Positions 1-64,000 of a stretch of DNA of 64,000 nucleotides are shown piece by piece. Source of the DNA: Algimonas porphyrae (lineage in GTDB: Bacteria > Pseudomonadota > Alphaproteobacteria > Caulobacterales > Maricaulaceae); NCBI RefSeq assembly GCF_041429795.1, contig NZ_CP163424.1, positions 1,738,001 to 1,802,000 of the forward strand, given 5' to 3'. The stretch's first letter is position 1. Every line of letters begins with the position of its first letter. The position numbers were made by a program, and so were the translations under genes. The notes under the pieces are model-generated. The model did not search any database. It saw only the letters and a list, made by a program, of their open reading frames with translations, and was not told the origin of the DNA.

Positions 1-408
1 CGCATGTCCGACAGCCCAGTCGTTGCGACGGACGATAAGGTCTCGGCCCTGACGGCGATCGCCAAATCAGCCAAGCTGAGCCCGCTGACGCAGCAATTTA
101 TCGGCACAGTCGCCGCGAATCGGCGCGCCGGCGAACTGCCTATCATCATCAAAGCCTTTAATGAGCAGGTCGCCCGTCTGCGCGGCACGCAAGTTGCCCG
201 CATTTCGTCCGCAACCAAGCTGACGCAGGCGCAACTGACGAAACTCAAATCGACGCTGAAGGCCGAGCTCGGTCATGCCGTCGACGTTGAAACGCATGTC
301 GATCCTGATCTTCTGGGCGGCTTCGTCGTCAAGATCGGGTCGCGCCTGTTCGATGCATCACTTAAAACAAAGCTCGAGGATCTACGCCTCGCTCTCAAAT
401 CCGCCTAA
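1..408 (+). CDS. atpH: F1F0 ATP synthase delta subunit, 5' truncated by window edge
   Basis: This is the delta (OSCP-type) subunit of ATP synthase, which forms the peripheral stalk contact between F1 and the b subunits. The visible 135 residues carry the family's C-terminal half: a segment around LSPLTQQFIGTVAANRRAGE and the ending DPDLLGGFVVKIGSRLFD. Usual length is about 180 residues and the frame is open back to base 1, so the ATG at position 4 is most likely an internal Met and the true start lies upstream. atpA follows after 47 bp, the first gene boundary of the atpHAGDC operon. Confidence 0.95.
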   Translation, partial: RMSDSPVVATDDKVSALTAIAKSAKLSPLTQQFIGTVAANRRAGELPIIIKAFNEQVARLRGTQVARISSATKLTQAQLTKLKSTLKAELGHAVDVETHVDPDLLGGFVVKIGSRLFDASLKTKLEDLRLALKSA

Positions 409-455
409 ACGGACGCCTGAACGCGCCTAAGCCAAGACCTTAGAGGACTTTTTTC

Positions 456-1997
456 ATGGACATTCGCGCCGCTGAAATTTCCACAATCCTGAAACAGCAG
501 ATCCAGGACTTCGGCAAGGAAGCCAAGGTTTCCGACGTCGGTCAGGTCCTGAGCGTCGGCGATGGTATCGCCCGCGTCTACGGCCTGGACAATGTCCGTG
601 CCGGTGAAATGGTCGAGTTTCCGGGTGGCATCAAGGGCATGGCCCTGAACCTTGAAACCGACAATGTCGGTGTCGTGATCTTCGGTGATGACCGTTCGAT
701 CAAGGAAGGCGATCAGGTTCGCCGTCTGGGTGAGATCGTGGACGTCCCTGTCGGCAAGGGCCTGCTCGGCCGCGTCGTCGACCCGCTCGGCAATCCGATC
801 GACGGCAAAGGCCCGATTGAAGCGACAGAGCGCCGCCGTGTCGACGTCAAGGCGCCGGGCATTATTCCGCGTAAATCCGTTCACGAGCCCGTCCAGACAG
901 GCATTAAGGCCATCGACGCGCTGATCCCGATCGGTCGCGGTCAGCGCGAACTGATCATTGGTGACCGTCAGACCGGCAAGACAGCGGTCGCGGTCGATGC
1001 GATCCTGAACCAGAAATCGGCCTTCGATGACGGTCGTACGGATGATCAACTTTACTGTATATATGTGGTGATTGGGCAGAAACGCTCGACCGTCGCTCAG
1101 CTCGTCAAGACGCTCGAAGAAAACGGCGCCATGGATTATTCCATCGTCGTGGCCGCGACCGCATCCGAGCCTGCTCCGCTACTTTATCTCGCACCCTTCT
1201 CGGGCTGCGCCATGGGCGAATATTTCCGCGACAATGGCATGCATGCCCTGATCGTTTATGATGATCTGTCCAAGCAGGCCGTTGCCTATCGTCAGATGTC
1301 CCTGCTGCTGCGTCGTCCGCCAGGACGCGAAGCCTATCCGGGTGACGTTTTCTATCTGCACTCCCGTTTGCTGGAACGTGCGGCGAAGATGGATACGCCT
1401 TATGGCGGCGGCTCACTGACGGCGCTTCCGATCATTGAAACGCAGGGTAATGACGTTTCGGCCTTTATTCCAACCAATGTGATTTCCATTACGGACGGCC
1501 AGATCTTCCTTGAAACCGATCTGTTCTTCCAGGGTATTCGCCCGGCCTTGAACGTCGGTCTGTCCGTGTCTCGCGTCGGGTCTGCCGCGCAGATCAAGGC
1601 GATGAAACAGGTTGCTGGCCCGATCAAGGGCGAGCTGGCTCAGTACCGCGAAATGGCGGCCTTTGCGCAGTTCGGTTCCGACCTCGACGCGTCCACACAG
1701 GCCCTGCTGGCACGCGGCGACCGCCTGACAGAATTGCTGAAACAACCGCAATTCTCGCCGCTCGAAGTGGAAGAGCAAGTTGTCGTGCTTTATGCGGGTA
1801 CACGTGGTTATCTGCAGAATGTCGCCGTGGCCGATGTTCAGGATTATGAAGAAAAGCTTCTGGCGCATCTGCGCTCCGATCACACAGCCCTGTTGTCGAG
1901 CATCGCAACCGACAAGAAGCTGACCGATGCGATCGAAGCCAATGTGAAGGACGTGCTGGAAGCCTTCACGTCCAGCTACGTGGCGGCCAAGGCGTAA
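456..1997 (+). CDS. atpA: F1F0 ATP synthase alpha subunit
   Basis: Non-catalytic nucleotide-binding subunit of the F1 hexamer, 513 residues, the normal size. The Walker A motif GDRQTGKT is at residues 169-176, and the beta-barrel N-terminal domain (around [20 protein letters not shown]) and the arginine-finger region near the [13 protein letters not shown] segment are intact. The start has an AGAGGA Shine-Dalgarno-like stretch (441-446) a few bases upstream. It lies between atpH and atpG (9-bp gap to atpG), consistent with one F1 transcript. Confidence 0.98.
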
Positions 1998-2006
1998 GGA
2001 CCTCCC

Positions 2007-4456
<2,450 letters not shown>

Positions 4457-4474
4457 GGGTCTGGACCTTTTTCT

Positions 4475-4867
4475 ATGGCTGACACGCTGACATTCTCTCT
4501 CGTCTCGCCAGAGCGGGAGCTGTTCTCGGGCCAGGTCGGCCAGGTCGATCTGCCGGGAACGGAAGGCAATCTGGGTATTCTGCCCGACCATGCGCCGCTT
4601 ATGGCAGCGTTGAGCACGGGCGCGATCACGGTCTATGCAAACGGCTCACAGGAACAGTTCTTCGTCCAAGGCGGGTTCGCCGATGTCACGCCTGCGGGCC
4701 TGACAGTGCTGGCGGAACTGGCTCGGCCCATGGCTGAGTTGACGCGCGACGATCTGACCGCCGAGATCGAGAAGGCCAAGGCCGATCTCGATACTCTGCA
4801 GGACGAAGCGGCATTGGCTGCCCGTCAGAATATTGACGGGCTCGAAGCTCTGTTCAACATGGTCTGA
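4475..4867 (+). CDS. atpC: F1F0 ATP synthase epsilon subunit
   Basis: Epsilon subunit of F1, 130 residues, which couples the rotor to F0 and inhibits ATP hydrolysis. The N-terminal beta-sandwich carries the hallmark LPGTEGNLGILPDHAPLMA, and the C-terminal part is a helical hairpin rich in Glu/Ala/Lys (DDLTAEIEKAKADLDTLQDE). It is the last gene of the operon. Its stop codon lies inside an octamer tandem repeat and is followed by an intrinsic terminator. Confidence 0.97.
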   Translation: MADTLTFSLVSPERELFSGQVGQVDLPGTEGNLGILPDHAPLMAALSTGAITVYANGSQEQFFVQGGFADVTPAGLTVLAELARPMAELTRDDLTAEIEKAKADLDTLQDEAALAARQNIDGLEALFNMV

Positions 4868-4894
4868 TCGTCTGATCGTCTGATCGTCTGATCA
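4863..4894 (+). repeat. Four tandem copies of an 8-bp unit spanning the atpC stop codon
   Basis: TCTGATCG occurs three times in a row, with a fourth copy ending in A (TCTGATCA). The first copy contains the TGA stop of atpC. Because 8 is not a multiple of 3, the extra copies sit after the stop and place TGA codons in several frames. It may simply be slippage in the 3' UTR. Confidence 0.9.
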
Positions 4895-4906
4895 TACGAA
4901 ACATGA

Positions 4907-4932
4907 AGCGGCCCGGTCGGGCCGCTTTTTTT
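4907..4932 (+). terminator. Rho-independent terminator of the atp operon
   Basis: An 8-bp perfect GC-rich stem (AGCGGCCC / GGGCCGCT) with a GGTC loop is followed directly by seven T residues on the plus strand, about 40 bp after the atpC stop. The T-run touches the stop codon of the convergent gene at 4931, so the gene pair is packed back to back. Confidence 0.93.
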
Positions 4933-5854
4933 ATGGCAAAGTCTGCATCGTTGCCAGGATCGCAGGCTGCATGGCTTGCAATGCCGGATTTTCGCTATTG
5001 CCGATATTGACGAGCAGGATGCGAAGAAAGGCCTTGAGATTGTGAAGTCGCGCCAGATCGGCTTCTGACTGGAAGGCGTCGTTCCACGTCTCCAACGGGG
5101 ATGGGTCTGCCAGCGCTGTGACGCGTTCTGTCCACAGCTCTGTTGCGTCCGTTCCGCGCATCGCCGCAAACAGATAAGGCCGGGCCAGTCGTTCGGTTTC
5201 GCCATGAATGTAGGCATGTCCGCCACCAGCCTGAACCTGCGACCCGACTGCTTGGTAAATCAGGGCGCGATCATCGTCTGTCAGAGCCGGATTGAGGGCG
5301 AGTTGCATCAGCCAGTCTGCTCCATGCGCGATATTATGACGCCAGCCGTCTGAGTCCGAATAGCCGCGATAGTCGGTTTCGGATTCTAGAAATGTTGTTG
5401 CTCTGGCGACCATGGCTTGCCGATCGTCTGCTGACAGATAGGGCGTAACACGGTCCACGCGCGCTACTTCGGACAGAATCAGCGCGGCAAAGGGATGCGC
5501 AAATCCGTCCGGATCAGGGGCGTCCAGAGTGTTGTAGAGCGTCTCACGCAGGGAAAGAAGAAGCGCGGGATCGGCTTTCCCGCTGCGCAACATTGCGGTG
5601 AGCGTTGCGTAAGCCAGCTCGTCGCGAATGGCTGGATCGGGATGACCCAGACAGTGGCTGAGCGTCAGAGCTGTCCTGTTGAACAGTATTGTATCTATCG
5701 TATCAAAGCCCGTTTCCTGTGCCGCTGCCAAGGCGGTCCGATCGATGGAAGCGAGATCGCAGGACGCGGGATCGGCGTCTGCCTGCACTGAAACATCGCC
5801 ACAACCTGTCAGCATGAGGGCCAGGCTTGTGATAAGACAAGTGCGTATGCACAT
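4931..5854 (-). CDS. DUF2785 family lipoprotein
   Basis: Predicted 307-residue lipoprotein: a short hydrophobic signal ends in the lipobox LTGC (Cys at residue 18). The mature part is helical, and it contains the stretch YRGYSDSDGWRHNIAHGADW, which resembles the DUF2785 family as I recall it. The family has no established function. It is convergent with atpC and lies downstream of the MFS gene on the same strand with a 17-bp gap, so it is probably the last gene of that transcript. Family assignment is from memory of the motif and not from a search. Confidence 0.75.
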   Translation of the reverse strand: MCIRTCLITSLALMLTGCGDVSVQADADPASCDLASIDRTALAAAQETGFDTIDTILFNRTALTLSHCLGHPDPAIRDELAYATLTAMLRSGKADPALLLSLRETLYNTLDAPDPDGFAHPFAALILSEVARVDRVTPYLSADDRQAMVARATTFLESETDYRGYSDSDGWRHNIAHGADWLMQLALNPALTDDDRALIYQAVGSQVQAGGGHAYIHGETERLARPYLFAAMRGTDATELWTERVTALADPSPLETWNDAFQSEADLARLHNLKAFLRILLVNIGNSENPALQAMQPAILATMQTLP

Positions 5855-5871
5855 TCTGTCCTCCTGCGGGC

Positions 5872-7134
5872 CTACTTGGTAGCCCCATCTTCCGGCGCAT
5901 CCATAATGTTGCGACGATCGGCTTTTGTGGTCGTCTTCATGAACACCAACAGGGCCAGTATGGTCAAGATCGCGGCAACAAGGAAGGGCGCTCCCGGCAT
6001 ATAGACCGGCGACGTGTCGCGGTTTGCAAACACGAAAAACGTCCCCGTCATGAGGAGAGGGCCGATCATCAAAGCCAGGCCTTGCGCCGCGCCGATTGCG
6101 CCTTGCAATTCACCCTGTTCCGTCTCGTCGAAGCGTATGCTCATCATATTGGTCAGCGTCGGGCCGTACAGGCCGGCCAGTGCCGCAAAGGGCCCGGCGG
6201 CATAGACGATCCACCCCGCATTGGCGTTACCCAGTATGGCATAGGCGAGGGCTGCGCCGACAATGCCGATCAGAGCGGCGTAATATTGCCCGACTTTGGG
6301 AATGATGATTCGGATCAGCCAGCCTTGCACAACCATTGATGCCAATCCGAATGCGCCCAGTGAGTTGCCGACATCGGCAGTCGACCAGCCGAGCGCTTCC
6401 TGCGTCGAGAGGGTATAGGATGAGGGGTAAACGGTGTGCGCAATCGCCAGCAGGAAGTAGACGAAAAGAAGCGCCCGCACGCCCGTTATCCGGCCCAGGC
6501 TCTTGACCGATCCGATGGCATTGGAGCGGGCGAAGGAAAAGGCTCTGCGTTTTTCCGGCTTATGCGTTTCGGGCAGGACCAGCCAGCCATAGACGAAATT
6601 CAGTCCGCAGATTGCGGCCGCGGCGAAGAAGGGGATACGGGGCCCGAACTCGCCCAGCCATCCTCCGATGACGGGTCCCAGAATGAAGCCGCCGCCAAAC
6701 ACGGCGCCGACAAGACCGAAGTTCTGTGCCCGTTTCTCCGGCGGGCTGGTGTCGGCAATATAGGCGTTCGCGGTCGAAAATGTTGCGCCGAAGGCTCCGG
6801 AAATGGCGCGGCCCAGATAGAGAATGGCGACAGTCGGCGCCAAGGCCATGAGCAGATAGTCGAGCGCCAGCGCCCCGACCGAAGCCAGCATGATCGGACG
6901 TCGTCCCCAAGCATCGGAAAGTCCCCCGATGATCGGCATGCAGATGAACTGCAGGAGCGCGAAAACGAAGGTCATGCCACCAATATGCAGGGCCGCCTGG
7001 TTGTTCTCGAGTCCCGTCAGGGCCCGGATCAGTTCCGGCAGAACCGGGATGATGATGCCGAAGCCGACGGCATTGATCGCCACGGTAATCAGGACGAAGA
7101 CAAGGGCGTTGCGGTCTCTGAAACTGTTGGACAT
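5872..7134 (-). CDS. MFS transporter, TetA-like
   Basis: Major facilitator superfamily antiporter-type exporter, about 420 residues with 12 predicted membrane segments. The loop 2-3 motif appears as [14 protein letters not shown], and the motif C-like segment [20 protein letters not shown] in TM5 marks drug/H+ antiporters of the tetracycline-resistance (TCR) group. I start at the ATG at 7134 (MSNSFRDRN), which follows the rppH stop by 19 bp. A further upstream start at 7176 would overlap rppH. The substrate is unknown; a core-genome location at the end of a housekeeping operon argues against a dedicated resistance gene. Confidence 0.88.
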
Positions 7135-7153
7135 GGGCTGCTTTAAGGCAGTC

Positions 7154-7636
7154 TCACCGGATCGCAAACTGCGCAAATTCGTGGGTCAGCCGCTCATAGA
7201 CGTTGCGCTTGAACGGGATGACCTTGTCCGGTGTCTTCTCAAGTTTCGCCCATTTCCATTCCGAGAACTCCTGAGAGCCATGGGTGGTCAGATTGACATG
7301 TTCAGGACCGCCGTGAAACCGATAAGCAAACCAGCGCTGTTTTTGTCCGGCATAGAGGCGGCCCTTTTTTGGCGCGACCCCGGGCGGGTAGTCATAATAG
7401 AGCCAGTCGTCGATCTGTCCCAACGGGGACAGATGCGCAATCGTGATACCGGTTTCTTCCCAGAGTTCTCTCAAGGCTCCGAATTCATGACTTTCGCCTT
7501 CATCGAGACCCCCTTGCGGAAACTGCCAGCTATGGGGTCCTGTCTGGCCATAGCGACGCCCCAGCCAGACCCGGCCCTTCTGATTGAACAGACAAACGCC
7601 GACACACGGACGGTATAGGGATGGATCGCGGCTCAC
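7154..7636 (-). CDS. rppH: RNA pyrophosphohydrolase (Nudix)
   Basis: Converts 5'-triphosphate or diphosphate RNA ends to monophosphate and so starts RNase E-dependent decay. It is 160 residues, with a complete Nudix box at residues 42-64 (G-X5-E-X7-REL-WEETGI). The N-terminal YRPCVGVCLFNQKGRVWLGRR and the QFPQGGLDEGE segments are typical of RppH rather than of other Nudix hydrolases. Its ATG overlaps the stop of the YibQ-like gene by 4 bp (ATGA), implying translational coupling. Confidence 0.95.
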   Translation of the reverse strand: MSRDPSLYRPCVGVCLFNQKGRVWLGRRYGQTGPHSWQFPQGGLDEGESHEFGALRELWEETGITIAHLSPLGQIDDWLYYDYPPGVAPKKGRLYAGQKQRWFAYRFHGGPEHVNLTTHGSQEFSEWKWAKLEKTPDKVIPFKRNVYERLTHEFAQFAIR

Positions 7637-8823
7637 TTCAGCGAGGCCGAAGCGGGCACGAGGATCAGCCCTTCGGCGGCGAGTGTTGCGGTCCAGCCTT
7701 TCACCGCATCGATGGTCTGCGGATAGGCAAAGCCGACACCGATCAGTCCCGGTTCGTCCTTGGCCGCAATCGTCAGAGCGTCGAGCCGACTCTGAATGAT
7801 TTGCGGGTCCGGTTGCGGATCGATCAGGCCGAAGCCCTCCGCAAAGGGCAAATTGACCGAGGCGGACAGGGCCGACAGGGACGGCGTGTCGAATGCGCCG
7901 TCAGACACGAAACCGAGGCCGGAGGCTGTCAGTTCGGCCAGAACGGGCGCGACCACATCGCTGCGCCGCAGGAACAGGTCGCCATTATAATTGATCACAC
8001 CGATATAGCCTTTTGCCCGCGACAGGAGGTGATGCAGGTTGCGACGATTGTCTGATACGCTGGCGCCGACGCGCATGGCCCGGTCAGCCCCGGGCTCATT
8101 GGCGTTGAATGTTTCGCTTTCCATCGGCACTTCCAGCAGGACTTCATGGCCGGCGGCGCGGGCCCGGTCGATCCAGTCCTGCAGTCCGGGTGCATGTGCG
8201 GCAAAGGATAACGTGACCTCAGGGGGAAGTTCGTCGATCGTTCGGCGTGTCAGCGCACTCTGCACGCCCAGCCCACCGACGATCAGGGCCACGGGCGACC
8301 GGTCGCCCACGGGGACGGGTTGGGACTGGTAGGCTCGAAGCGGGGTCAGGCCATCGGTATTCGGCCCGGGTATGGGGCCAAAGCGACTGTCACGCGTCAG
8401 TGACGGATCGAGCGGCGGCGCTTTCAGCGTATTCGTCCGTGGGGATCCGGATGACCGCGTCGGCTGAGCCGCACTGGCGGCCACTTTCGGGTTGTCATCG
8501 ATCGGATTGCCGAGCGCGTCGCGTTCTATCCCTTCCGTTGGGTTTTCGCCGACAGGAACGATATCGGATAGAAGATCAGGCAGAAGCGCTTCATCCAGAT
8601 CCAGATCGGCGATCTGGGTCTCGGCGATAGGTGTTTCCAGCCGTACGGATCCGCGGGGTTCCGCATCGGACGGACTCCCGATCCAGGAGGACAAAAGAAA
8701 CGGCAAAGCGATCACTGCCGCGAAAAATGTGATGGACGCAATGATATGCGAACGTCGCCGCGGCAACGAAAGAGCCCGCCGTCGTTGTGTCACGGGACGG
8801 TTGAGCGAGTTGCGCGGGTTCAT
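7633..8823 (-). CDS. Divergent polysaccharide deacetylase (YibQ/DUF610-like)
   Basis: 396 residues. A basic N-terminus and one membrane segment (about residues 27-46) are followed by a disordered Pro/Ser/Thr-rich linker and a C-terminal domain of the divergent polysaccharide deacetylase family (PVALIVGGLGVQS, then ALTRRTIDELPPEVTLSFA, then FVSDGAFDTPS). Members of this family often sit next to EnvC and CtpA genes, as here. A role in envelope or peptidoglycan processing is inferred; the catalytic state of the domain cannot be judged by eye. Confidence 0.88.
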   Translation of the reverse strand: MNPRNSLNRPVTQRRRALSLPRRRSHIIASITFFAAVIALPFLLSSWIGSPSDAEPRGSVRLETPIAETQIADLDLDEALLPDLLSDIVPVGENPTEGIERDALGNPIDDNPKVAASAAQPTRSSGSPRTNTLKAPPLDPSLTRDSRFGPIPGPNTDGLTPLRAYQSQPVPVGDRSPVALIVGGLGVQSALTRRTIDELPPEVTLSFAAHAPGLQDWIDRARAAGHEVLLEVPMESETFNANEPGADRAMRVGASVSDNRRNLHHLLSRAKGYIGVINYNGDLFLRRSDVVAPVLAELTASGLGFVSDGAFDTPSLSALSASVNLPFAEGFGLIDPQPDPQIIQSRLDALTIAAKDEPGLIGVGFAYPQTIDAVKGWTATLAAEGLILVPASASLK

Positions 8824-8851
8824 GTGACCAATCTAGTGTCAGGGAAGGGGA

Positions 8852-10195
8852 TTAGTCGAGGTCGGATTGAGCATCGAGCAATGTGCGGTAGCGATCCGTT
8901 TTCAACACGTCGATCGCTTGGCTCAGCTGAAAGTCTTCCGTAACGGGGAAGTCCTCAGGCGGGAAAATGACGTCCTCATAATTCTCTTCATAGGTCGATT
9001 TATCGTCATTTGTCAGCGCGTTTGGCAGACTGTCCTCGCGGAAACGATCCCGCAATTCACCTGTATCGTCGAGAGCCGCGACCAGCAGATCCGGCATGAT
9101 TCCGCGGCCTTGAATGCTCTGGCCGGAAGGCGTGTAGTATTTCTGCGTGGTAAGGCGCAGTGCGCCTCGATTGTCAGGCAGGGGCGTGACGGACTGAACC
9201 GAGCCTTTCCCGAAAGAGCGGCGTCCGAGCACGACTCCGCGGCCCCGATCCTGGATTGCACCCGCCACGATTTCCGCAGCACTGGCAGAGCCCGGCGACA
9301 CGAGAATGACGATCGGTGTGTCCGGATAGAGCTCGCCGTCAGCGGCGTGGTAGCGCTCCGTATCGATATCGTCGCGACCCCGGACGGAAAGAACTTCGCC
9401 TCCATCCAGAAACAATCCCGCGACGGAAACGGATTGGGTCAGCAACCCCCCGCGATTGCCACGCAAATCAATAATCAGGCCAGGAAGATCGCCTTCTATC
9501 TCGGTATCGAGCAAATTGAGCGCATGGCGTAGATCGTCCGTCAGCTTCTCATTATTGAAGGTATCGATGACGATATAGCCGAGGCCATCTTCGACGCGGT
9601 GACGGATGGCGCGTCCGCGAACCTGCTCCCGCACGACCGTAACCTCACGGGGTTCGGATGCAGGGGAGAGGATGGTCACATTGACAGGATCGCCGGCCAG
9701 TCCACGAATGCCGTCCACCGCTTCGTCCAGATCCTTGCCGACAATGGATTCGCCTTCGACGGCTGTGATATAGTCGCCGCTCCGAATGCCAGCGCCATAG
9801 GCAGGGCCTTCTTCGAGAGCGTAGCTGACGAGGATTCCTTCGTCTTCCATGATGACTTCGATGCCAAGGCCACCATATTCTCGCCGGGCAGCCTTTTGCT
9901 GCTCCGTAAACGCTACAGGCGGCACGTAGCTGGAATGGGGATCCAGTTTTGATAACGCACCGTCCAGTGCGCCTTCGATCAGCTTGCTGGTCTCGACGGG
10001 CTCGACATAGTCGCTTTCGACGATGGTCAGTATCTCGGCCATAAGCTGCAAGCGCTCATAGGCTGGACCTTGCGTTTCAGGATCGGGAGCCGTGTCCGTG
10101 TCGTTGGCCAGACCTTGTCCGGAAAATAGGACGAATCCCGCTGCAAGGCCGGCAACCAGACCCTGTCGTGCGATATTCCCCTGACGCCGGATCAC
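8852..10195 (-). CDS. S41 family C-terminal processing peptidase, second copy
   Basis: 447-residue periplasmic serine protease of the Prc/CtpA type. A signal-like N-terminus (residues 13-30) is followed by a PDZ domain (YGGLGIEVIMEDEGILVSYA) and a peptidase core with Ser in VSPGSASAAEIVAGAIQDRG and Lys in LGRRSFGKGSVQSV, so the Ser/Lys dyad is intact. The start is GTG, and its first G is the last base of the upstream gene's TAG stop (1-bp overlap). It is a clear paralogue of its neighbour at 10195-11511, and the pair looks like an old tandem duplication. Confidence 0.93.
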   Translation of the reverse strand: MIRRQGNIARQGLVAGLAAGFVLFSGQGLANDTDTAPDPETQGPAYERLQLMAEILTIVESDYVEPVETSKLIEGALDGALSKLDPHSSYVPPVAFTEQQKAARREYGGLGIEVIMEDEGILVSYALEEGPAYGAGIRSGDYITAVEGESIVGKDLDEAVDGIRGLAGDPVNVTILSPASEPREVTVVREQVRGRAIRHRVEDGLGYIVIDTFNNEKLTDDLRHALNLLDTEIEGDLPGLIIDLRGNRGGLLTQSVSVAGLFLDGGEVLSVRGRDDIDTERYHAADGELYPDTPIVILVSPGSASAAEIVAGAIQDRGRGVVLGRRSFGKGSVQSVTPLPDNRGALRLTTQKYYTPSGQSIQGRGIMPDLLVAALDDTGELRDRFREDSLPNALTNDDKSTYEENYEDVIFPPEDFPVTEDFQLSQAIDVLKTDRYRTLLDAQSDLD

Positions 10196-11511
10196 TAGTT
10201 CTGCAGCTCGGCGAGGCGTTGCTGATAATTGCCGGACTTGATGATCTCGATCGCGCGTTGCAGTTGATAATCATCCTGCACGTCGAATTCGGCATCCGGA
10301 TAGTCGATGGCGATGTCGATCTCGTCAGTTTCGCTATCGCCATTTTCGTTCTCGATATAGTTCGGCAGGTCGGATTCGCTCAGTCGTGTATGGTCTTCAC
10401 CGTCATCCGGGATGGCCGAAATGTAGAGGTCGGGGTCGATGCCCGTGCCTTGAATCGAGCGTCCCGCAGGCGTGTAATAGCGTTGTGTCGTCAGCCGCAA
10501 CGCGCCGTCACGACCGCCCCGCAGCGGGATAAGCGACTGGACCGACCCTTTGCCGAAGCTGGTCATGCCGACGACAAGACCGCGGCCGCGGTCTTGAACG
10601 GCTCCTGCAACGATCTCGGAAGCGGACGCCGAAGCCTCGTCGATCAGGACGACGAGTGGTACATCCTCAAGCAGTTGACCCGCTTCCGCCTCATAGCTTT
10701 CTATGTCGACGCCGTCGCGCCCCCGTGTAGAGACGACTTCGCCGCCATCCAGAAATACGGACGACACTTTGATTGACTGATCAAGCAAACCGCCAGGGTT
10801 GGTCCGCAGATCGAGAACGAGACCCGGAAGGTCGCCATCCATCGCGGCGCGCAATTCCTCAATCGCCGACTCCAAGCCAGAGGCCGCCTTTTCGTTGAAC
10901 TGGCTGATCCGGATATAGGGAATCCCGTCCTTGATCTCGTGGGAGACGACTTCGCGGTTCACTTCGCGGCGCACCAGCGTCACATCCCGAGGTTCTTCAT
11001 CGATACGCGCAATCGTCAGCGTGACAGACTCGCCAGCTTCGCCGCGTATCGTGTTGACCGCCTCTGTCAGCGAGAGGCCCAGAACCGTTACCCCATCGAT
11101 TTCAGTGATGTAGTCACCAGACTTAATCCCGGCTTCCGCTGCGGGTGAGCCGTCAATCGGGGCCACAACTTTGACATAGCCATCTTCCTGCGTCACTTCC
11201 ATACCGACGCCGACATAGCGGCCGGATGTCTGGACTTGCAGGTCGCGGAAGCTTTCCGGATTGACGTAGGAGCTGTGCGGATCGAGCGCCTGCAGCATGC
11301 CGTTGATCGCATCTTCGATCAGTTCGCCGTCTTCGACTTCGACGACATAGTCGCTGCGAACCCGCGCCATGACATCGGCAAAGAGATCAAGTTGCTCGAA
11401 CGTGTCGGAATAGGATGGCTGGTCGTCTGCTCTGGCCTGCTGGCTGGCTGTCGACAAAGCGAAAAGTGCCACCGCAGCAACCGTTCCCATAATCGGCAAT
11501 GCATATTTCAT
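10195..11511 (-). CDS. ctpA: S41 family C-terminal processing peptidase, first copy
   Basis: 438-residue CtpA/Prc-type periplasmic protease: signal peptide at residues 1-29 (ending AQQARA-like), PDZ domain (SGRYVGVGMEVTQEDGYVKV), and catalytic Ser (DEASASASEIVAGAVQDRG) and Lys (GMTSFGKGSVQSL). I start at the ATG at 11511, which has a GTTAGGAG Shine-Dalgarno about 8 nt upstream; a TTG further upstream at 11532 is possible but worse. It sits directly downstream of the EnvC-like gene, the usual alphaproteobacterial order. Likely substrates are envelope or cell-wall enzymes (inference). Confidence 0.94.
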   Translation of the reverse strand: MKYALPIMGTVAAVALFALSTASQQARADDQPSYSDTFEQLDLFADVMARVRSDYVVEVEDGELIEDAINGMLQALDPHSSYVNPESFRDLQVQTSGRYVGVGMEVTQEDGYVKVVAPIDGSPAAEAGIKSGDYITEIDGVTVLGLSLTEAVNTIRGEAGESVTLTIARIDEEPRDVTLVRREVNREVVSHEIKDGIPYIRISQFNEKAASGLESAIEELRAAMDGDLPGLVLDLRTNPGGLLDQSIKVSSVFLDGGEVVSTRGRDGVDIESYEAEAGQLLEDVPLVVLIDEASASASEIVAGAVQDRGRGLVVGMTSFGKGSVQSLIPLRGGRDGALRLTTQRYYTPAGRSIQGTGIDPDLYISAIPDDGEDHTRLSESDLPNYIENENGDSETDEIDIAIDYPDAEFDVQDDYQLQRAIEIIKSGNYQQRLAELQN

Positions 11512-11599
11512 ACTACGACTCCTAACAGACAATCCCTATCCATGGTTTAAAAGTCTGACCAGTCACTTTGCTGCGATTTATCACCTGTCTTACCGGGGT

Positions 11600-12751
11600 T
11601 TAACCCCGCCCGCCGATCCAGGGCGCCGGATTGATCGGGCGGCCATTCCTGCGCAATTCCATATAGAGCGGCGCGCGCTCACCCGTGCGCGGCATCTGTC
11701 CGACCGGTTCGCCGCGCCGGACCGTCTCGTTCGCTTCGACATAGGTCTGTCCCAGCCCTGTCAGCAGCAGATAGTAGCCATCATCCATATTGAGAATGAC
11801 GACGCGACCATAGGTCTTGAACGGGCCCGAAAATTCCACTCGACCGGCGTAAGGCGCCAAAACCTGCCCGCCGCTTGGGGCCGAATAGGTCTCGCCACGT
11901 TCGCTGCCTCCAAAAGCCGTCGTCATACGGCCCGAGACGGGCTTCACGACGCCGCCTTTGGCATCGGCGAAACGACGCGTGCCTGGGGGCAGGTCGAGCG
12001 GCATCGGGACGTCGTCTAGTCCGGGCTTCAGGCGCGGCGTCACGGACTTTGCAGCCCGGCTGACGCGCTCGAGAAGGTCGCGCAATGTCGCGGACTCGGC
12101 GGCCAGACGGACGGCTTCCGCCCGCGCGGCCTCGGCCTCGGTTTCGATCGACTGACGCAGGCTTTCCTTCTGCGCGACCAGTGCCTGGGTGCGCTCGCGC
12201 CGCCGGGTCAGTTCACTGGCATTGGCATCGATCTCGGCCTGTTGCAGCGCGGCCGCGTCGCGCCTGTCGCGAAGTCGCAGGGAGAGCGCTTTTGCGGCTT
12301 CCGCCCGGGATCGTAAACGGCGTGACAGAAGGTCGATCATCGTCGCGGCCTGCGCCGTACGCACGGCATCGTCCGGATCGATTAGCGTCGCGACATTCGG
12401 GGCGAGCTGCAACCTTTGCAGCGAGGCCAGCAGCACCTGCGTCTGCATACGATTATCAGCCAGTTCGGTTTCGATGTCCGCGAGCTGTTGCTCGATCTCC
12501 GTCATATCCGTCAGGAGTTGCAGGCGGCGGCTCTCGAATGCCTGCGTTTGCTCCGTGTCGCGTTGCAATGCCGTTTTCAATGAGGCGATTTCCTGCGTGA
12601 CGGCAGTCCGATCGGACTGCAGCGCGGCTTCCTTGGCGCGAGCTTCGGCTTCGGCTTCGGACAATGTGTTCAAATCATCCGTCTGTTGCGCCCACGCGGA
12701 TGGCGACAGGCTGAGGACCATGATGGCCAGACATGACGAAATGATGCGCAC
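11600..12751 (-). CDS. EnvC-like murein hydrolase activator with degenerate LytM domain
   Basis: 383 residues. A signal peptide (ending SAWAQ) is followed by two long coiled-coil stretches (about 25-115 and 135-225) and a C-terminal LytM/M23 fold (ADAKGGVVKPVSGRMTTAFG onward). The M23 zinc ligands are missing. The place of the first His (HxGxD) reads YSAPSGG, and the HxH motif reads LYMELRRNG. That fits EnvC-type activators, which switch on amidases without being hydrolases themselves. Its likely partner, an N-acetylmuramoyl-L-alanine amidase, is encoded at 50960-51760. Confidence 0.9.
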   Translation of the reverse strand: MRIISSCLAIMVLSLSPSAWAQQTDDLNTLSEAEAEARAKEAALQSDRTAVTQEIASLKTALQRDTEQTQAFESRRLQLLTDMTEIEQQLADIETELADNRMQTQVLLASLQRLQLAPNVATLIDPDDAVRTAQAATMIDLLSRRLRSRAEAAKALSLRLRDRRDAAALQQAEIDANASELTRRRERTQALVAQKESLRQSIETEAEAARAEAVRLAAESATLRDLLERVSRAAKSVTPRLKPGLDDVPMPLDLPPGTRRFADAKGGVVKPVSGRMTTAFGGSERGETYSAPSGGQVLAPYAGRVEFSGPFKTYGRVVILNMDDGYYLLLTGLGQTYVEANETVRRGEPVGQMPRTGERAPLYMELRRNGRPINPAPWIGGRG

Positions 12752-12818
12752 AGCGCGTCTTTTCCTTCAATGGCGGTGGCGTCAATCCCCGACGACCAGT
12801 TGCCGGGGCTCGGGCGGT

Positions 12819-13289
12819 CTAGTCCCTGTGATAGGGCGCGCCTGCCAGAATGCTCAGCGCTCTGTAGATCTGTTCGGCCAGCATGACGCGAACGAGCTTA
12901 TGCGGCCATGTCTGGGTACCGAAAGACAGTTTACGCACATGCGGCGGGAGGTCAGCGGGTTCGAAACCATCGGCGGCACCGATCATGAAAATGGCAGCCG
13001 GGCAGCCATCATCGCGCAATCTGGCCAATGTTTTTGCGAATTGACGCGAGGATAGCGATTTTCCCCGCTCATCCATCACAAACAAAGTAGAGCCCGCGGG
13101 CATGGACGAAACAATCTTGCGGGTCTCCGCGCTTCGGTCGCGGCATTTGCCCAGATCGATGGATTGTTCTTCGACATCCAGGAAGCCCAGACCGCGGGCC
13201 AGGCCTCGGGCGCGGGTCAGATAATCATTAACCAGATCACGTTCTGGGCCTTGGCGCAACGCTCCGCCGGCCCGGATAATCAGCTTCAC
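12819..13289 (-). CDS. rlmH: 23S rRNA (pseudouridine1915-N3)-methyltransferase
   Basis: 156-residue SPOUT-class methyltransferase that modifies pseudouridine 1915 in helix 69 of 23S rRNA. Recognisable stretches are LFVMDERGKSLSSRQFA and AAIFMIGAADGF, with the C-terminal knot HKLVRVMLAEQIYRALSILAG and YHRD ending. The 4-bp overlap with rsfS (13286-13289) follows the common rsfS-rlmH coupling in bacteria. Confidence 0.96.
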   Translation of the reverse strand: MKLIIRAGGALRQGPERDLVNDYLTRARGLARGLGFLDVEEQSIDLGKCRDRSAETRKIVSSMPAGSTLFVMDERGKSLSSRQFAKTLARLRDDGCPAAIFMIGAADGFEPADLPPHVRKLSFGTQTWPHKLVRVMLAEQIYRALSILAGAPYHRD

Positions 13290-13768
13290 GCCTGTGTGTC
13301 GTCCGGGGCCTGCTCGGCAATCTGGCGCAGACCGTCAGGCAGGGGAACTGACCAGATCTTTTCCAGATTATAGAAGACGCGGACTTCGGGACGGAAAATG
13401 TGCAGAATGACATCGCCTGCATCGATCAGAACCCAATCCTGACCGTCCTGACCTTCGGTGCCGATATCCTTGAAACCAGCCTGTTTCAGGCCACGCAGCA
13501 CGTAATCGGCCAGCGCACCGACATGTCGGTTGGAGCGTCCCGAAGCGACGACCATATAGTCTGCAACGGACGACTTTTCCTTGATATCGATTTCCAGAAT
13601 GTCCTGCGCCGAATTCTCGTCGAGAATATCGCGCACATAGGTCGACAGGGCCGCAGAATCGTCATGCAGCTTGTCCGCTTCAGGGGAACCGGCTTCGAGG
13701 AAGCCTTTATGGGCAGTTTGGTTTGACAGGGTGATGTCTCCTAGAGGATTTGGGCGGATCCGTAGCAT
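13286..13768 (-). CDS. rsfS: Ribosome silencing factor
   Basis: RsfS (Iojap family) binds uL14 and blocks subunit joining in starved cells. The family core runs from AALSTYVRDILDENSAQDIL through SVADYMVVASGRSNRHVGAL to DWVLIDAGDVILHIF and the FYNLEKIW ending. The start is uncertain. The ATG at 13768 gives 160 residues. An ATG at 13813 overlaps nadD. The best Shine-Dalgarno (CTAGGAGA) precedes a CTG codon (LSNQTAHKG) near 13725, so the real protein may be shorter and begin at a rare CTG. Confidence 0.92.
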   Translation of the reverse strand: MLRIRPNPLGDITLSNQTAHKGFLEAGSPEADKLHDDSAALSTYVRDILDENSAQDILEIDIKEKSSVADYMVVASGRSNRHVGALADYVLRGLKQAGFKDIGTEGQDGQDWVLIDAGDVILHIFRPEVRVFYNLEKIWSVPLPDGLRQIAEQAPDDTQA

Positions 13769-13787
13769 AGTGAACGCGCCAACACTA

Positions 13788-14399
13788 TCATCGCTCCGCA
13801 GCACGAAGTGCACTGGATGACAGTGAATTGAAAGGCAGGGTGAGATAGGTCCAGGCCGGGGCGGACGTGTCCTTTAGCGTGTGGGCGAACCTTTCTGGAA
13901 TCCGGTGATCCGCCATATGCCGTGCGACGCGACCTAGTCTGGCCCTCACGGGATCACCGGGGCGTGCGATGATCGCGACGGGAACGCGGCGCATGATCCC
14001 CTGCCAGTCCTTCCAGCGGGGCAGCTGTGCGAGATTGTCCGAGCCCATGAGAAGCACGAAACGCGCAAATGGCTGTTGTTCCTGCAGCCGTTTGATCAGA
14101 TCGATCGTGTAGCGCGTGTTCAGATCGCTTTCGACATGACTGATCTTCATGGCGTAGGGCAGGTCCATGCTGGCGATAGATTTGGCGCGGTCATAGGGGC
14201 TCGGTTGCGCTGGTTTCAGAGGGTTTTGCGGGCTCACGAGCCACCAGACCTGATCGAGCTGCAATTCGCGCAAGCCTGCGTCAGCGACATGGCGATGCCC
14301 GGCATGCGCAGGATTGAACGATCCGCCGAACAGACCGATTGCGGGTCCAGCGCGGCTACTCATGCCCGACCGTCTACTCACGCCCGCCTGTCTACTCAC
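13788..14399 (-). CDS. nadD: Nicotinate-nucleotide adenylyltransferase
   Basis: NadD converts nicotinate mononucleotide to deamido-NAD in NAD biosynthesis. The nucleotidyltransferase signature IGLFGGSFNPAHAGHRHVA and the substrate loop FVLLMGSDNLAQLPRWKDW are intact. The start is ambiguous because the region is a threefold 18-bp repeat giving three in-frame starts: GTG 14399, GTG 14381 and ATG 14363. The first overlaps the proA stop as GTGA, the coupling seen elsewhere in this operon. The last is closest to the usual family N-terminus and would give 191 residues. Confidence 0.94.
   Translation of the reverse strand: MSRQAGVSRRSGMSSRAGPAIGLFGGSFNPAHAGHRHVADAGLRELQLDQVWWLVSPQNPLKPAQPSPYDRAKSIASMDLPYAMKISHVESDLNTRYTIDLIKRLQEQQPFARFVLLMGSDNLAQLPRWKDWQGIMRRVPVAIIARPGDPVRARLGRVARHMADHRIPERFAHTLKDTSAPAWTYLTLPFNSLSSSALRAAER
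14346..14399 (-). repeat. Triplicated 18-bp unit at the proA stop / nadD start
   Basis: Three consecutive 18-bp units begin GTGAGTAG, GTGAGTAG and ATGAGTAG (14399-14382, 14381-14364, 14363-14346). Units 1 and 2 match at 16 of 18 positions; unit 3 is more diverged. Each carries an in-frame start codon for nadD, and the first also contains the proA stop TGA. The encoded N-terminus is a hexapeptide repeat (VSRQAG, VSRRSG, MSSRAG). Confidence 0.88.
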
Positions 14400-15666
14400 G
14401 CCCGAACGGTTCCTGTACCGATGACGTGGTACTTGTAAGTAGTCAGATGCTGTGCGCCCACTGGCCCGCGCGCATGGAGACGCCCTGTTGCGATGCCGAT
14501 TTCCGCTCCGAAACCGAACTCACCACCGTCGGCAAACTGGGTCGAGGCGTTATGCATGACAATGGCGCTGTCGACGTTGCGCAGAAAAGCCTGTGCGGCC
14601 GCCTGATCGGTCGCAATGATCGCGTCCGTATGCCCGGACCCGTACTGGCCGATATGCGCTATGGCGACCGCCATACCATCGACGATCGCAATATTGAGTA
14701 TGGCCGCCAGATGTTCCGTTCGGAAGTCGGTCTCCGAAGCTGGGCGAACATGGTCGGACAGCCCCCGGCTGGCCGTGTCGCCGCGAAGATCGCATCCGAG
14801 GGAGACAAGGCGTGCGGCCAGATCCGGTAACAGGTCCGAGGCGATGGCCCGATCGATCAGTATGGTCTCCGTTGCGCCGCAAATACCGGTTCGGCGCATC
14901 TTGGCGTTAGCAATCACATCGATGGCCATCTGCTTGTCCGCCGAATGGTGAACATAGGTATGGTTGAGCCCATCGAGATGGGCGAGTACGGGAATACGCG
15001 CATCCGATTGTACGCGAGCGACAAGACCCTTGCCGCCTCTCGGTATGATCAAATCGATGGCCCCGTCCAGTCCCGTCAGCATCATGCCGACAGCGTTGCG
15101 GTCCTGCGTCTTGAGAAGCTGGACGGTATCGCGCGGCAATTCGGAATGGCGCAAACCCTCCATGATCGCTTCATGCAGCGCGCGATTGGACCTGACAGCG
15201 TCCGAACCCCCGCGAAGGATGACCGCATTGCCCGACAGGAGGCAAAGTGCCGCCGCATCGACGGTAACGTTGGGGCGACTTTCATAGATCATCCCGATAA
15301 CGCCGATCGGGACCGTTACTTTTCGCAACGTCAGCCCGTTCGGGCGCGTCCATTCTGTCTGGACCAGATTGAGAGGGTCAGGCTGAACGGCGATCGCTTT
15401 GACGCTATCCGCGATCGATTGTAGACGCGTTTGATCCAGACGCAGGCGATCCAGCATCGCATCACTCAGGCCCTTTGCACCAAAATCCGAGACATCCTGC
15501 GCATTAGCCGTGAGGATCCTGTCGCTTGCCTCTGTGATCGATAAGGAAATGTTTTCAATGGCTTCTTGACGAGAGTGAAGGTCACATGACCTTAGCTTCG
15601 AGGCAGCAAAGCGGGCAGCCTGACCGACGTCTGACATATAGTGACCGAGATCCGTGACGGCGGTGG

Positions 15667-15670
<4 letters not shown>
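14396..15670 (-). CDS. proA: Gamma-glutamyl phosphate reductase
   Basis: Second step of proline synthesis: NADPH reduction of glutamyl-5-phosphate to the semialdehyde. About 424 residues of the aldehyde dehydrogenase fold, with the substrate/cofactor segments VPIGVIGMIYESRPNVTVDA, LIIPRGGKGLV and the catalytic-cysteine segment RRTGICGATETILID. The start chosen, ATG 15670 (MTTAVTDLGHYM), overlaps the proB stop as ATGA. An open frame to 15745 is inside proB and is rejected. Confidence 0.96.
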
Positions 15671-18424
<2,754 letters not shown>

Positions 18425-18462
18425 GTCTGTCTCCGTCGGCGGTCGGCAGGGAAACGGGCATG

Positions 18463-18494
18463 AAAAAAGGGAAACCGGATGACCCCGGTTTCCC
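18463..18494 (-). terminator. Rho-independent terminator of rplU-rpmA
   Basis: A perfect 10-bp stem, GGGAAACCGG (18469-18478) against CCGGTTTCCC (18485-18494), with a 6-nt loop is followed on the minus strand by six T residues (18468-18463). It is 56-87 bp past the rpmA stop and before the GNAT gene, so obgE and its followers need their own promoter or read-through. Confidence 0.92.
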
Positions 18495-18549
18495 TGCTTA
18501 ATCTTGCAAAGGGGTCATCCTGCTGGGCGACCCTGAAAAAGAGCGGTCG

Positions 18550-18819
18550 CTACTCTGCGGCCTCGGCCATCGGTTCGACGGACACATAGGTGCGCTTGTT
18601 GCGTTTGGTCGCAAACGTCACGCGGCCGCCTTCTAGCGCATAGAGTGTATGGTCTTTGCCCATACCGACATTCGTGCCGGGATAGTATTTCGTACCCCGT
18701 TGGCGAATGATGATGTTGCCGGGAATGACGGCCTCGCCGCCGAATTTCTTGACGCCAAGGCGGCGGCCAGCGGAATCGCGGCCGTTATTGGACGAGCCGC
18801 CTGCTTTTTTATGTGCCAT
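18550..18819 (-). CDS. rpmA: 50S ribosomal protein bL27
   Basis: 89-residue bL27, whose N-terminus reaches the peptidyl transferase centre. It begins [20 protein letters not shown] and has the conserved [20 protein letters not shown] core. The N-terminus matches the form found in Proteobacteria with no cleavable leader. It is co-transcribed with rplU, 38 bp upstream. Confidence 0.98.
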
Positions 18820-18857
18820 GTCGGTCTCCTGTCAGTCGTGAAGGGGCAGGCAGACGC

Positions 18858-19169
18858 CTAGCCCTCGATACCTGTAATGCGGACAACTGTTTCCAGCTGA
18901 CGATGGCCGCGTTTGCGGCGATAGTTCTGACGGCGCTTTTTCTTGAACACGATGACTTTGTCACCTTTGCGCTGCTCGATGATTTCGCCGGTCACGGACG
19001 CTCCGTCGACCATAGGCGCGCCGACTTTAACGTCACCATCTGCGCCGTGCATCAGCACATCGCCAAATGTGACGGCTTTGCCTTCTTCGGCATCGAGTTT
19101 TTCAACGACGATGATGTCGTCTTTGGCAACCTTGTACTGCTTGCCGCCGGTTTTGATGACTGCGAACAT
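18858..19169 (-). CDS. rplU: 50S ribosomal protein bL21
   Basis: 103-residue bL21: [20 protein letters not shown] start, and the [18 protein letters not shown]-terminal RNA-binding stretch. It is the first gene of the rplU-rpmA unit. The 239-bp upstream gap (19170-19408) holds the 5' leader of this unit and, at its far end, the terminator of the giant gene. I see no clearly recognisable L21 leader hairpin. Confidence 0.98.
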
Positions 19170-19339
19170 GATGTCCCGTCCCTCTTGCTTGCTGAGTGCC
19201 GGAATATGACCGGTCAGCCCTAAAATAACGAAAGCCGCGCGCGTGAGAAGAGACTCACCGGGCGGCAGTGGCGAGCGAATTAGCCCCGCCCCTGCAAACT
19301 GTCAAGCCAGACGGTCAGACACATATGCGAACCGTCAGC

Positions 19340-19368
19340 AAAAACCCTGCCGAACGGATCGGCAGGGT
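19340..19368 (-). terminator. Rho-independent terminator of the giant repeat gene
   Basis: A 10-bp perfect stem (ACCCTGCCGA 19344-19353 with TCGGCAGGGT 19359-19368) and a 5-nt loop are followed on the minus strand by five T residues. It sits 41-69 bp beyond the stop codon at 19409 and isolates the giant gene from rplU-rpmA. Confidence 0.9.
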
Positions 19369-19408
19369 CAATCATAAAAGGCGAGTCGTGGTCGCCCTAT
19401 GCAAGCGG

Positions 19409-22400
19409 CTAGTTCGGAGCCGGGACCGTGCCCAGCACGTTGCCGTTGGCGTCGATCACACGGCCTTGCGCATCAACCCGTCCGATCACCGCGCCTGACA
19501 GATCCAGCACGGCCCCGTCGGAACGGATGGTGAAGGTCTGGCTGGACTGTGACGATGATGAGCCCGAAGTAATCGTCGTGGCTCCGGTCGTCGTGACGGT
19601 GGTCGAAGAACCGCTGGTAATCGCACCAGGCGTCGTGACTGTCGTCGTGCGGCGCGATCCAGGCTGAATACGCAGATTGCGGACGACGATCTGACCATTG
19701 GCATCGATCACATTCAGCGTTGCAGCGTCATAGCGACCGATAATGGCACCGTTCTGATCGATCACCACGCCGTCATCGCGCACCGTGTAGGAGCGGGTAA
19801 CGGTCGTCGTTTCCGTGACGACACCAGTCTGCAGACCCGTGGTCGTCGTCACCGAACCGCCTGTCGAGAAGCCCGATGTGCGCGTGGTCGTGGTTGAACC
19901 GCTGACCATGGAGCGCCAGTCGACGCCCAGAATGTCGACAGTCCGGAGTGTCAGACCGCCCGTCGAGAGGTTGCGGGATACCTGGAAGGCTTCCACAGCC
20001 GCGTAGGTTTCCTGAGACAGGCGACCATCGATCGCACCGCTGTAGAACCCAAGCTCCTGCAGGCGACGCTGGATCGCGGAAATCACGACCGTATTGGCAT
20101 TGGCCTCACAGAGGACCTGACGCCATTCGGAACGCTGAGCCGACGTCTGTGTGCGCTTCTCGACGGTCCCGTATTCGGCAGGGATTTCGATCACTTCCGT
20201 GCGGGCTGGTGTCACGACACGCTGGACTTGAACGGTATCATAGACTGCCGGAATGACCCGGCGCTCGACGCGTGCCGGTGCGTCGACGACCCGACGCGTG
20301 ACCGTGCGGGTCACAGCTGGGATCGCCCGCTCTTCCGTCCGAGCCGGCTGTGCGACAATGCGACGTTCGACCGTGCGGGTGACCGCGGGAATGACCCGTT
20401 CTTCAGTCCGTGCCGGTGTCACGATACGGCGGCGTGTTTCCTGGCGTGTCACTGCTGGGATGACGCGCTCTTCCGTCCGAGCCGGAGCCCGCATGACGCG
20501 ACGTTCGACCGTGCGGGTGACCGCCGGAATGGCGCGTTCGACGACAGATGCTGGTGTACGGACGACATTGCGTTCGACCTGGCGTGTCACTGCCGGGATC
20601 GTTCGCTCGACGGTCCGGGCCGGTTGCGCCACGACGCGGCGTGTTTCCTGACGGGTGACCGCCGGAATGACGCGTTCTTCGGTCCGGGCCGGCTGACGCA
20701 GAACCTGGCGTTCGATTGTACGCGTGACCGCTGGGATGGCGCGTTCCGTTACCGATGCCGGCGTGCGCAGGACGCGACGTTCGACCTGACGCGTAATCGC
20801 CGGGACGACCTGTTCGGTGACTGAAGCCGGCGTGCGGATGACACGACGTTCGACCTGGCGTGTGACCGCTGGAATGGCGCGTTCGACCGTGCGGGCCGGT
20901 GTACGAATGACACGGCGTGTGTCCTGACGGGTGACCGCCGGAATGACACGCTCTGTAACAGCCGCTGGTGTGCGGACGACACGGCGTTCCTCGACGCGAG
21001 TGACAGCCGGGATAGCCCGTTCCGTCACCGCAGCCGGGGTGCGCAGGACGCGGCGCGTGACCGCTTCGACGACAGCCGGGATTGTCCGTTCCGTCACTGA
21101 GGCCGGTGTACGGACGACACGACGTTCGATCTGACGTGTCACCGCCGGGATGGTGCGTTCGACAGTCCGGGCCGGAGCCGAGACGACACGGCGTGTTTCG
21201 ACGCGCGTCACGGCCGGGATGACCCGTTCCGTCACGGAAGCCGGCGTGCGGACGACGCGACGCTCGACCTGACGCGTGACCGCCGGGATAACCCGTTCGG
21301 TGACGGCAGCCGGGGTACGGACGACACGGCGCTCTTCGGTGCGTGTCACGGCGGGGATGACCCGTTCCGTCACAGCGGCTGGCGCTTCGACCACACGGCG
21401 TGTGATCTGACGCGTCACGGCTGGGATCGTACGTTCCGCAATGCCGGCTGGCGTGCGCAGGACCTGACGTGTTTCCTGACGCGTGACCGCGGGGATAACC
21501 CGTTCAGTGACAGACGCCGGCGTAACCAGGCAGTTACACTCGATGACCTTTGTGACGGCTGGGATGATCCGCTCGACAACACGCGCTGGCGTGACGACCT
21601 GACGGATCGTTTCCTGACGGGTGACCGCCGGGACAACGCGCTCGGTCACGCCCGCTGGGGTGCGGACAATACGGCGCGTCACTTCCTTCGTGACGGCTGG
21701 GATGACCCGCTCCGTCACAGCAGCAGGAGCGCGGACGACGCGGCGATCTTCGACCCGCGTCACGGCCGGGATGACCCGTTCCGTGACAGCGGCAGGCGTG
21801 CGGACGACACGGCGCTCGATTTCACGCGTAACCGCGGGGATTGCGCGTTCGACAACAGCTGCAGGGGTGACGAGCACGTCGCGAGTCTCCATGCGCGTGA
21901 CCGCCGGGATGACCCGTTCTGTCACCGCTGCCGGCGTTCTGACAATCTGGCGTTCGACCTGTTTGGTCACAGCCGGGATCGTACGTTCCACGACTTGAGC
22001 CGGGTTGCTGACGATGCGGCGTGTTTCAACGCGTGTGACCGCCGGGATGACCCGTTCGACTGTCGATGCAGGTGTGCGAACCACGCGGCGTGACAGTTCT
22101 TTCGTCACGGCAGGAACGACCCGTTCGACCGTCCGGGCCGGCGTTACGATGCGACGCAGCTGCTCTGTCCGCGTTACGGCAGGCACGGCCCGCTCAGTTA
22201 CGCTCGCTGGCGCCGAAACGACGCGGCGGGTGATCTGTTTGGTCACGGCTGGAATAGTGCGCTCGGTCACGCCGGCAGGGGCGCGCACGACACGGCGTTC
22301 CTCGACGCGTGTGACGGCGGGGATAACCCGTTCCGTGACAGCGGCTGGCGTGCGGACGATACGGCGTTCGACCTCACGGGTCACGGCTGGAACGATCCGC

Positions 22401-25400
22401 TCGGCGGTTGTGGCCGGTGCGGTCAGAACACGGCGCGTTTCCTGACGGGTGACGGCGGGGATCACGCGTTCCGTAATCGCGGCGGGTGTGCGGACCACGC
22501 GGCGTGTCAGCTCCTTGGTGACTGCCGGGATCGTGCGTTCGACGGTTGCTGCAGGCTGAGCGACGACACGGCGTTCTTCGACGCGCGTGACGGCAGGGAT
22601 GACCCGTTCCGTGACAGCGGCTGGTGTGCGGACGATACGGCGTTCGACCTGACGCGTAACGGCTGGGATGACCTGTTCGACCGTTGTTGCCGGACGATCC
22701 AGAACGCGACGCGTTTCGGTCCGAACAACCGCCGGGATAACCCGTTCGGTGACAGATGCCGGGGTGACCAGGCAGTTACATTCGACAACCTTGGTGATAG
22801 CCGGAACGACCCGCTCGACAACACGGGCAGGAGTCCGGACGACACGGCGCGTTTCATTGCGCGTGACAGCTGGGATGACCCGCTCGACGGCTTGAGCTGG
22901 TGTTTCGACAACACGGCGCGTGATTTGGCGCGTTACTGCTGGGATAACCTGTTCCGCAACCCGAGCCGGGGTCCGGACGACGCGACGCTCGCGCACTTCG
23001 GTGATGGCCGGAATGGCCCGCTCGACGACTTGGGCCGGCTGGGAAACAACGCGGCGTTCGATCTGGCGTGTCACAGCCGGGATCGTGGTTTCGACAGTCG
23101 CAGCCGGTCGAACCAGGCGACGACGTTCTTCAACGCGGGTCACAGCCGGAATGACACGTTCGACCGCCTGAGCTGGCGTCCGGACGACCCGACGGGTTTC
23201 ATTGCGGGTGACGGCTGGAATGGCGCGTTCTTCGACCCGGGCCGGCGCAGAGACGACGCGGCGGGTTTCGACACGTGTCACCGCTGGGATGGCGCGCTCA
23301 ACAACACCAGCTGGACGATCAACAACGCGGCGTGTGACTTCACGTGTCACAGCTGGAACCGTGCGTTCGACGACGCGGGCCGGATTGGTGATGCGGCGGC
23401 GTTCCTCGACGCGAGTCACAGCCGGAATGGCGCGCTCGACAGTCCGCGCTGGCGTATCGATAACACGGCGTGTCACCTGCTGCGTCACAGCCGGGATACG
23501 GCGTTCGACGACTTGCGCTGGCGAGCGCAGAACATTGCGTTCGACCTGACGCGTTACAGCCGGAATGCGGCGTTCGACGACATTGGCCTGATCGACCAGA
23601 CGCTGGGTCTGAACCGTACCGATCTGTTCGGTGAATTCACCTGTCGGTCCGTTGCGTACGACGCGGGCAGGGGTTCTGACGCGGCGCACTTCGATCGTCT
23701 CGTAGCGAGCCGGGATTGTGACTTCGCGGGTTGAAGACGGTGTCGCAACGACACGGCGCGTGACTTCACGCGTCACAGCCGGAATGGTCTGCTCCACCAC
23801 GCGGGCGGGCTCCGCCACAACCTGCTTGGTGATCGTCTTGTACTTTGCTGGAACCAGAACCAGACACAGGATCTCGCCTGTCTGAGTCACGATTGTCTGT
23901 GACAACTCGACGACCTGATCGGACACGCCGTTAAAGACGGTAAATTGTCCCACCGTGCTTGTATTGACGCGGCCTTGGCCACCCAGTTCAATGGCATTGA
24001 GCGCTTGGCTGCCGGGTTTCCATTCTTCACGAGCCGGTTCGATCAGAACGCGCTCGCTACGTGTTTCGTAACGGGCAGGGATGACTTCGATGTCCGTCCG
24101 CGCAGGGCTGACGATGATCGTTTCCGTCACGGTCCGGTACGTTGGCGGGACGACTTCGATCGCTGTCGAGGCTTCCTGAACCAGAATTTGCTCTGTCACA
24201 GTCTCGTACTCAGCCGGGATGACGCTGAGCGTTTCGGCGGCAGCGCGCTGGACGAATGTCTGCGTCTCAGCCGCAAATTCGGCAGCAACGGACACATATT
24301 CAACCGTTTCAGGCTGGACGATAACGGTTTCGACAACCGTTTCGAATTCAGCGGGCACGGTCACGAGTTCGACAGTTTCATCCTGAATGACAACGGTTTC
24401 AGTGACATCGCGGAAGGTCGCCGGCGTAACGACCAGTTCGCTCGAAGCTTCCTGGACGACCACTGTCTCCGCAAAGGTCTCGAACTCCGCAGCGACAGAG
24501 ACATACTCGACCGTCGCGGGTTGAACGATAACGGTTTCCGTCACCTCGCGGAAGGTCGCCGGTGTAGAGACGAGCTCTGTAGAGGCTTCGCGAACCACGA
24601 TGGTTTCGCTGACTTCCTCGAACTGCGCCGGGATAGAGATGAGTTCGGAAGAGGCTTCCTGAACGATGATCGTTTCCGTCACATCTTCGAAGACGGCGGG
24701 TGTCACGACGAGTTCGGTCGAAGCGGGCTGCACTACGACCGTTTCCTGGTAGGTCTCGAACTGAGCCGGAACTGCTTCATAAGCAACCGAGGCGGGCTGC
24801 ACGACGATCGTTTCCGCGACCGTCTCGAAGACAGGCGGGACGGTGACAAGCTCAGTTGTCGCAGGCTGAATGACGACAGTTTCGGCAACCGTCTCAAATT
24901 CGGCTGCGATGGTTGTTAGCTCTGTCGAGGCTTCCTGAACGACCACGGTCTCGGTGACGGTGCCGAATTCGGCGGGAACGGTGACAAGCTCTGTCGAGGC
25001 TTCCTGAACGACGACCTGATACTGCTCTTCTTCGAAGACGGCAGGGATGGTCTCGAATGTCACTGTCGAAGGCTGGACGACGACGGTCTCTGAAACCGTC
25101 TCAAATACGGCGGGTGTGACTACCAGTTCGGTCGAGGCTTCCTGAACGACGACCTGGAAGGTCTCGTCGCGGTAGGACGCCGGAACCGCTTCGTAAGCGA
25201 CCGTAGCCGGTTGAACGACAACGGTTTCCGTCACGGTTTCAAAGACAGGTGGCACAGTTACGAGTTCGGTCGAGGCTTCCTGAACAAGAACGGTTTCCTG
25301 AACCGTCTCGAAGACGGCAGGAGTCGTGACATATTCGATGCCAGCGGGCTGAACGATGACGGTTTCGGTGACCGTGTCGAACACAGCTGGGACGCTGATC

Positions 25401-28255
25401 AGCTCTGTCGATGCGCCCTGAACGACGACCTCGAAGGTTTCATCTTCATAGACAGCCGGTGTGGTGACAAATTCGACCGTTGCTGGCTGCACCAGGACAG
25501 TTTCCGTCACGGTTTCGAAGACAGGTGGCACGCTGACCAGCTCGGTCGAGGCTTCCTGAACGACGATCGTTTCCTGGACGGTTTCGAATTGAGCTGCCGT
25601 CGCGACATATTCAACCGTTGCGGGTTGCACGACGACGGTTTCCGTCACTTCCTGGAACTGCGCCGGAACACTGACCAGTTCGGTTGTTGCGGGCTGGATG
25701 ATGACGGTTTCCGCATAGTCCTCGAACTGTGCCGGAACGGAGTCGAACTCGACCGTGGCAGGCTTGACGATGACTGTCTCTGTGACGGTTTCGAAAACAG
25801 GTGGGACCGTGACCAGTTCGGTCGAGGCTTCCCGCACGACGATGGTTTCGGAAACGTCCTCAAATACAGCCGGAATTGTCTCATAGGCGACCGTTGCAGG
25901 CTGCACGACGATGGTTTCCGCAACGGTATCGAAGATGGCCGGTGTCGAGACGAGCTCGGATGAGGCCTCTTGTACAACGACCTGGTATTGCTCGGTTTCG
26001 AAGATGGCAGGGGTCGTGACGAACTCGACTGACGCAGGCTGCACGACGACAAGCTCGGAGACGGTTTCGAAGACGGGTGGAACGGTGACGAGCTCGGTTG
26101 AGGCTTCCTGGACGAGAACCGTTTCCTGAACGGTTTCGAACTGAGCCGGAACGGTTACATATTCGACCGTGGCGGGCTGGACGACGACCGTTTCCGTGAC
26201 GCTCTCAAATTGAGGGGCCGTGCTGACCAGTTCGGTCGAGGCTTCCTGTACGACGATTGTCTGGGTGATATCTTCGAAGACGGCGGGGACACCCGTATAC
26301 TCGACACCGGCAGGCTGAATGACGACCGTTTCTTCGAGTTTTTCGAAGACGGCAGGAACGACGACAAGCTCGGTCGAAGCTTCCTGGACGAGGACTTCAT
26401 AGGTTTCGGCCTCGTAGACAGGGGCCGTCGCGACATATTCGACCGTGGCGGGCTGGACGACGACGGTTTCAGTCACTTCGCGGAACTGGGCCGGCGTGCT
26501 GACCAGCTCGGTCGAGGCTTCCTGTACGACGATCGTTTCGCTGACTGTGTCGAAGACAGGGGCCGTCGTGACGAATTCGACGCCAGCGGGCTGTATGACA
26601 ACGGTTTCCTGTAGGGTTTCGAACACGGCCGGGACACTGACCAGCTCGGTCGAGGCTTCCTGTACAATGACCGTTTCGGCAACCTCTTCGAACTGCGCCG
26701 GGATCAGCTCATATTCGACGGTTGCGGGCTGCACGACGACGGTTTCGGCGACCGTTTCGAATACAGCCGGAACGCTGATCAATTCGGACGAGGCGGCCTG
26801 TGTGACGACATTATCCGTCACGGTCTCGAAGACCGCCGGCGTAACGACCAGTTCGCTGGACGCATCTTGCACCACGACTGTTTCCGTCACGGTTTCAAAG
26901 ACGGGCGGCGTGGACACCAGTTCGGTCGAAGCTTCCTGAATGACGACCGTTTCAGTTACATCTTCAAATTCAGCAGGGAAAACCTGAAACTCCACGGATG
27001 CCGGTTGAACGACAACTGTTTCTTGGACGGTTTCAAATGTGGCAGGAACGGAAACGAGCTGGGTCGTAGCGGGCTGCACAACCAGCGTTTCGTTGACCGT
27101 TTCGAAGACGGCGGGTGTCGTGACAAGTTCGCTTGCGGCCTGCTGAACGACGACCGTTTCGGATACGGTCTCGAATTGGGCCGGTATGGTGACCAGTTCG
27201 CTCGATGCTTCCTGAACGACGATGGTTTCGACCACATCTTCGAAAACGGGAGCGATAACTTCATAGGCAACGCTAGCAGGCTGAACGACAACCGTTTCGG
27301 CAACCGCTTCAAATGTAGCGGGCGTGCTGACCAGTTCGGTTGACGCATCCTGGACGACGATGGTTTCCTGCACCGTTTCGAATTGAGCTGGAATGCTGAC
27401 CAGTTCGGTCGATGCTTCCTGCACGACAATTGTGTCCGTGAAGTCTTCATAGGTTGCAGGGATCGCAACATATTCGATGCTTTCAGGGCGAACGACGATG
27501 GTTTCAGCCACTGTTTCATAGACAGGCGGAATTGTGACGAGCTGAGTCGCGGCTTCCTGCACGACAATGGTTTCCTGAACCGTCCGGAACGTCGGTGTCG
27601 CGGAGCCGATCGCGCCGCCATAGCTGTTCACCGCATTGGCGACGATGACCTGACCGGTCGAACCGGTAATATTGCCGCTCTGGTCGATCAGACCGAAAGG
27701 ACGCCCGTCAGCCGTAAATACGGCGTAGCCCGTATCGACGCTGTAACGTGTGCCATTGATGAGCAGGTTGGTGACGATGCCATTACGCACACCGATGAAG
27801 GTGACAGGGTCAACGGCACCGGCGAGGATGACATTGCCGTTGAGACCAACGAGATCGCCATTGACGTCGATGGATCCGACGCGCTGACCGCTGGGGTCGA
27901 TCAGGCTGCGGTCGGGTGCGACTGTGTAGGCGACACCGCTATAGATCAGTGTGATGCGACCGATACCGGGAACGAGCTGTGTGCCGGAGGGGGAGCCGAC
28001 AGGGACAATCTCGAAGCTTTCTTCCTGTATCAGGATGCGCTCCGTAACAGTTTCAAGCTGTGCCGGAATCTTGCGGATTTCGCGGCTCGCCTGACGTAAT
28101 TCGACCTGCTCGGTCGAAACCTCATACTGGGCGGGGACGATGACCCGGGCGAAACATTCGCCGGGAAGGGGATTACCAGGCGGCAGATCCTGCGCGATGG
28201 TGGGTGCGGCAAGTACAGCGGCGCTGGCTGCCATCAGCAAGGTTTTTTTCATCAT
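19409..28255 (-). CDS. Giant exported 23-residue-repeat protein with peptidoglycan-binding domain
   Basis: 2,948 residues. Residues 1-21 are a signal peptide (MMKKTLLMAASAAVLAAPTI). Two degenerate repeat units (about 37-88) and a DG/G-rich module (90-222) follow. Then come 52 consecutive 23-residue acidic units (223-1418), a 49-residue linker, and 53 Arg-rich units of the same register (1468-2713, one with a 27-residue insertion). Residues 2714-2780 resemble a PG_binding_1 domain (IQRRLQELGFYSGAIDGRLS). A Thr/Ser/Gly-rich tail (2781-2948) holds two more DG-x-D-x-G modules. Typical units are FETVTETVVVQPATVEYVTV-type and IPAVTRQVERRVVRTPAAVT-type. I recall a few copies of such VPAxYxTV...PA units before a peptidoglycan-binding domain in other envelope proteins, but not this number. 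Start codons at 28255 and 28252 are equivalent. A structural envelope role is inferred. Confidence 0.9.
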   Translation of the reverse strand: MMKKTLLMAASAAVLAAPTIAQDLPPGNPLPGECFARVIVPAQYEVSTEQVELRQASREIRKIPAQLETVTERILIQEESFEIVPVGSPSGTQLVPGIGRITLIYSGVAYTVAPDRSLIDPSGQRVGSIDVNGDLVGLNGNVILAGAVDPVTFIGVRNGIVTNLLINGTRYSVDTGYAVFTADGRPFGLIDQSGNITGSTGQVIVANAVNSYGGAIGSATPTFRTVQETIVVQEAATQLVTIPPVYETVAETIVVRPESIEYVAIPATYEDFTDTIVVQEASTELVSIPAQFETVQETIVVQDASTELVSTPATFEAVAETVVVQPASVAYEVIAPVFEDVVETIVVQEASSELVTIPAQFETVSETVVVQQAASELVTTPAVFETVNETLVVQPATTQLVSVPATFETVQETVVVQPASVEFQVFPAEFEDVTETVVIQEASTELVSTPPVFETVTETVVVQDASSELVVTPAVFETVTDNVVTQAASSELISVPAVFETVAETVVVQPATVEYELIPAQFEEVAETVIVQEASTELVSVPAVFETLQETVVIQPAGVEFVTTAPVFDTVSETIVVQEASTELVSTPAQFREVTETVVVQPATVEYVATAPVYEAETYEVLVQEASTELVVVPAVFEKLEETVVIQPAGVEYTGVPAVFEDITQTIVVQEASTELVSTAPQFESVTETVVVQPATVEYVTVPAQFETVQETVLVQEASTELVTVPPVFETVSELVVVQPASVEFVTTPAIFETEQYQVVVQEASSELVSTPAIFDTVAETIVVQPATVAYETIPAVFEDVSETIVVREASTELVTVPPVFETVTETVIVKPATVEFDSVPAQFEDYAETVIIQPATTELVSVPAQFQEVTETVVVQPATVEYVATAAQFETVQETIVVQEASTELVSVPPVFETVTETVLVQPATVEFVTTPAVYEDETFEVVVQGASTELISVPAVFDTVTETVIVQPAGIEYVTTPAVFETVQETVLVQEASTELVTVPPVFETVTETVVVQPATVAYEAVPASYRDETFQVVVQEASTELVVTPAVFETVSETVVVQPSTVTFETIPAVFEEEQYQVVVQEASTELVTVPAEFGTVTETVVVQEASTELTTIAAEFETVAETVVIQPATTELVTVPPVFETVAETIVVQPASVAYEAVPAQFETYQETVVVQPASTELVVTPAVFEDVTETIIVQEASSELISIPAQFEEVSETIVVREASTELVSTPATFREVTETVIVQPATVEYVSVAAEFETFAETVVVQEASSELVVTPATFRDVTETVVIQDETVELVTVPAEFETVVETVIVQPETVEYVSVAAEFAAETQTFVQRAAAETLSVIPAEYETVTEQILVQEASTAIEVVPPTYRTVTETIIVSPARTDIEVIPARYETRSERVLIEPAREEWKPGSQALNAIELGGQGRVNTSTVGQFTVFNGVSDQVVELSQTIVTQTGEILCLVLVPAKYKTITKQVVAEPARVVEQTIPAVTREVTRRVVATPSSTREVTIPARYETIEVRRVRTPARVVRNGPTGEFTEQIGTVQTQRLVDQANVVERRIPAVTRQVERNVLRSPAQVVERRIPAVTQQVTRRVIDTPARTVERAIPAVTRVEERRRITNPARVVERTVPAVTREVTRRVVDRPAGVVERAIPAVTRVETRRVVSAPARVEERAIPAVTRNETRRVVRTPAQAVERVIPAVTRVEERRRLVRPAATVETTIPAVTRQIERRVVSQPAQVVERAIPAITEVRERRVVRTPARVAEQVIPAVTRQITRRVVETPAQAVERVIPAVTRNETRRVVRTPARVVERVVPAITKVVECNCLVTPASVTERVIPAVVRTETRRVLDRPATTVEQVIPAVTRQVERRIVRTPAAVTERVIPAVTRVEERRVVAQPAATVERTIPAVTKELTRRVVRTPAAITERVIPAVTRQETRRVLTAPATTAERIVPAVTREVERRIVRTPAAVTERVIPAVTRVEERRVVRAPAGVTERTIPAVTKQITRRVVSAPASVTERAVPAVTRTEQLRRIVTPARTVERVVPAVTKELSRRVVRTPASTVERVIPAVTRVETRRIVSNPAQVVERTIPAVTKQVERQIVRTPAAVTERVIPAVTRMETRDVLVTPAAVVERAIPAVTREIERRVVRTPAAVTERVIPAVTRVEDRRVVRAPAAVTERVIPAVTKEVTRRIVRTPAGVTERVVPAVTRQETIRQVVTPARVVERIIPAVTKVIECNCLVTPASVTERVIPAVTRQETRQVLRTPAGIAERTIPAVTRQITRRVVEAPAAVTERVIPAVTRTEERRVVRTPAAVTERVIPAVTRQVERRVVRTPASVTERVIPAVTRVETRRVVSAPARTVERTIPAVTRQIERRVVRTPASVTERTIPAVVEAVTRRVLRTPAAVTERAIPAVTRVEERRVVRTPAAVTERVIPAVTRQDTRRVIRTPARTVERAIPAVTRQVERRVIRTPASVTEQVVPAITRQVERRVLRTPASVTERAIPAVTRTIERQVLRQPARTEERVIPAVTRQETRRVVAQPARTVERTIPAVTRQVERNVVRTPASVVERAIPAVTRTVERRVMRAPARTEERVIPAVTRQETRRRIVTPARTEERVIPAVTRTVERRIVAQPARTEERAIPAVTRTVTRRVVDAPARVERRVIPAVYDTVQVQRVVTPARTEVIEIPAEYGTVEKRTQTSAQRSEWRQVLCEANANTVVISAIQRRLQELGFYSGAIDGRLSQETYAAVEAFQVSRNLSTGGLTLRTVDILGVDWRSMVSGSTTTTRTSGFSTGGSVTTTTGLQTGVVTETTTVTRSYTVRDDGVVIDQNGAIIGRYDAATLNVIDANGQIVVRNLRIQPGSRRTTTVTTPGAITSGSSTTVTTTGATTITSGSSSSQSSQTFTIRSDGAVLDLSGAVIGRVDAQGRVIDANGNVLGTVPAPN
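20117..23854 (-). repeat. Basic repeat block: 53 units of 69 bp (23 residues), Arg-rich
   Basis: Counted unit by unit from residue 1468 to 2713. All units are 23 residues except the third, which is 50 because of an insertion (NGPTGEFTEQIGTVQTQRLV region). The consensus is I-P-A-V-T-R-x-x-x-R-R-V-V-x-x-P-A-x-x-x-E-R-x. Units carry about five or six Arg against two Glu. Units starting at residues 1817 and 2231 differ from all others in holding Glu-Cys-Asn-Cys. DNA copies are diverged at synonymous positions, but some stretches remain nearly identical (22321-22390 against 22597-22666, four units apart). Confidence 0.93.
24002..27589 (-). repeat. Acidic repeat block: 52 units of 69 bp (23 residues), Glu/Thr/Val-rich
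   Basis: Counted unit by unit from residue 223 to 1418 with no length change at all; both ends were checked against the DNA. The consensus is F-E-T-V-x-E-T-V-V-V-Q-[EP]-A-[ST]-[TV]-E-[LY]-V-[ST]-x-P-A-x, with about four Glu and almost no Lys or Arg per unit. Two flavours alternate for much of the block, QEASTELVS and QPATVEYVT, giving a 46-residue (138-bp) higher period. Confidence 0.93.
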
Positions 28256-28344
28256 AGACCCCCAAGTCTCCAGTAGCGATTCCTGTCAGGCACAGGTGAG
28301 CCGAATCTAACGCCACGTTGGAAACATGGCCAGACCTTAATCAA

Positions 28345-28373
28345 ATTTAACGGAATGGTTTAGCACCAATCAA
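28345..28373 (-). promoter_or_regulatory. Candidate sigma-70-type promoter for the giant gene
   Basis: Reading the minus strand: TTGATT (28373-28368), a 17-nt spacer, then TTAAAT (28350-28345). Each hexamer matches four of six consensus positions. It would give a leader of roughly 85 nt before the ATG at 28255. It is recognised by eye only. Confidence 0.4.
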
Positions 28374-28553
28374 GTGGTGACGGGTTACAGGCGAAATTGT
28401 CGCGAAGATGCCCCCTTTACGGGGTAGAGCCGCCGAAACGGTATCGGCAGTTATGAAACCCGGAGGTAGTGACCATCGCACGGGACAGAATCTCGCTTTT
28501 ACTTGAATTCAACATGGGTTTAACTCGCGAGCGGTCAGACCGATCCCGAATTA

Positions 28554-28572
28554 TTCGAAAATAATTTTCGAA
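28554..28572. promoter_or_regulatory. Palindromic candidate operator
   Basis: TTCGAAAAT-A-ATTTTCGAA is a perfect inverted repeat of 9-bp arms around one base, in the AT-rich middle of the divergent intergenic region. The size and symmetry fit a dimeric regulator's site. I cannot tell which regulator binds or which gene is controlled. There is no T-run typical of a terminator beyond the arms. Confidence 0.45.
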
Positions 28573-28767
28573 CCTCCATGCAAGACATCTGCCGGATTTG
28601 ATGAACCTGATATGAACAGATCGTAATGTTTGGCCGCGTCAGCCCAGGATGTGCCGCTTGTCACGACAGATTTGCGAATCACTCAACCTGAATGATGCGT
28701 TGCAATTCATGAAATTGCTGGCGACAGAGGGTCCGTACACTGTTGCAACCGATACTGTGAGACCTGC

Positions 28768-31638
28768 ATGTCCCGACGCCTGACTTTGTCGCTCCTTCTC
28801 GGCGCGAGCATCGCCTGTACACCCAACCCGGATATGACCGCTGAGCGTGGCGCGGCGATATTTCCAGATATTGATTCAGTCGATTTTGTCCATCAGGCCA
28901 GTGACGTGCCAGTCGACGAAGCAGTCCAGTATGGGCGTCTGCCGAACGGATTGCGATATGCGGTCAAAAGTAACGACACACCGACGAAAACCGCGTCGCT
29001 TCTGATGCGGATCGATGCCGGATCACTGGACGAAACTGATGAAACGCGCGGCCTTGCACATTTCCTGGAGCATATGGCCTTTAACGGATCCGAGGCGATC
29101 CCCGAAGGCGAGATGATCAAACGGCTGGAACGACTGGGGCTAGCCTTCGGGGCCGATACGAACGCATCGACCAGTTTCGATCAGACGATCTATCAGCTCG
29201 AGCTGCCGGATGTTGCTGACGAGCTGCTGGACGAGGCGCTCTTCATTTTTCGTGAGACCGCCGAGCGTTTGACCCTCGATCCCGAGGCCATCGATGATGA
29301 GCGCGGAATCATTCTGGCCGAGAAGCGAGCCCGGAACAGCCCCTCATTCCGGGCGCTGGTCGCGTCCATCGGATTTCAGACGCAAGGCACGATGCTTGTC
29401 GATCGTCTGCCGATCGGAACGGTCGAAACGATCGAGAGCGTTACACCCGAGCAGTTCCGGGCCTTCTACGACGCGCAATATCGCCCGGAAGATACGATGA
29501 TCGTTCTGGTTGGGGACCGACCCGCCGAGCAGCTTGTCCAGAAGATTGAAGCGGCCTTTGCGGACTGGAACAACGAAACTGCCGCTGTGGCTGATGCATC
29601 GCTGGGTGACATCGCCTTCGATCGCCCGCGTTACGGTGCGTTTTTCGATCCTGAAGTGTCCAACTTCATTTCTCTATCGACCATCACGTCCCGCAAGCCT
29701 GATTCGGAGACGCGTGATACGATCGAAAACCGGGCGGAGGCTCTGCCGATCTATCTGGCCAATGCGATGCTCAATCGTCGTCTGTCCAAGCGGGTTCGAA
29801 GCGGCGAAGCCAGCTATACCAGTGCAGGGGTCAGCGTCTCGCCACTTTTCGACTCGGCAGAGATCGCCGGGCTCTCAGTTTCAGCCGAACCCGACCGATT
29901 GCGGACCGGCTTTATCGAGGCCGAGCGCATTCTGCGCCAGGCGCTGGATCACGGGTTCACTCAGGCCGAGCTGAACGAGCAGATCGCGAATGCGCGCAAA
30001 TCATGGGAAATTGCCGTCCAGACGGCCCCGACCCGGCGCACGCCGAGCCTGTCGCGACAAATTCTGAGCCACTTTGCCAGCGAGACCGTCTTTTCAACGC
30101 CTGAAACCGGGCTGGCGCTGTTCGAAGATGCCGTCGCGGACGTCACGCTTGCGGATACGGAAACTGCGCTGCGAGAAGCTTGGGAGGCGTTGCAGAGAGC
30201 GCCTCAGCTTTATTTGCAGTCCGATACGGTTGTCGAGACACCGGAGCAATGGCTGGAAGCCTTGCTGTCGGAAAGCCGTTCGACGTCGCTGCAGCCAGCC
30301 GCCGAAGCACTGGAAGCGGCCTTTGCCTATGAGGATTGGGGCACGCCGGGAGTTGTCTCCGAGAGAGGGTATATTGAGGATATCGGGCTGACGACCGTCC
30401 GGTTCGAAAACGGGGTCATGCTGAACATGAAACCGACCGATTTTCAGAAAGACGTGATCCGTATTGGAGTCGATGTCGGGTCGGGCACGGCTTGGCAGCC
30501 GCAGGATGATCCGGGCTTTGTGATCCAGATGAACGCCATTATGGGCGCGTCGGGTCTGGGCGCACATACGGCGGATGAAATTCGCACGTTGACCGCCGGA
30601 TCATCGGCCAGTGTTGGTCGCGGCTTCGGCTTCCGCGCGATGGGATTGACCGGGACGGTAACACCGGAAGATCTGGACCTCCAGTTCAAGCTGCTGGCCG
30701 CCTATCTGACGGACCCGGCATTTCGCGAAGAAACGCAAAAGGCTTTCAAAAGCCGGATCCGTGCCAACTGGTCGAAAATCAACTCCACTCCATCCGGTGC
30801 GGCCTCCATTGAAATTCCGCCCGTCATCACATCGGGTCACTGGCGCAGTGTCCATCCGACGGAAGAGGAACTGCTGGATATCGACATGGACGCGATCCGC
30901 CGCTGGTATGACGACAATGTCCGGAACGGCGCGATCGAGATCGGGATTGTCGGTGATTTCGACGTCGATTCCATGATTGAGCGGGTGGCGAAGACATTCG
31001 GCGCATTGCCGGGGCCGCGCGCTGACGTGCGAGACATTCCGGAACGATCGCTCGATCAGGTCTTCCCGGACGGTCGGCGTCGCCCGTATGAGTTCACCCA
31101 TGCGGGCGAACCGGACACAGGCATGCTGCGTGTGTTCTGGCCGTCGACGGGGCATGGCGATGAATTGCGGCGGCGACAGATCGGTATGCTGACGACCGTC
31201 ATGCGTCTGGAACTGACCGATGTGCTGCGCGAGGAAGAAGGGGCGACCTATTCGCCTTCCGCCTACCGCTCGACCTCCGAGCTGACACCGGATTATGGCT
31301 ATGTCGCCGTATCGATGGAGGCCGCGCCAGATGAGTTGAACCGGCTGACGGATGTTGTCGAAACTGTCATGGCCAAATTGGCCACTGAAGGGGTCTCAGA
31401 CGATATGTTTGATCGTGCGATCAAGCCGACATTGGAAAATCTGGAAACCAGCCTGGAAAATAACGGCTATTGGTTCGGCGTTATCGACAATGCCCAGACC
31501 CGCCCCGATACGCTGGACAGCCATCGGACGCGCGACGAGACCTATCAGTCCATGACGGCGGCGGATCTCAGCGCTGTGGCGGCAGAGCTGTTCGACCCTG
31601 ACAAGGCCGTTCGATTTCACATCATGCCCGAAGGCTAG
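28768..31638 (+). CDS. M16 family zinc metalloprotease, lipoprotein
   Basis: 956-residue two-lobed M16 peptidase (pitrilysin/PqqL-like). The signal ends in lipobox ASIAC with Cys17. The inverted zinc motif HFLEH is at residues 98-102, with the downstream Glu in the EEALFIFRETAERLTL-like segment, so the N-terminal lobe is catalytic. The C-terminal lobe (from about residue 530) has the non-catalytic M16 fold with LREEEGATYSPSAYR. It probably degrades peptides in the periplasm while anchored to the outer membrane. It is transcribed away from the giant repeat gene and ends in a shared terminator. Confidence 0.93.
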   Translation: MSRRLTLSLLLGASIACTPNPDMTAERGAAIFPDIDSVDFVHQASDVPVDEAVQYGRLPNGLRYAVKSNDTPTKTASLLMRIDAGSLDETDETRGLAHFLEHMAFNGSEAIPEGEMIKRLERLGLAFGADTNASTSFDQTIYQLELPDVADELLDEALFIFRETAERLTLDPEAIDDERGIILAEKRARNSPSFRALVASIGFQTQGTMLVDRLPIGTVETIESVTPEQFRAFYDAQYRPEDTMIVLVGDRPAEQLVQKIEAAFADWNNETAAVADASLGDIAFDRPRYGAFFDPEVSNFISLSTITSRKPDSETRDTIENRAEALPIYLANAMLNRRLSKRVRSGEASYTSAGVSVSPLFDSAEIAGLSVSAEPDRLRTGFIEAERILRQALDHGFTQAELNEQIANARKSWEIAVQTAPTRRTPSLSRQILSHFASETVFSTPETGLALFEDAVADVTLADTETALREAWEALQRAPQLYLQSDTVVETPEQWLEALLSESRSTSLQPAAEALEAAFAYEDWGTPGVVSERGYIEDIGLTTVRFENGVMLNMKPTDFQKDVIRIGVDVGSGTAWQPQDDPGFVIQMNAIMGASGLGAHTADEIRTLTAGSSASVGRGFGFRAMGLTGTVTPEDLDLQFKLLAAYLTDPAFREETQKAFKSRIRANWSKINSTPSGAASIEIPPVITSGHWRSVHPTEEELLDIDMDAIRRWYDDNVRNGAIEIGIVGDFDVDSMIERVAKTFGALPGPRADVRDIPERSLDQVFPDGRRRPYEFTHAGEPDTGMLRVFWPSTGHGDELRRRQIGMLTTVMRLELTDVLREEEGATYSPSAYRSTSELTPDYGYVAVSMEAAPDELNRLTDVVETVMAKLATEGVSDDMFDRAIKPTLENLETSLENNGYWFGVIDNAQTRPDTLDSHRTRDETYQSMTAADLSAVAAELFDPDKAVRFHIMPEG

Positions 31639-31644
31639 CGAAAC

Positions 31645-31673
31645 AAAAAAGCACCGCAAAATGCGCTGCTTTT
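31645..31673. terminator. Bidirectional intrinsic terminator between M16 protease and FKBP genes
   Basis: A 9-bp stem with one mismatch (AGCACCGCA 31650-31658 with TGCGCTGCT 31662-31670) and a 3-nt loop is preceded by six A and followed by a T-run. It therefore has a U-tract when read from either strand, as expected between convergent genes. Confidence 0.85.
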
Positions 31674-31694
31674 AAGGGTTCTATGTGTTGCGGA

Positions 31695-32261
31695 TTAATC
31701 GGTCCGGTTGACCCGCAAAAGCTGCATGTGGAACACCAGCGTGCCGCCGGGCCGTCCGACGGGGTTTTCGCCGTAGGCCAGATTGGCAGGGACGTAGAGG
31801 GTCCGTGTTTCGCACACTTTCATATCGGCCAGCGCTTCGTTCCAGCCTGCAATAAAGCCATCCGCCGTGTGAACGATGGGTTCCCCCGCCTGATAGCTGC
31901 TGTCAAAGACATCGCCATTGGGGAAAAAGCCGTGATAATTCGCGAAGATTTCTTCGCCGGCGCGCGGTGTTGCGCCATTTTCGAGGCCTGGCTGCAGGAC
32001 GCGATATTGCAGGCCGCTATCCGTTTCCATGACGCCGTCGCGTAGCGCGTTCTCCGCATGCCAGACTGAAAAGTCACTCGCTGACGGTAATGTCTCATCC
32101 TCATAATCATCGAGTGAGAAGACGAGATTGTCGGGGCAGACAAAATCGCCTTCGACCAACGCCGGCGAATCGTCTTCGCCAACAGCGCCGACATCGTCGG
32201 TTGAGGCGGTACAGGCCGCGAGAAGCGCCGCTAGCGAGGCTGCCATGAGTATGCGTGACAT
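31695..32261 (-). CDS. FKBP-type peptidyl-prolyl isomerase, lipoprotein
   Basis: 188 residues: lipoprotein signal with LLAAC (Cys16), an acidic linker, then one FKBP domain (GLQYRVLQPGLENGATPRAG; EIFANYHGFFPNGDVFDSSY; YVPANLAYGE; GGTLVFHMQLL). Its role is cis-trans prolyl isomerisation of periplasmic proteins. The hydrophobic pocket residues seem mostly kept, with some substitutions (Phe/His in the NYHGFF strand). Its only operon neighbour is the VWA gene upstream, 46 bp away. Confidence 0.92.
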   Translation of the reverse strand: MSRILMAASLAALLAACTASTDDVGAVGEDDSPALVEGDFVCPDNLVFSLDDYEDETLPSASDFSVWHAENALRDGVMETDSGLQYRVLQPGLENGATPRAGEEIFANYHGFFPNGDVFDSSYQAGEPIVHTADGFIAGWNEALADMKVCETRTLYVPANLAYGENPVGRPGGTLVFHMQLLRVNRTD

Positions 32262-32307
32262 TGTGGGTCTCCGTTTGAAAGTAAGGTGTGAGTAGTGATA
32301 CGGATCG

Positions 32308-33495
32308 CTAGCGCGCCAGTTCCCGCATCGCGTCTTCCAGGCCGTTCAGCGTCATGGGGAACATGCGTTCCCCGCCGATGATCTCCTGAATCATTTGCGT
32401 CGACTGGCTGAATTCCCAGTATTTTTCCTGTGTCGGGTTGATCCAGACCAGATGGGGATAAACGTCGGCGATCCGCTTGAGCCAGACTGCGCCCGCTTCC
32501 TCGTTCCAATGCTCGACCGAGCCGCCGCGCATGGCAACTTCATAGGGACTCATGGCGGCATCACCGACGATGACGACGCGGTGATCAGACGGGAATGTAT
32601 GCAGAATGTCCCAAGTCGGAGTCGTCTCGGACATGCGGCGGCGATTGTCTCTCCAGACCTGTTCATACAGCATATTGTGGAAGTAGAAATGTTCCAGCCG
32701 CTTGAACTCTGATTTGGCGGCACTGAACAGGTCCTCGACCTGCTTGACATGAGCGTCCATCGAGCCGCCAATGTCGAAGAATGTCAGGACTTTGACCGCG
32801 TTGCGCCGTTCCGGGCGCATGCGAATATCGAGCCAGCCCTGCCGCGCCGTCCCGCGGATCGTTCCGGGCAGATCGAGTTCCTCGGCGGCGCCCTCACGGG
32901 CGAATTTACGCAGGCGTCGCAGCGCGACCTTGATGTTTCGCGTGCCGATCTCCTTGTCGCCGTCCAGGTTCTTGAACTGACGCTTGTCCCAGACTTTGAC
33001 GGCTTTGCCGTGGCGGCCGTCTTTCTGACCAATGCGCACGCCTTCGGGATTGTAGCCATATGCGCCGAAGGGTGATCGCCCAGCCGTGCCGATATTGCGG
33101 TTTCCGCCTTCGTGTCGTTTGTCCTGATTGTCGAGCCGTTCCTTCAGGGCTTCCATGATCTTGTCGAAATCGCCAAGGGCTTCAATTTCAGCCATTTCTT
33201 CAGGCGACAAATGCAGCTCCGCCATTTTGCGGAGCCAGTCTTCGGGAATGGCGTGTTCGTCCTGGCCGAAAATATCACCAATATAGTCGATCCCGCGAAA
33301 GACATGGCTGAAGACCTGGTCGAACTTGTCCAGATCGCGTTCATCCTTCACCAAGGCTGTCCGCGACAGATAGTAAAAGCCATCCAGACTGTCATTGGCC
33401 ACGCCTTTATCGACCCCTTCGAGCAGGGTCAGATATTCGCGGATCGAGACCGGAACGGAGGCGCGGCGAAGCTCGCTGAAGAAATGATGGAACAT
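32308..33495 (-). CDS. VWA domain protein, CoxE-like
   Basis: 395 residues. The C-terminal half is a von Willebrand A-type domain whose MIDAS motif is DIGGSMD (residues 241-247), followed by RVVIVGDAAMSPYE. The N-terminal half is helical and charged and ends in a Gly/Arg-rich stretch (GGNRNIGTAGRSPFGAYG). This layout matches the CoxE-like family, which usually works with a MoxR-type AAA+ ATPase; none is encoded in this window. It lies 6 bp downstream of the Kazal lipoprotein and DUF533 genes. Confidence 0.88.
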   Translation of the reverse strand: MFHHFFSELRRASVPVSIREYLTLLEGVDKGVANDSLDGFYYLSRTALVKDERDLDKFDQVFSHVFRGIDYIGDIFGQDEHAIPEDWLRKMAELHLSPEEMAEIEALGDFDKIMEALKERLDNQDKRHEGGNRNIGTAGRSPFGAYGYNPEGVRIGQKDGRHGKAVKVWDKRQFKNLDGDKEIGTRNIKVALRRLRKFAREGAAEELDLPGTIRGTARQGWLDIRMRPERRNAVKVLTFFDIGGSMDAHVKQVEDLFSAAKSEFKRLEHFYFHNMLYEQVWRDNRRRMSETTPTWDILHTFPSDHRVVIVGDAAMSPYEVAMRGGSVEHWNEEAGAVWLKRIADVYPHLVWINPTQEKYWEFSQSTQMIQEIIGGERMFPMTLNGLEDAMRELAR

Positions 33496-33501
33496 CAGGG
33501 C

Positions 33502-33927
33502 CTAGCGACGACACTCGCCGCGATAGGCCGCTGAGACACCAGACGCATTGGCCATGCATTCATTGCCATATGTGCGACCATCACAGCCGCAAACCGGTGC
33601 ATATTGTTGCGTGCAGGCCTGCGGGATCGGACGGCAGACACCGGTCTGATCCGCTGCGCCGCACTGCGCTTCAACAGTTTGGTAGCAGAATTCGCCAACG
33701 ACGCCGCATGTCGCGCCGGTCATGCCGCCACAGATACGCTCGCCGGGTTGTGGCATGGGGGTATGCGGAATACCGGGGGCAGGCGGATAGGGTGTCGGCG
33801 ATACAGGTCCAGGCGGATGATGTACGCTATGATCATGACCGTAATAACCCGGCCCGGTCTGGGCACAGGACACCACTAATGCCGAGGCCATCAGCATGGC
33901 CAAGCCTATCAGAAAATTGCGCATCAT
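33502..33927 (-). CDS. Small lipoprotein with Kazal-type protease-inhibitor domain
   Basis: 141 residues. The lipobox ends VVSC (Cys21). A His/Pro/Tyr-rich linker (about 25-65) is followed by a Cys-rich segment and, at the C-terminus, the Kazal pattern C-x7-C-x-C-x(n)-Y-x3-C ending in AYRGEC (from ACTQQYAPVCGCDGRTYGNE). It probably guards against serine proteases at the cell surface (inference from the family). Its start overlaps the DUF533 stop by 4 bp. Confidence 0.85.
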   Translation of the reverse strand: MMRNFLIGLAMLMASALVVSCAQTGPGYYGHDHSVHHPPGPVSPTPYPPAPGIPHTPMPQPGERICGGMTGATCGVVGEFCYQTVEAQCGAADQTGVCRPIPQACTQQYAPVCGCDGRTYGNECMANASGVSAAYRGECRR

Positions 33928-34640
33928 CCGTTCCTCACTTCAGTTTCGATCAGGGCGGCGGCTTCGGGATCGAGCCGAAGGGCCATGGCCAGACGGTCGA
34001 GATAATCCCGTTCCGCCGGATTGATTCCGTCTGCAATCCGGGCGCTGACAGCATAGATTTCAGCCGCACATTGCTCGGACGTGGCGAGCGCGGCGATTTC
34101 GACCGGATCGTCTGGGCGCGCCATCAATTCGCGCAGCGTTTCGACATCGGCGTCCGGATAGGCTTCGATCAGGGCGGCTTCGTCATCGTCGATTACCCCG
34201 TCCGCGCGCGCAGCCGCGATCATGGCCCGCAGCAACATGTTGGCACGTCGTTCGGCTGTTTTGCCCGTTAGCATCCCGATCGCATCATTGAAGTCTGACG
34301 GCATGCGACCGCGTTGATGGCCTTTATAGGCAATCGTGCCGAGTGCGGCGAGCCCACCCAGAGCCGCCATCTTGCGGGTCGATTTCGATTTCAGCAGAAG
34401 CGCCAGAGCCCCGGCAATACCCGCATATTTCGCCTGCTGCCGAATCTGCTCACGGCTGTCCGGATTGTCCTCCATGCCGAGTTTGTCGATGAGGAAATCC
34501 TCACCACGTCGACCGATATCGCGAGCCTGCTCGGTGAGATTCCTTGATGAGGGCGAGTCAAGCAGAGCGCGCCCGCTGCCGAGAAGTTCAGCCAGAAAGG
34601 CTTCTGGATTTTTCGCAAGCGTCTTGAGTTCCTTGGGCAT
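33924..34640 (-). CDS. DUF533 / YebE-like inner-membrane protein with TerB-like domain
   Basis: 238 residues: an N-terminal helical segment, a short membrane stretch (AGIAGALALLL, about 74-84, and a second Gly/Ala-rich stretch at 90-103), then a TerB-like helical domain (MLLRAMIAAARADGVIDDDE ... ISARIADGINPAERDYLDRL style). The family is widespread and has no settled function; Cpx-linked YebE is the best known. It is the first gene of the three-gene set with the Kazal and VWA genes. Confidence 0.87.
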   Translation of the reverse strand: MPKELKTLAKNPEAFLAELLGSGRALLDSPSSRNLTEQARDIGRRGEDFLIDKLGMEDNPDSREQIRQQAKYAGIAGALALLLKSKSTRKMAALGGLAALGTIAYKGHQRGRMPSDFNDAIGMLTGKTAERRANMLLRAMIAAARADGVIDDDEAALIEAYPDADVETLRELMARPDDPVEIAALATSEQCAAEIYAVSARIADGINPAERDYLDRLAMALRLDPEAAALIETEVRNG

Positions 34641-34770
34641 CGCAACCTCCTTAGCACACTCATAGTGATTCGATCATGGGGCTTCAAATATTGTCTGCCT
34701 GTGTTTCATGACGAGCCACGCGACAATCATGGCTCTTGCAGGGTCTGATAATTCGCGCAAAGCAGCGCAG

Positions 34771-36924
34771 ATGAACTCAGTCCTGAAAAAGTCTCTTCTG
34801 TCCGTCGCCGCCCTGACCGGGGTCGCCGCCATAGGGGGCGCGATCTATCTGTGGACGCCACCGGGGCAGTCTTTCGACGCACAGGCGGCGCAGGAAGTCG
34901 CGGAGCGCTATGACGTGCGTATCGTTCGCGACAATTATGGTGTGCCTCATATTTTCGGGAAAACGGATGCGGACGCGCATTTTGGCCTCGCCTACGCACA
35001 TGCGGAAGATGACTGGAAAACGATGGAGCAGACCCTGTTGTCTGGTCGCGGGATGAGTGCCCAGCATTTCGGGCAAGCTGAAGCGCCCGCCGACTATCTC
35101 TATGATCTATTCCGGGTCGAACAGGCTGTGGCTGCAGGCGATCTCGGTATTCCTGCCGACGTGCAGGCGATTATCGAAGCCTATGCGGCAGGGCTGAACA
35201 AGTTTGGCGCCGATCATCCGGATCAGATCACGCCCGGCCTTCTCCCGGTGACCGCCGATGATATCAATGCGGCTGTGATGTGGCTGACGCCCTTTTTCTA
35301 CCGGATGGATGACTATCTGGCGCCGTTGTTCAGCGAAACGGATGCGCCGCAAGTCTCTCCCTGGCAGCAGCAGGCCGCTTTGAGTCTGCCGCAGGCTGTA
35401 CGCGGATCGAACGGGTTCGCCGTGGCCCCGTCGCGCAGCGCGGATGGGCACACCCGCTTGATCGTCAACTCTCATCAACCCATGGTGGGACGATATGCCT
35501 GGTATGAGGCTCATCTGGTCAGCGAAGAAGGGTTGAACATAGCGGGCGGGACTTTCCCGGGGACGCCTGTCATTCCGCAGGGCATTACGCCGAACACGGC
35601 ATGGACCCATACGGTCAATCGCCCTGATTTGATCGATATCTACAAGCTGACCGTGGATGATGAGGGCGATCCACAAACATATGAGTTGGACGGCGAATGG
35701 TTACCCTTCGATCGAGGAATGGCCGATTTCCGGGTGAAACTCTGGGGCCCGTTCTCCCTGCCGATTAAACGCGATGCGCTCTGGTCAGAACATGGACCTG
35801 TCCTGTCAACTCCAAGCGGTCATTACGCGTTGCGCTTTGCAGGGCTGGGCGAGACAGCTGCAGTCGAACAATGGTTTCGCATGGCCAAGGCGCAAAATCT
35901 GGATGAATGGCGCGAGGCGCTTACGATCAACGGGGTTATGTCCTTCAATATCGTCTATGGCGACCGTGACGGCAATATCGGTACGATCTACAATGCCCGT
36001 ATGCCGAACCGGATCGAAGGTCCGGACTGGACGGGCGTTCTACCGGGAAATGATCGCCGGCTGATATGGGACGGTTTCCGACCTGTCTCCGACCTGCCAC
36101 AGCTCTGGAATCCAGACTGCGGTTGGGTTTTTTCCGCCAATGCCACCCCGTTCATGGTGACAGATCCGGAATGTGATCAGGATCGCACCGATTTTTCAGC
36201 GACATTCGGAATCGAGGACCGGATTACGAACCGGTCGCGCCGTGCCGTCGCGCAGATCGTGCCGGATCGATCGATCACGCGCGAAGAGCTGCTGCGATAC
36301 CGCGCGGACACGCTTTTCGACCCCGAGTCGCGGTTAATGCAGCTTGTCGTCGAACTGGTCGGCATAGCGACGGACGACCCCGATATTCAGGCTGCACAGG
36401 AGGTTCTGCGAAACTGGGATGGCGATACGGTTGTGGGATCGCACGGAGCCGCGCTGGCCGTTATCACCGGTGTTCGCACTCTCGGCTATGAATTCCTGGA
36501 TGAGGGCGAGGCCTCATTGGACATTCTGGCAACGACCGCGTCGGAGCTCGAAGCCGCCTTCGGACGCATCGATCCGGAATGGGGGGAGGTCAACCGGATT
36601 GTGCGAGGTGACGAAAACTGGCCCCTAGACGGCGCGCCGGATGTGCTACGCGCCATTTATGCAGATAAGGACGGCGTGGCCAAACAGGGCTATCTGAACG
36701 CGTTTGCGGGCGACACGCACATCATGGTTGCAGACTGGGCGCCTGACGGCACCTTGCGCGCGGAGAGCATACACCAGTACGGATCTGCGACGCTGGACGA
36801 GACCTCACCCCACTATGACGATCAGGTCGAACTGTTCGCAACGCATGAATATAAGACCATGCCGATGACCCTCGAGGAGGCGCTGGACGTGGCGACGGAA
36901 GATTATCGCCCCGGAGAGCGCTGA
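34771..36924 (+). CDS. Penicillin acylase family Ntn-hydrolase
   Basis: About 717 residues. An N-terminal signal or anchor (residues 8-27) is followed by an alpha-chain region (YDVRIVRDNYGVPHIFGKTD), a spacer, and a beta chain that should begin at Ser213 in RGSNGFAVAPSRSADGHTRL, the autocatalytic nucleophile. The oxyanion/active-site Asn region is present downstream. Homologues hydrolyse N-acyl bonds of beta-lactams, acyl-homoserine lactones or acyl-amino acids, and the substrate here is unknown. I prefer the ATG at 34771 because it precedes the signal directly; an in-frame ATG at 34708 is possible. The 3' end overlaps alr by 22 bp. Confidence 0.88.
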   Translation: MNSVLKKSLLSVAALTGVAAIGGAIYLWTPPGQSFDAQAAQEVAERYDVRIVRDNYGVPHIFGKTDADAHFGLAYAHAEDDWKTMEQTLLSGRGMSAQHFGQAEAPADYLYDLFRVEQAVAAGDLGIPADVQAIIEAYAAGLNKFGADHPDQITPGLLPVTADDINAAVMWLTPFFYRMDDYLAPLFSETDAPQVSPWQQQAALSLPQAVRGSNGFAVAPSRSADGHTRLIVNSHQPMVGRYAWYEAHLVSEEGLNIAGGTFPGTPVIPQGITPNTAWTHTVNRPDLIDIYKLTVDDEGDPQTYELDGEWLPFDRGMADFRVKLWGPFSLPIKRDALWSEHGPVLSTPSGHYALRFAGLGETAAVEQWFRMAKAQNLDEWREALTINGVMSFNIVYGDRDGNIGTIYNARMPNRIEGPDWTGVLPGNDRRLIWDGFRPVSDLPQLWNPDCGWVFSANATPFMVTDPECDQDRTDFSATFGIEDRITNRSRRAVAQIVPDRSITREELLRYRADTLFDPESRLMQLVVELVGIATDDPDIQAAQEVLRNWDGDTVVGSHGAALAVITGVRTLGYEFLDEGEASLDILATTASELEAAFGRIDPEWGEVNRIVRGDENWPLDGAPDVLRAIYADKDGVAKQGYLNAFAGDTHIMVADWAPDGTLRAESIHQYGSATLDETSPHYDDQVELFATHEYKTMPMTLEEALDVATEDYRPGER

Positions 36925-38183
36925 CCCTTGTTGGGATAGGTCTTGCGGCCAGACGGCTTGCTCGACGTCTTGAAGCCTGATCCCTTCGGGTCGGTTTTTT
37001 TCGAAGCAGATCTTTTTGGTCCGGGTTTCTTTGAGTGTTGCGGACGCGACGTCTGTGTGCGGTCCGTGTCGTCCCGATCTGATTTGGGTTTCCAGTAGTC
37101 ACGCCGGACACGCTGGCCGATCCGGACCAGCAGTTCGTAATTGATCGTGTTGCCCTCTGCGGCCTGATCCTCGAGATGATCGCCGAGGAAGATGGCAACG
37201 CCGCCGACCTGAACGGGCAGGTGCAAATCCGTAACATCCAGAAGGGTTATATCCATCGAGACCCGCCCAATGATCGGCACGGACTGATCATGAATGACAG
37301 CCTGCCCCTGATTGCTGAGTGCGATTGGAACACCGTCGGCATAACCCGCGCCGACCGTCGCGATCCGCATATCGCGATCAGCTGTGAAGCTAGCGTCATA
37401 ACCAATTGATTCGCCTGCTTTTACGGTTCGCAATTGCAGGATTGGGGCGAGGAGTTTGACGACCGGCTTCGTAACTTCCTGTCCGGGCATACTGGTCGCG
37501 AAGCCACCATAGAGGCTGATCCCGGGACGCACCATCTGGAAGTGATAATCCTTGCCGAGATAGATGCCGGCGGAGTTGGCAAAGCTGAGCGGCGTAGGCG
37601 GCAAGGTCGCCGCAAGACGTTTAAATCGTTGCAGCTGCACGGCATTGAGCGGGTGCGACACGTCAGGTGCACAGGCAAGGTGGCTCATGACCCAGTCGGG
37701 GTTGAGGGTCTTCCATAGACCCTTGTCGCTCGCCAGCATCGCTACGTCGTCCTCTGACATGCCCAAGCGGTTCATACCCGTATCGATATGAATGGCTGTA
37801 AAAGGCGGATCGTTGACCTCACGGCAGACCTCGGCCCAGTAGCGCGCCTGTTCGATGGAATTGATGACCGGTTTCAGCTTTGCACCGAGGAGGGCTGCCT
37901 TGTCGCGCGGCGCCGGTCCGTTCAGTACATAAATGGCCCCATTCGGCCCGATGGCTTCGCGCAGCAATTTGCCTTCGCCTGCCGTGGCCACGAAAAAGAT
38001 CCGGCAGCCGGCACCGTATAATGCCCGTCCGACAGTCTCCAGGCCCAGCCCATAGGCGTCAGCCTTGACCGAGGCTGCGACTTTGGCGCGCGGCACCAAT
38101 GTCTTCAGCGCCTCATAGTTGGATTTCAGGGTGGAGAGATCGACGCGCAAAGTCGGGCGGGTGGAATAGGGGGGCAGGCTCAT
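36903..38183 (-). CDS. alr: Alanine racemase with basic C-terminal tail
   Basis: Makes D-alanine for peptidoglycan. The PLP lysine is K40 in KVAASVKADAYGLG, and the second-domain catalytic Tyr lies in TVGAGYADGVPIAL. The fold ends near residue 364 (RIGQRVRRDYW), yet the protein runs on for 62 residues of Lys/Arg/Ser/Pro (365-426, DNA 36906-37091), a tail not typical of the family. The last 22 bp overlap the convergent acylase gene, so the tail could have grown by loss of a stop codon. Confidence 0.95.
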   Translation of the reverse strand: MSLPPYSTRPTLRVDLSTLKSNYEALKTLVPRAKVAASVKADAYGLGLETVGRALYGAGCRIFFVATAGEGKLLREAIGPNGAIYVLNGPAPRDKAALLGAKLKPVINSIEQARYWAEVCREVNDPPFTAIHIDTGMNRLGMSEDDVAMLASDKGLWKTLNPDWVMSHLACAPDVSHPLNAVQLQRFKRLAATLPPTPLSFANSAGIYLGKDYHFQMVRPGISLYGGFATSMPGQEVTKPVVKLLAPILQLRTVKAGESIGYDASFTADRDMRIATVGAGYADGVPIALSNQGQAVIHDQSVPIIGRVSMDITLLDVTDLHLPVQVGGVAIFLGDHLEDQAAEGNTINYELLVRIGQRVRRDYWKPKSDRDDTDRTQTSRPQHSKKPGPKRSASKKTDPKGSGFKTSSKPSGRKTYPNKGQRSPGR

Positions 38184-38227
38184 TGTGGCGCGCCTAGGCC
38201 TCTGTCACATCGATTGCAAGATGCGGG

Positions 38228-38842
38228 CTATAATGCGGTCGCAGATCGGGCGTTCTGCGTAATTGTAGACCAGTCGTGATTGGCCAGAGCCGTCTTGTCG
38301 GCAACCCAGGATCCGCCGACGCAGACAACGCTGCTGAGATCCAGATAACGCCGCACATCGTCACGCCCGATGCCGCCTGTCGGCATGAATGACAGATCGG
38401 GCAGAGGGCCGCCGATCGCTTTGAGAGCGCCGACGCCCCCAGCAGCTTCGGCCGGGAAGAATTTGACCAGATCAAAACCGCGCTCGATCATGGCAACGGC
38501 TTCGCCGACCGTGCTGATTCCGGGTATCGCCGCGACATTGTTGGCCTGTATGGCATCGACCAGTTTCGCCGTTGTTCCCGGCGTGACGATGAAATCGACG
38601 GCGAGTGCGGCGCAGCGCTCGACTTGCTGCGTGTTGATCACGGTCCCGACGCCGAGCATGATCGGATGATCGGCCTGTCTGAGCGCATCGATAACATCGA
38701 ACGCCCGAGGTGTCCGCAGGGTCAGCTCGATCACACCAATCCCGCCAGCGAGAAGCGCATCGGCCAGTGGAACGGCGACATCGGGATCGTCCAGAGCGAC
38801 GACGGGCACGACTTGCGACTGTTTCAGGCGGGTGCGGTCCAT
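38228..38842 (-). CDS. eda: KDPG aldolase (2-dehydro-3-deoxy-6-phosphogluconate aldolase)
   Basis: Final Entner-Doudoroff step, splitting KDPG to pyruvate and glyceraldehyde-3-phosphate. 204 residues, with the Schiff-base Lys in DLVKFFPAEAAGGV and the catalytic Glu in GVIELTLRTPRA. It is transcribed divergently from the lacI-type gene, with a palindromic operator in the 122-bp gap, while the remaining pathway genes lie past the regulator. Confidence 0.96.
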   Translation of the reverse strand: MDRTRLKQSQVVPVVALDDPDVAVPLADALLAGGIGVIELTLRTPRAFDVIDALRQADHPIMLGVGTVINTQQVERCAALAVDFIVTPGTTAKLVDAIQANNVAAIPGISTVGEAVAMIERGFDLVKFFPAEAAGGVGALKAIGGPLPDLSFMPTGGIGRDDVRRYLDLSSVVCVGGSWVADKTALANHDWSTITQNARSATAL

Positions 38843-38894
38843 GATAAGGGAGGTCCAACTGTTCGCTTCGGGGTAACAGGTCGGCTAGGTCCGC

Positions 38895-38910
38895 TTGACA
38901 CCGCTGTCAA
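38895..38910. promoter_or_regulatory. Candidate LacI-family operator for eda and the regulator gene
   Basis: TTGACA-CCGC-TGTCAA is a 6-4-6 palindrome in the eda/lacI gap. Each arm is itself a -35-like TTGACA, one per strand, so a bound repressor would cover both promoters. A near copy sits upstream of zwf at 39977-39991. Confidence 0.72.
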
Positions 38911-38964
38911 TGGCGTGGACTAAAGTCGCAAGCCGACTGAAACGCAGGATCGGAAACAGGACGG

Positions 38965-39969
38965 ATGCGAACAACGATAACGGATGTCGCCAAACAGGCT
39001 GGCGTATCGATGAAGACCGTGTCGCGCGTGCTCAACAATGAACCTAATGTCGCCAAGGCAACGCGCGAACGGGTCATGGAAGTCGCAGACCAGCTCGATT
39101 ATTCGCCTAATCTCGCCGCACGGGGTCTCGCCAGTTCGCGCAGCTATCTGATTGCACTGCTTTATGATAATGCCAGTCCGAGCTACCTGACCAACATTCA
39201 GCGCGGCGCGATCGAAGCCTGTCGGCAGCAGGGATATCACCTGCTTTTGGAGCCGATGACAGCTGCGCAGACGGAGAGTGAGGAGGCCGAACGCATCCTG
39301 AGGCGGATGAATGTCGACGGCGCGATCCTGACGGCTCCGCTCTGTGACCTGACGGCGCTGCGCAATAGCCTGACGCGACTCGATATTCCCTATGTCGCGG
39401 TCGGTCCGCAAGATGCCGATGAAGGCGCAGCGGTTCGCATGGATGATCAGGACGCCGCCTTTCAGATGGTCAAATATCTGATCGATCTCGGGCACAGGGA
39501 TATCGGCTTTATCGCCGGTGACCCGGATCATGCTTCGACCCGTCACCGACGCGCCGGCTTCGATGCAGCCATGCAGGATGCAGGTTTGCATGCTGGCACG
39601 GACCGTGTCGTTCAAGGTGATTACACGTTCCGGTCCGGTCTGGAAGCCGCCAAGCGGATGCTGGAAGACCCGACATCTCGGCCGACAGCGATCTTCGCCG
39701 CTAATGACGATATGGCAGCAGGGGTACTCAGTGCCGCCAATCGGCTGAATATAGCCGTTCCTGACGCTCTATCCGTCTGTGGTTTCGACGATACGCCGAT
39801 CGCCCGCATTCTCTGGCCGCAGCTAACCACCGTGGCTCAACCGATCCATCAGATGGGTCGGAAGGCGGCTGAAATTCTGATCAGTCGCGACAAGCGACGG
39901 GACCCGGCTACTCATACATTCGATTATGAATTGATCATCCGGGGATCGACAGCTCGCGCCGGTACATGA
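38965..39969 (+). CDS. LacI family transcriptional regulator of Entner-Doudoroff genes
   Basis: 334 residues. The N-terminal LacI helix-turn-helix and hinge read TTITDVAKQAGVSMKTVSRV and LDYSPNLAARGLAS. The periplasmic-binding-protein-like sensor domain follows (SYLIALLYDNASPSYLTNIQ; DIGFIAGDPDHASTRHRRAG). It lies between eda and zwf and is flanked by matching palindromes, so it most likely represses (and derepresses on a sugar-phosphate signal) both units and itself. The effector cannot be read from sequence. Confidence 0.93.
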   Translation: MRTTITDVAKQAGVSMKTVSRVLNNEPNVAKATRERVMEVADQLDYSPNLAARGLASSRSYLIALLYDNASPSYLTNIQRGAIEACRQQGYHLLLEPMTAAQTESEEAERILRRMNVDGAILTAPLCDLTALRNSLTRLDIPYVAVGPQDADEGAAVRMDDQDAAFQMVKYLIDLGHRDIGFIAGDPDHASTRHRRAGFDAAMQDAGLHAGTDRVVQGDYTFRSGLEAAKRMLEDPTSRPTAIFAANDDMAAGVLSAANRLNIAVPDALSVCGFDDTPIARILWPQLTTVAQPIHQMGRKAAEILISRDKRRDPATHTFDYELIIRGSTARAGT

Positions 39970-39976
39970 TAGGTCG

Positions 39977-39991
39977 TTGACAGCGCTGTCA
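39977..39991. promoter_or_regulatory. Candidate LacI-family operator for the zwf-pgl-edd-glk operon
   Basis: TTGACAGCGCTGTCA contains a perfect 14-bp palindrome (39978-39991) and shares TTGACA-N-CGCTGTCA with the site upstream of eda. TTGACA can act as a -35, with CATTGT 17 bp later (40000-40005) as a weak -10, so repression by promoter occlusion is plausible. Confidence 0.72.
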
Positions 39992-40052
39992 GGGTTCCAC
40001 ATTGTCGTCGTAACGCCTTTTCACCGTAAAGGCCGATTAACAGGATTATATC

Positions 40053-41621
40053 GTGTCCCAGTCGGAAACCACATCCACTGACCCGTCTGATGAAAAGACA
40101 GATATGGATGAGGGCGGTCGGTCGGCCTTCGTTCCTGTCGATCCGTTCGAACTGGTCGTCTTTGGAGCCACGGGCGATCTGGCGCGTCGCAAGCTGCTGC
40201 CATCCCTCTATCATCGCTATTGCGATGGTCAGATACCGGAAGATTCCCGGATCATAGGCGCGTCGCGAACCGCCATGGACCGTGAAGAGTTCGTCAAACT
40301 CGTCGAGGAAAGCTATCTCGAATTCGAAGATGGCTCTCAGCATGATCCTGACTGTTTCAAGGCGTTTGCCGATATGCTCGACTATGTCGCGATCGACATT
40401 GCCGATGATCAGGCGGACTGGGACACACTCGGGGGCAAGCTGGACGCCACGCAGTCGCTGATCCGGATTTTCTATCTGGCCATGCCGCCGCGGCTGTTCG
40501 TCGATATTGCCGAAGGTCTGCAGACGGCGGGACTTGCCCATGATGAGAGCCGCGTCGTTCTGGAAAAGCCGCTCGGAAACGATTTTGCGTCTGCCGATGC
40601 GATCAACGAAGGCGTCGGCCGAGTCTTTGATGAAAACCGGATTTACCGGATCGATCACTATCTCGGTAAAGAGACAGTTCAGAACCTTCTCGTCCTTCGC
40701 TTTGGCAACATTCTGCTGGAACCTCTCTGGAACAGTCGGGCGATCGAACATATCGAGATCACTGTGGCCGAGACGATCGGCGTAGGCGGACGTGGTGCCT
40801 ATTATGACAGCTCTGGCGCTTTGCGCGACATGGTGCAGAACCATTTGCTGCAGCTGCTCTGTCTGACGACGATGGAGCCGCCCGCATCCATCGATGCAGA
40901 TGATCTCAGGACCGAAAAAATAAAGGTTTTAAGGGCTTTGCGCCCGGTCACGTCGAGCAATGTCAAGGACATGACCGTCAGGGCGCAATATGTCAGAGGG
41001 CGGATCGATGGCGAGACGGCGGCGGATTATCTGTCCGATGTCGACGTCGAGGAATCCGACACGGAAACCTTTGTCGCCATCCATACGGAGATCCAGAATT
41101 GGCGCTGGTCTGGCGTGCCGATCTACATCCGAACGGGTAAGCGCATGGCGCAGCGCCGCTCGGAAATCATCATCCAGTTCCGGCCTGTACCTCATTCCAT
41201 TTTTCCGTCTGACACGCATATTCAACCGAACCGGCTGGTTATCCGTCTGCAGCCGGACGAGGCGGTGACGTTGTGGATGGAGATCAAGGAGCCGGGGGCG
41301 GGGGGGCTGCGCCTGAAAACGCTGCCGCTTAACCTGTCCTATGCCGACAGTTTCGCGGCGCGCTATCCGGATGCCTATGAACGGCTGCTGCTGGATGTGG
41401 TGCGTGGCAACCTGTCCCTGTTCATGCGGCGCGACGAGGTGGAAGCGGCCTGGCGCTGGGTCGACGGGATCATCGATGCGTGGGCCGAGACGGAGCAGCG
41501 GCTCAGCCTCTATCCGGCCGGGACGGATGGTCCCGACGCAGCCCGCTTCATGCTGGAACAGCTTGGCGATCAATGGTCCGATCCGGGCGAGACTGACGAC
41601 ACTGGCGAGACGTCGCAATGA
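40053..41621 (+). CDS. zwf: Glucose-6-phosphate 1-dehydrogenase
   Basis: Oxidises glucose-6-phosphate to 6-phosphogluconolactone with NADP(H) formation. 522 residues from a GTG start with AGGA 8 nt upstream. The nucleotide-binding loop is VVFGATGDLARRKLLPSLYH, and the catalytic stretch is RIDHYLGKETVQNLLVLRFG. A 28-residue Ser/Thr/Asp-rich N-terminal extension precedes the fold. It overlaps pgl by ATGA. Confidence 0.97.
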   Translation: MSQSETTSTDPSDEKTDMDEGGRSAFVPVDPFELVVFGATGDLARRKLLPSLYHRYCDGQIPEDSRIIGASRTAMDREEFVKLVEESYLEFEDGSQHDPDCFKAFADMLDYVAIDIADDQADWDTLGGKLDATQSLIRIFYLAMPPRLFVDIAEGLQTAGLAHDESRVVLEKPLGNDFASADAINEGVGRVFDENRIYRIDHYLGKETVQNLLVLRFGNILLEPLWNSRAIEHIEITVAETIGVGGRGAYYDSSGALRDMVQNHLLQLLCLTTMEPPASIDADDLRTEKIKVLRALRPVTSSNVKDMTVRAQYVRGRIDGETAADYLSDVDVEESDTETFVAIHTEIQNWRWSGVPIYIRTGKRMAQRRSEIIIQFRPVPHSIFPSDTHIQPNRLVIRLQPDEAVTLWMEIKEPGAGGLRLKTLPLNLSYADSFAARYPDAYERLLLDVVRGNLSLFMRRDEVEAAWRWVDGIIDAWAETEQRLSLYPAGTDGPDAARFMLEQLGDQWSDPGETDDTGETSQ

Positions 41622-42337
41622 GCGCGGTGGACATTACCCTGTTTCAGGACGAAGCGGCGCTAATTGGTGCGACCGTCGCTGATCTGACCACACGGCTGCA
41701 ATCGGCCCTGTCGCAACGTGGTCGGGCCAGCCTGATGCTGTCCGGAGGATCCAGTCCCAAGCCGGTCTATGAAGCGCTGGCGCAGCAGCCGATTGCCTGG
41801 GACGGGGTCGGGATCAGCCTTGTCGATGAACGCTGGGTGCCACCCGGCGTTCCCGGATCGAACGCCGACTTCGTTCAAGCCTGTTTTGCCGGAACGCCCG
41901 CTGAGCGGGCTCACTTCGTTCCGCTCTATAACGGACATGATGACGCGGCGAGCGGAGTCGAAAGCGCCGAACAGGCACTGAGTACGGTGGCGCGTCCTTT
42001 TGACATTTGTGTCATGGGTATGGGGCTGGATGGCCACACGGCATCCTGGTTTCCGCACAGTCGGGGCCTGGAAGCTGCTTTGCGTCGCGATAATCTGGCA
42101 ACGCTTTGTTCGATAGACGCAACGGGCTGCGCGGTTGCTGGCGATCATACGGACCGCATGACCCTGACCTATGCCGCCGTGGCGGCGTCCCGACATGTCT
42201 GCCTGCTGTTGAACACAGCCGAGAAACTGGATGTCTTTCGCCAATCTCTCGAAGGAGATGTGACTGACAGACCTGTTGCGAGCCTGGCGCAGCTGGGCTC
42301 CAGATTATCCGTACACGCCGTCGAGAACGCATCATGA
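41618..42337 (+). CDS. pgl: 6-phosphogluconolactonase
   Basis: 239 residues of the DevB/NagB-like lactonase: [16 protein letters not shown], the [16 protein letters not shown] motif, and [15 protein letters not shown]. It hydrolyses 6-phosphogluconolactone, the product of zwf. Both flanks overlap by ATGA (zwf upstream, edd downstream), so expression is tightly coupled. Confidence 0.96.
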
Positions 42338-44181
42338 TTGTCAGAGACGAAATTCAGGCTGTGACAGACCGCATTGCAAAGCGATCGGAAAAAACGCGCG
42401 CCGCCTATCTGTCGGCCTGTCGCGCAAATATGCGCCCCGGGCCACGACGCAAACGCCTCAGCGAGGGAAATCTGGCGCATGCGACGGCGGCCTGTCCGGT
42501 TCTGGAAAAGACGGAACTGCTAGGGGCTCGCTGGCCGAATGTCGGGATCGTGACGGCCTATAATGACATGTTGTCCGCGCATCAGCCTTTCGATCGCTTT
42601 CCCGAGATCATTAAGACCGCGGCCCGCCAGAACGGTGCGACGGCGCAAGTCGCCGGTGGCGTACCGGCCATGTGCGATGGGGTGACGCAGGGGCAGGACG
42701 GTATGGAACTGTCGCTCTTTTCGCGTGATGTCATCGCCGCAGGCACGGCGATCGCTCTGAGCCATGATTGCTTTGATTCGGTGATCCATCTGGGTGTCTG
42801 TGACAAAATCGTGCCGGGCCTGATCATCGCAGCCCTGCGCTATGGCTATCTGCCGCAGATTTTTGCGCCAGCCGGTCCAATGCCCTCCGGCATTCCGAAT
42901 CCTGAAAAGGCCCGTGTCAGACAGCTTTTTGCAGCCGGTGAAGTAGGACGGGACGAATTGCTCGCGGCTGAAGCGGCAAGCTATCACGCGCCCGGGACCT
43001 GCACGTTTTACGGCACGGCCAACACCAATCAGATGCTGATGGAAATCATGGGGATGCAGCTGCCCGGCAGTTCCTTCATCCATCCGAACACGCCTATGCG
43101 TGATGCGATGACGATCCAGACAACTCGCCGGGCCATCGAAATCACAAATATGACGGATGCGTTCACACCCGCTTGTGATGTGATCGATGAGCGCGCCATT
43201 GTGAACGGGCTTGTTGGTCTCATGGCCACAGGTGGTTCGACCAATCTCACCATTCATCTGTCGGCGATCGCCCGCAGTGCCGGGATTCTCATCAACTGGG
43301 ATGATTATGCCGACGTCTCACATATTGTGCCGCTGATAACCCGCGTCTATCCGAACGGTGTTTCGGACGTGAACCATTTCCACGCTGCCGGTGGGATGGC
43401 TTATCTGATCGGCGAACTGATCGACAACGGCTTTGTCCATGCCGATGTGACCACAGTGGCCGGCGGCGAGGGGCTGGTCGAATATACGCGTGAGCCCATT
43501 CTCGTAGCCGAAGAATCCGACATTCCGGTTTCTTATCGCGCAGGCCCGACCGAAAGTCTCGACACCGATGTTCTGACATCTGTGTCAGAACCGTTCCGCC
43601 CTGATGGCGGGTTGGCGCTGATATCCGGTAATCTCGGCCGCGGCGTGATGAAAGTCTCAGCGGTCAAACGCGAAAACTGGCTGGTTGAAGCTGCCGCGAT
43701 CGTCATCGATGATCAAAACGAGCTGATCGCCATGCACAAGGCGGGCGAGCTCGAACGCGACTTCGTCGCCGTGCTGCGCTTTCAAGGGCCGCGCGCTAAC
43801 GGAATGCCGGAACTGCACAAACTGACGCCCATTCTCGGTTTGCAGCAGGATAAAGGGTTTCGCGTGGCACTGGTCACAGACGGGCGCATGTCCGGTGCAT
43901 CAGGCAAGGTTCCGGCGGCAATCCATCTTCATCCTGAAGCGCTTCTGGGCGGGCCGCTTTCGCGCGTCGAGACCGGCGACATCGTCCGGCTCGATCCAGC
44001 CAATGGCATGCTTGATGTGCTAGGCGCGGATCTGGACGCGCGACAGCCGGCGATCGCCAGACTGGCCGATAATCTGTCTGGTCTGGGCATGAATATGTTC
44101 GCACCGCAGCGCGCCATCGCGTCCGATGCCGAAAGCGGAGCATCGACTTTGGGCGATATGGCGTTCATGGTGCAGGACTAA
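42334..44181 (+). CDS. edd: Phosphogluconate dehydratase
   Basis: 615-residue IlvD/Edd family Fe-S dehydratase converting 6-phosphogluconate to KDPG. Cluster cysteine segments are visible in [31 protein letters not shown] and [16 protein letters not shown]. The C-terminal region [20 protein letters not shown] is typical of Edd rather than dihydroxy-acid dehydratase. Pathway context supports the call. Confidence 0.97.
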
Positions 44182-44224
44182 AAAAGACCGGATCTTACAG
44201 TCGGTTCGGCGGGGGATATAAAGC

Positions 44225-45175
44225 GTGGATCAGATATTGGTCGGAGATGTCGGCGGGACGAATGTGCGTTTCGCGCTGGCCCACCGCACATCGCAGGGCA
44301 CCATCGAGCTACATCATTCCGAACGCTTTGCCGTGAAGGAATTTACGCATTTCAAGGATGCGGTAACGGCCTATCTGAGCGGTATTGACGGTGCGCCGAA
44401 GGAAGCCTCCTTCGCCTTTGCCGGGCCAAAATTCGATGATGAAATCCGGATGACGAACGTCGATTGGATCGTCGCCGAAGATGATCTGGTCGCGACATTC
44501 GGCTTCGACAGGGCCGTGGTTCAGAACGACTTTGTTGCCATGGCTAACGGCGCGACCGTTATCCCTGATTACGGCTTTCAGACGATCATTCCCGGCAAGG
44601 TCAATTATGCCATGCCTGTCGCGGTTCTAGGACCCGGGACCGGATTGGGGTTGTCCAGCATTCTGCCAGGCCGTCCGCCGCGTATTGTTCCGACGGAAGG
44701 CGGTCACAGCGCCTTTGCGCCGCAATCCGATCTGGAGATTGATATTCTGAACTACTGGAGGGCGGAGCGCGGGTATGTGTCAGCGGAAGCGCTGATCAGC
44801 GGTCCGGGCCTGCACCGCATCTACACGGCCCTGTGCCACATACGCGACGAGCCAGTTATCTGTACCAAGGCTGACGAAATCGTGGCTGCAGGGCAGGCCA
44901 ACCCATCGTCGCTGGCACGCCTCTGCGTTCGGAGCTTCTGCGACATGCTCGGCACATTTGCCGGCAATGCCTGCGTGACGCTGGGCGCCTCAGGCGGTGT
45001 TGTGCTGGGGGGCGGCGTATCGCGCCATATCGCACCTTTCATTCCGGAATCGGATTTCGTGGCGCGATTCAAGGGCAGGGGCCACGGGTCCTGGTTCGTC
45101 GAAACAGTACCCGTACGCCTGATACAGGCGCAATTCGTGCCTTTATACGGCGCAGCGGCAACCTTGCTGCGCTAG
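44225..45175 (+). CDS. glk: Glucokinase
   Basis: 316-residue bacterial hexokinase (ROK-unrelated Glk family): ATP-binding VGDVGGTNVRFALAHR, sugar-site FVAMANGAT region, and VAVLGPGTGLGLSSILPG. The start is GTG with GGGGG upstream at 44210-44214. It feeds glucose-6-phosphate to zwf, completing zwf-pgl-edd-glk. The gap after edd is 43 bp. Confidence 0.95.
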   Translation: MDQILVGDVGGTNVRFALAHRTSQGTIELHHSERFAVKEFTHFKDAVTAYLSGIDGAPKEASFAFAGPKFDDEIRMTNVDWIVAEDDLVATFGFDRAVVQNDFVAMANGATVIPDYGFQTIIPGKVNYAMPVAVLGPGTGLGLSSILPGRPPRIVPTEGGHSAFAPQSDLEIDILNYWRAERGYVSAEALISGPGLHRIYTALCHIRDEPVICTKADEIVAAGQANPSSLARLCVRSFCDMLGTFAGNACVTLGASGGVVLGGGVSRHIAPFIPESDFVARFKGRGHGSWFVETVPVRLIQAQFVPLYGAAATLLR

Positions 45176-45210
45176 CTTTGTCTTTCAGCTAATCTGTTCA
45201 GTCGGCTTGG

Positions 45211-45951
45211 TCAGCCTTCCAGCGCGGCTTCCAGATATTCTGTTAGTTTCGGCATATTCGCACCTGATACGAAGTCACCATTGACCACGAAGAATGGCGT
45301 TCCGCTGAGGGCCGGGATCTTGTCGCTGAGGTCGAGATTGTCGCGGATCTGCCGCTCGATCGCCGGATCGTCCATATCGCGTTCCAGCTGGTCCACATCG
45401 ATCCCATTATTCTCGGCGATCTGCAGTATGCGAGCTTTGGTCAGTGAACGCTCGCCCATCAGAGCGAAATGCATCTTGCGGTATTTGCCTTGGCGTGCCG
45501 AAGCAAGTGCCGCGCGTGCGGCGATGAAGGACGTGCCGTCAGGCCCCGTCAGGACCGGCAGTTCCTTGAAGACGACCCGGACATCATCCGGATATTTCGC
45601 CATGGTCTCTTCCATCCAGTCGGTCGAGCGTTTGCAGAAGCCACAATTATAGTCGAAAAACTCGACCAGCTGCACTTTCGCGTCTCTAGGACCGACCGCA
45701 TAGTCCCGTGGATCGCGCAGGATTTGATCCGAGAGATCGGCAATCGCGTCCCGCGTGTTCTGCAGTTCGGCTTCGGCCTGCTTGACTTCGAGTGCGATCA
45801 GGGCCTCTCGAATGATTTCGGGATTTTCCAGAAGATAGTCGCGGACGATCTCTTCGATTTGGGCCTTTGACATGTCGTTCGGTCCTGCTTGCGCGCAGGC
45901 GGCAAGGGCTAGAATAGAGGTCGCTGCGACAGTGCGGAGCAAATGCTTCAT
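45211..45951 (-). CDS. DsbA family thiol oxidoreductase, lipoprotein-like signal
   Basis: 246 residues. The signal contains LALAAC (Cys19), so it may be lipid-anchored. A helical N-terminal region with IREALIALEVKQAEAELQ precedes the thioredoxin fold with active site CGFC (Cys103, Cys106) and cis-Pro loop SGTPFFVV. This layout matches ScsC/Com1-type DsbA relatives, where the N-terminal helix may drive oligomerisation. It is convergent with glk and lies 77 bp downstream of the M48 gene on the same strand. Confidence 0.92.
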   Translation of the reverse strand: MKHLLRTVAATSILALAACAQAGPNDMSKAQIEEIVRDYLLENPEIIREALIALEVKQAEAELQNTRDAIADLSDQILRDPRDYAVGPRDAKVQLVEFFDYNCGFCKRSTDWMEETMAKYPDDVRVVFKELPVLTGPDGTSFIAARAALASARQGKYRKMHFALMGERSLTKARILQIAENNGIDVDQLERDMDDPAIERQIRDNLDLSDKIPALSGTPFFVVNGDFVSGANMPKLTEYLEAALEG

Positions 45952-46028
45952 GGGTCAGGATCCGATTGTATTGAGTCGGGGGTGTTTACGGGCGGCGTCG
46001 CGATTTGGCTAGTAAAGCCGCGTCCCGA

Positions 46029-47444
46029 TCAATCAGACGTGATCGACATATTTGTAAGCGGCCGGGTCCGGCGCTGGTTGCGGCGGCGCTTGTCCATCTG
46101 CGTCTCGGCGACGACAATAATGTCCGACGCCCGACGCCATTGCGGGATGTCGCGCGGCAGGTCCTGCTGCGCCCGACCGGCAAACGATCGCGCCGATTCC
46201 AGATCACCCAGCGCATAAAAGCGCTCAGCCGACGCATATTTGGCCAGTGCGTCATCATCCTGATGCGCATAAGCGAGGGACAGGAGATACCAGCCATAGG
46301 AGTAGCGGGGCTCCTGCGTCAGAGCTGACTTCAGCAAACTGACGGCGCGCTCGACTTGATCATCGTCGCGCGTTTCGAGCAGGGATTGCGCCAGTGCCAC
46401 TTTCAGCAGCATAGCGTCGGGTTTCAGTTCCAGCGCACGTTCCGCCGATGGGAGAGCCGCTTCCCGCTGACCGGATTCGTACAGAATTTGCGCCTTCAAT
46501 TCGTGGAAATATGGGTTTTTGGGCTCGTCGGCGATCAGCGTATCGATCTCGCGAATAGCGTTGCGCATATCCGCAGCCCGGAAGAAGGCGACGGACCGTG
46601 CATAACGCGCGGGCTGACTTACATCGTCGCTCGGAAAGCGATTAAAGACGAGTTGCGGGGCATCGAGAAAGCCGCTCAGCTTGGCTTTCATCATTTCATG
46701 GCGGTGAAGATCTTCGGGCGGATCGACAGCGTCGACATAGTCGCTTTCGGCAACGCGTTCGCGCATCTTGTCGATCCGGTCAGCAGAAAGCGGGTGGGAG
46801 CGGAAATATTCGTAGCGCCGCGCATATGACAGGACTTCCTGAGCGCGGAAATTATTGAAGAAATCGATCAGACCCTGACCGGATTGTCCGGTCTGGTCCA
46901 GAAACGTCACGGCATATTGATCGGCGGCCAATTCGTTCACGCGCGAATAGGCAAGCGCTTCGACCGCACCGAATTGCTGTGCCCCGCCCAGAATGGCCGC
47001 GCCAGCCCCGCCTTCACCCGCCAGAATGGCAGCCAGGCCGACACCTGCGGCCAGCAACATGGCCCCATAAGCGGATCGGTTGCCATAGTCGGAGCGGACA
47101 ATATGTCCGCCGACGATGTGGCCCGCCTCGTGAGCGATGACGCCCTTGAGTTCGTTGGGCGTCTTGGCCCGCATGATCAGACCGCTATGCAGGAAAATAT
47201 TCTGCCCGCGCGTCACGAAGGCATTCAGCTCAGGGTCATTGACCAGATAGATATCGACAGATTGGGGGTTGAGACCGCCCACCCGCAGGAGTGGGTCGGA
47301 GAAATCGCGCAATGTTTCTTCGATTTCCGTATCGCGCAGCAGTCCCTGCGCCTGTGCCTGCGCGGCAAGCATGGCGAAAACAGCCATTCCGCCGATAAGG
47401 CGGAGACAGGACGTAACAATGGCACGGCTGACGTTCATGACCAC
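46029..47444 (-). CDS. M48 family periplasmic metalloprotease with TPR region (BepA-like)
   Basis: 471 residues: a signal peptide (ending AAQAQAQ), an M48 domain with zinc motif HEAGH (in LKGVIAHEAGHIVGGHIVRS), a third ligand in the YSRVNELAADQYAV segment, and C-terminal TPR-like repeats (from about 300). This is the architecture of BepA/YfgC, which quality-controls outer-membrane assembly. The start is either the GTG at 47444 or the ATG at 47438; a GGAGGA site lies 4 or 10 nt ahead. Confidence 0.92.
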   Translation of the reverse strand: MVMNVSRAIVTSCLRLIGGMAVFAMLAAQAQAQGLLRDTEIEETLRDFSDPLLRVGGLNPQSVDIYLVNDPELNAFVTRGQNIFLHSGLIMRAKTPNELKGVIAHEAGHIVGGHIVRSDYGNRSAYGAMLLAAGVGLAAILAGEGGAGAAILGGAQQFGAVEALAYSRVNELAADQYAVTFLDQTGQSGQGLIDFFNNFRAQEVLSYARRYEYFRSHPLSADRIDKMRERVAESDYVDAVDPPEDLHRHEMMKAKLSGFLDAPQLVFNRFPSDDVSQPARYARSVAFFRAADMRNAIREIDTLIADEPKNPYFHELKAQILYESGQREAALPSAERALELKPDAMLLKVALAQSLLETRDDDQVERAVSLLKSALTQEPRYSYGWYLLSLAYAHQDDDALAKYASAERFYALGDLESARSFAGRAQQDLPRDIPQWRRASDIIVVAETQMDKRRRNQRRTRPLTNMSITSD

Positions 47445-47511
47445 ACAGTCCTCCGCGTGACTATAGACGTCAAGTTACGCCGGGGTCACGTTTCAGTGCG
47501 TTCAGCGGGCG

Positions 47512-47536
47512 TTCAGGCCGGTCGAACCGGCCTGAA
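47512..47536 (-). terminator. Strong hairpin after the rne gene, no U-tract
   Basis: TTCAGGCCGGT / ACCGGCCTGAA is an 11-bp perfect stem with a 3-nt loop, 20 bp past the rne stop. On the minus strand it is followed by CGCCCGCTG and not by Ts, so classic intrinsic termination is doubtful. It could protect the 3' end or aid Rho-dependent release. Confidence 0.45.
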
Positions 47537-47555
47537 TTCAGTCTGCATCCCGCCT

Positions 47556-50500
47556 CTATTCCTTGCCCATCAAGCGATCGATCAGGCCACGTTTGCGCCG
47601 CGGTGGAGCCTTGCGCCGCCGTGCCGGGGACGCTGCGTCCTTTGCGACTGGTGTGGGCGACGGCTCCGGCGCGGGGTCTGACGGACGATCGACGGGCGCT
47701 GTTTCGACGGCTGGTTTGCGAGCTGGCGCGCGTCGGCGACGGGCTGGTTTGACGTTCGCGCTGTCCTTGTCATCTGACTTTGCGGACCTCTCCGATTTCG
47801 GTTCGGCTGGCGCAGATGCCGTCTTTGCCGTCGATGCCTTTTTCGGCGCGACCTTGCGGCTGCGGGGCTTCGGCTTGTCGTCAGACGAAGCATCGGCGTC
47901 TACTTTCGCGGGGGCCTTCTCTGGAGCCTTCGCAGTCGACTTGGCCGGAGCCTTACGACGACGGACCGGTTTGGCATTGCCCTTTGCGTCGTCCTGTTCG
48001 GTGTCAGGTTTGGCCTTCGACTTGGCAGGCGCACGCCGCTTTGGCTGTGGCTTTTCGGTCGTTTCCTCTGATATTTCTGCCTTGCGTTTCGGGGCTGCGC
48101 GGCGACGCTTTGGTTGCGTCGTCTCGGCCTTGTCATCAGATTCGTCTTCGGCCTCTACTTTGACAGAAGTCTTGGCAGGAGTCTTAGTGGGCGCCTTGCG
48201 GCGACGCTTCGGCTTGGGCGCGTCTTCATCCGTCGTGTCGGTTTTAGACGGAGTGCCCGCTTTGGCTGTCCCCCCTTTTGCAGGCGCACGACGGCGTCGC
48301 GACGGCTTTGACGTGTCCGTATCGGAAGCGCCCTGATCGAAAGCGACAGTCTTCTCAGCCGCATCAGAATCGGTGGAATCGGACCTGTCAGCCCCCGACT
48401 TTGAGGGTGCCTTTCTGCGAGTCGAGCTGCGGCGTCTTGCGGTCGGTTTTGTTTCATCCGAATCATTCGCATCGGCGTCCGGCTTTTCGTCCTTGTCGCT
48501 CTCGTCAGACGAGTCGTTGTCGGAATTGCGAGCCGGCGAACGACGACGGCGACGGCGTTTCGGCTTCTCGGTATCGGCGTCATCCCTATCAGACTTGGCG
48601 TCTGAACCGGATTCTGCGTCGGAGTCGGCCTCTTCTTGGCTATCCTGATCGTCTGGATCATCTTTCGATCTGGAGTCATCGCTCGATGAACGACGCTTTC
48701 GGTTGCGCCCACCCCGGCGACCGCGACGGCGACGAGGTTTGCTGTCCTCATCGTCTTCGCGTGTTTCCGCCGTCTCTTCTGCAACGTCAGCTTCCTCGTC
48801 ATCCTCGTCAGGATCCGGCTTGGGTTTAGCCTGGTTCTTTTCGGAGCGTTTGCTCTCCTCGCGCAATTCCTTCTCAATATCCTTGAGCGGATCCTTGCGA
48901 CCATCCGAGCGTTTTTCGGCAACTTCCAGCGTGAAGGCTGGGCGGATGAGCGTGTCATCATGCTCCACTACCGTGAACACGTCGGCGTTTTCATCGACCT
49001 TGGTCAGCAGGTCGCGTTTTTCATTGAGCAGGTAGAGCGCCACATCTGGCGGACATTTCAGGCGGATCTTCTTCGCCTTGCCCCGGATGGCAAACTCTTC
49101 GACGGCGCGGATCGCGGCGAGCGCGGCTGACTCGACCGTGCGCTTGCGGCCGACGCCGTCGCAATGCTTGCAGACGGCTGTGCTGCCTTCGAGGAGCGAG
49201 CGGCGACGGCGCTGGCGGCTGATTTCCATCAGGCCGAACTGGCTGATGCGCGAGGTCTGGATGCGCGCGCGATCGCCCGATAGCACGTCCTTCATCTTCC
49301 GCTCGACGGCTTTGTTGTTCTTGGTTTCGTCCATGTCAATGAAGTCGACGACGATCAATCCGGCCAGGTCACGCAAGCGCATCTGACGCGCCAGTTCTTC
49401 GGCGGCTTCGAGATTGGTCTTCAATGCCGTGCGTTCGACGTTGCGTTCCTTGGTCGAGCGACCGGAGTTCACATCGACGGAGACGAGCGCCTCGGTCGGG
49501 TGGATGACCAGATAACCGCCGGACTTGAGCTGAACCGTCGCGTCCAGACTATTCTCGATCTGCCGTTCGACATCGAACCGCAGAAAGAGTGGGATCATGT
49601 CATCATATTTTTTCACGAACTTGGCGTGGCTCGGCATCAGCATCTTGATGAAGGCCTTGGCCGTCTTGTAGGCTTCCTCGCCCTGAACGAGGACTTCTTC
49701 GATATCCTTGTTGTAGAGGTCGCGGATCGACCGTTTCACCAGATTTCCTTCTTCGTGAATCAGCGCAGGTGCGACCGATTTCAACGTCGTGTCGCGGATT
49801 TCGTCCCACAAACGTGAAAGATAGCTGTAATCACGCGTAATCTCGGCTTTGGTCCGCTTTGCCCCGGCGGTGCGGACAATAACGCCCATGCCCTGCGGCA
49901 CGGAGAGGCTGTCCATGATGGTCTTCAAACGCTTGCGGTCCGTGCCGCTGGGGATCTTGCGGGAGATGCCGCCACCACGTGGCGTGTTCGGCATCAGCAC
50001 GCAGTAACGCCCTGCCAGCGACAGATAGGTCGTCATCGCCGCGCCCTTGTTGCCGCGTTCTTCCTTGACGGCCTGAACCAGCAGAATCTGGCCGCGCTTG
50101 ATGACTTCCTGGATCTTGTAACGGCGGCGTCGCATCTGTTTGCGGCGCTGGCTTGCGACTTTTACCTGTTCGTCGGCGACTTCGGCATCGTTCTCGTCCG
50201 ACGTGTCATCGGCATCGGGGTCGAGATTTTCGTCTTCTTCGACCTCATCGTCATCGTCAGCCTCGGCAGCGGTCTCTTCTTCTTCCTGCTGCAAGGCAAG
50301 CTTATCCTCATAGGGGATCTGGTAATAATCCGGGTGGATTTCGGAAAAGGCGAGGAAGCCGTGGCGATTGCCGCCATAGTCGATGAAGGCAGCCTGAAGG
50401 CTGGGTTCGACCCGTGTGACCTTGGCAAGATAGACATTGCCGCGCAACTGCCGCTTGTGGCGGCTTTCGAAATCAAGTTCGTCGACGCGGCTTCCATCGA

Positions 50501-50558
50501 CGATCACAACCCGTGTTTCTTCCGGGTGGGCGGCGTCGATCAACATACGTTTTGTCAT
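47556..50558 (-). CDS. rne: Ribonuclease E
   Basis: 1,000 residues from the ATG at 50558, which has AGGAGA 8 nt upstream (a frame extension to 50693 is rejected). The order is an S1 domain interrupted by a long acidic and then basic insertion (about 91-147), a catalytic core with LIVVDFIDMDETKNNKAVER and VSVDVNSGRSTKERN, a Zn-link CKHCDGVGRKR, and a long disordered C-terminal scaffold of mixed Asp/Glu/Ser and Lys/Arg/Pro-Ala (about 560-1000). The scaffold would bind degradosome partners. RppH (7154-7636) acts just before it in 5'-end-dependent decay. Confidence 0.96.
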   Translation of the reverse strand: MTKRMLIDAAHPEETRVVIVDGSRVDELDFESRHKRQLRGNVYLAKVTRVEPSLQAAFIDYGGNRHGFLAFSEIHPDYYQIPYEDKLALQQEEEETAAEADDDDEVEEDENLDPDADDTSDENDAEVADEQVKVASQRRKQMRRRRYKIQEVIKRGQILLVQAVKEERGNKGAAMTTYLSLAGRYCVLMPNTPRGGGISRKIPSGTDRKRLKTIMDSLSVPQGMGVIVRTAGAKRTKAEITRDYSYLSRLWDEIRDTTLKSVAPALIHEEGNLVKRSIRDLYNKDIEEVLVQGEEAYKTAKAFIKMLMPSHAKFVKKYDDMIPLFLRFDVERQIENSLDATVQLKSGGYLVIHPTEALVSVDVNSGRSTKERNVERTALKTNLEAAEELARQMRLRDLAGLIVVDFIDMDETKNNKAVERKMKDVLSGDRARIQTSRISQFGLMEISRQRRRRSLLEGSTAVCKHCDGVGRKRTVESAALAAIRAVEEFAIRGKAKKIRLKCPPDVALYLLNEKRDLLTKVDENADVFTVVEHDDTLIRPAFTLEVAEKRSDGRKDPLKDIEKELREESKRSEKNQAKPKPDPDEDDEEADVAEETAETREDDEDSKPRRRRGRRGGRNRKRRSSSDDSRSKDDPDDQDSQEEADSDAESGSDAKSDRDDADTEKPKRRRRRRSPARNSDNDSSDESDKDEKPDADANDSDETKPTARRRSSTRRKAPSKSGADRSDSTDSDAAEKTVAFDQGASDTDTSKPSRRRRAPAKGGTAKAGTPSKTDTTDEDAPKPKRRRKAPTKTPAKTSVKVEAEDESDDKAETTQPKRRRAAPKRKAEISEETTEKPQPKRRAPAKSKAKPDTEQDDAKGNAKPVRRRKAPAKSTAKAPEKAPAKVDADASSDDKPKPRSRKVAPKKASTAKTASAPAEPKSERSAKSDDKDSANVKPARRRRAPARKPAVETAPVDRPSDPAPEPSPTPVAKDAASPARRRKAPPRRKRGLIDRLMGKE

Positions 50559-50959
50559 GGAGTTCTCCTGTGGGCCCATAATGCACCTGCGGCGCGTCAC
50601 CACGATGAATCGTGGGGCGTCCTGGCAGGTTAGGGCCGAATGATAGGGTGATAGGGTGGGCGCGCGAGGCAGCGGTGCGGACCAATCCGTCACTCGTTAC
50701 TGCAAAGTTCGCTAAGCGCATGAATTCTCTCGGTTAGGTATATGGCGCAATGATTGCGACCAGCCTAATGTCCAACATCTCTGATCCGGCTCGTTGCAAG
50801 CGGTCCGATAACTGGATTGGACCGTCACTGCCTGAATTCGCCGCGCTGTGCAAAGCATTTGTCAGCCTTGTTCAGCCTTGCCACAATTCGGCCTGACGAC
50901 GCTTCGATAGACAGCGGCCTGATAAGTGTTTCTTCACTCCAATGAGAGAGTCTTCTGAC
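50559..50959. other. About 400-bp divergent intergenic region, rne / amidase
   Basis: No gene is supported. Seen features are a perfect 6-1-6 palindrome CGCAAT-G-ATTGCG (50746-50758), a short tandem TGATAGGG-TGATAGGG (about 50642-50657), a direct repeat around GTCAGCCTTGTTCAGCC (50861-50877) and a stem CGGTCC...GGACCG near 50800-50824. The long rne leader could carry autoregulation as known for E. coli rne, but I see no conserved element that proves it. Confidence 0.6.
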
Positions 50960-51760
50960 ATGTCGTTGCGTGCTGTCATCGTCGCCATGCTTCTGACGCT
51001 GCTGGTCTTGCCGGCGGCTGCGGCACCGCGCTATTTCGAGAATTCTGCGCCTTATCCGCGTCTCAAACCCGAGGCGGCAACCCCGCTTCCGCTGATTGTC
51101 ATCGATCCAGGGCATGGCGGACGCGACCCCGGGGCCATCGGGCAGGGCGGTCTTTATGAAAAGACGGTCACGACCTCGGCAGCGAACGAGTTGAAGCGTC
51201 TGCTCGAATCGACTGGGCGCTACCGGGTTCTGCTGACCCGCAACAGCGACATCTATGTCGAACATGAAGATCGCATCCGTCTGGCGCGCGAACGTCACGC
51301 CGATTTGTTCATATCCATTCACGCCGATTCGACAGGCAGCCCATCGACGCGTGGCGCCTCGGTCTACACAATTGCAGATCGGGCCCGCAATCGCAGCAAG
51401 CGCATTGTCAATAGTCAGAACTGGATCATGGATGTTGATCTGGCGGAGCAGAGCGACCCAGTCGGTGATATTCTGGTCGATCTGGCGCAGCGGAGTACGG
51501 AAACCCACTCGGAAGCCTTCGCCAACATCCTGCTGGGTAATATGGACGGGAAAACCCGAATGGTTGGTAATTCGCATCGCCGCGCGGGCTATTTCGTCCT
51601 GTTGGCGCCTGATGTCCCGGCGATCCTGCTGGAGCTGGGTTTTCTGTCCAACGCACAGGACGAAAAACTGCTGAAAACCAAAGCGCACCGGGTCAAACTG
51701 ATGAAGGCCGTTCGCCGCTCGGTCGACGAATATTTCACGGGTCCGGGTCGGCGTGGCTGA
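50960..51760 (+). CDS. N-acetylmuramoyl-L-alanine amidase (Amidase_3)
   Basis: About 266 residues: signal peptide (ending PAAAAP) and one Amidase_3 zinc hydrolase domain. Zinc ligands and the catalytic Glu appear in IVIDPGHGGRDPGAIG, DLFISIHADSTGSPSTRGAS and VPAILLELGFLSNAQDE. It has no N-terminal AMIN domain, so septal targeting must come from partners. It cleaves the peptide stem from glycan in daughter-cell separation and is probably activated by the EnvC-like protein at 11600-12751. The ATG at 50960 has GAGAG upstream; ATG 50942 is an alternative. Confidence 0.94.
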   Translation: MSLRAVIVAMLLTLLVLPAAAAPRYFENSAPYPRLKPEAATPLPLIVIDPGHGGRDPGAIGQGGLYEKTVTTSAANELKRLLESTGRYRVLLTRNSDIYVEHEDRIRLARERHADLFISIHADSTGSPSTRGASVYTIADRARNRSKRIVNSQNWIMDVDLAEQSDPVGDILVDLAQRSTETHSEAFANILLGNMDGKTRMVGNSHRRAGYFVLLAPDVPAILLELGFLSNAQDEKLLKTKAHRVKLMKAVRRSVDEYFTGPGRRG

Positions 51761-51865
51761 CGCATTCTGAGGGCAACCGTTTATGGGAACCTTTCCGGCC
51801 TTTGTCGGCTTTGTCTGCAAATAACCCCAACGAAACCTCGACCTTGCCGCATTTCGCGCTAGACG

Positions 51866-54607
51866 GTGCACAGAGTGACTGATTTGACCACACATTCCAC
51901 GGCAAGCGCGTCTGTCGCCGAGCCGAACAAACGCCGCAAACTGTGGCGCATCGTGAAATGGCTAGTCATTGTCGGTGCTGTTCTCGGGACGATGATAGCG
52001 ATCGCTCTGACGGTCTGGGTGATACGGGCCACGGACGAACTGCCGAGCGTCAAGACACTGTCCGAATATAAGCCGCCCGTCATGAGCCGCGTTCATGCCG
52101 GTGATGGCAAGTTGATCAGTGAATTCCGGACGGAAGCTCGTGTTTTCGTGCCGATCGAAAGTGTCCCGCTGAAATTGCAGCAGGCCTTCGTCGCCTCAGA
52201 AGATAAGCGGTTCTTTCGTCACAATGGCTGGGACCCGATAGGCCTGACCCGCGCAGCCCTGAGCGCGCCTGCGAAAAAACTGCGCAATGAGCGGATCGGC
52301 GGAACCTCGACCATCACGCAGCAGGTCGCCAAGAATTTTCTGGTGGGCGACGATTATACAATCAAACGCAAGGTGCGCGAAATCGCCATTGCGCGCCGGA
52401 TGGAAAAGGCCTTCACCAAAGGCGAAATTCTCGAGCTTTACCTGAACGACAACTACTTCGGTCGCGGCGCCTATGGTGTGGCGGCGGCAGCTCTGAACCA
52501 TTTTGGCAAGGAGATGGATGATCTGACGATCGGAGAGATGGCTTATCTGGCGCTCGTCGTGAAGGGGCCGTCCAACTACCAGCTGGATGATCCGGACGAA
52601 TACAAGGCGGCCAAGGCACGGCAGAACTACGTTCTCAACCGTATGGCCGAAGACGGCTATATCACCGCTGAAGAGGCTGCTGCGGCCAAAGCTGCGCCGC
52701 TGGAATGGACGGACCGATTGACGGGAGACGAGTATCTGGCGGCAGAATATTTCGTCGAGGAAGCCCGGAAGCAGATTTTTGCCATGTATGGTTCTGACGA
52801 GCTGTATTCCGGCGGGCTGTCGATCCGCACGACACTGGATACGGACATGCAGCTGGCGGCACGGCGTGCTCTGCGTCGCGGACTGGAGATGCTCGATCGC
52901 CGGATGGGGTGGCGGGGCTCTCTCGCGACTTTTGAAACGGTCGATGACTGGGCTCAGCAGCTCGTCGACTATGAGACCCCAGCCGATATCGGCATGTGGG
53001 AGATCGCTGTCGTTCTTGAGGCGGGTGACGACAAAGCGTCGCTGGGGTTTGCCGAACTGGTTGAAACTGATGACGGCGAAACGATCGAGACACGGCGGGG
53101 CACGATGGCGCTCCCAGATATTGCCTGGGCAGGCGAAGCGCGTGAAAATGGACGCAAGGGCCGTGCGCCGCGGGCCGTGACGGATGTGGTCTCGGTAGGC
53201 GACGTTATTCTCGTTCAGGCGCACCTGGAAGCAGAAGGGGCCTATAATCTTCGCCAGATCCCACGCGTCAATGGGGCCATGATCGCCATGGATCCACATA
53301 CGGGACGCGTCAAAGCGCTTGTTGGCGGATATAGTTTCGATCAGAGCCAGTTTAACCGCGTGACGCAAGCCAATCGCCAGCCGGGCTCAAGTTTCAAACC
53401 CTTCGTCTATGCAGCGGCTTTGCGGGAGGGCTACACGCCCGCTTCGCAGGTCCTGGATGCACCGTTTGTTATCGAGCGATCGGATTCGCAATGCGTCGAG
53501 AATGAATTTGGTGTTTTAGAGTTGCGCGAGACAGCTGAGGACAGAAGCGAGGGGAATGCTGACCTGAACCCGGCGCGTCGGGATGAATGCGAACGCTTCT
53601 ATAAGCCGGAAAACTACGATGCCGGACGCTATTACGGCCTGTCGACACTCCGTCTCGGGATCGAGAAGTCGCGTAATGCCATGACGGTTCGTCTGGCCAA
53701 CGATATCGGCATGGCGCCGATCATGCAGTTGAGCCAGCAATTCGGGATCTATGATCGTCCCCGTCCGGAGCTGGCCTGGGCTCTCGGTGCGGGGGAGACC
53801 AACCTGCTACGGCTGGCGACGGCCTATTCCATGATGATCAATGGCGGCAAACGGATCGTCCCCAGCATTCTGGACCGGGTTCAGGACGGGCGCGGTGATA
53901 CGATTTTCGTCAATTCCGACGTGGTCTGTCCTGAGTGCCAGCAGGATGACTATACCGGACAGGCCCCACCCGAGCTGCCGGACGAGCGCGCGCAGGTGAT
54001 CGACCCGATCACGGCTTATCAGGTGACCTATATGATGATCGGTGCCGTGCAGAACGGCACAGGTGCGAAGCTGCAGGCGCTGGGGCGGCCAGTTGGCGGC
54101 AAGACGGGAACAACGAATGATTCCAAGGATAACTGGTTCATGGCGTTCACCCCCGACCTTGTGACAGGCGTTTTCGTCGGCATGGACACGCCAACCCGCA
54201 TGGCTAACGAGACCGGGTCCAGTTCCGCCGTGCCGATCGCACTGGATTTCCTGCAAGATGTTCTGGAAGGCGAACCCGCCGTTCCGTTTCGTATTCCGGA
54301 CGGGTTGACGCTGGCACCGGTCAATCGCGACACGGGCGAGCCGAGCTTTATCGGTGGTCCGAATGTCATTCTCGAAGCCTTCCATCCGGGAACGGAGCCC
54401 AAGGTCGGCGCACTGGATTCGACGATCCGGATCGGCTCCGGCTCCGATACATTCGGGTCGGGTTTCTTCGGAACGGGTGACGAGGCGCTTGTCGAAACTC
54501 CGGCAGAGATTCCTGCAACAGGTTTGCCCGGTGATCCGCTTGATCCCGACTTGCAGACCCCCGATATTGAAGAACCCGAGCGTGAGCTCGACGATGGTCT
54601 TTACTAG
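51866..54607 (+). CDS. mrcA: Penicillin-binding protein 1A
   Basis: 913-residue class A PBP. A cytoplasmic basic segment and one TM helix (about 33-52) are followed by the glycosyltransferase domain (FVASEDKRFFRHNGWDPIGL, TSTITQQVAKN, and the second Glu stretch) and an OB-like insert. The transpeptidase domain has S-x-x-K in QPGSSFKPFVYAAAL, S-x-N at SRNAMTVRLAND and KTGT in GGKTGTTNDSKDNWFMA. The C-terminal tail is Asp/Glu/Pro-rich. The start is GTG at 51866 (GTG 51875 is also possible). Confidence 0.96.
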   Translation: MHRVTDLTTHSTASASVAEPNKRRKLWRIVKWLVIVGAVLGTMIAIALTVWVIRATDELPSVKTLSEYKPPVMSRVHAGDGKLISEFRTEARVFVPIESVPLKLQQAFVASEDKRFFRHNGWDPIGLTRAALSAPAKKLRNERIGGTSTITQQVAKNFLVGDDYTIKRKVREIAIARRMEKAFTKGEILELYLNDNYFGRGAYGVAAAALNHFGKEMDDLTIGEMAYLALVVKGPSNYQLDDPDEYKAAKARQNYVLNRMAEDGYITAEEAAAAKAAPLEWTDRLTGDEYLAAEYFVEEARKQIFAMYGSDELYSGGLSIRTTLDTDMQLAARRALRRGLEMLDRRMGWRGSLATFETVDDWAQQLVDYETPADIGMWEIAVVLEAGDDKASLGFAELVETDDGETIETRRGTMALPDIAWAGEARENGRKGRAPRAVTDVVSVGDVILVQAHLEAEGAYNLRQIPRVNGAMIAMDPHTGRVKALVGGYSFDQSQFNRVTQANRQPGSSFKPFVYAAALREGYTPASQVLDAPFVIERSDSQCVENEFGVLELRETAEDRSEGNADLNPARRDECERFYKPENYDAGRYYGLSTLRLGIEKSRNAMTVRLANDIGMAPIMQLSQQFGIYDRPRPELAWALGAGETNLLRLATAYSMMINGGKRIVPSILDRVQDGRGDTIFVNSDVVCPECQQDDYTGQAPPELPDERAQVIDPITAYQVTYMMIGAVQNGTGAKLQALGRPVGGKTGTTNDSKDNWFMAFTPDLVTGVFVGMDTPTRMANETGSSSAVPIALDFLQDVLEGEPAVPFRIPDGLTLAPVNRDTGEPSFIGGPNVILEAFHPGTEPKVGALDSTIRIGSGSDTFGSGFFGTGDEALVETPAEIPATGLPGDPLDPDLQTPDIEEPERELDDGLY

Positions 54608-54619
54608 AGGACATGATCC

Positions 54620-55733
54620 ATGCGGGCTGACATTGAACAGCTGAAATCTGAAATCGAGCAGTCTGTGGAACTGCTGAGGAGGCGTCTTTGACTGGGAAAC
54701 CAGTGAAAGACGCTTGGCGGAACTGAACGCGCTCGCCGAAGATCCAAGCTTCTGGGATGATGCTCAAACCGCGCAGAAACTGATGCAGGAACGCTCCAGG
54801 CTGGAGTTTGCCTTCGATGCGATCAACTCCATCACCGCTGACCTGTCTGACAATGTCGAACTGGCCGAACTGGCTGAAATGGATGAAGATTCCGGTCTGC
54901 TTGATGCGGCTGCGTCGGCGCTCAGTGCGGTGAAGGACAAGGCGGCTGCCGCCGAGCTGGAAGCGCTGCTCTCCGGTGAAGCCGATGGCAATGACTGTTT
55001 CGTCGAGATCCATCCCGGAGCGGGCGGAACGGAGGCCCAGGACTGGGCTGAAATGATGATGCGCATGTATTCGCGGTGGGCGAATGCACGTGGCATGAAG
55101 GTGGATGTTCTGGAAACGTCAGACGGCGACGAAGCCGGGATCAAGTCCGCAACGCTGAAATTCCGAGGTCAGAACGCTTTTGGCTGGATGAAGACGGAAT
55201 CAGGTGTTCATCGGCTGGTGCGGATTAGCCCCTATGACTCCAGTGCCCGTCGACACACCAGTTTTGCCAGCGTCTGGGTCTATCCGGAGATTGACGACAG
55301 CATCGAGATTGAGATCAATGAGAGCGACTGCCGTGTCGACACATACCGCGCGTCAGGGGCAGGTGGACAGCATGTCAACAAGACCGATTCTGCCGTTCGC
55401 ATTACACACGAACCGACAGGTATCGTGGTGCAATGTCAGAATGATCGCAGCCAGCACAAGAACCGGTCTCAAGCTTGGGAAATGCTTCGAGCGCGCCTTT
55501 ATGAGAAGGAATTACAGGAACGTGAAGCGGCGGCGCAGGCCGAAGCCGATTCGAAGTCGGAGATCGGCTGGGGCCATCAGATCCGATCCTATGTTCTGCA
55601 GCCCTATCAGATGGTCAAGGATCTGCGCACCGGTGTCGAGACATCGGACACGCAGGGCGTTCTGGACGGGAAGATCGACGAGTTCATGGCTGCCGCTCTG
55701 TCGGCGCGCGTCGGGGATGATGCGAACGCCTAG
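54620..55733 (+). CDS. prfB: Peptide chain release factor 2, expressed by +1 frameshift
   Basis: RF2 reads UAA and UGA. The gene starts at ATG 54620 and runs 23 codons to an in-frame TGA (54689-54691). A +1 shift at CTT-TGA-C continues in the frame ending at 55733, for about 370 residues. The GGQ motif is in [20 protein letters not shown]. The anticodon tripeptide is SPY in [17 protein letters not shown], where E. coli has SPF. An upstream ATG at 54613 hits a stop after five codons. The ORF seen alone begins mid-gene at 54714. Confidence 0.95.
54677..54692 (+). promoter_or_regulatory. Programmed +1 frameshift site of prfB
   Basis: An internal Shine-Dalgarno AGGAGG (54677-54682) is followed three bases later by CTT TGA C (54686-54692). 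This is the classic RF2 autoregulatory layout: low RF2 pauses the ribosome at the UGA and promotes slippage from CUU to UUU. Confidence 0.95.
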
Positions 55734-55782
55734 GTAAGCTGGCTTTGATGGCTTAGCTGGGAGCGCCCAACAAGGATCAGGC

Positions 55783-56226
55783 TCAGGCGCTTTTCTGCGT
55801 CGTTTTGAGCGGTGTCGGTGCGGTCGTCTTGCGCGCGCACTTGCCGTCGAAAAACGCACCATTGGCGATCATCAGCTGATCCTGAACCAGATCGGCCTGG
55901 ACATTGGCCGTCTCCGACAGTTCGATGGAATTGGCGTCGATACGACCGGTCACTTTGCCCCGGACATGAACCGTTTGCCCGGTGATCGACCCGCTGACGG
56001 ACCCATGTTCACCGATCGTGACGCTCACCGCATCGAGATTGCCTTCCAGGTGTCCGTCAATCTGTATTTCCCCATCCGTCTTGACGTCGCCGGTGATGCT
56101 AAGATCGCGCCCGAGTAAGGACGGAACGGAAGGAATTTTAGGATTGGACGGGTTTGCCACGGTTTTTTTCCTGTCGCTAACATCGCCAGGCCCGGTCGCC
56201 GCGTTGCTGGCAGATTTACTGAACAT
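55783..56226 (-). CDS. bacA: Bactofilin (polymer-forming cytoskeletal protein)
   Basis: 147 residues: a short disordered N-terminus, then a right-handed beta-helix bactofilin domain (LLGRDLSITGDVKTDGEIQI ... GHLEGNLDAVSVTIGEHGSV) and a basic tail. Bactofilins form filaments that position cell-wall enzymes, for example at stalks or curved sides. It begins 11 bp inside the end of the M23 gene, and the overlap supports functional coupling. Confidence 0.95.
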   Translation of the reverse strand: MFSKSASNAATGPGDVSDRKKTVANPSNPKIPSVPSLLGRDLSITGDVKTDGEIQIDGHLEGNLDAVSVTIGEHGSVSGSITGQTVHVRGKVTGRIDANSIELSETANVQADLVQDQLMIANGAFFDGKCARKTTAPTPLKTTQKSA

Positions 56227-57430
56227 AGAGTCCGGCTTTCAGGAATTTCTTCGGATCGTAGGCACGACCTTGGAACAGAACTTCATAGTGAAGATGTGTA
56301 GCTGTGCTGCGGCCTGTCGATCCCATACCACCAATTTTATCACCGGCTTCGACGATCTGACCGCGTTTAACATGGGCTTTACGCAGATGGGCGTACCGTG
56401 TGACGAAGCCATGGCCATGGTCGATTTCCACCGTGCGTCCATAGGAGCCTTTGACGCCGGAATAGATCACTGTGCCAGGCGCGGTAGCAACGATCGGAGC
56501 CATATGCCCGCTGATGAAATCCAAGCCCTGATGGAAGGTCGGGCGGCGAGTAAAGGGATCGCGACGAACGCCGAAACCCGATGTCTGCATCGAATCATTC
56601 GCGACCGGATGGGCGAGGGGCATGGCTCGAACGGCGGCCTCCAGCGCTTCGGCTTCGGCCAGGCGAGCCTTGATCGTCATGATGCGGGGCTGAAACTCGC
56701 CGTCCGCGATCGGGAAATCCATCGTGTCGAGCGGGATGAACGGTCCGCCCTGTCCGACAGCGCTCTGTTGCAGCAGAGTCTCCGTATCCATGTCGGTCGT
56801 GTTGATCACCATGCGATTATGATCGATGCGATCCAATAATTTGGTTTCGGCATTCATCAGGAATTTCGTCTGTGTTGTGCCGATAGCGTTCAGCGTATTG
56901 TCATTTGGAAGGGGCGTCAGTGACGCATGGCTGACAGTGATGTTGCGACGGGCGACGCGTTCGTCGGCATCGCGGATGGTTGGTGACACGAGGACTTGCG
57001 CGTCGGCGAACGTCACGACCGGTTCGGCGATGATTTCCGGAAGTGTGTCGCTGCCGACAATCTGCGAAAGTGCATTATGCCGCGCTTCGATGCCTGCGGC
57101 CATCTCGCGGAAGCTTTCTTGCTGCTCGACGAGGCGTAAGCGCGCCTTCTGTTCTTTAGCTTGGCTGTCAGCGAGCAGGCGGGTGAAGCGGGCTTCGACC
57201 TGTTGGGCTTCCTTGCTGGAATTGTGGAGGGGCGTGAAACCGAGAGCGAAGTTTGCGAACGACACCAGACAGATAACAAACATCAGGCCGACAATGAAGA
57301 CGAAGCCCAGCTGCAGCCGTGTCGACAGATTGTAATAGGTAACCTCACCGCCGGAACGGAGGTAGATCTGGCGTTCTGGAAATGTCGAAAGGATGCGGGA
57401 TCGCGCATCCTCCAAAACGTCACTGACCAT
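56216..57430 (-). CDS. M23 family endopeptidase, bactofilin-associated
   Basis: 404 residues: a cytoplasmic N-terminal segment (ERQIYLRSGGEVTYYNLSTR), one TM helix (about 43-68), a periplasmic coiled coil (80-125), and a C-terminal LytM domain with zinc ligands intact: HQGLDFISGHM, HGHGFVTRYAHL and THLHYEVLF. It therefore should cleave peptidoglycan crosslinks, unlike the EnvC-like protein at 11600. Pairing with a bactofilin gene resembles the alphaproteobacterial LmdC/BacA arrangement. Confidence 0.93.
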   Translation of the reverse strand: MVSDVLEDARSRILSTFPERQIYLRSGGEVTYYNLSTRLQLGFVFIVGLMFVICLVSFANFALGFTPLHNSSKEAQQVEARFTRLLADSQAKEQKARLRLVEQQESFREMAAGIEARHNALSQIVGSDTLPEIIAEPVVTFADAQVLVSPTIRDADERVARRNITVSHASLTPLPNDNTLNAIGTTQTKFLMNAETKLLDRIDHNRMVINTTDMDTETLLQQSAVGQGGPFIPLDTMDFPIADGEFQPRIMTIKARLAEAEALEAAVRAMPLAHPVANDSMQTSGFGVRRDPFTRRPTFHQGLDFISGHMAPIVATAPGTVIYSGVKGSYGRTVEIDHGHGFVTRYAHLRKAHVKRGQIVEAGDKIGGMGSTGRSTATHLHYEVLFQGRAYDPKKFLKAGLYVQ

Positions 57431-57514
57431 CGTTCCCCATCCGGTTCAATTTCCCCTCGCGGCTTACACCATACGCGATTGGGGGCAGTAAAGTGAATTT
57501 GCCACGTTTCATGG

Positions 57515-58342
57515 TTAATGCGCGCGGCTTTTTGCACCCTCCGATACTATGCCCGTGTAATAACTTAAAGGAAACTGGGCCTTAGACCTTGCAACATGGT
57601 TAAAGGGCGGTCGAATTCGACCATTGAAAAATTCAGTCACCATCGTCTTGAAAAGGGTTTCAGGGTCGACCTTTCGCACCCTTGCCGTGTATCGGAGCCA
57701 TTTCATACCAATTGCGACATGCCCGACTTCCTCTTCATAGATGATTCTGAGGATGTCTGCGCTGTGAGTATCACGCGCCTGATCCAGTTTTTCGATTAAT
57801 CCGGGAGTCACGTCGAGACCGCGCGCTTCGAGCACAAGAGGCGCAATTGCCAGACGGGCCGCAACGTCGCTTCGTGTCGCCATGGCTGCATCCCAGAGGC
57901 CGCCATGCGCGGGAAAGTCGCCATAGCTGAATCCCAGTTCGGTCAGCCTCTCTTCAATCATGACGAAGTGACGAGCTTCATCATTGGCGACGGAAGACCA
58001 GTCGCAAACAAAGTCATCGGTTTCGCCGATGATGTCAGGCGCGTGCGCAAAGCGGGCGATCATATCCATTGCCAGATCGATCGCATTGAGTTCGATATGG
58101 GCGATCGCATGCAGCAGGGCGGCTCTGCCCTCGGGGGAACCGAGTCGTCGACGCGCAAGCTGGCTGGCGGGTACGAGGTCCGGCTTTTGCGGACGTGCCG
58201 GACTGTCGGGTGGATCGCAGGGAATCAGCGCACGCCCGGCCAGGACAGCGGCCCTGAAGTCGCGGGCTGCCTGAGCCTTGGCCAGAGGGTCGGCCGTGAC
58301 CAGAACCGACAGCGCCGAGACGGGCTCCGCGCTATCCAGCAT
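57515..58342 (-). CDS. DUF455 ferritin-like protein
   Basis: About 275 residues with the metal-binding helices of a ferritin-like fold: [33 protein letters not shown] and [15 protein letters not shown] carry the paired Glu/His ligands. DUF455 members are poorly characterised, and an oxidase or hydroxylase role is possible. The ATG at 58342 overlaps the peroxiredoxin gene by 11 bp; an in-frame ATG at 58375 is an alternative. The gene is co-transcribed with the peroxiredoxin, hinting at oxidative-stress protection. Confidence 0.87.
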
Positions 58343-58805
58343 GATCGCGCACGGCCTCGACAACGGCATCGACATGACCTTTGACCCGGACCTTTCGCCA
58401 GACTTCGATCACTGTGCCGTCTTCGCCGATCAGCAATGTCGTCCGTTCGATTCCCATATAGGTCTTGCCGTAATTCTTTTTCTCGACCCAGACGCCAAAA
58501 GCCTCGAGAACGTCACCGGTCTCATCAGACGCCAGTCTGACGTCCAGATCATGTTTGGCTACGAACTTGTCATGCTTGGCGGGCGTGTCCTTCGACATAC
58601 CGATCACGACCGTGTTCAATGCGGCCAGATCCTCTTTGACTGCGCTAAACCCGATCGCTTCTTTTGTACATCCGGGCGTGTCGTCCCGCGGGTAGAAATA
58701 GAGCACGACATTCTGGCCGCGATAGTCTGACAGTGTAATCGTGTTCCCGCCGTCGCCGGGCAGGGTGAAGTCCGGGGCAGTGTCGCCGGGTTCGGGTCTC
58801 GACAT
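58332..58805 (-). CDS. bcp: Thioredoxin-dependent peroxiredoxin (Bcp/AhpC type)
   Basis: 157 residues from the ATG at 58805 (AGAGGA 9 nt ahead). The peroxidatic cysteine is C46 in [11 protein letters not shown]. The resolving Cys common five residues later in Bcp (CGFRD-like) reads GFSAV, so it may work as a 1-Cys enzyme or with an external thiol. It reduces hydroperoxides with thioredoxin in the usual scheme. It is upstream of the DUF455 gene. Confidence 0.93.
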
Positions 58806-58914
58806 GACGGGGGTCCTCTCATTCTCTTTTCGGGGGCAGGCCAACTGAAATTTAACCCGGCTGACGGTGACGGATGCTGGACGCCTGTGCAGGGCTTCGC
58901 TAGCGCGAGGGCTT

Positions 58915-61900
58915 ATGGCCGAGCTTCAGAAAGCCGACAAGCCCCGCAATGGGCCGCGTGCGCGTTTCGACGCGTCCCTGTGGGTCCGTTGCCTGAAACA
59001 GGCCGTCCTGCCAGCTGCAGCCTTTGCAGGATACCGGACCTATCGCCTGGGCGGGGAAATCGTATCGGTCATTTTGGCGCTGGCGATCACGGCGCTTTAC
59101 CTGGCCAGCAATCTGGCGGCGAGACAATCGATGGATCTGAACGCGATGCGGCCCAATGCCGAACGCTGGTTCAGTCAGACCTTCGAAGGCGCGCGCGCCG
59201 ATCTGGGAGAGCTGTCCATACGTTGGAATCCGTCTGAAGACACGGTCGTCATGACCGCGACCGACATTGTCGTTTATGATACAGAATCCCGGATCGTTCA
59301 GACCCTGCCGCTGCTGCGCCTTAGCACTACGAAAGCCAGTCTGCTGGCACTGCAGCCGCGCCTCAGGGATATCGAAATCGTGGGCGGAGAGATTAGCTGG
59401 GTGGTCCGTGACGATGGTCGGGTCATTGCAGGTATCGGGCGGCCGGAGACGGTCGGCGGTATTGGCCCGACTTTTGAAGGCCGGGCCGATCGCGGCGATC
59501 AGGCGCTGACCGAGTGGTTATCAGAATTTCAATCCATATCCTTGCGGGAGAGTCGGGGGTTTATCCAGAATTGGCAGTCGGGACTGGATGCCGTGATCGA
59601 ACTTGACCGCCTGTATGGCCGGAAGGACGCCGCCTTGACGATCCTGGACGTAGACGGTGCGGTCATGTCGGGCAATGAGCGTGGGCAAATGCGCCTGGCC
59701 ATGCAGTCGCTCGACGACATGCAGACCTATGACCTCGACCTGAAGCTGCAGGGTCTGGTCCCCGAGAGCCTGTCGACCCGGGCAGGGCGTCTGTCTGCTT
59801 TAAAAGGGCTGGCACTGCCTGTGGATGCCCGTCTGACAGCCCGCTACGGGCGCGAAACCGGACTGGAAGCAGCCAGTCTTGCCCTCTCAGCCGGGCAAGG
59901 GAGTGTCGATCTGGCGGGGGACACGCACCGCGTCAACGCGCTGAACTTCGATGCTGTTCTGAACCCCGGTGGTGAAGAAATGCAGGTCGAAGCGTTGCGG
60001 ATCGACTCCGAACGCCTCGTGCTGTCGGGCGAGGGTGTGATCCGCGAAATCGGTCGACTTTACGACGGTGATGTCGGCACATCCCCTAAATTCGATCTCG
60101 CCATGCGCGACGCCTGGCTGGACTTGACACCCTTTCTTCCCGCCCCGTTGCGAATGGATAGAGCGATGGCCGTCGGCGAAATCGACGTCGATGCTAGACG
60201 TCTCACATTCGATCAGCTGACTGTGGATTTCGGTGATTTCGGGCTGACGACGACGCTCAATGTCGTGTCTGGCGAAGACGGATTATCCTCACTGACTCTC
60301 AGCGGTCAGACGCAGACGGCGATGAACGTCCAGAATCTTCTCTCGCTCTGGCCAACGGATGCAGCGTCCGGTGCCCGGCGCTGGATCGATCGGTCCATTC
60401 TTGACGGACGTCTGGACGATGTGGTCTTCGACGTGGCGCTGGATGAGGTGTTTTTCACGGATCCGACGATTGATTCAGGTGCTTTCGAGCTAACATTCCG
60501 GGTCACGGACGGCGTTGCCCGCTACATTTCCACCATGACGCCAATCACCGGGGTCAGCGGCACTGGCCGGATCGAAGGGGCCAATTTCGGTTTCGTCCTG
60601 GAGGGCGGGACGATTGGAGAGATCGACATCGTCGGCGGCGATGTCAGTATCCCGCGTCTGGAGCGCGGCGGCGACATTTTCGTCACGGCACAGGGACGAG
60701 GGCCCGTCCCAGCCTTGCTCGACCTGATCAATCAGCCGCCATTCGAATATCTGGATCGCTACGGCGTGCAGGCGGACGGATTTTCCGGCTCAGCCGATGT
60801 GACCCTCAACATTCAGCGGCCCTTGCTCGAATTTTTCGATCAGGACCGGATCCAGTATTCCGTCGACGGCAAATTTACGGACACGACGGCCCCGTTCACC
60901 TTCGGTCCCTATGGCCTGACTGATGCCGACGTAACAGTCACAGGCGGTAAGGAGGGACTTTTCGTCAACGGGCTGGTCAATCTGGGTCCCTGGCGCGCAA
61001 ACCTGAATTGGGAAGAGCGGTATGGCCAGAATGACGAGCCGACGCGTTACCGCATCACCGGACCGATGACCCGAAAGGCGATGGACGGGTTCGGGTTGGG
61101 TTTTCGGGAATATTTCGGCGGTGAAATCGACGTCGATATCGAGGCGACAGGGCGCGGGCTCGATCTCGAAGGCAGCTTTGTCGATATCGATATGACCCAA
61201 GCTGAGATCGCCTTTGGCGACGTGTGGTCCAAACCGGCAGGGGAAGCCGGTCGGTTCCGCGCCACGATCGCCCGGCAGGACTCCATGCTCATGATCGATA
61301 ATGCGCGAATGGAAGCGCCGGGATTGACCCTGTCGGGTAAGGGCCGCCTGCAGCAGGATCTGGTTCTGGAGGAGTTGAATCTCGACCGTCTGGCAGTTCA
61401 GGGGCTGGTTGACGGACGAGCTACGCTGACTCGCGACATCGACAATGCGCGGCTGGCGCTCGACGCGGAAGGCCAGATTTTGGATTTGAGCCAGTGGGTC
61501 GATGCGGCCCTAAGCGCGGATCGTCAGGATGAAAGCGAGCTACCCATTGCTGTCGATGCGCGTTTCGAAACCATACGTCTGGCCCCTGACTATGCGGTGC
61601 AACAGGCTGTGCTGGCTTATCGCCATGACGGGGTTGCCATTGAGCGGATGGATCTGAACGGAACGCGACCGGACGGCCCGTTTGAAATATCACTGGCCAA
61701 TACGGATGATGCGACCGCACGCTTTGCAACATTGCGCATTCCGGATCTTTCTCTGGCCGCCAGCAATTTGCTTGGACTGGCGACATTTTCGGGCGGCAAT
61801 CTGGTGATCGATGCCAGATTACCGATGGCTGGAGACATTGGTCCGACGCTTGGAACGGTCCGAGCGACGGATTTCACGGTACGGGATGCACCGTTTCTGG

Positions 61901-62367
61901 CACAAATCCTGTCCCTGGCGTCCCTGACTGGTATCGTCGATACCTTGTCAGGCACGGGGCTGGGCTTCGACGAACTGGTTTTCGACTTTGCGATGCAAGA
62001 CCGGAACTTGTCGGTGCGGGATGCGAAGATGCGCGGTCCTGCCATTGGCATGACGGGGGAAGGCGAGGTGAAGCTCAATGATCGCCTGATCGATTTCAGC
62101 GGGACGCTGGTCCCGGCTTACACAGCCAATTCGTTTCTGGGTGACATTCCCTTGTTAGGCGATTTGCTGGTCGGGCAGGACGGCGAGGGTATTTTCGCCG
62201 TCACCTATGCCGTTCGCGGACCCTTCAGCGGCGCGCAGATTGCGATCAATCCCTTATCTGCGCTGACTCCGGGTTTCATCCGCGGCATTTTCCGCGAAAG
62301 CCGCGACGATCTGCCCGAGAGTGTGGTCGAGGAGATTGAGTCCGTCAGGCCAGAGACGACGGATTAG
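58915..62367 (+). CDS. AsmA-like / DUF3971 (YhdP-type) envelope protein
   Basis: About 1,150 residues: a cytoplasmic N-terminus and one TM helix (about 48-70, [20 protein letters not shown]), then a very long periplasmic region rich in beta-strand-like alternation. The C-terminal AsmA_2-like stretch reads [20 protein letters not shown] ... [20 protein letters not shown]. YhdP-like proteins are thought to bridge lipid transport between the two membranes. The ATG at 58915 has GAGGG upstream; an in-frame ATG at 58867 is possible. It ends 25 bp before the convergent tyrS stop. Confidence 0.88.
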
Positions 62368-62392
62368 AGACGAAGGGATAAGGGGCGATCAA

Positions 62393-63658
62393 TCAGCTCG
62401 TCGTTGCCCGCAGCAAGGCGTGACGTTTCTTGCCGACGGACAGTTTGACGATGCCCTCTTTTATGTCGGTGTCGGCTATCGCGGTTTCGTGCGATGTCAC
62501 GGCCTGATCATTCAGTTTCAACGCTCCAGCCTTGATGTGGCGCCGCGCTTCGCCATTCGACGCGGCCAGCCCTGCCGTGACAGCCGCATTCAAAATGCCC
62601 ATGCCGATCAGCAGATCCAGCGTGACATCCGTCGTCGGCAGGCCGTCTGACGCACCGCCTGCAAAGGTTTCGCGCGCTGTCTGCTTCGCTGTCTCGGCAG
62701 CGTTGCGACCATGCAGCAATGCGGTGGCTTCGTCGGCCAGTCTGACCTTAGCCGTATTGATGTCAGCACCTTCCATGGCTTCAAATGCGGCAATTTCGTC
62801 GAGCGGCATATCTGTAAAGAGGCGCATGAAACGACCGACATCGGCATCATCCGAGTTGCGCCAGAACTGCCAGTATTCATAAGGGCTTCGGGTGAAGTCT
62901 TCACCCAATGTGGCATCGCCGTTCAGCCACACGGCCCCATCCGCCGTCTTACCCATCTTCCCGCCTGATGCGGTCGTGATAAGCGGGGTCGTGAAGCCGA
63001 AGACTTCAGCCCCTTCCATGCGCCGGGTCAGATCGACGCCTGTTGTGATGTTGCCCCACTGATCCGATCCGCCCAGCTGCAATCGGCAGCCATGACGGCG
63101 ATAAAGCTCCACAAAGTCATAGGATTGCAATAGCGGGTAGTTGAACTCCAGAAACGTCATGGGCTGCTCGGTTTCGAGCCGTCGTTTGACGGTGTCCATG
63201 GTCACCATCCGGTTGATCGTGAATTCGGGTCCGACTGTCCGCAGGAAATCGATATAACCAAGCCCGCTGAGCCAGTCGTCATTGTCGACCATGATCGCGG
63301 CATTGGGGCCGTCAAAGTCGAGAAACTTTGCAAAAACGCGACGGATTCCGGCCTTGTTGGCGTCGATCTGATCCTGGGTCAGCATCTGGCGGGACTTGTC
63401 CTTGCCAGACGGGTCGCCGATCTTCGTCGTGCCGCCGCCCAGCAGGACGATGGGTGTGCCACCCGACTTTTGAAGAATACGCAGCATCATGATCTGGACG
63501 AGCGAGCCGACATGCAGGGACGGGGCGGTGCAGTCGAAACCGATATAACCGGTCACACCGTTCATGGCCGCCGTATCGAGCCCCGCCTCGCTGGTGCATT
63601 GATAGAGAAACCCGCGCTCGGTGAGCGTGGTCATCAGCTCTGATTTGTGGTCCGTCAT
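62393..63658 (-). CDS. tyrS: Tyrosyl-tRNA synthetase
   Basis: 421 residues, class I synthetase. The HIGH-like motif is SLHVGSLVQI, the Tyr-tRNA-specific GYIGFDCTAPSLH stretch precedes it, and the KMSKS equivalent is GGKMGKTADGAVW. A C-terminal S4-like RNA-binding domain (about 355-420, ARRHIKAGALKLNDQAVTSH) is present. The gene is divergent from anmK with a 45-bp gap. Confidence 0.97.
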   Translation of the reverse strand: MTDHKSELMTTLTERGFLYQCTSEAGLDTAAMNGVTGYIGFDCTAPSLHVGSLVQIMMLRILQKSGGTPIVLLGGGTTKIGDPSGKDKSRQMLTQDQIDANKAGIRRVFAKFLDFDGPNAAIMVDNDDWLSGLGYIDFLRTVGPEFTINRMVTMDTVKRRLETEQPMTFLEFNYPLLQSYDFVELYRRHGCRLQLGGSDQWGNITTGVDLTRRMEGAEVFGFTTPLITTASGGKMGKTADGAVWLNGDATLGEDFTRSPYEYWQFWRNSDDADVGRFMRLFTDMPLDEIAAFEAMEGADINTAKVRLADEATALLHGRNAAETAKQTARETFAGGASDGLPTTDVTLDLLIGMGILNAAVTAGLAASNGEARRHIKAGALKLNDQAVTSHETAIADTDIKEGIVKLSVGKKRHALLRATTS

Positions 63659-63703
63659 AGGCCGCGGCTTCTAATCACCGCACGAATAGTGTCAAAGGGC
63701 CAT

Positions 63704-64000
63704 ATGAGCAAAATCTACACAGTCCTGGGATTGATGAGTGGCACGTCGCTAGACGGGGTCGATGCGGCCATCATCGAAACGGATGGCGAAACGATTTATA
63801 CTTTCGGTCCTGCCCTGACCTGCGCCTATACGGCGTCGCAGCGATCCGTTTTGGATCGCGCCACCCAAGCGGCCCTGACATGGAATTTTGATGGTCCACC
63901 GCCCAACATCTTTGCAGAAGCTGAAGACGCACTGGATGCCGCTCATCGCTCTGCCACAGCAGCGCTGGATATCGATGGGGTCGATGTGATTGGCTATCAT
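63704..64000 (+). CDS. anmK: Anhydro-N-acetylmuramic acid kinase, 3' truncated by window edge
   Basis: First 99 codons only. The start ATG 63704 gives MSKIYTVLGLMSGTSLDGVD, the AnmK ATP-binding signature. AnmK converts anhydroMurNAc to MurNAc-6-phosphate in peptidoglycan recycling. The frame is open to the end of the window. Divergent tyrS-anmK is a common pairing in alphaproteobacteria. Confidence 0.93.
   Translation, partial: MSKIYTVLGLMSGTSLDGVDAAIIETDGETIYTFGPALTCAYTASQRSVLDRATQAALTWNFDGPPPNIFAEAEDALDAAHRSATAALDIDGVDVIGYH

Follow-up and report, generated by a model that had tools for sequence, protein, structure and literature searches.

The window analysed here is a 64,000-nucleotide stretch of the genome of Algimonas porphyrae LMG 26424, a marine strain of the Robiginitomaculaceae, prosthecate Caulobacterales, whose genome is available as a closed long-read assembly of 3,169,281 bp (PMC11556061). 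The assembly containing the window likewise holds 3,169,281 bases in one contig. At the coordinates given in the initial annotation, but on the minus strand (28255..19409), the window carries an open reading frame of 2,948 residues with an ATG start, encoding a giant protein built of 23-residue repeats. Since the assembly was built from long reads, its count of repeats can be expected to hold. The repeats are not a product of chance, and they are unlikely to stem from faulty assembly.

Anatomy of the giant protein

The chain begins with a signal-peptide-like start, a hydrophobic segment ending in ..PTIAQ and judged by eye to be a putative signal peptide. It is followed by Cys34 with two repeat units, a 133-residue insert, 52 acidic units and Trp1412. 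Beyond the tip linker, the order continues with Cys1464, 54 basic units with a four-residue insert, Trp2711, Cys2716, the PG_binding_1 domain and a Thr/Ser-rich tail (Table 1). The 52 contiguous acidic units described initially stand, with their limits moved from residues 223-1418 to 220-1415, and two more units (residues 41-86) precede the insert, which brings arm 1 to 54. The 53 basic units counted at residues 1468-2713 have to be replaced: arm 2, from C1464 to W2711, consists of 54 units and a 4-residue insert.

Table 1. Features of the giant protein in window coordinates
Feature	Residues	Position	Strand	Remarks
Putative signal peptide	1-21	28193..28255	(-)	Probable type I cleavage, judged by eye
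Arm 1, acidic	Cys34-Trp1412	24020..28156	(-)	54 units of 23 residues plus insert 1
Insert 1	87-219	27599..27997	(-)	133 aa, between arm 1 units 2 and 3
Contiguous acidic units of arm 1	220-1415	24011..27598	(-)	52 units
Tip linker	W1412 to C1464	23867..24019	(-)	KPGSQALN..GQFTVFNGVS..TGEIL
Arm 2, basic	Cys1464-Trp2711	20123..23866	(-)	54 units plus 4-residue insert
Insert 2	1538-1541	23633..23644	(-)	Between arm 2 units 3 and 4
Third conserved cysteine	Cys2716	20108..20110	(-)	Adjoins Cys34 in the deduced register
PG_binding_1 domain	2726-2776	19928..20080	(-)	Pfam PF01471, E 5.4e-9
Thr/Ser-rich tail with D-G..IG repeats		19409..19927	(-)	Bflower_2 and DUF3659 matches weak, below cut-off

The acidic and basic units share one register, [VI]-PA, twelve residues, [PE]-A and seven residues, in which positions are numbered from 0 at the Pro. 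Because of this shared register the two kinds of unit are taken as one repeat, in agreement with the earlier proposal of a single family with opposite charges. The mean net charge per unit is -3.4 in the acidic array, from which Lys and Arg are almost absent, and +2.3 in the basic one. No Pfam or NCBIfam model matching the repeat was found in a search of the giant protein. The only arm match at E <= 1, DASH_Ask1 (24.1 bits, best stretch 1859-1891), contains no single stretch that passes alone and was taken as compositional. The C-terminal domain that had been described as PG_binding_1-like is recognised by Pfam with 36.5 bits against a curated cut-off of 23, and the match appears also in the scan of the whole genome of the strain.

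The two inserts and the linker vary in size among the 26 complete giants described below. Insert 1, which is predicted to lie near the base of the paired structure, has 0 or 3 aa in five of them, and its D-G..IG..D motifs resemble, by eye, the C-terminal tail of the protein. Insert 2 has 33-61 aa in 22 of the 26, and the distance from Trp to Cys across the tip linker is 51-59 residues in all.

AlphaFold2 predicted, for a short homologue, 12- and 7-residue strands with Pro-Ala between them (pLDDT 69, pTM 0.45) and, for the tip of the giant, nearly the same strands (pLDDT 65, pTM 0.22). Nearly all unit segments were predicted as strands with modest confidence, so that the two strands per unit suggested initially are found again at low confidence. 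A comparison of the arms with the PDB by Foldseek and VIA returned no good match, the weak ones being mostly long hairpin stems and phage or virus proteins; such a lack of a match does not establish a new fold. In a profile search of the PDB by sequence, 14 of 15 rows matched the PG domain, and the remaining one was a weak match (E 0.44) in the region of the arms.

Relatives, arm lengths and the unit map

A search of 40 related genomes gave matches in 28, and 112 of 150 genomes of the order match a short homologue, where weak matches may represent the PG domain alone. Reading frames of more than 2,600 residues occur in at least nine genomes among the matches listed, all in the family of the window. 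A scan of named genomes confirmed 97 relatives, of which the best 80 were analysed. Among these best 80 of 97, giants, whole or partial, belong to Algimonas, Litorimonas, Hellea, Robiginitomaculum and relatives, with some under other labels in metagenome bins. The short forms in the same set come from Hyphomonas, Henriciella, Hirschia, Ponticaulis, Aquisalinus, Parvularculaceae, some Gammaproteobacteria and a few other labels. The initial annotation had treated a lack of relatives with both blocks as evidence against its reading; 25 other giants carry both blocks complete. In 14 giants, three Cys and two Trp mark the ends of the arms, with a Cys at the start and a Trp at the end of each arm and the third Cys past arm 2. 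The neighbourhood was compared in 23 giant loci, two of which (L089 and L106) are from one genome and several of which lie on stretches too short for all neighbours. An acetyltransferase gene was found in 22, an Obg GTPase in 21 and an M16 peptidase in 17, from which we infer one inherited locus. In the draft genome of Algimonas arctica, the giant gene (L047 / L100) is broken into two open frames.

Uncharacterised short two-arm proteins occur in Caulobacterales and in some other bacteria; they are about 320-530 aa long and built of the same 23-residue unit. Like the giant, they have three Cys and two Trp at the arm ends, arm lengths of 23n+3 and 23n+1 residues and the same antiparallel register. 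The PG_binding_1 domain is present in 25 of 25 members scanned, all of them obtained with a search query that itself selected for this domain; Pfam models gave no match in the arms of these members at E 0.01, except for one DUF3760 match in one of them. The differences are the number of units per arm, 3-5 (7 in one case, by eye) against 46-54, and a net arm charge that is often weak. Some of the short proteins look, by eye, like lipoproteins. The window's own genome encodes a short paralogue (L048, G000:C1:504021-504878) with 4/4 units, without the acid-then-base order of charge and with no match to PG_binding_1. Many of the short homologues pooled for the covariation analysis have arms of weak or like net charge, and opposite charge does not define the pairing family.

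The lengths of the arms were measured from Cys to Trp with both inserts removed, in 26 distinct giants with both arms complete, the window included; genes that were split, cut by contig ends or interrupted by unread bases were omitted. Arm 1 has exactly 23n+3 and arm 2 exactly 23n+1 residues, and in the window giant n is exactly 54 for both. The two values of n are equal in 23 of the 26 giants (18 at 54/54 and five at 46/46). The three unequal cases, 54/50, 52/48 and 42/41, are all metagenome genes, and misassembly of repeats is a possible source. Among the short homologues, 45 of 47 loci were covered: 38 parse fully, every one with equal arms, and seven incompletely. The fully parsed forms comprise 27 at 4/4, one at 3/3, one at 5/5 (Ponticaulis, L174) and nine with four arms of 3. 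In these nine (L132, L136, L142, L143, L149, L150, L152, L172 and L173), two arms of 23n+3 are followed by two of 23n+1, an arrangement which suggests two paired ribbons. One of the incompletely parsed short forms, from Candidatus Parabeggiatoa (L151), has 7/7 units by eye, and in each of its arms the first unit is longer by one residue.

The 46- and 54-unit classes differ by eight units in both arms. An attempt to locate the eight units missing from the 46-unit arms, as a test of the register, gave an ambiguous result because the central units are too alike. A tree of 25 giants, made to see whether the 46/46 class arose once, has an unresolved backbone; the claim made here is therefore one of at least one coordinated change of arm length.

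Units of arm 1 with an aromatic residue at position 19 follow a map, which in 14 of 19 arms of 54 units reads 4, 7, 11, 15, 17 ... 39 (odd numbers), 43, 47, 50 and 54 and in the remaining ones is off by one or two places. In the five 46-unit arms of unbroken genes it reads 4, 7, 11, 15 ... 31, 35, 39, 42 and 46. Marked units of arm 2, with Glu or Asp at position 6, have largely the same numbers, less so in L103, L109, L113 and L114, and such matching of the maps across the arms is attributed to pairing. In arms of 54, 52, 46 and 42 units the arm 1 map shows mirror symmetry around the midpoint, and the maps of the shorter arms differ solely in the central stretch of period two. By hand arithmetic, 252 out of 278,460 arrangements of the same spacings are mirror-symmetric. 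Mirror symmetry within each arm is not required by pairing of the arms.

Between the window giant and four relatives the arms are 60-70% identical, with dS of about 1.2 or more (one comparison saturated) and dN of 0.24-0.39, which places the arms under purifying selection. The nearest relative among those compared (L099) has arms 68-70% identical to those of the window, with dS 1.2 and dN 0.24-0.27. Adjacent units inside the giant have a mean DNA identity of only 55-59%. The array looks old, with equal length kept while the sequence diverged. Inside each arm, units separated by an even number of positions change jointly within a lineage, with peaks at 46, 92, 138, 184 and 276 residues, and the correlation at multiples of 46 persists to 414 residues. 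This joint change of units of the same type is read here as exchange between units, which makes the constancy of the unit number more striking.

Such data also bear on the view that each arm is an independent beta-solenoid or tandem beta-domain rod, the two standing in series and owing their equal length to historical inertia. It would account for a unit number conserved across near-saturated synonymous divergence, and stacking could in principle cause the joint change at even spacings of 46-276 residues. A signal out to 414 residues, however, is better explained by concerted evolution than by contact, the 46 and 54 classes differ by eight in both arms, and short forms at 5/5 and 3/3 exist. 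Together with the unit-specific antiparallel covariation between the arms described below, this leaves independent rods barely credible.

Covariation between the arms and the pairing register

Mutual information between arm 1 and arm 2 was calculated for 59 non-redundant 4/4 homologues out of 61 (Neff 40). The top of 232 registers (116 antiparallel and 116 parallel) is the antiparallel one with i+j=97, at z 8.5. The neighbouring registers 96 and 95 reach 4.4 and 4.0, the best unrelated antiparallel register 3.3 and the best parallel one 2.8. When arm 2 was shuffled among the sequences, the maximum z over all registers in 100 permutations was 3.69. The register signal, here and in the giants, is a sum over the arms in few sequences (Neff 40; 17 giants), and most strong single pairs lie off the register: 42 of the 60 strongest are cross-arm, with 12 of these at most 2 residues from the register, against an expectation of 5%, and 30 farther off.

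The giants were analysed separately, with 17 of the 18 members of the 54/54 class, correction for relatedness and 601 antiparallel and 601 parallel registers. With a grouped alphabet, the peak of z 8.5 falls where the short forms lead one to expect it (i+j=23N+5), and the register at +1 gives 7.4; with the 20-letter alphabet the peak is at +1 (z 7.5) and offset 0 gives 5.9. The best unrelated registers have z 4.5, antiparallel and parallel alike. Weaker sums occur at -183 (4.5), +277 (4.3), +185 (3.8) and, in parallel, at +54 (4.5); the secondary signals near +-8 and +12 units (z 3.8-4.5) are interpreted as concerted evolution within the arms. By thirds of arm 1, z is 6.2 at 0, then 6.9 at +1 with 3.9 at 0, then 4.4 at 0. 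A subset of 14 species gives z 8.8, and omission of the end units leaves 7.8 at +1 and 7.5 at 0. For registers shifted by one or two units, z stays under 1 at offset 0 and does not exceed 2.0 at +1. Shifts by whole units lose the signal, and therefore each unit tracks its own partner.

A register of constant i+j thus runs along both arms with z 8.5 in each of two data sets, 59 short forms and 17 giants. The initial annotation had supposed that the halves could zip together within a molecule or between neighbours; zipping is supported and takes a more exact form, antiparallel, in which unit k of arm 1 meets unit 55-k of the equally long arm 2. Antiparallel pairing of the arms is well supported. 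Parallel pairing is rejected on the residue covariation (best z 2.8 in the short forms and 4.5 in the giants). Unit types correlate at 0.94 in the parallel as in the mirrored register and, because the unit map is nearly mirror-symmetric, this correlation decides no direction.

The chemistry of the facing residues agrees with the register. Charge at the covariation register is the most attractive of 93 (mean centred product -0.055, the next -0.044). Glu4 of arm 1 mostly stands opposite Lys or Arg12, Glu8 opposite Arg8, and Leu or Tyr19 opposite Arg20. At the Pro-Ala pairs alanine lies opposite alanine (A1-A15 and A15-A1), which brings the kinks of the two arms to the same places. For roughly its first 17 residues, a unit k of arm 1 is opposite unit 55-k of arm 2; its remaining residues are opposite unit 54-k. 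At the base Cys34 adjoins Cys2716, with the PG domain next, and Trp1412 and Cys1464 bracket the tip. Equal arms, antiparallel register, complementary charge and coincident kinks come directly from computation; supercoiling, location and function of the ribbon are inferred.

Short acid/base hairpins made of the giant's repeat also occur inside other proteins of relatives. An example is a SIMPL domain protein (L185), in which an acid strand leads through an NGRA turn into a base strand. The opposite order, base strand, four-residue turn (ADGT, PDGT or DDGS) and acid strand, is found in three von Willebrand A proteins by Pfam (L179, L180 and L181), and a fourth protein, ended by the contig (L184), resembles them with no Pfam match. 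In these five fragments the predicted facing pair encloses four or five residues, and because the turns vary, the hairpins fix the register only to about two residues. L179 and L180 also contain a circular permutation of the tip, in which the linker and units 1-2 of arm 2 are followed by a short turn, units 53-54 of arm 1 and EEWKPxSQALN; the permuted order is visible as well in the matches on G002 contig 36 and G016 contig 138. The end of arm 1 and the start of arm 2 seem to be one folding unit, as pairing in a hairpin demands.

Covariation alone fits pairing within one molecule and between two alike. The arms could pair antiparallel between two molecules, by domain swap or as a head-to-tail chain, and form a charge-zipped cable, which would explain the covariation and the arm equality equally well; a mirror-symmetric unit map would be expected if ribbons or molecules also associate antiparallel. 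Against such a cable, the distance from Trp to Cys is only 19-30 residues in some short homologues, the embedded hairpins, in the same register, have turns of 4-5 residues between acid and base strands, and the tip has been permuted with a short turn. These features make it plausible that pairing in cis can occur and that relatives employ it. They favour pairing within the molecule, which is likely, and the cable is judged quite improbable.

A probable single hairpin and its possible role

Very probably, the giant is an exported protein in the form of one hairpin, an antiparallel kinked beta ribbon on a putatively peptidoglycan-bound base, which would have evolved by parallel lengthening of its arms. 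After export, the chain would fold back on itself once: the acidic arm of 54 units would leave the base and turn at the conserved tip linker, and the basic arm of 54 units would return antiparallel, each unit k against unit 55-k. Together the arms would make up a single continuous antiparallel ribbon of two beta strands, exceptionally long at about 1,245 residues per arm and presumably joined by beta hydrogen bonding. The Pro-Ala pairs would kink it into alternating straight pieces of 12 and 7 residues, and cross-strand Glu-Arg/Lys pairs would help to hold it. At the base, Cys34 would meet Cys2716, possibly in a disulfide, and the PG_binding_1 domain that follows would fix the base to peptidoglycan. 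The origin may lie in a short two-arm envelope protein whose arms were both lengthened in parallel.

The ribbon might also be wound into a closed rectangular solenoid with two units (12+7+12+7) per turn. With standard strand geometry, simple arithmetic gives about 0.4 micrometre for the extended ribbon and about 26 nm for the wound rod. Winding is suggested by the period-two alternation of unit types in the central part of both arms and by the even lengths of the giant arms (54, 52, 50, 48, 46 and 42), but for one of 41. This arm of 41 units and the short forms with 3 and 5 units speak against it, as do AlphaFold2 models without a recognisable solenoid match. In the giants, moreover, a second covariation stripe one turn away was not found (z 0.2-0.9 at exactly +-46 residues with both alphabets, and 2.0 at most one residue beyond), and winding is considered unlikely. 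The same result leaves the stabilisation of an exposed two-stranded ribbon unsupported by covariation.

As for the place of the single hairpin in the cell, the C-terminal PG_binding_1 domain is the one feature that points to peptidoglycan, and whether the giant is a peptidoglycan-held structural element of the envelope, taken as a step by itself, is an even call. It may act as a structural spacer or scaffold in the envelope of stalked bacteria; a role in stalk or envelope architecture is a fair guess, made because all the giants found belong to one family, which is described as prosthecate. A more far-reaching and tentative proposal is that the ribbon is a length-matched zipper of up to about 0.4 micrometre (1,245 x ~3.3 A), its charge-opposite arms being kept equal to the unit by selection, that the mirror-symmetric map would allow ribbons to pack antiparallel into a regular peptidoglycan-fixed skeleton, and that the number of units acts as a ruler.

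Several known systems offer a comparison. The stems of pore-forming toxins and phage tail proteins have strands far shorter than those of the giant, lack a charge-segregated repeat and join barrels with neighbouring subunits; for the hairpin stems of aerolysin, lysenin, the anthrax protective antigen pore and the phi29 knob no homology to the giant is claimed. In giant tandem-repeat adhesins and beta-solenoid proteins, each repeat folds alone or stacks on its neighbour. The giant resembles them in being very large, repetitive and, as predicted, beta-rich and exported, and differs in that the apparent partner of a unit can lie as far as about 2,600 residues from it. As a principle the beta hairpin is old; what is considered new is its scale, together with the matching of the arrays and the division of charge. 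They are rated so because no family model, solved structure or open-access paper was found that describes mirror-paired, length-matched arrays; among the open-access PMC papers retrieved, judged by title and opening of the abstract, none concerned the giant protein or its repeat.

If the single hairpin is right, a repeat can pair with a partner up to thousands of residues off while the arrays stay equal, at 46/46 and at 54/54. It would then have to be asked how such a chain is exported and folded without mis-registering, how two arrays change their length jointly, and whether the unit number sets a physical length in the envelope. The repeat would also be a modular, charge-addressed beta zipper with natural truncations, the short acid/base hairpins grafted into other proteins.

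Two minor features concern arm 2. In the window giant it contains two CNC cysteine pairs (residues 1826, 1828, 2240 and 2242), 18 units apart; among 14 giants, an extra cysteine inside arm 2 is otherwise found only in L037, as a single one. An acidic stretch, e.g., DANRDGRDDRDG, absent from the window, L037 and L038, is present in the arm 2 insert after unit 3, near the tip, in 11 of the 14 (L039-L046 and L087-L089), and its motif resembles that of a calcium-binding loop.
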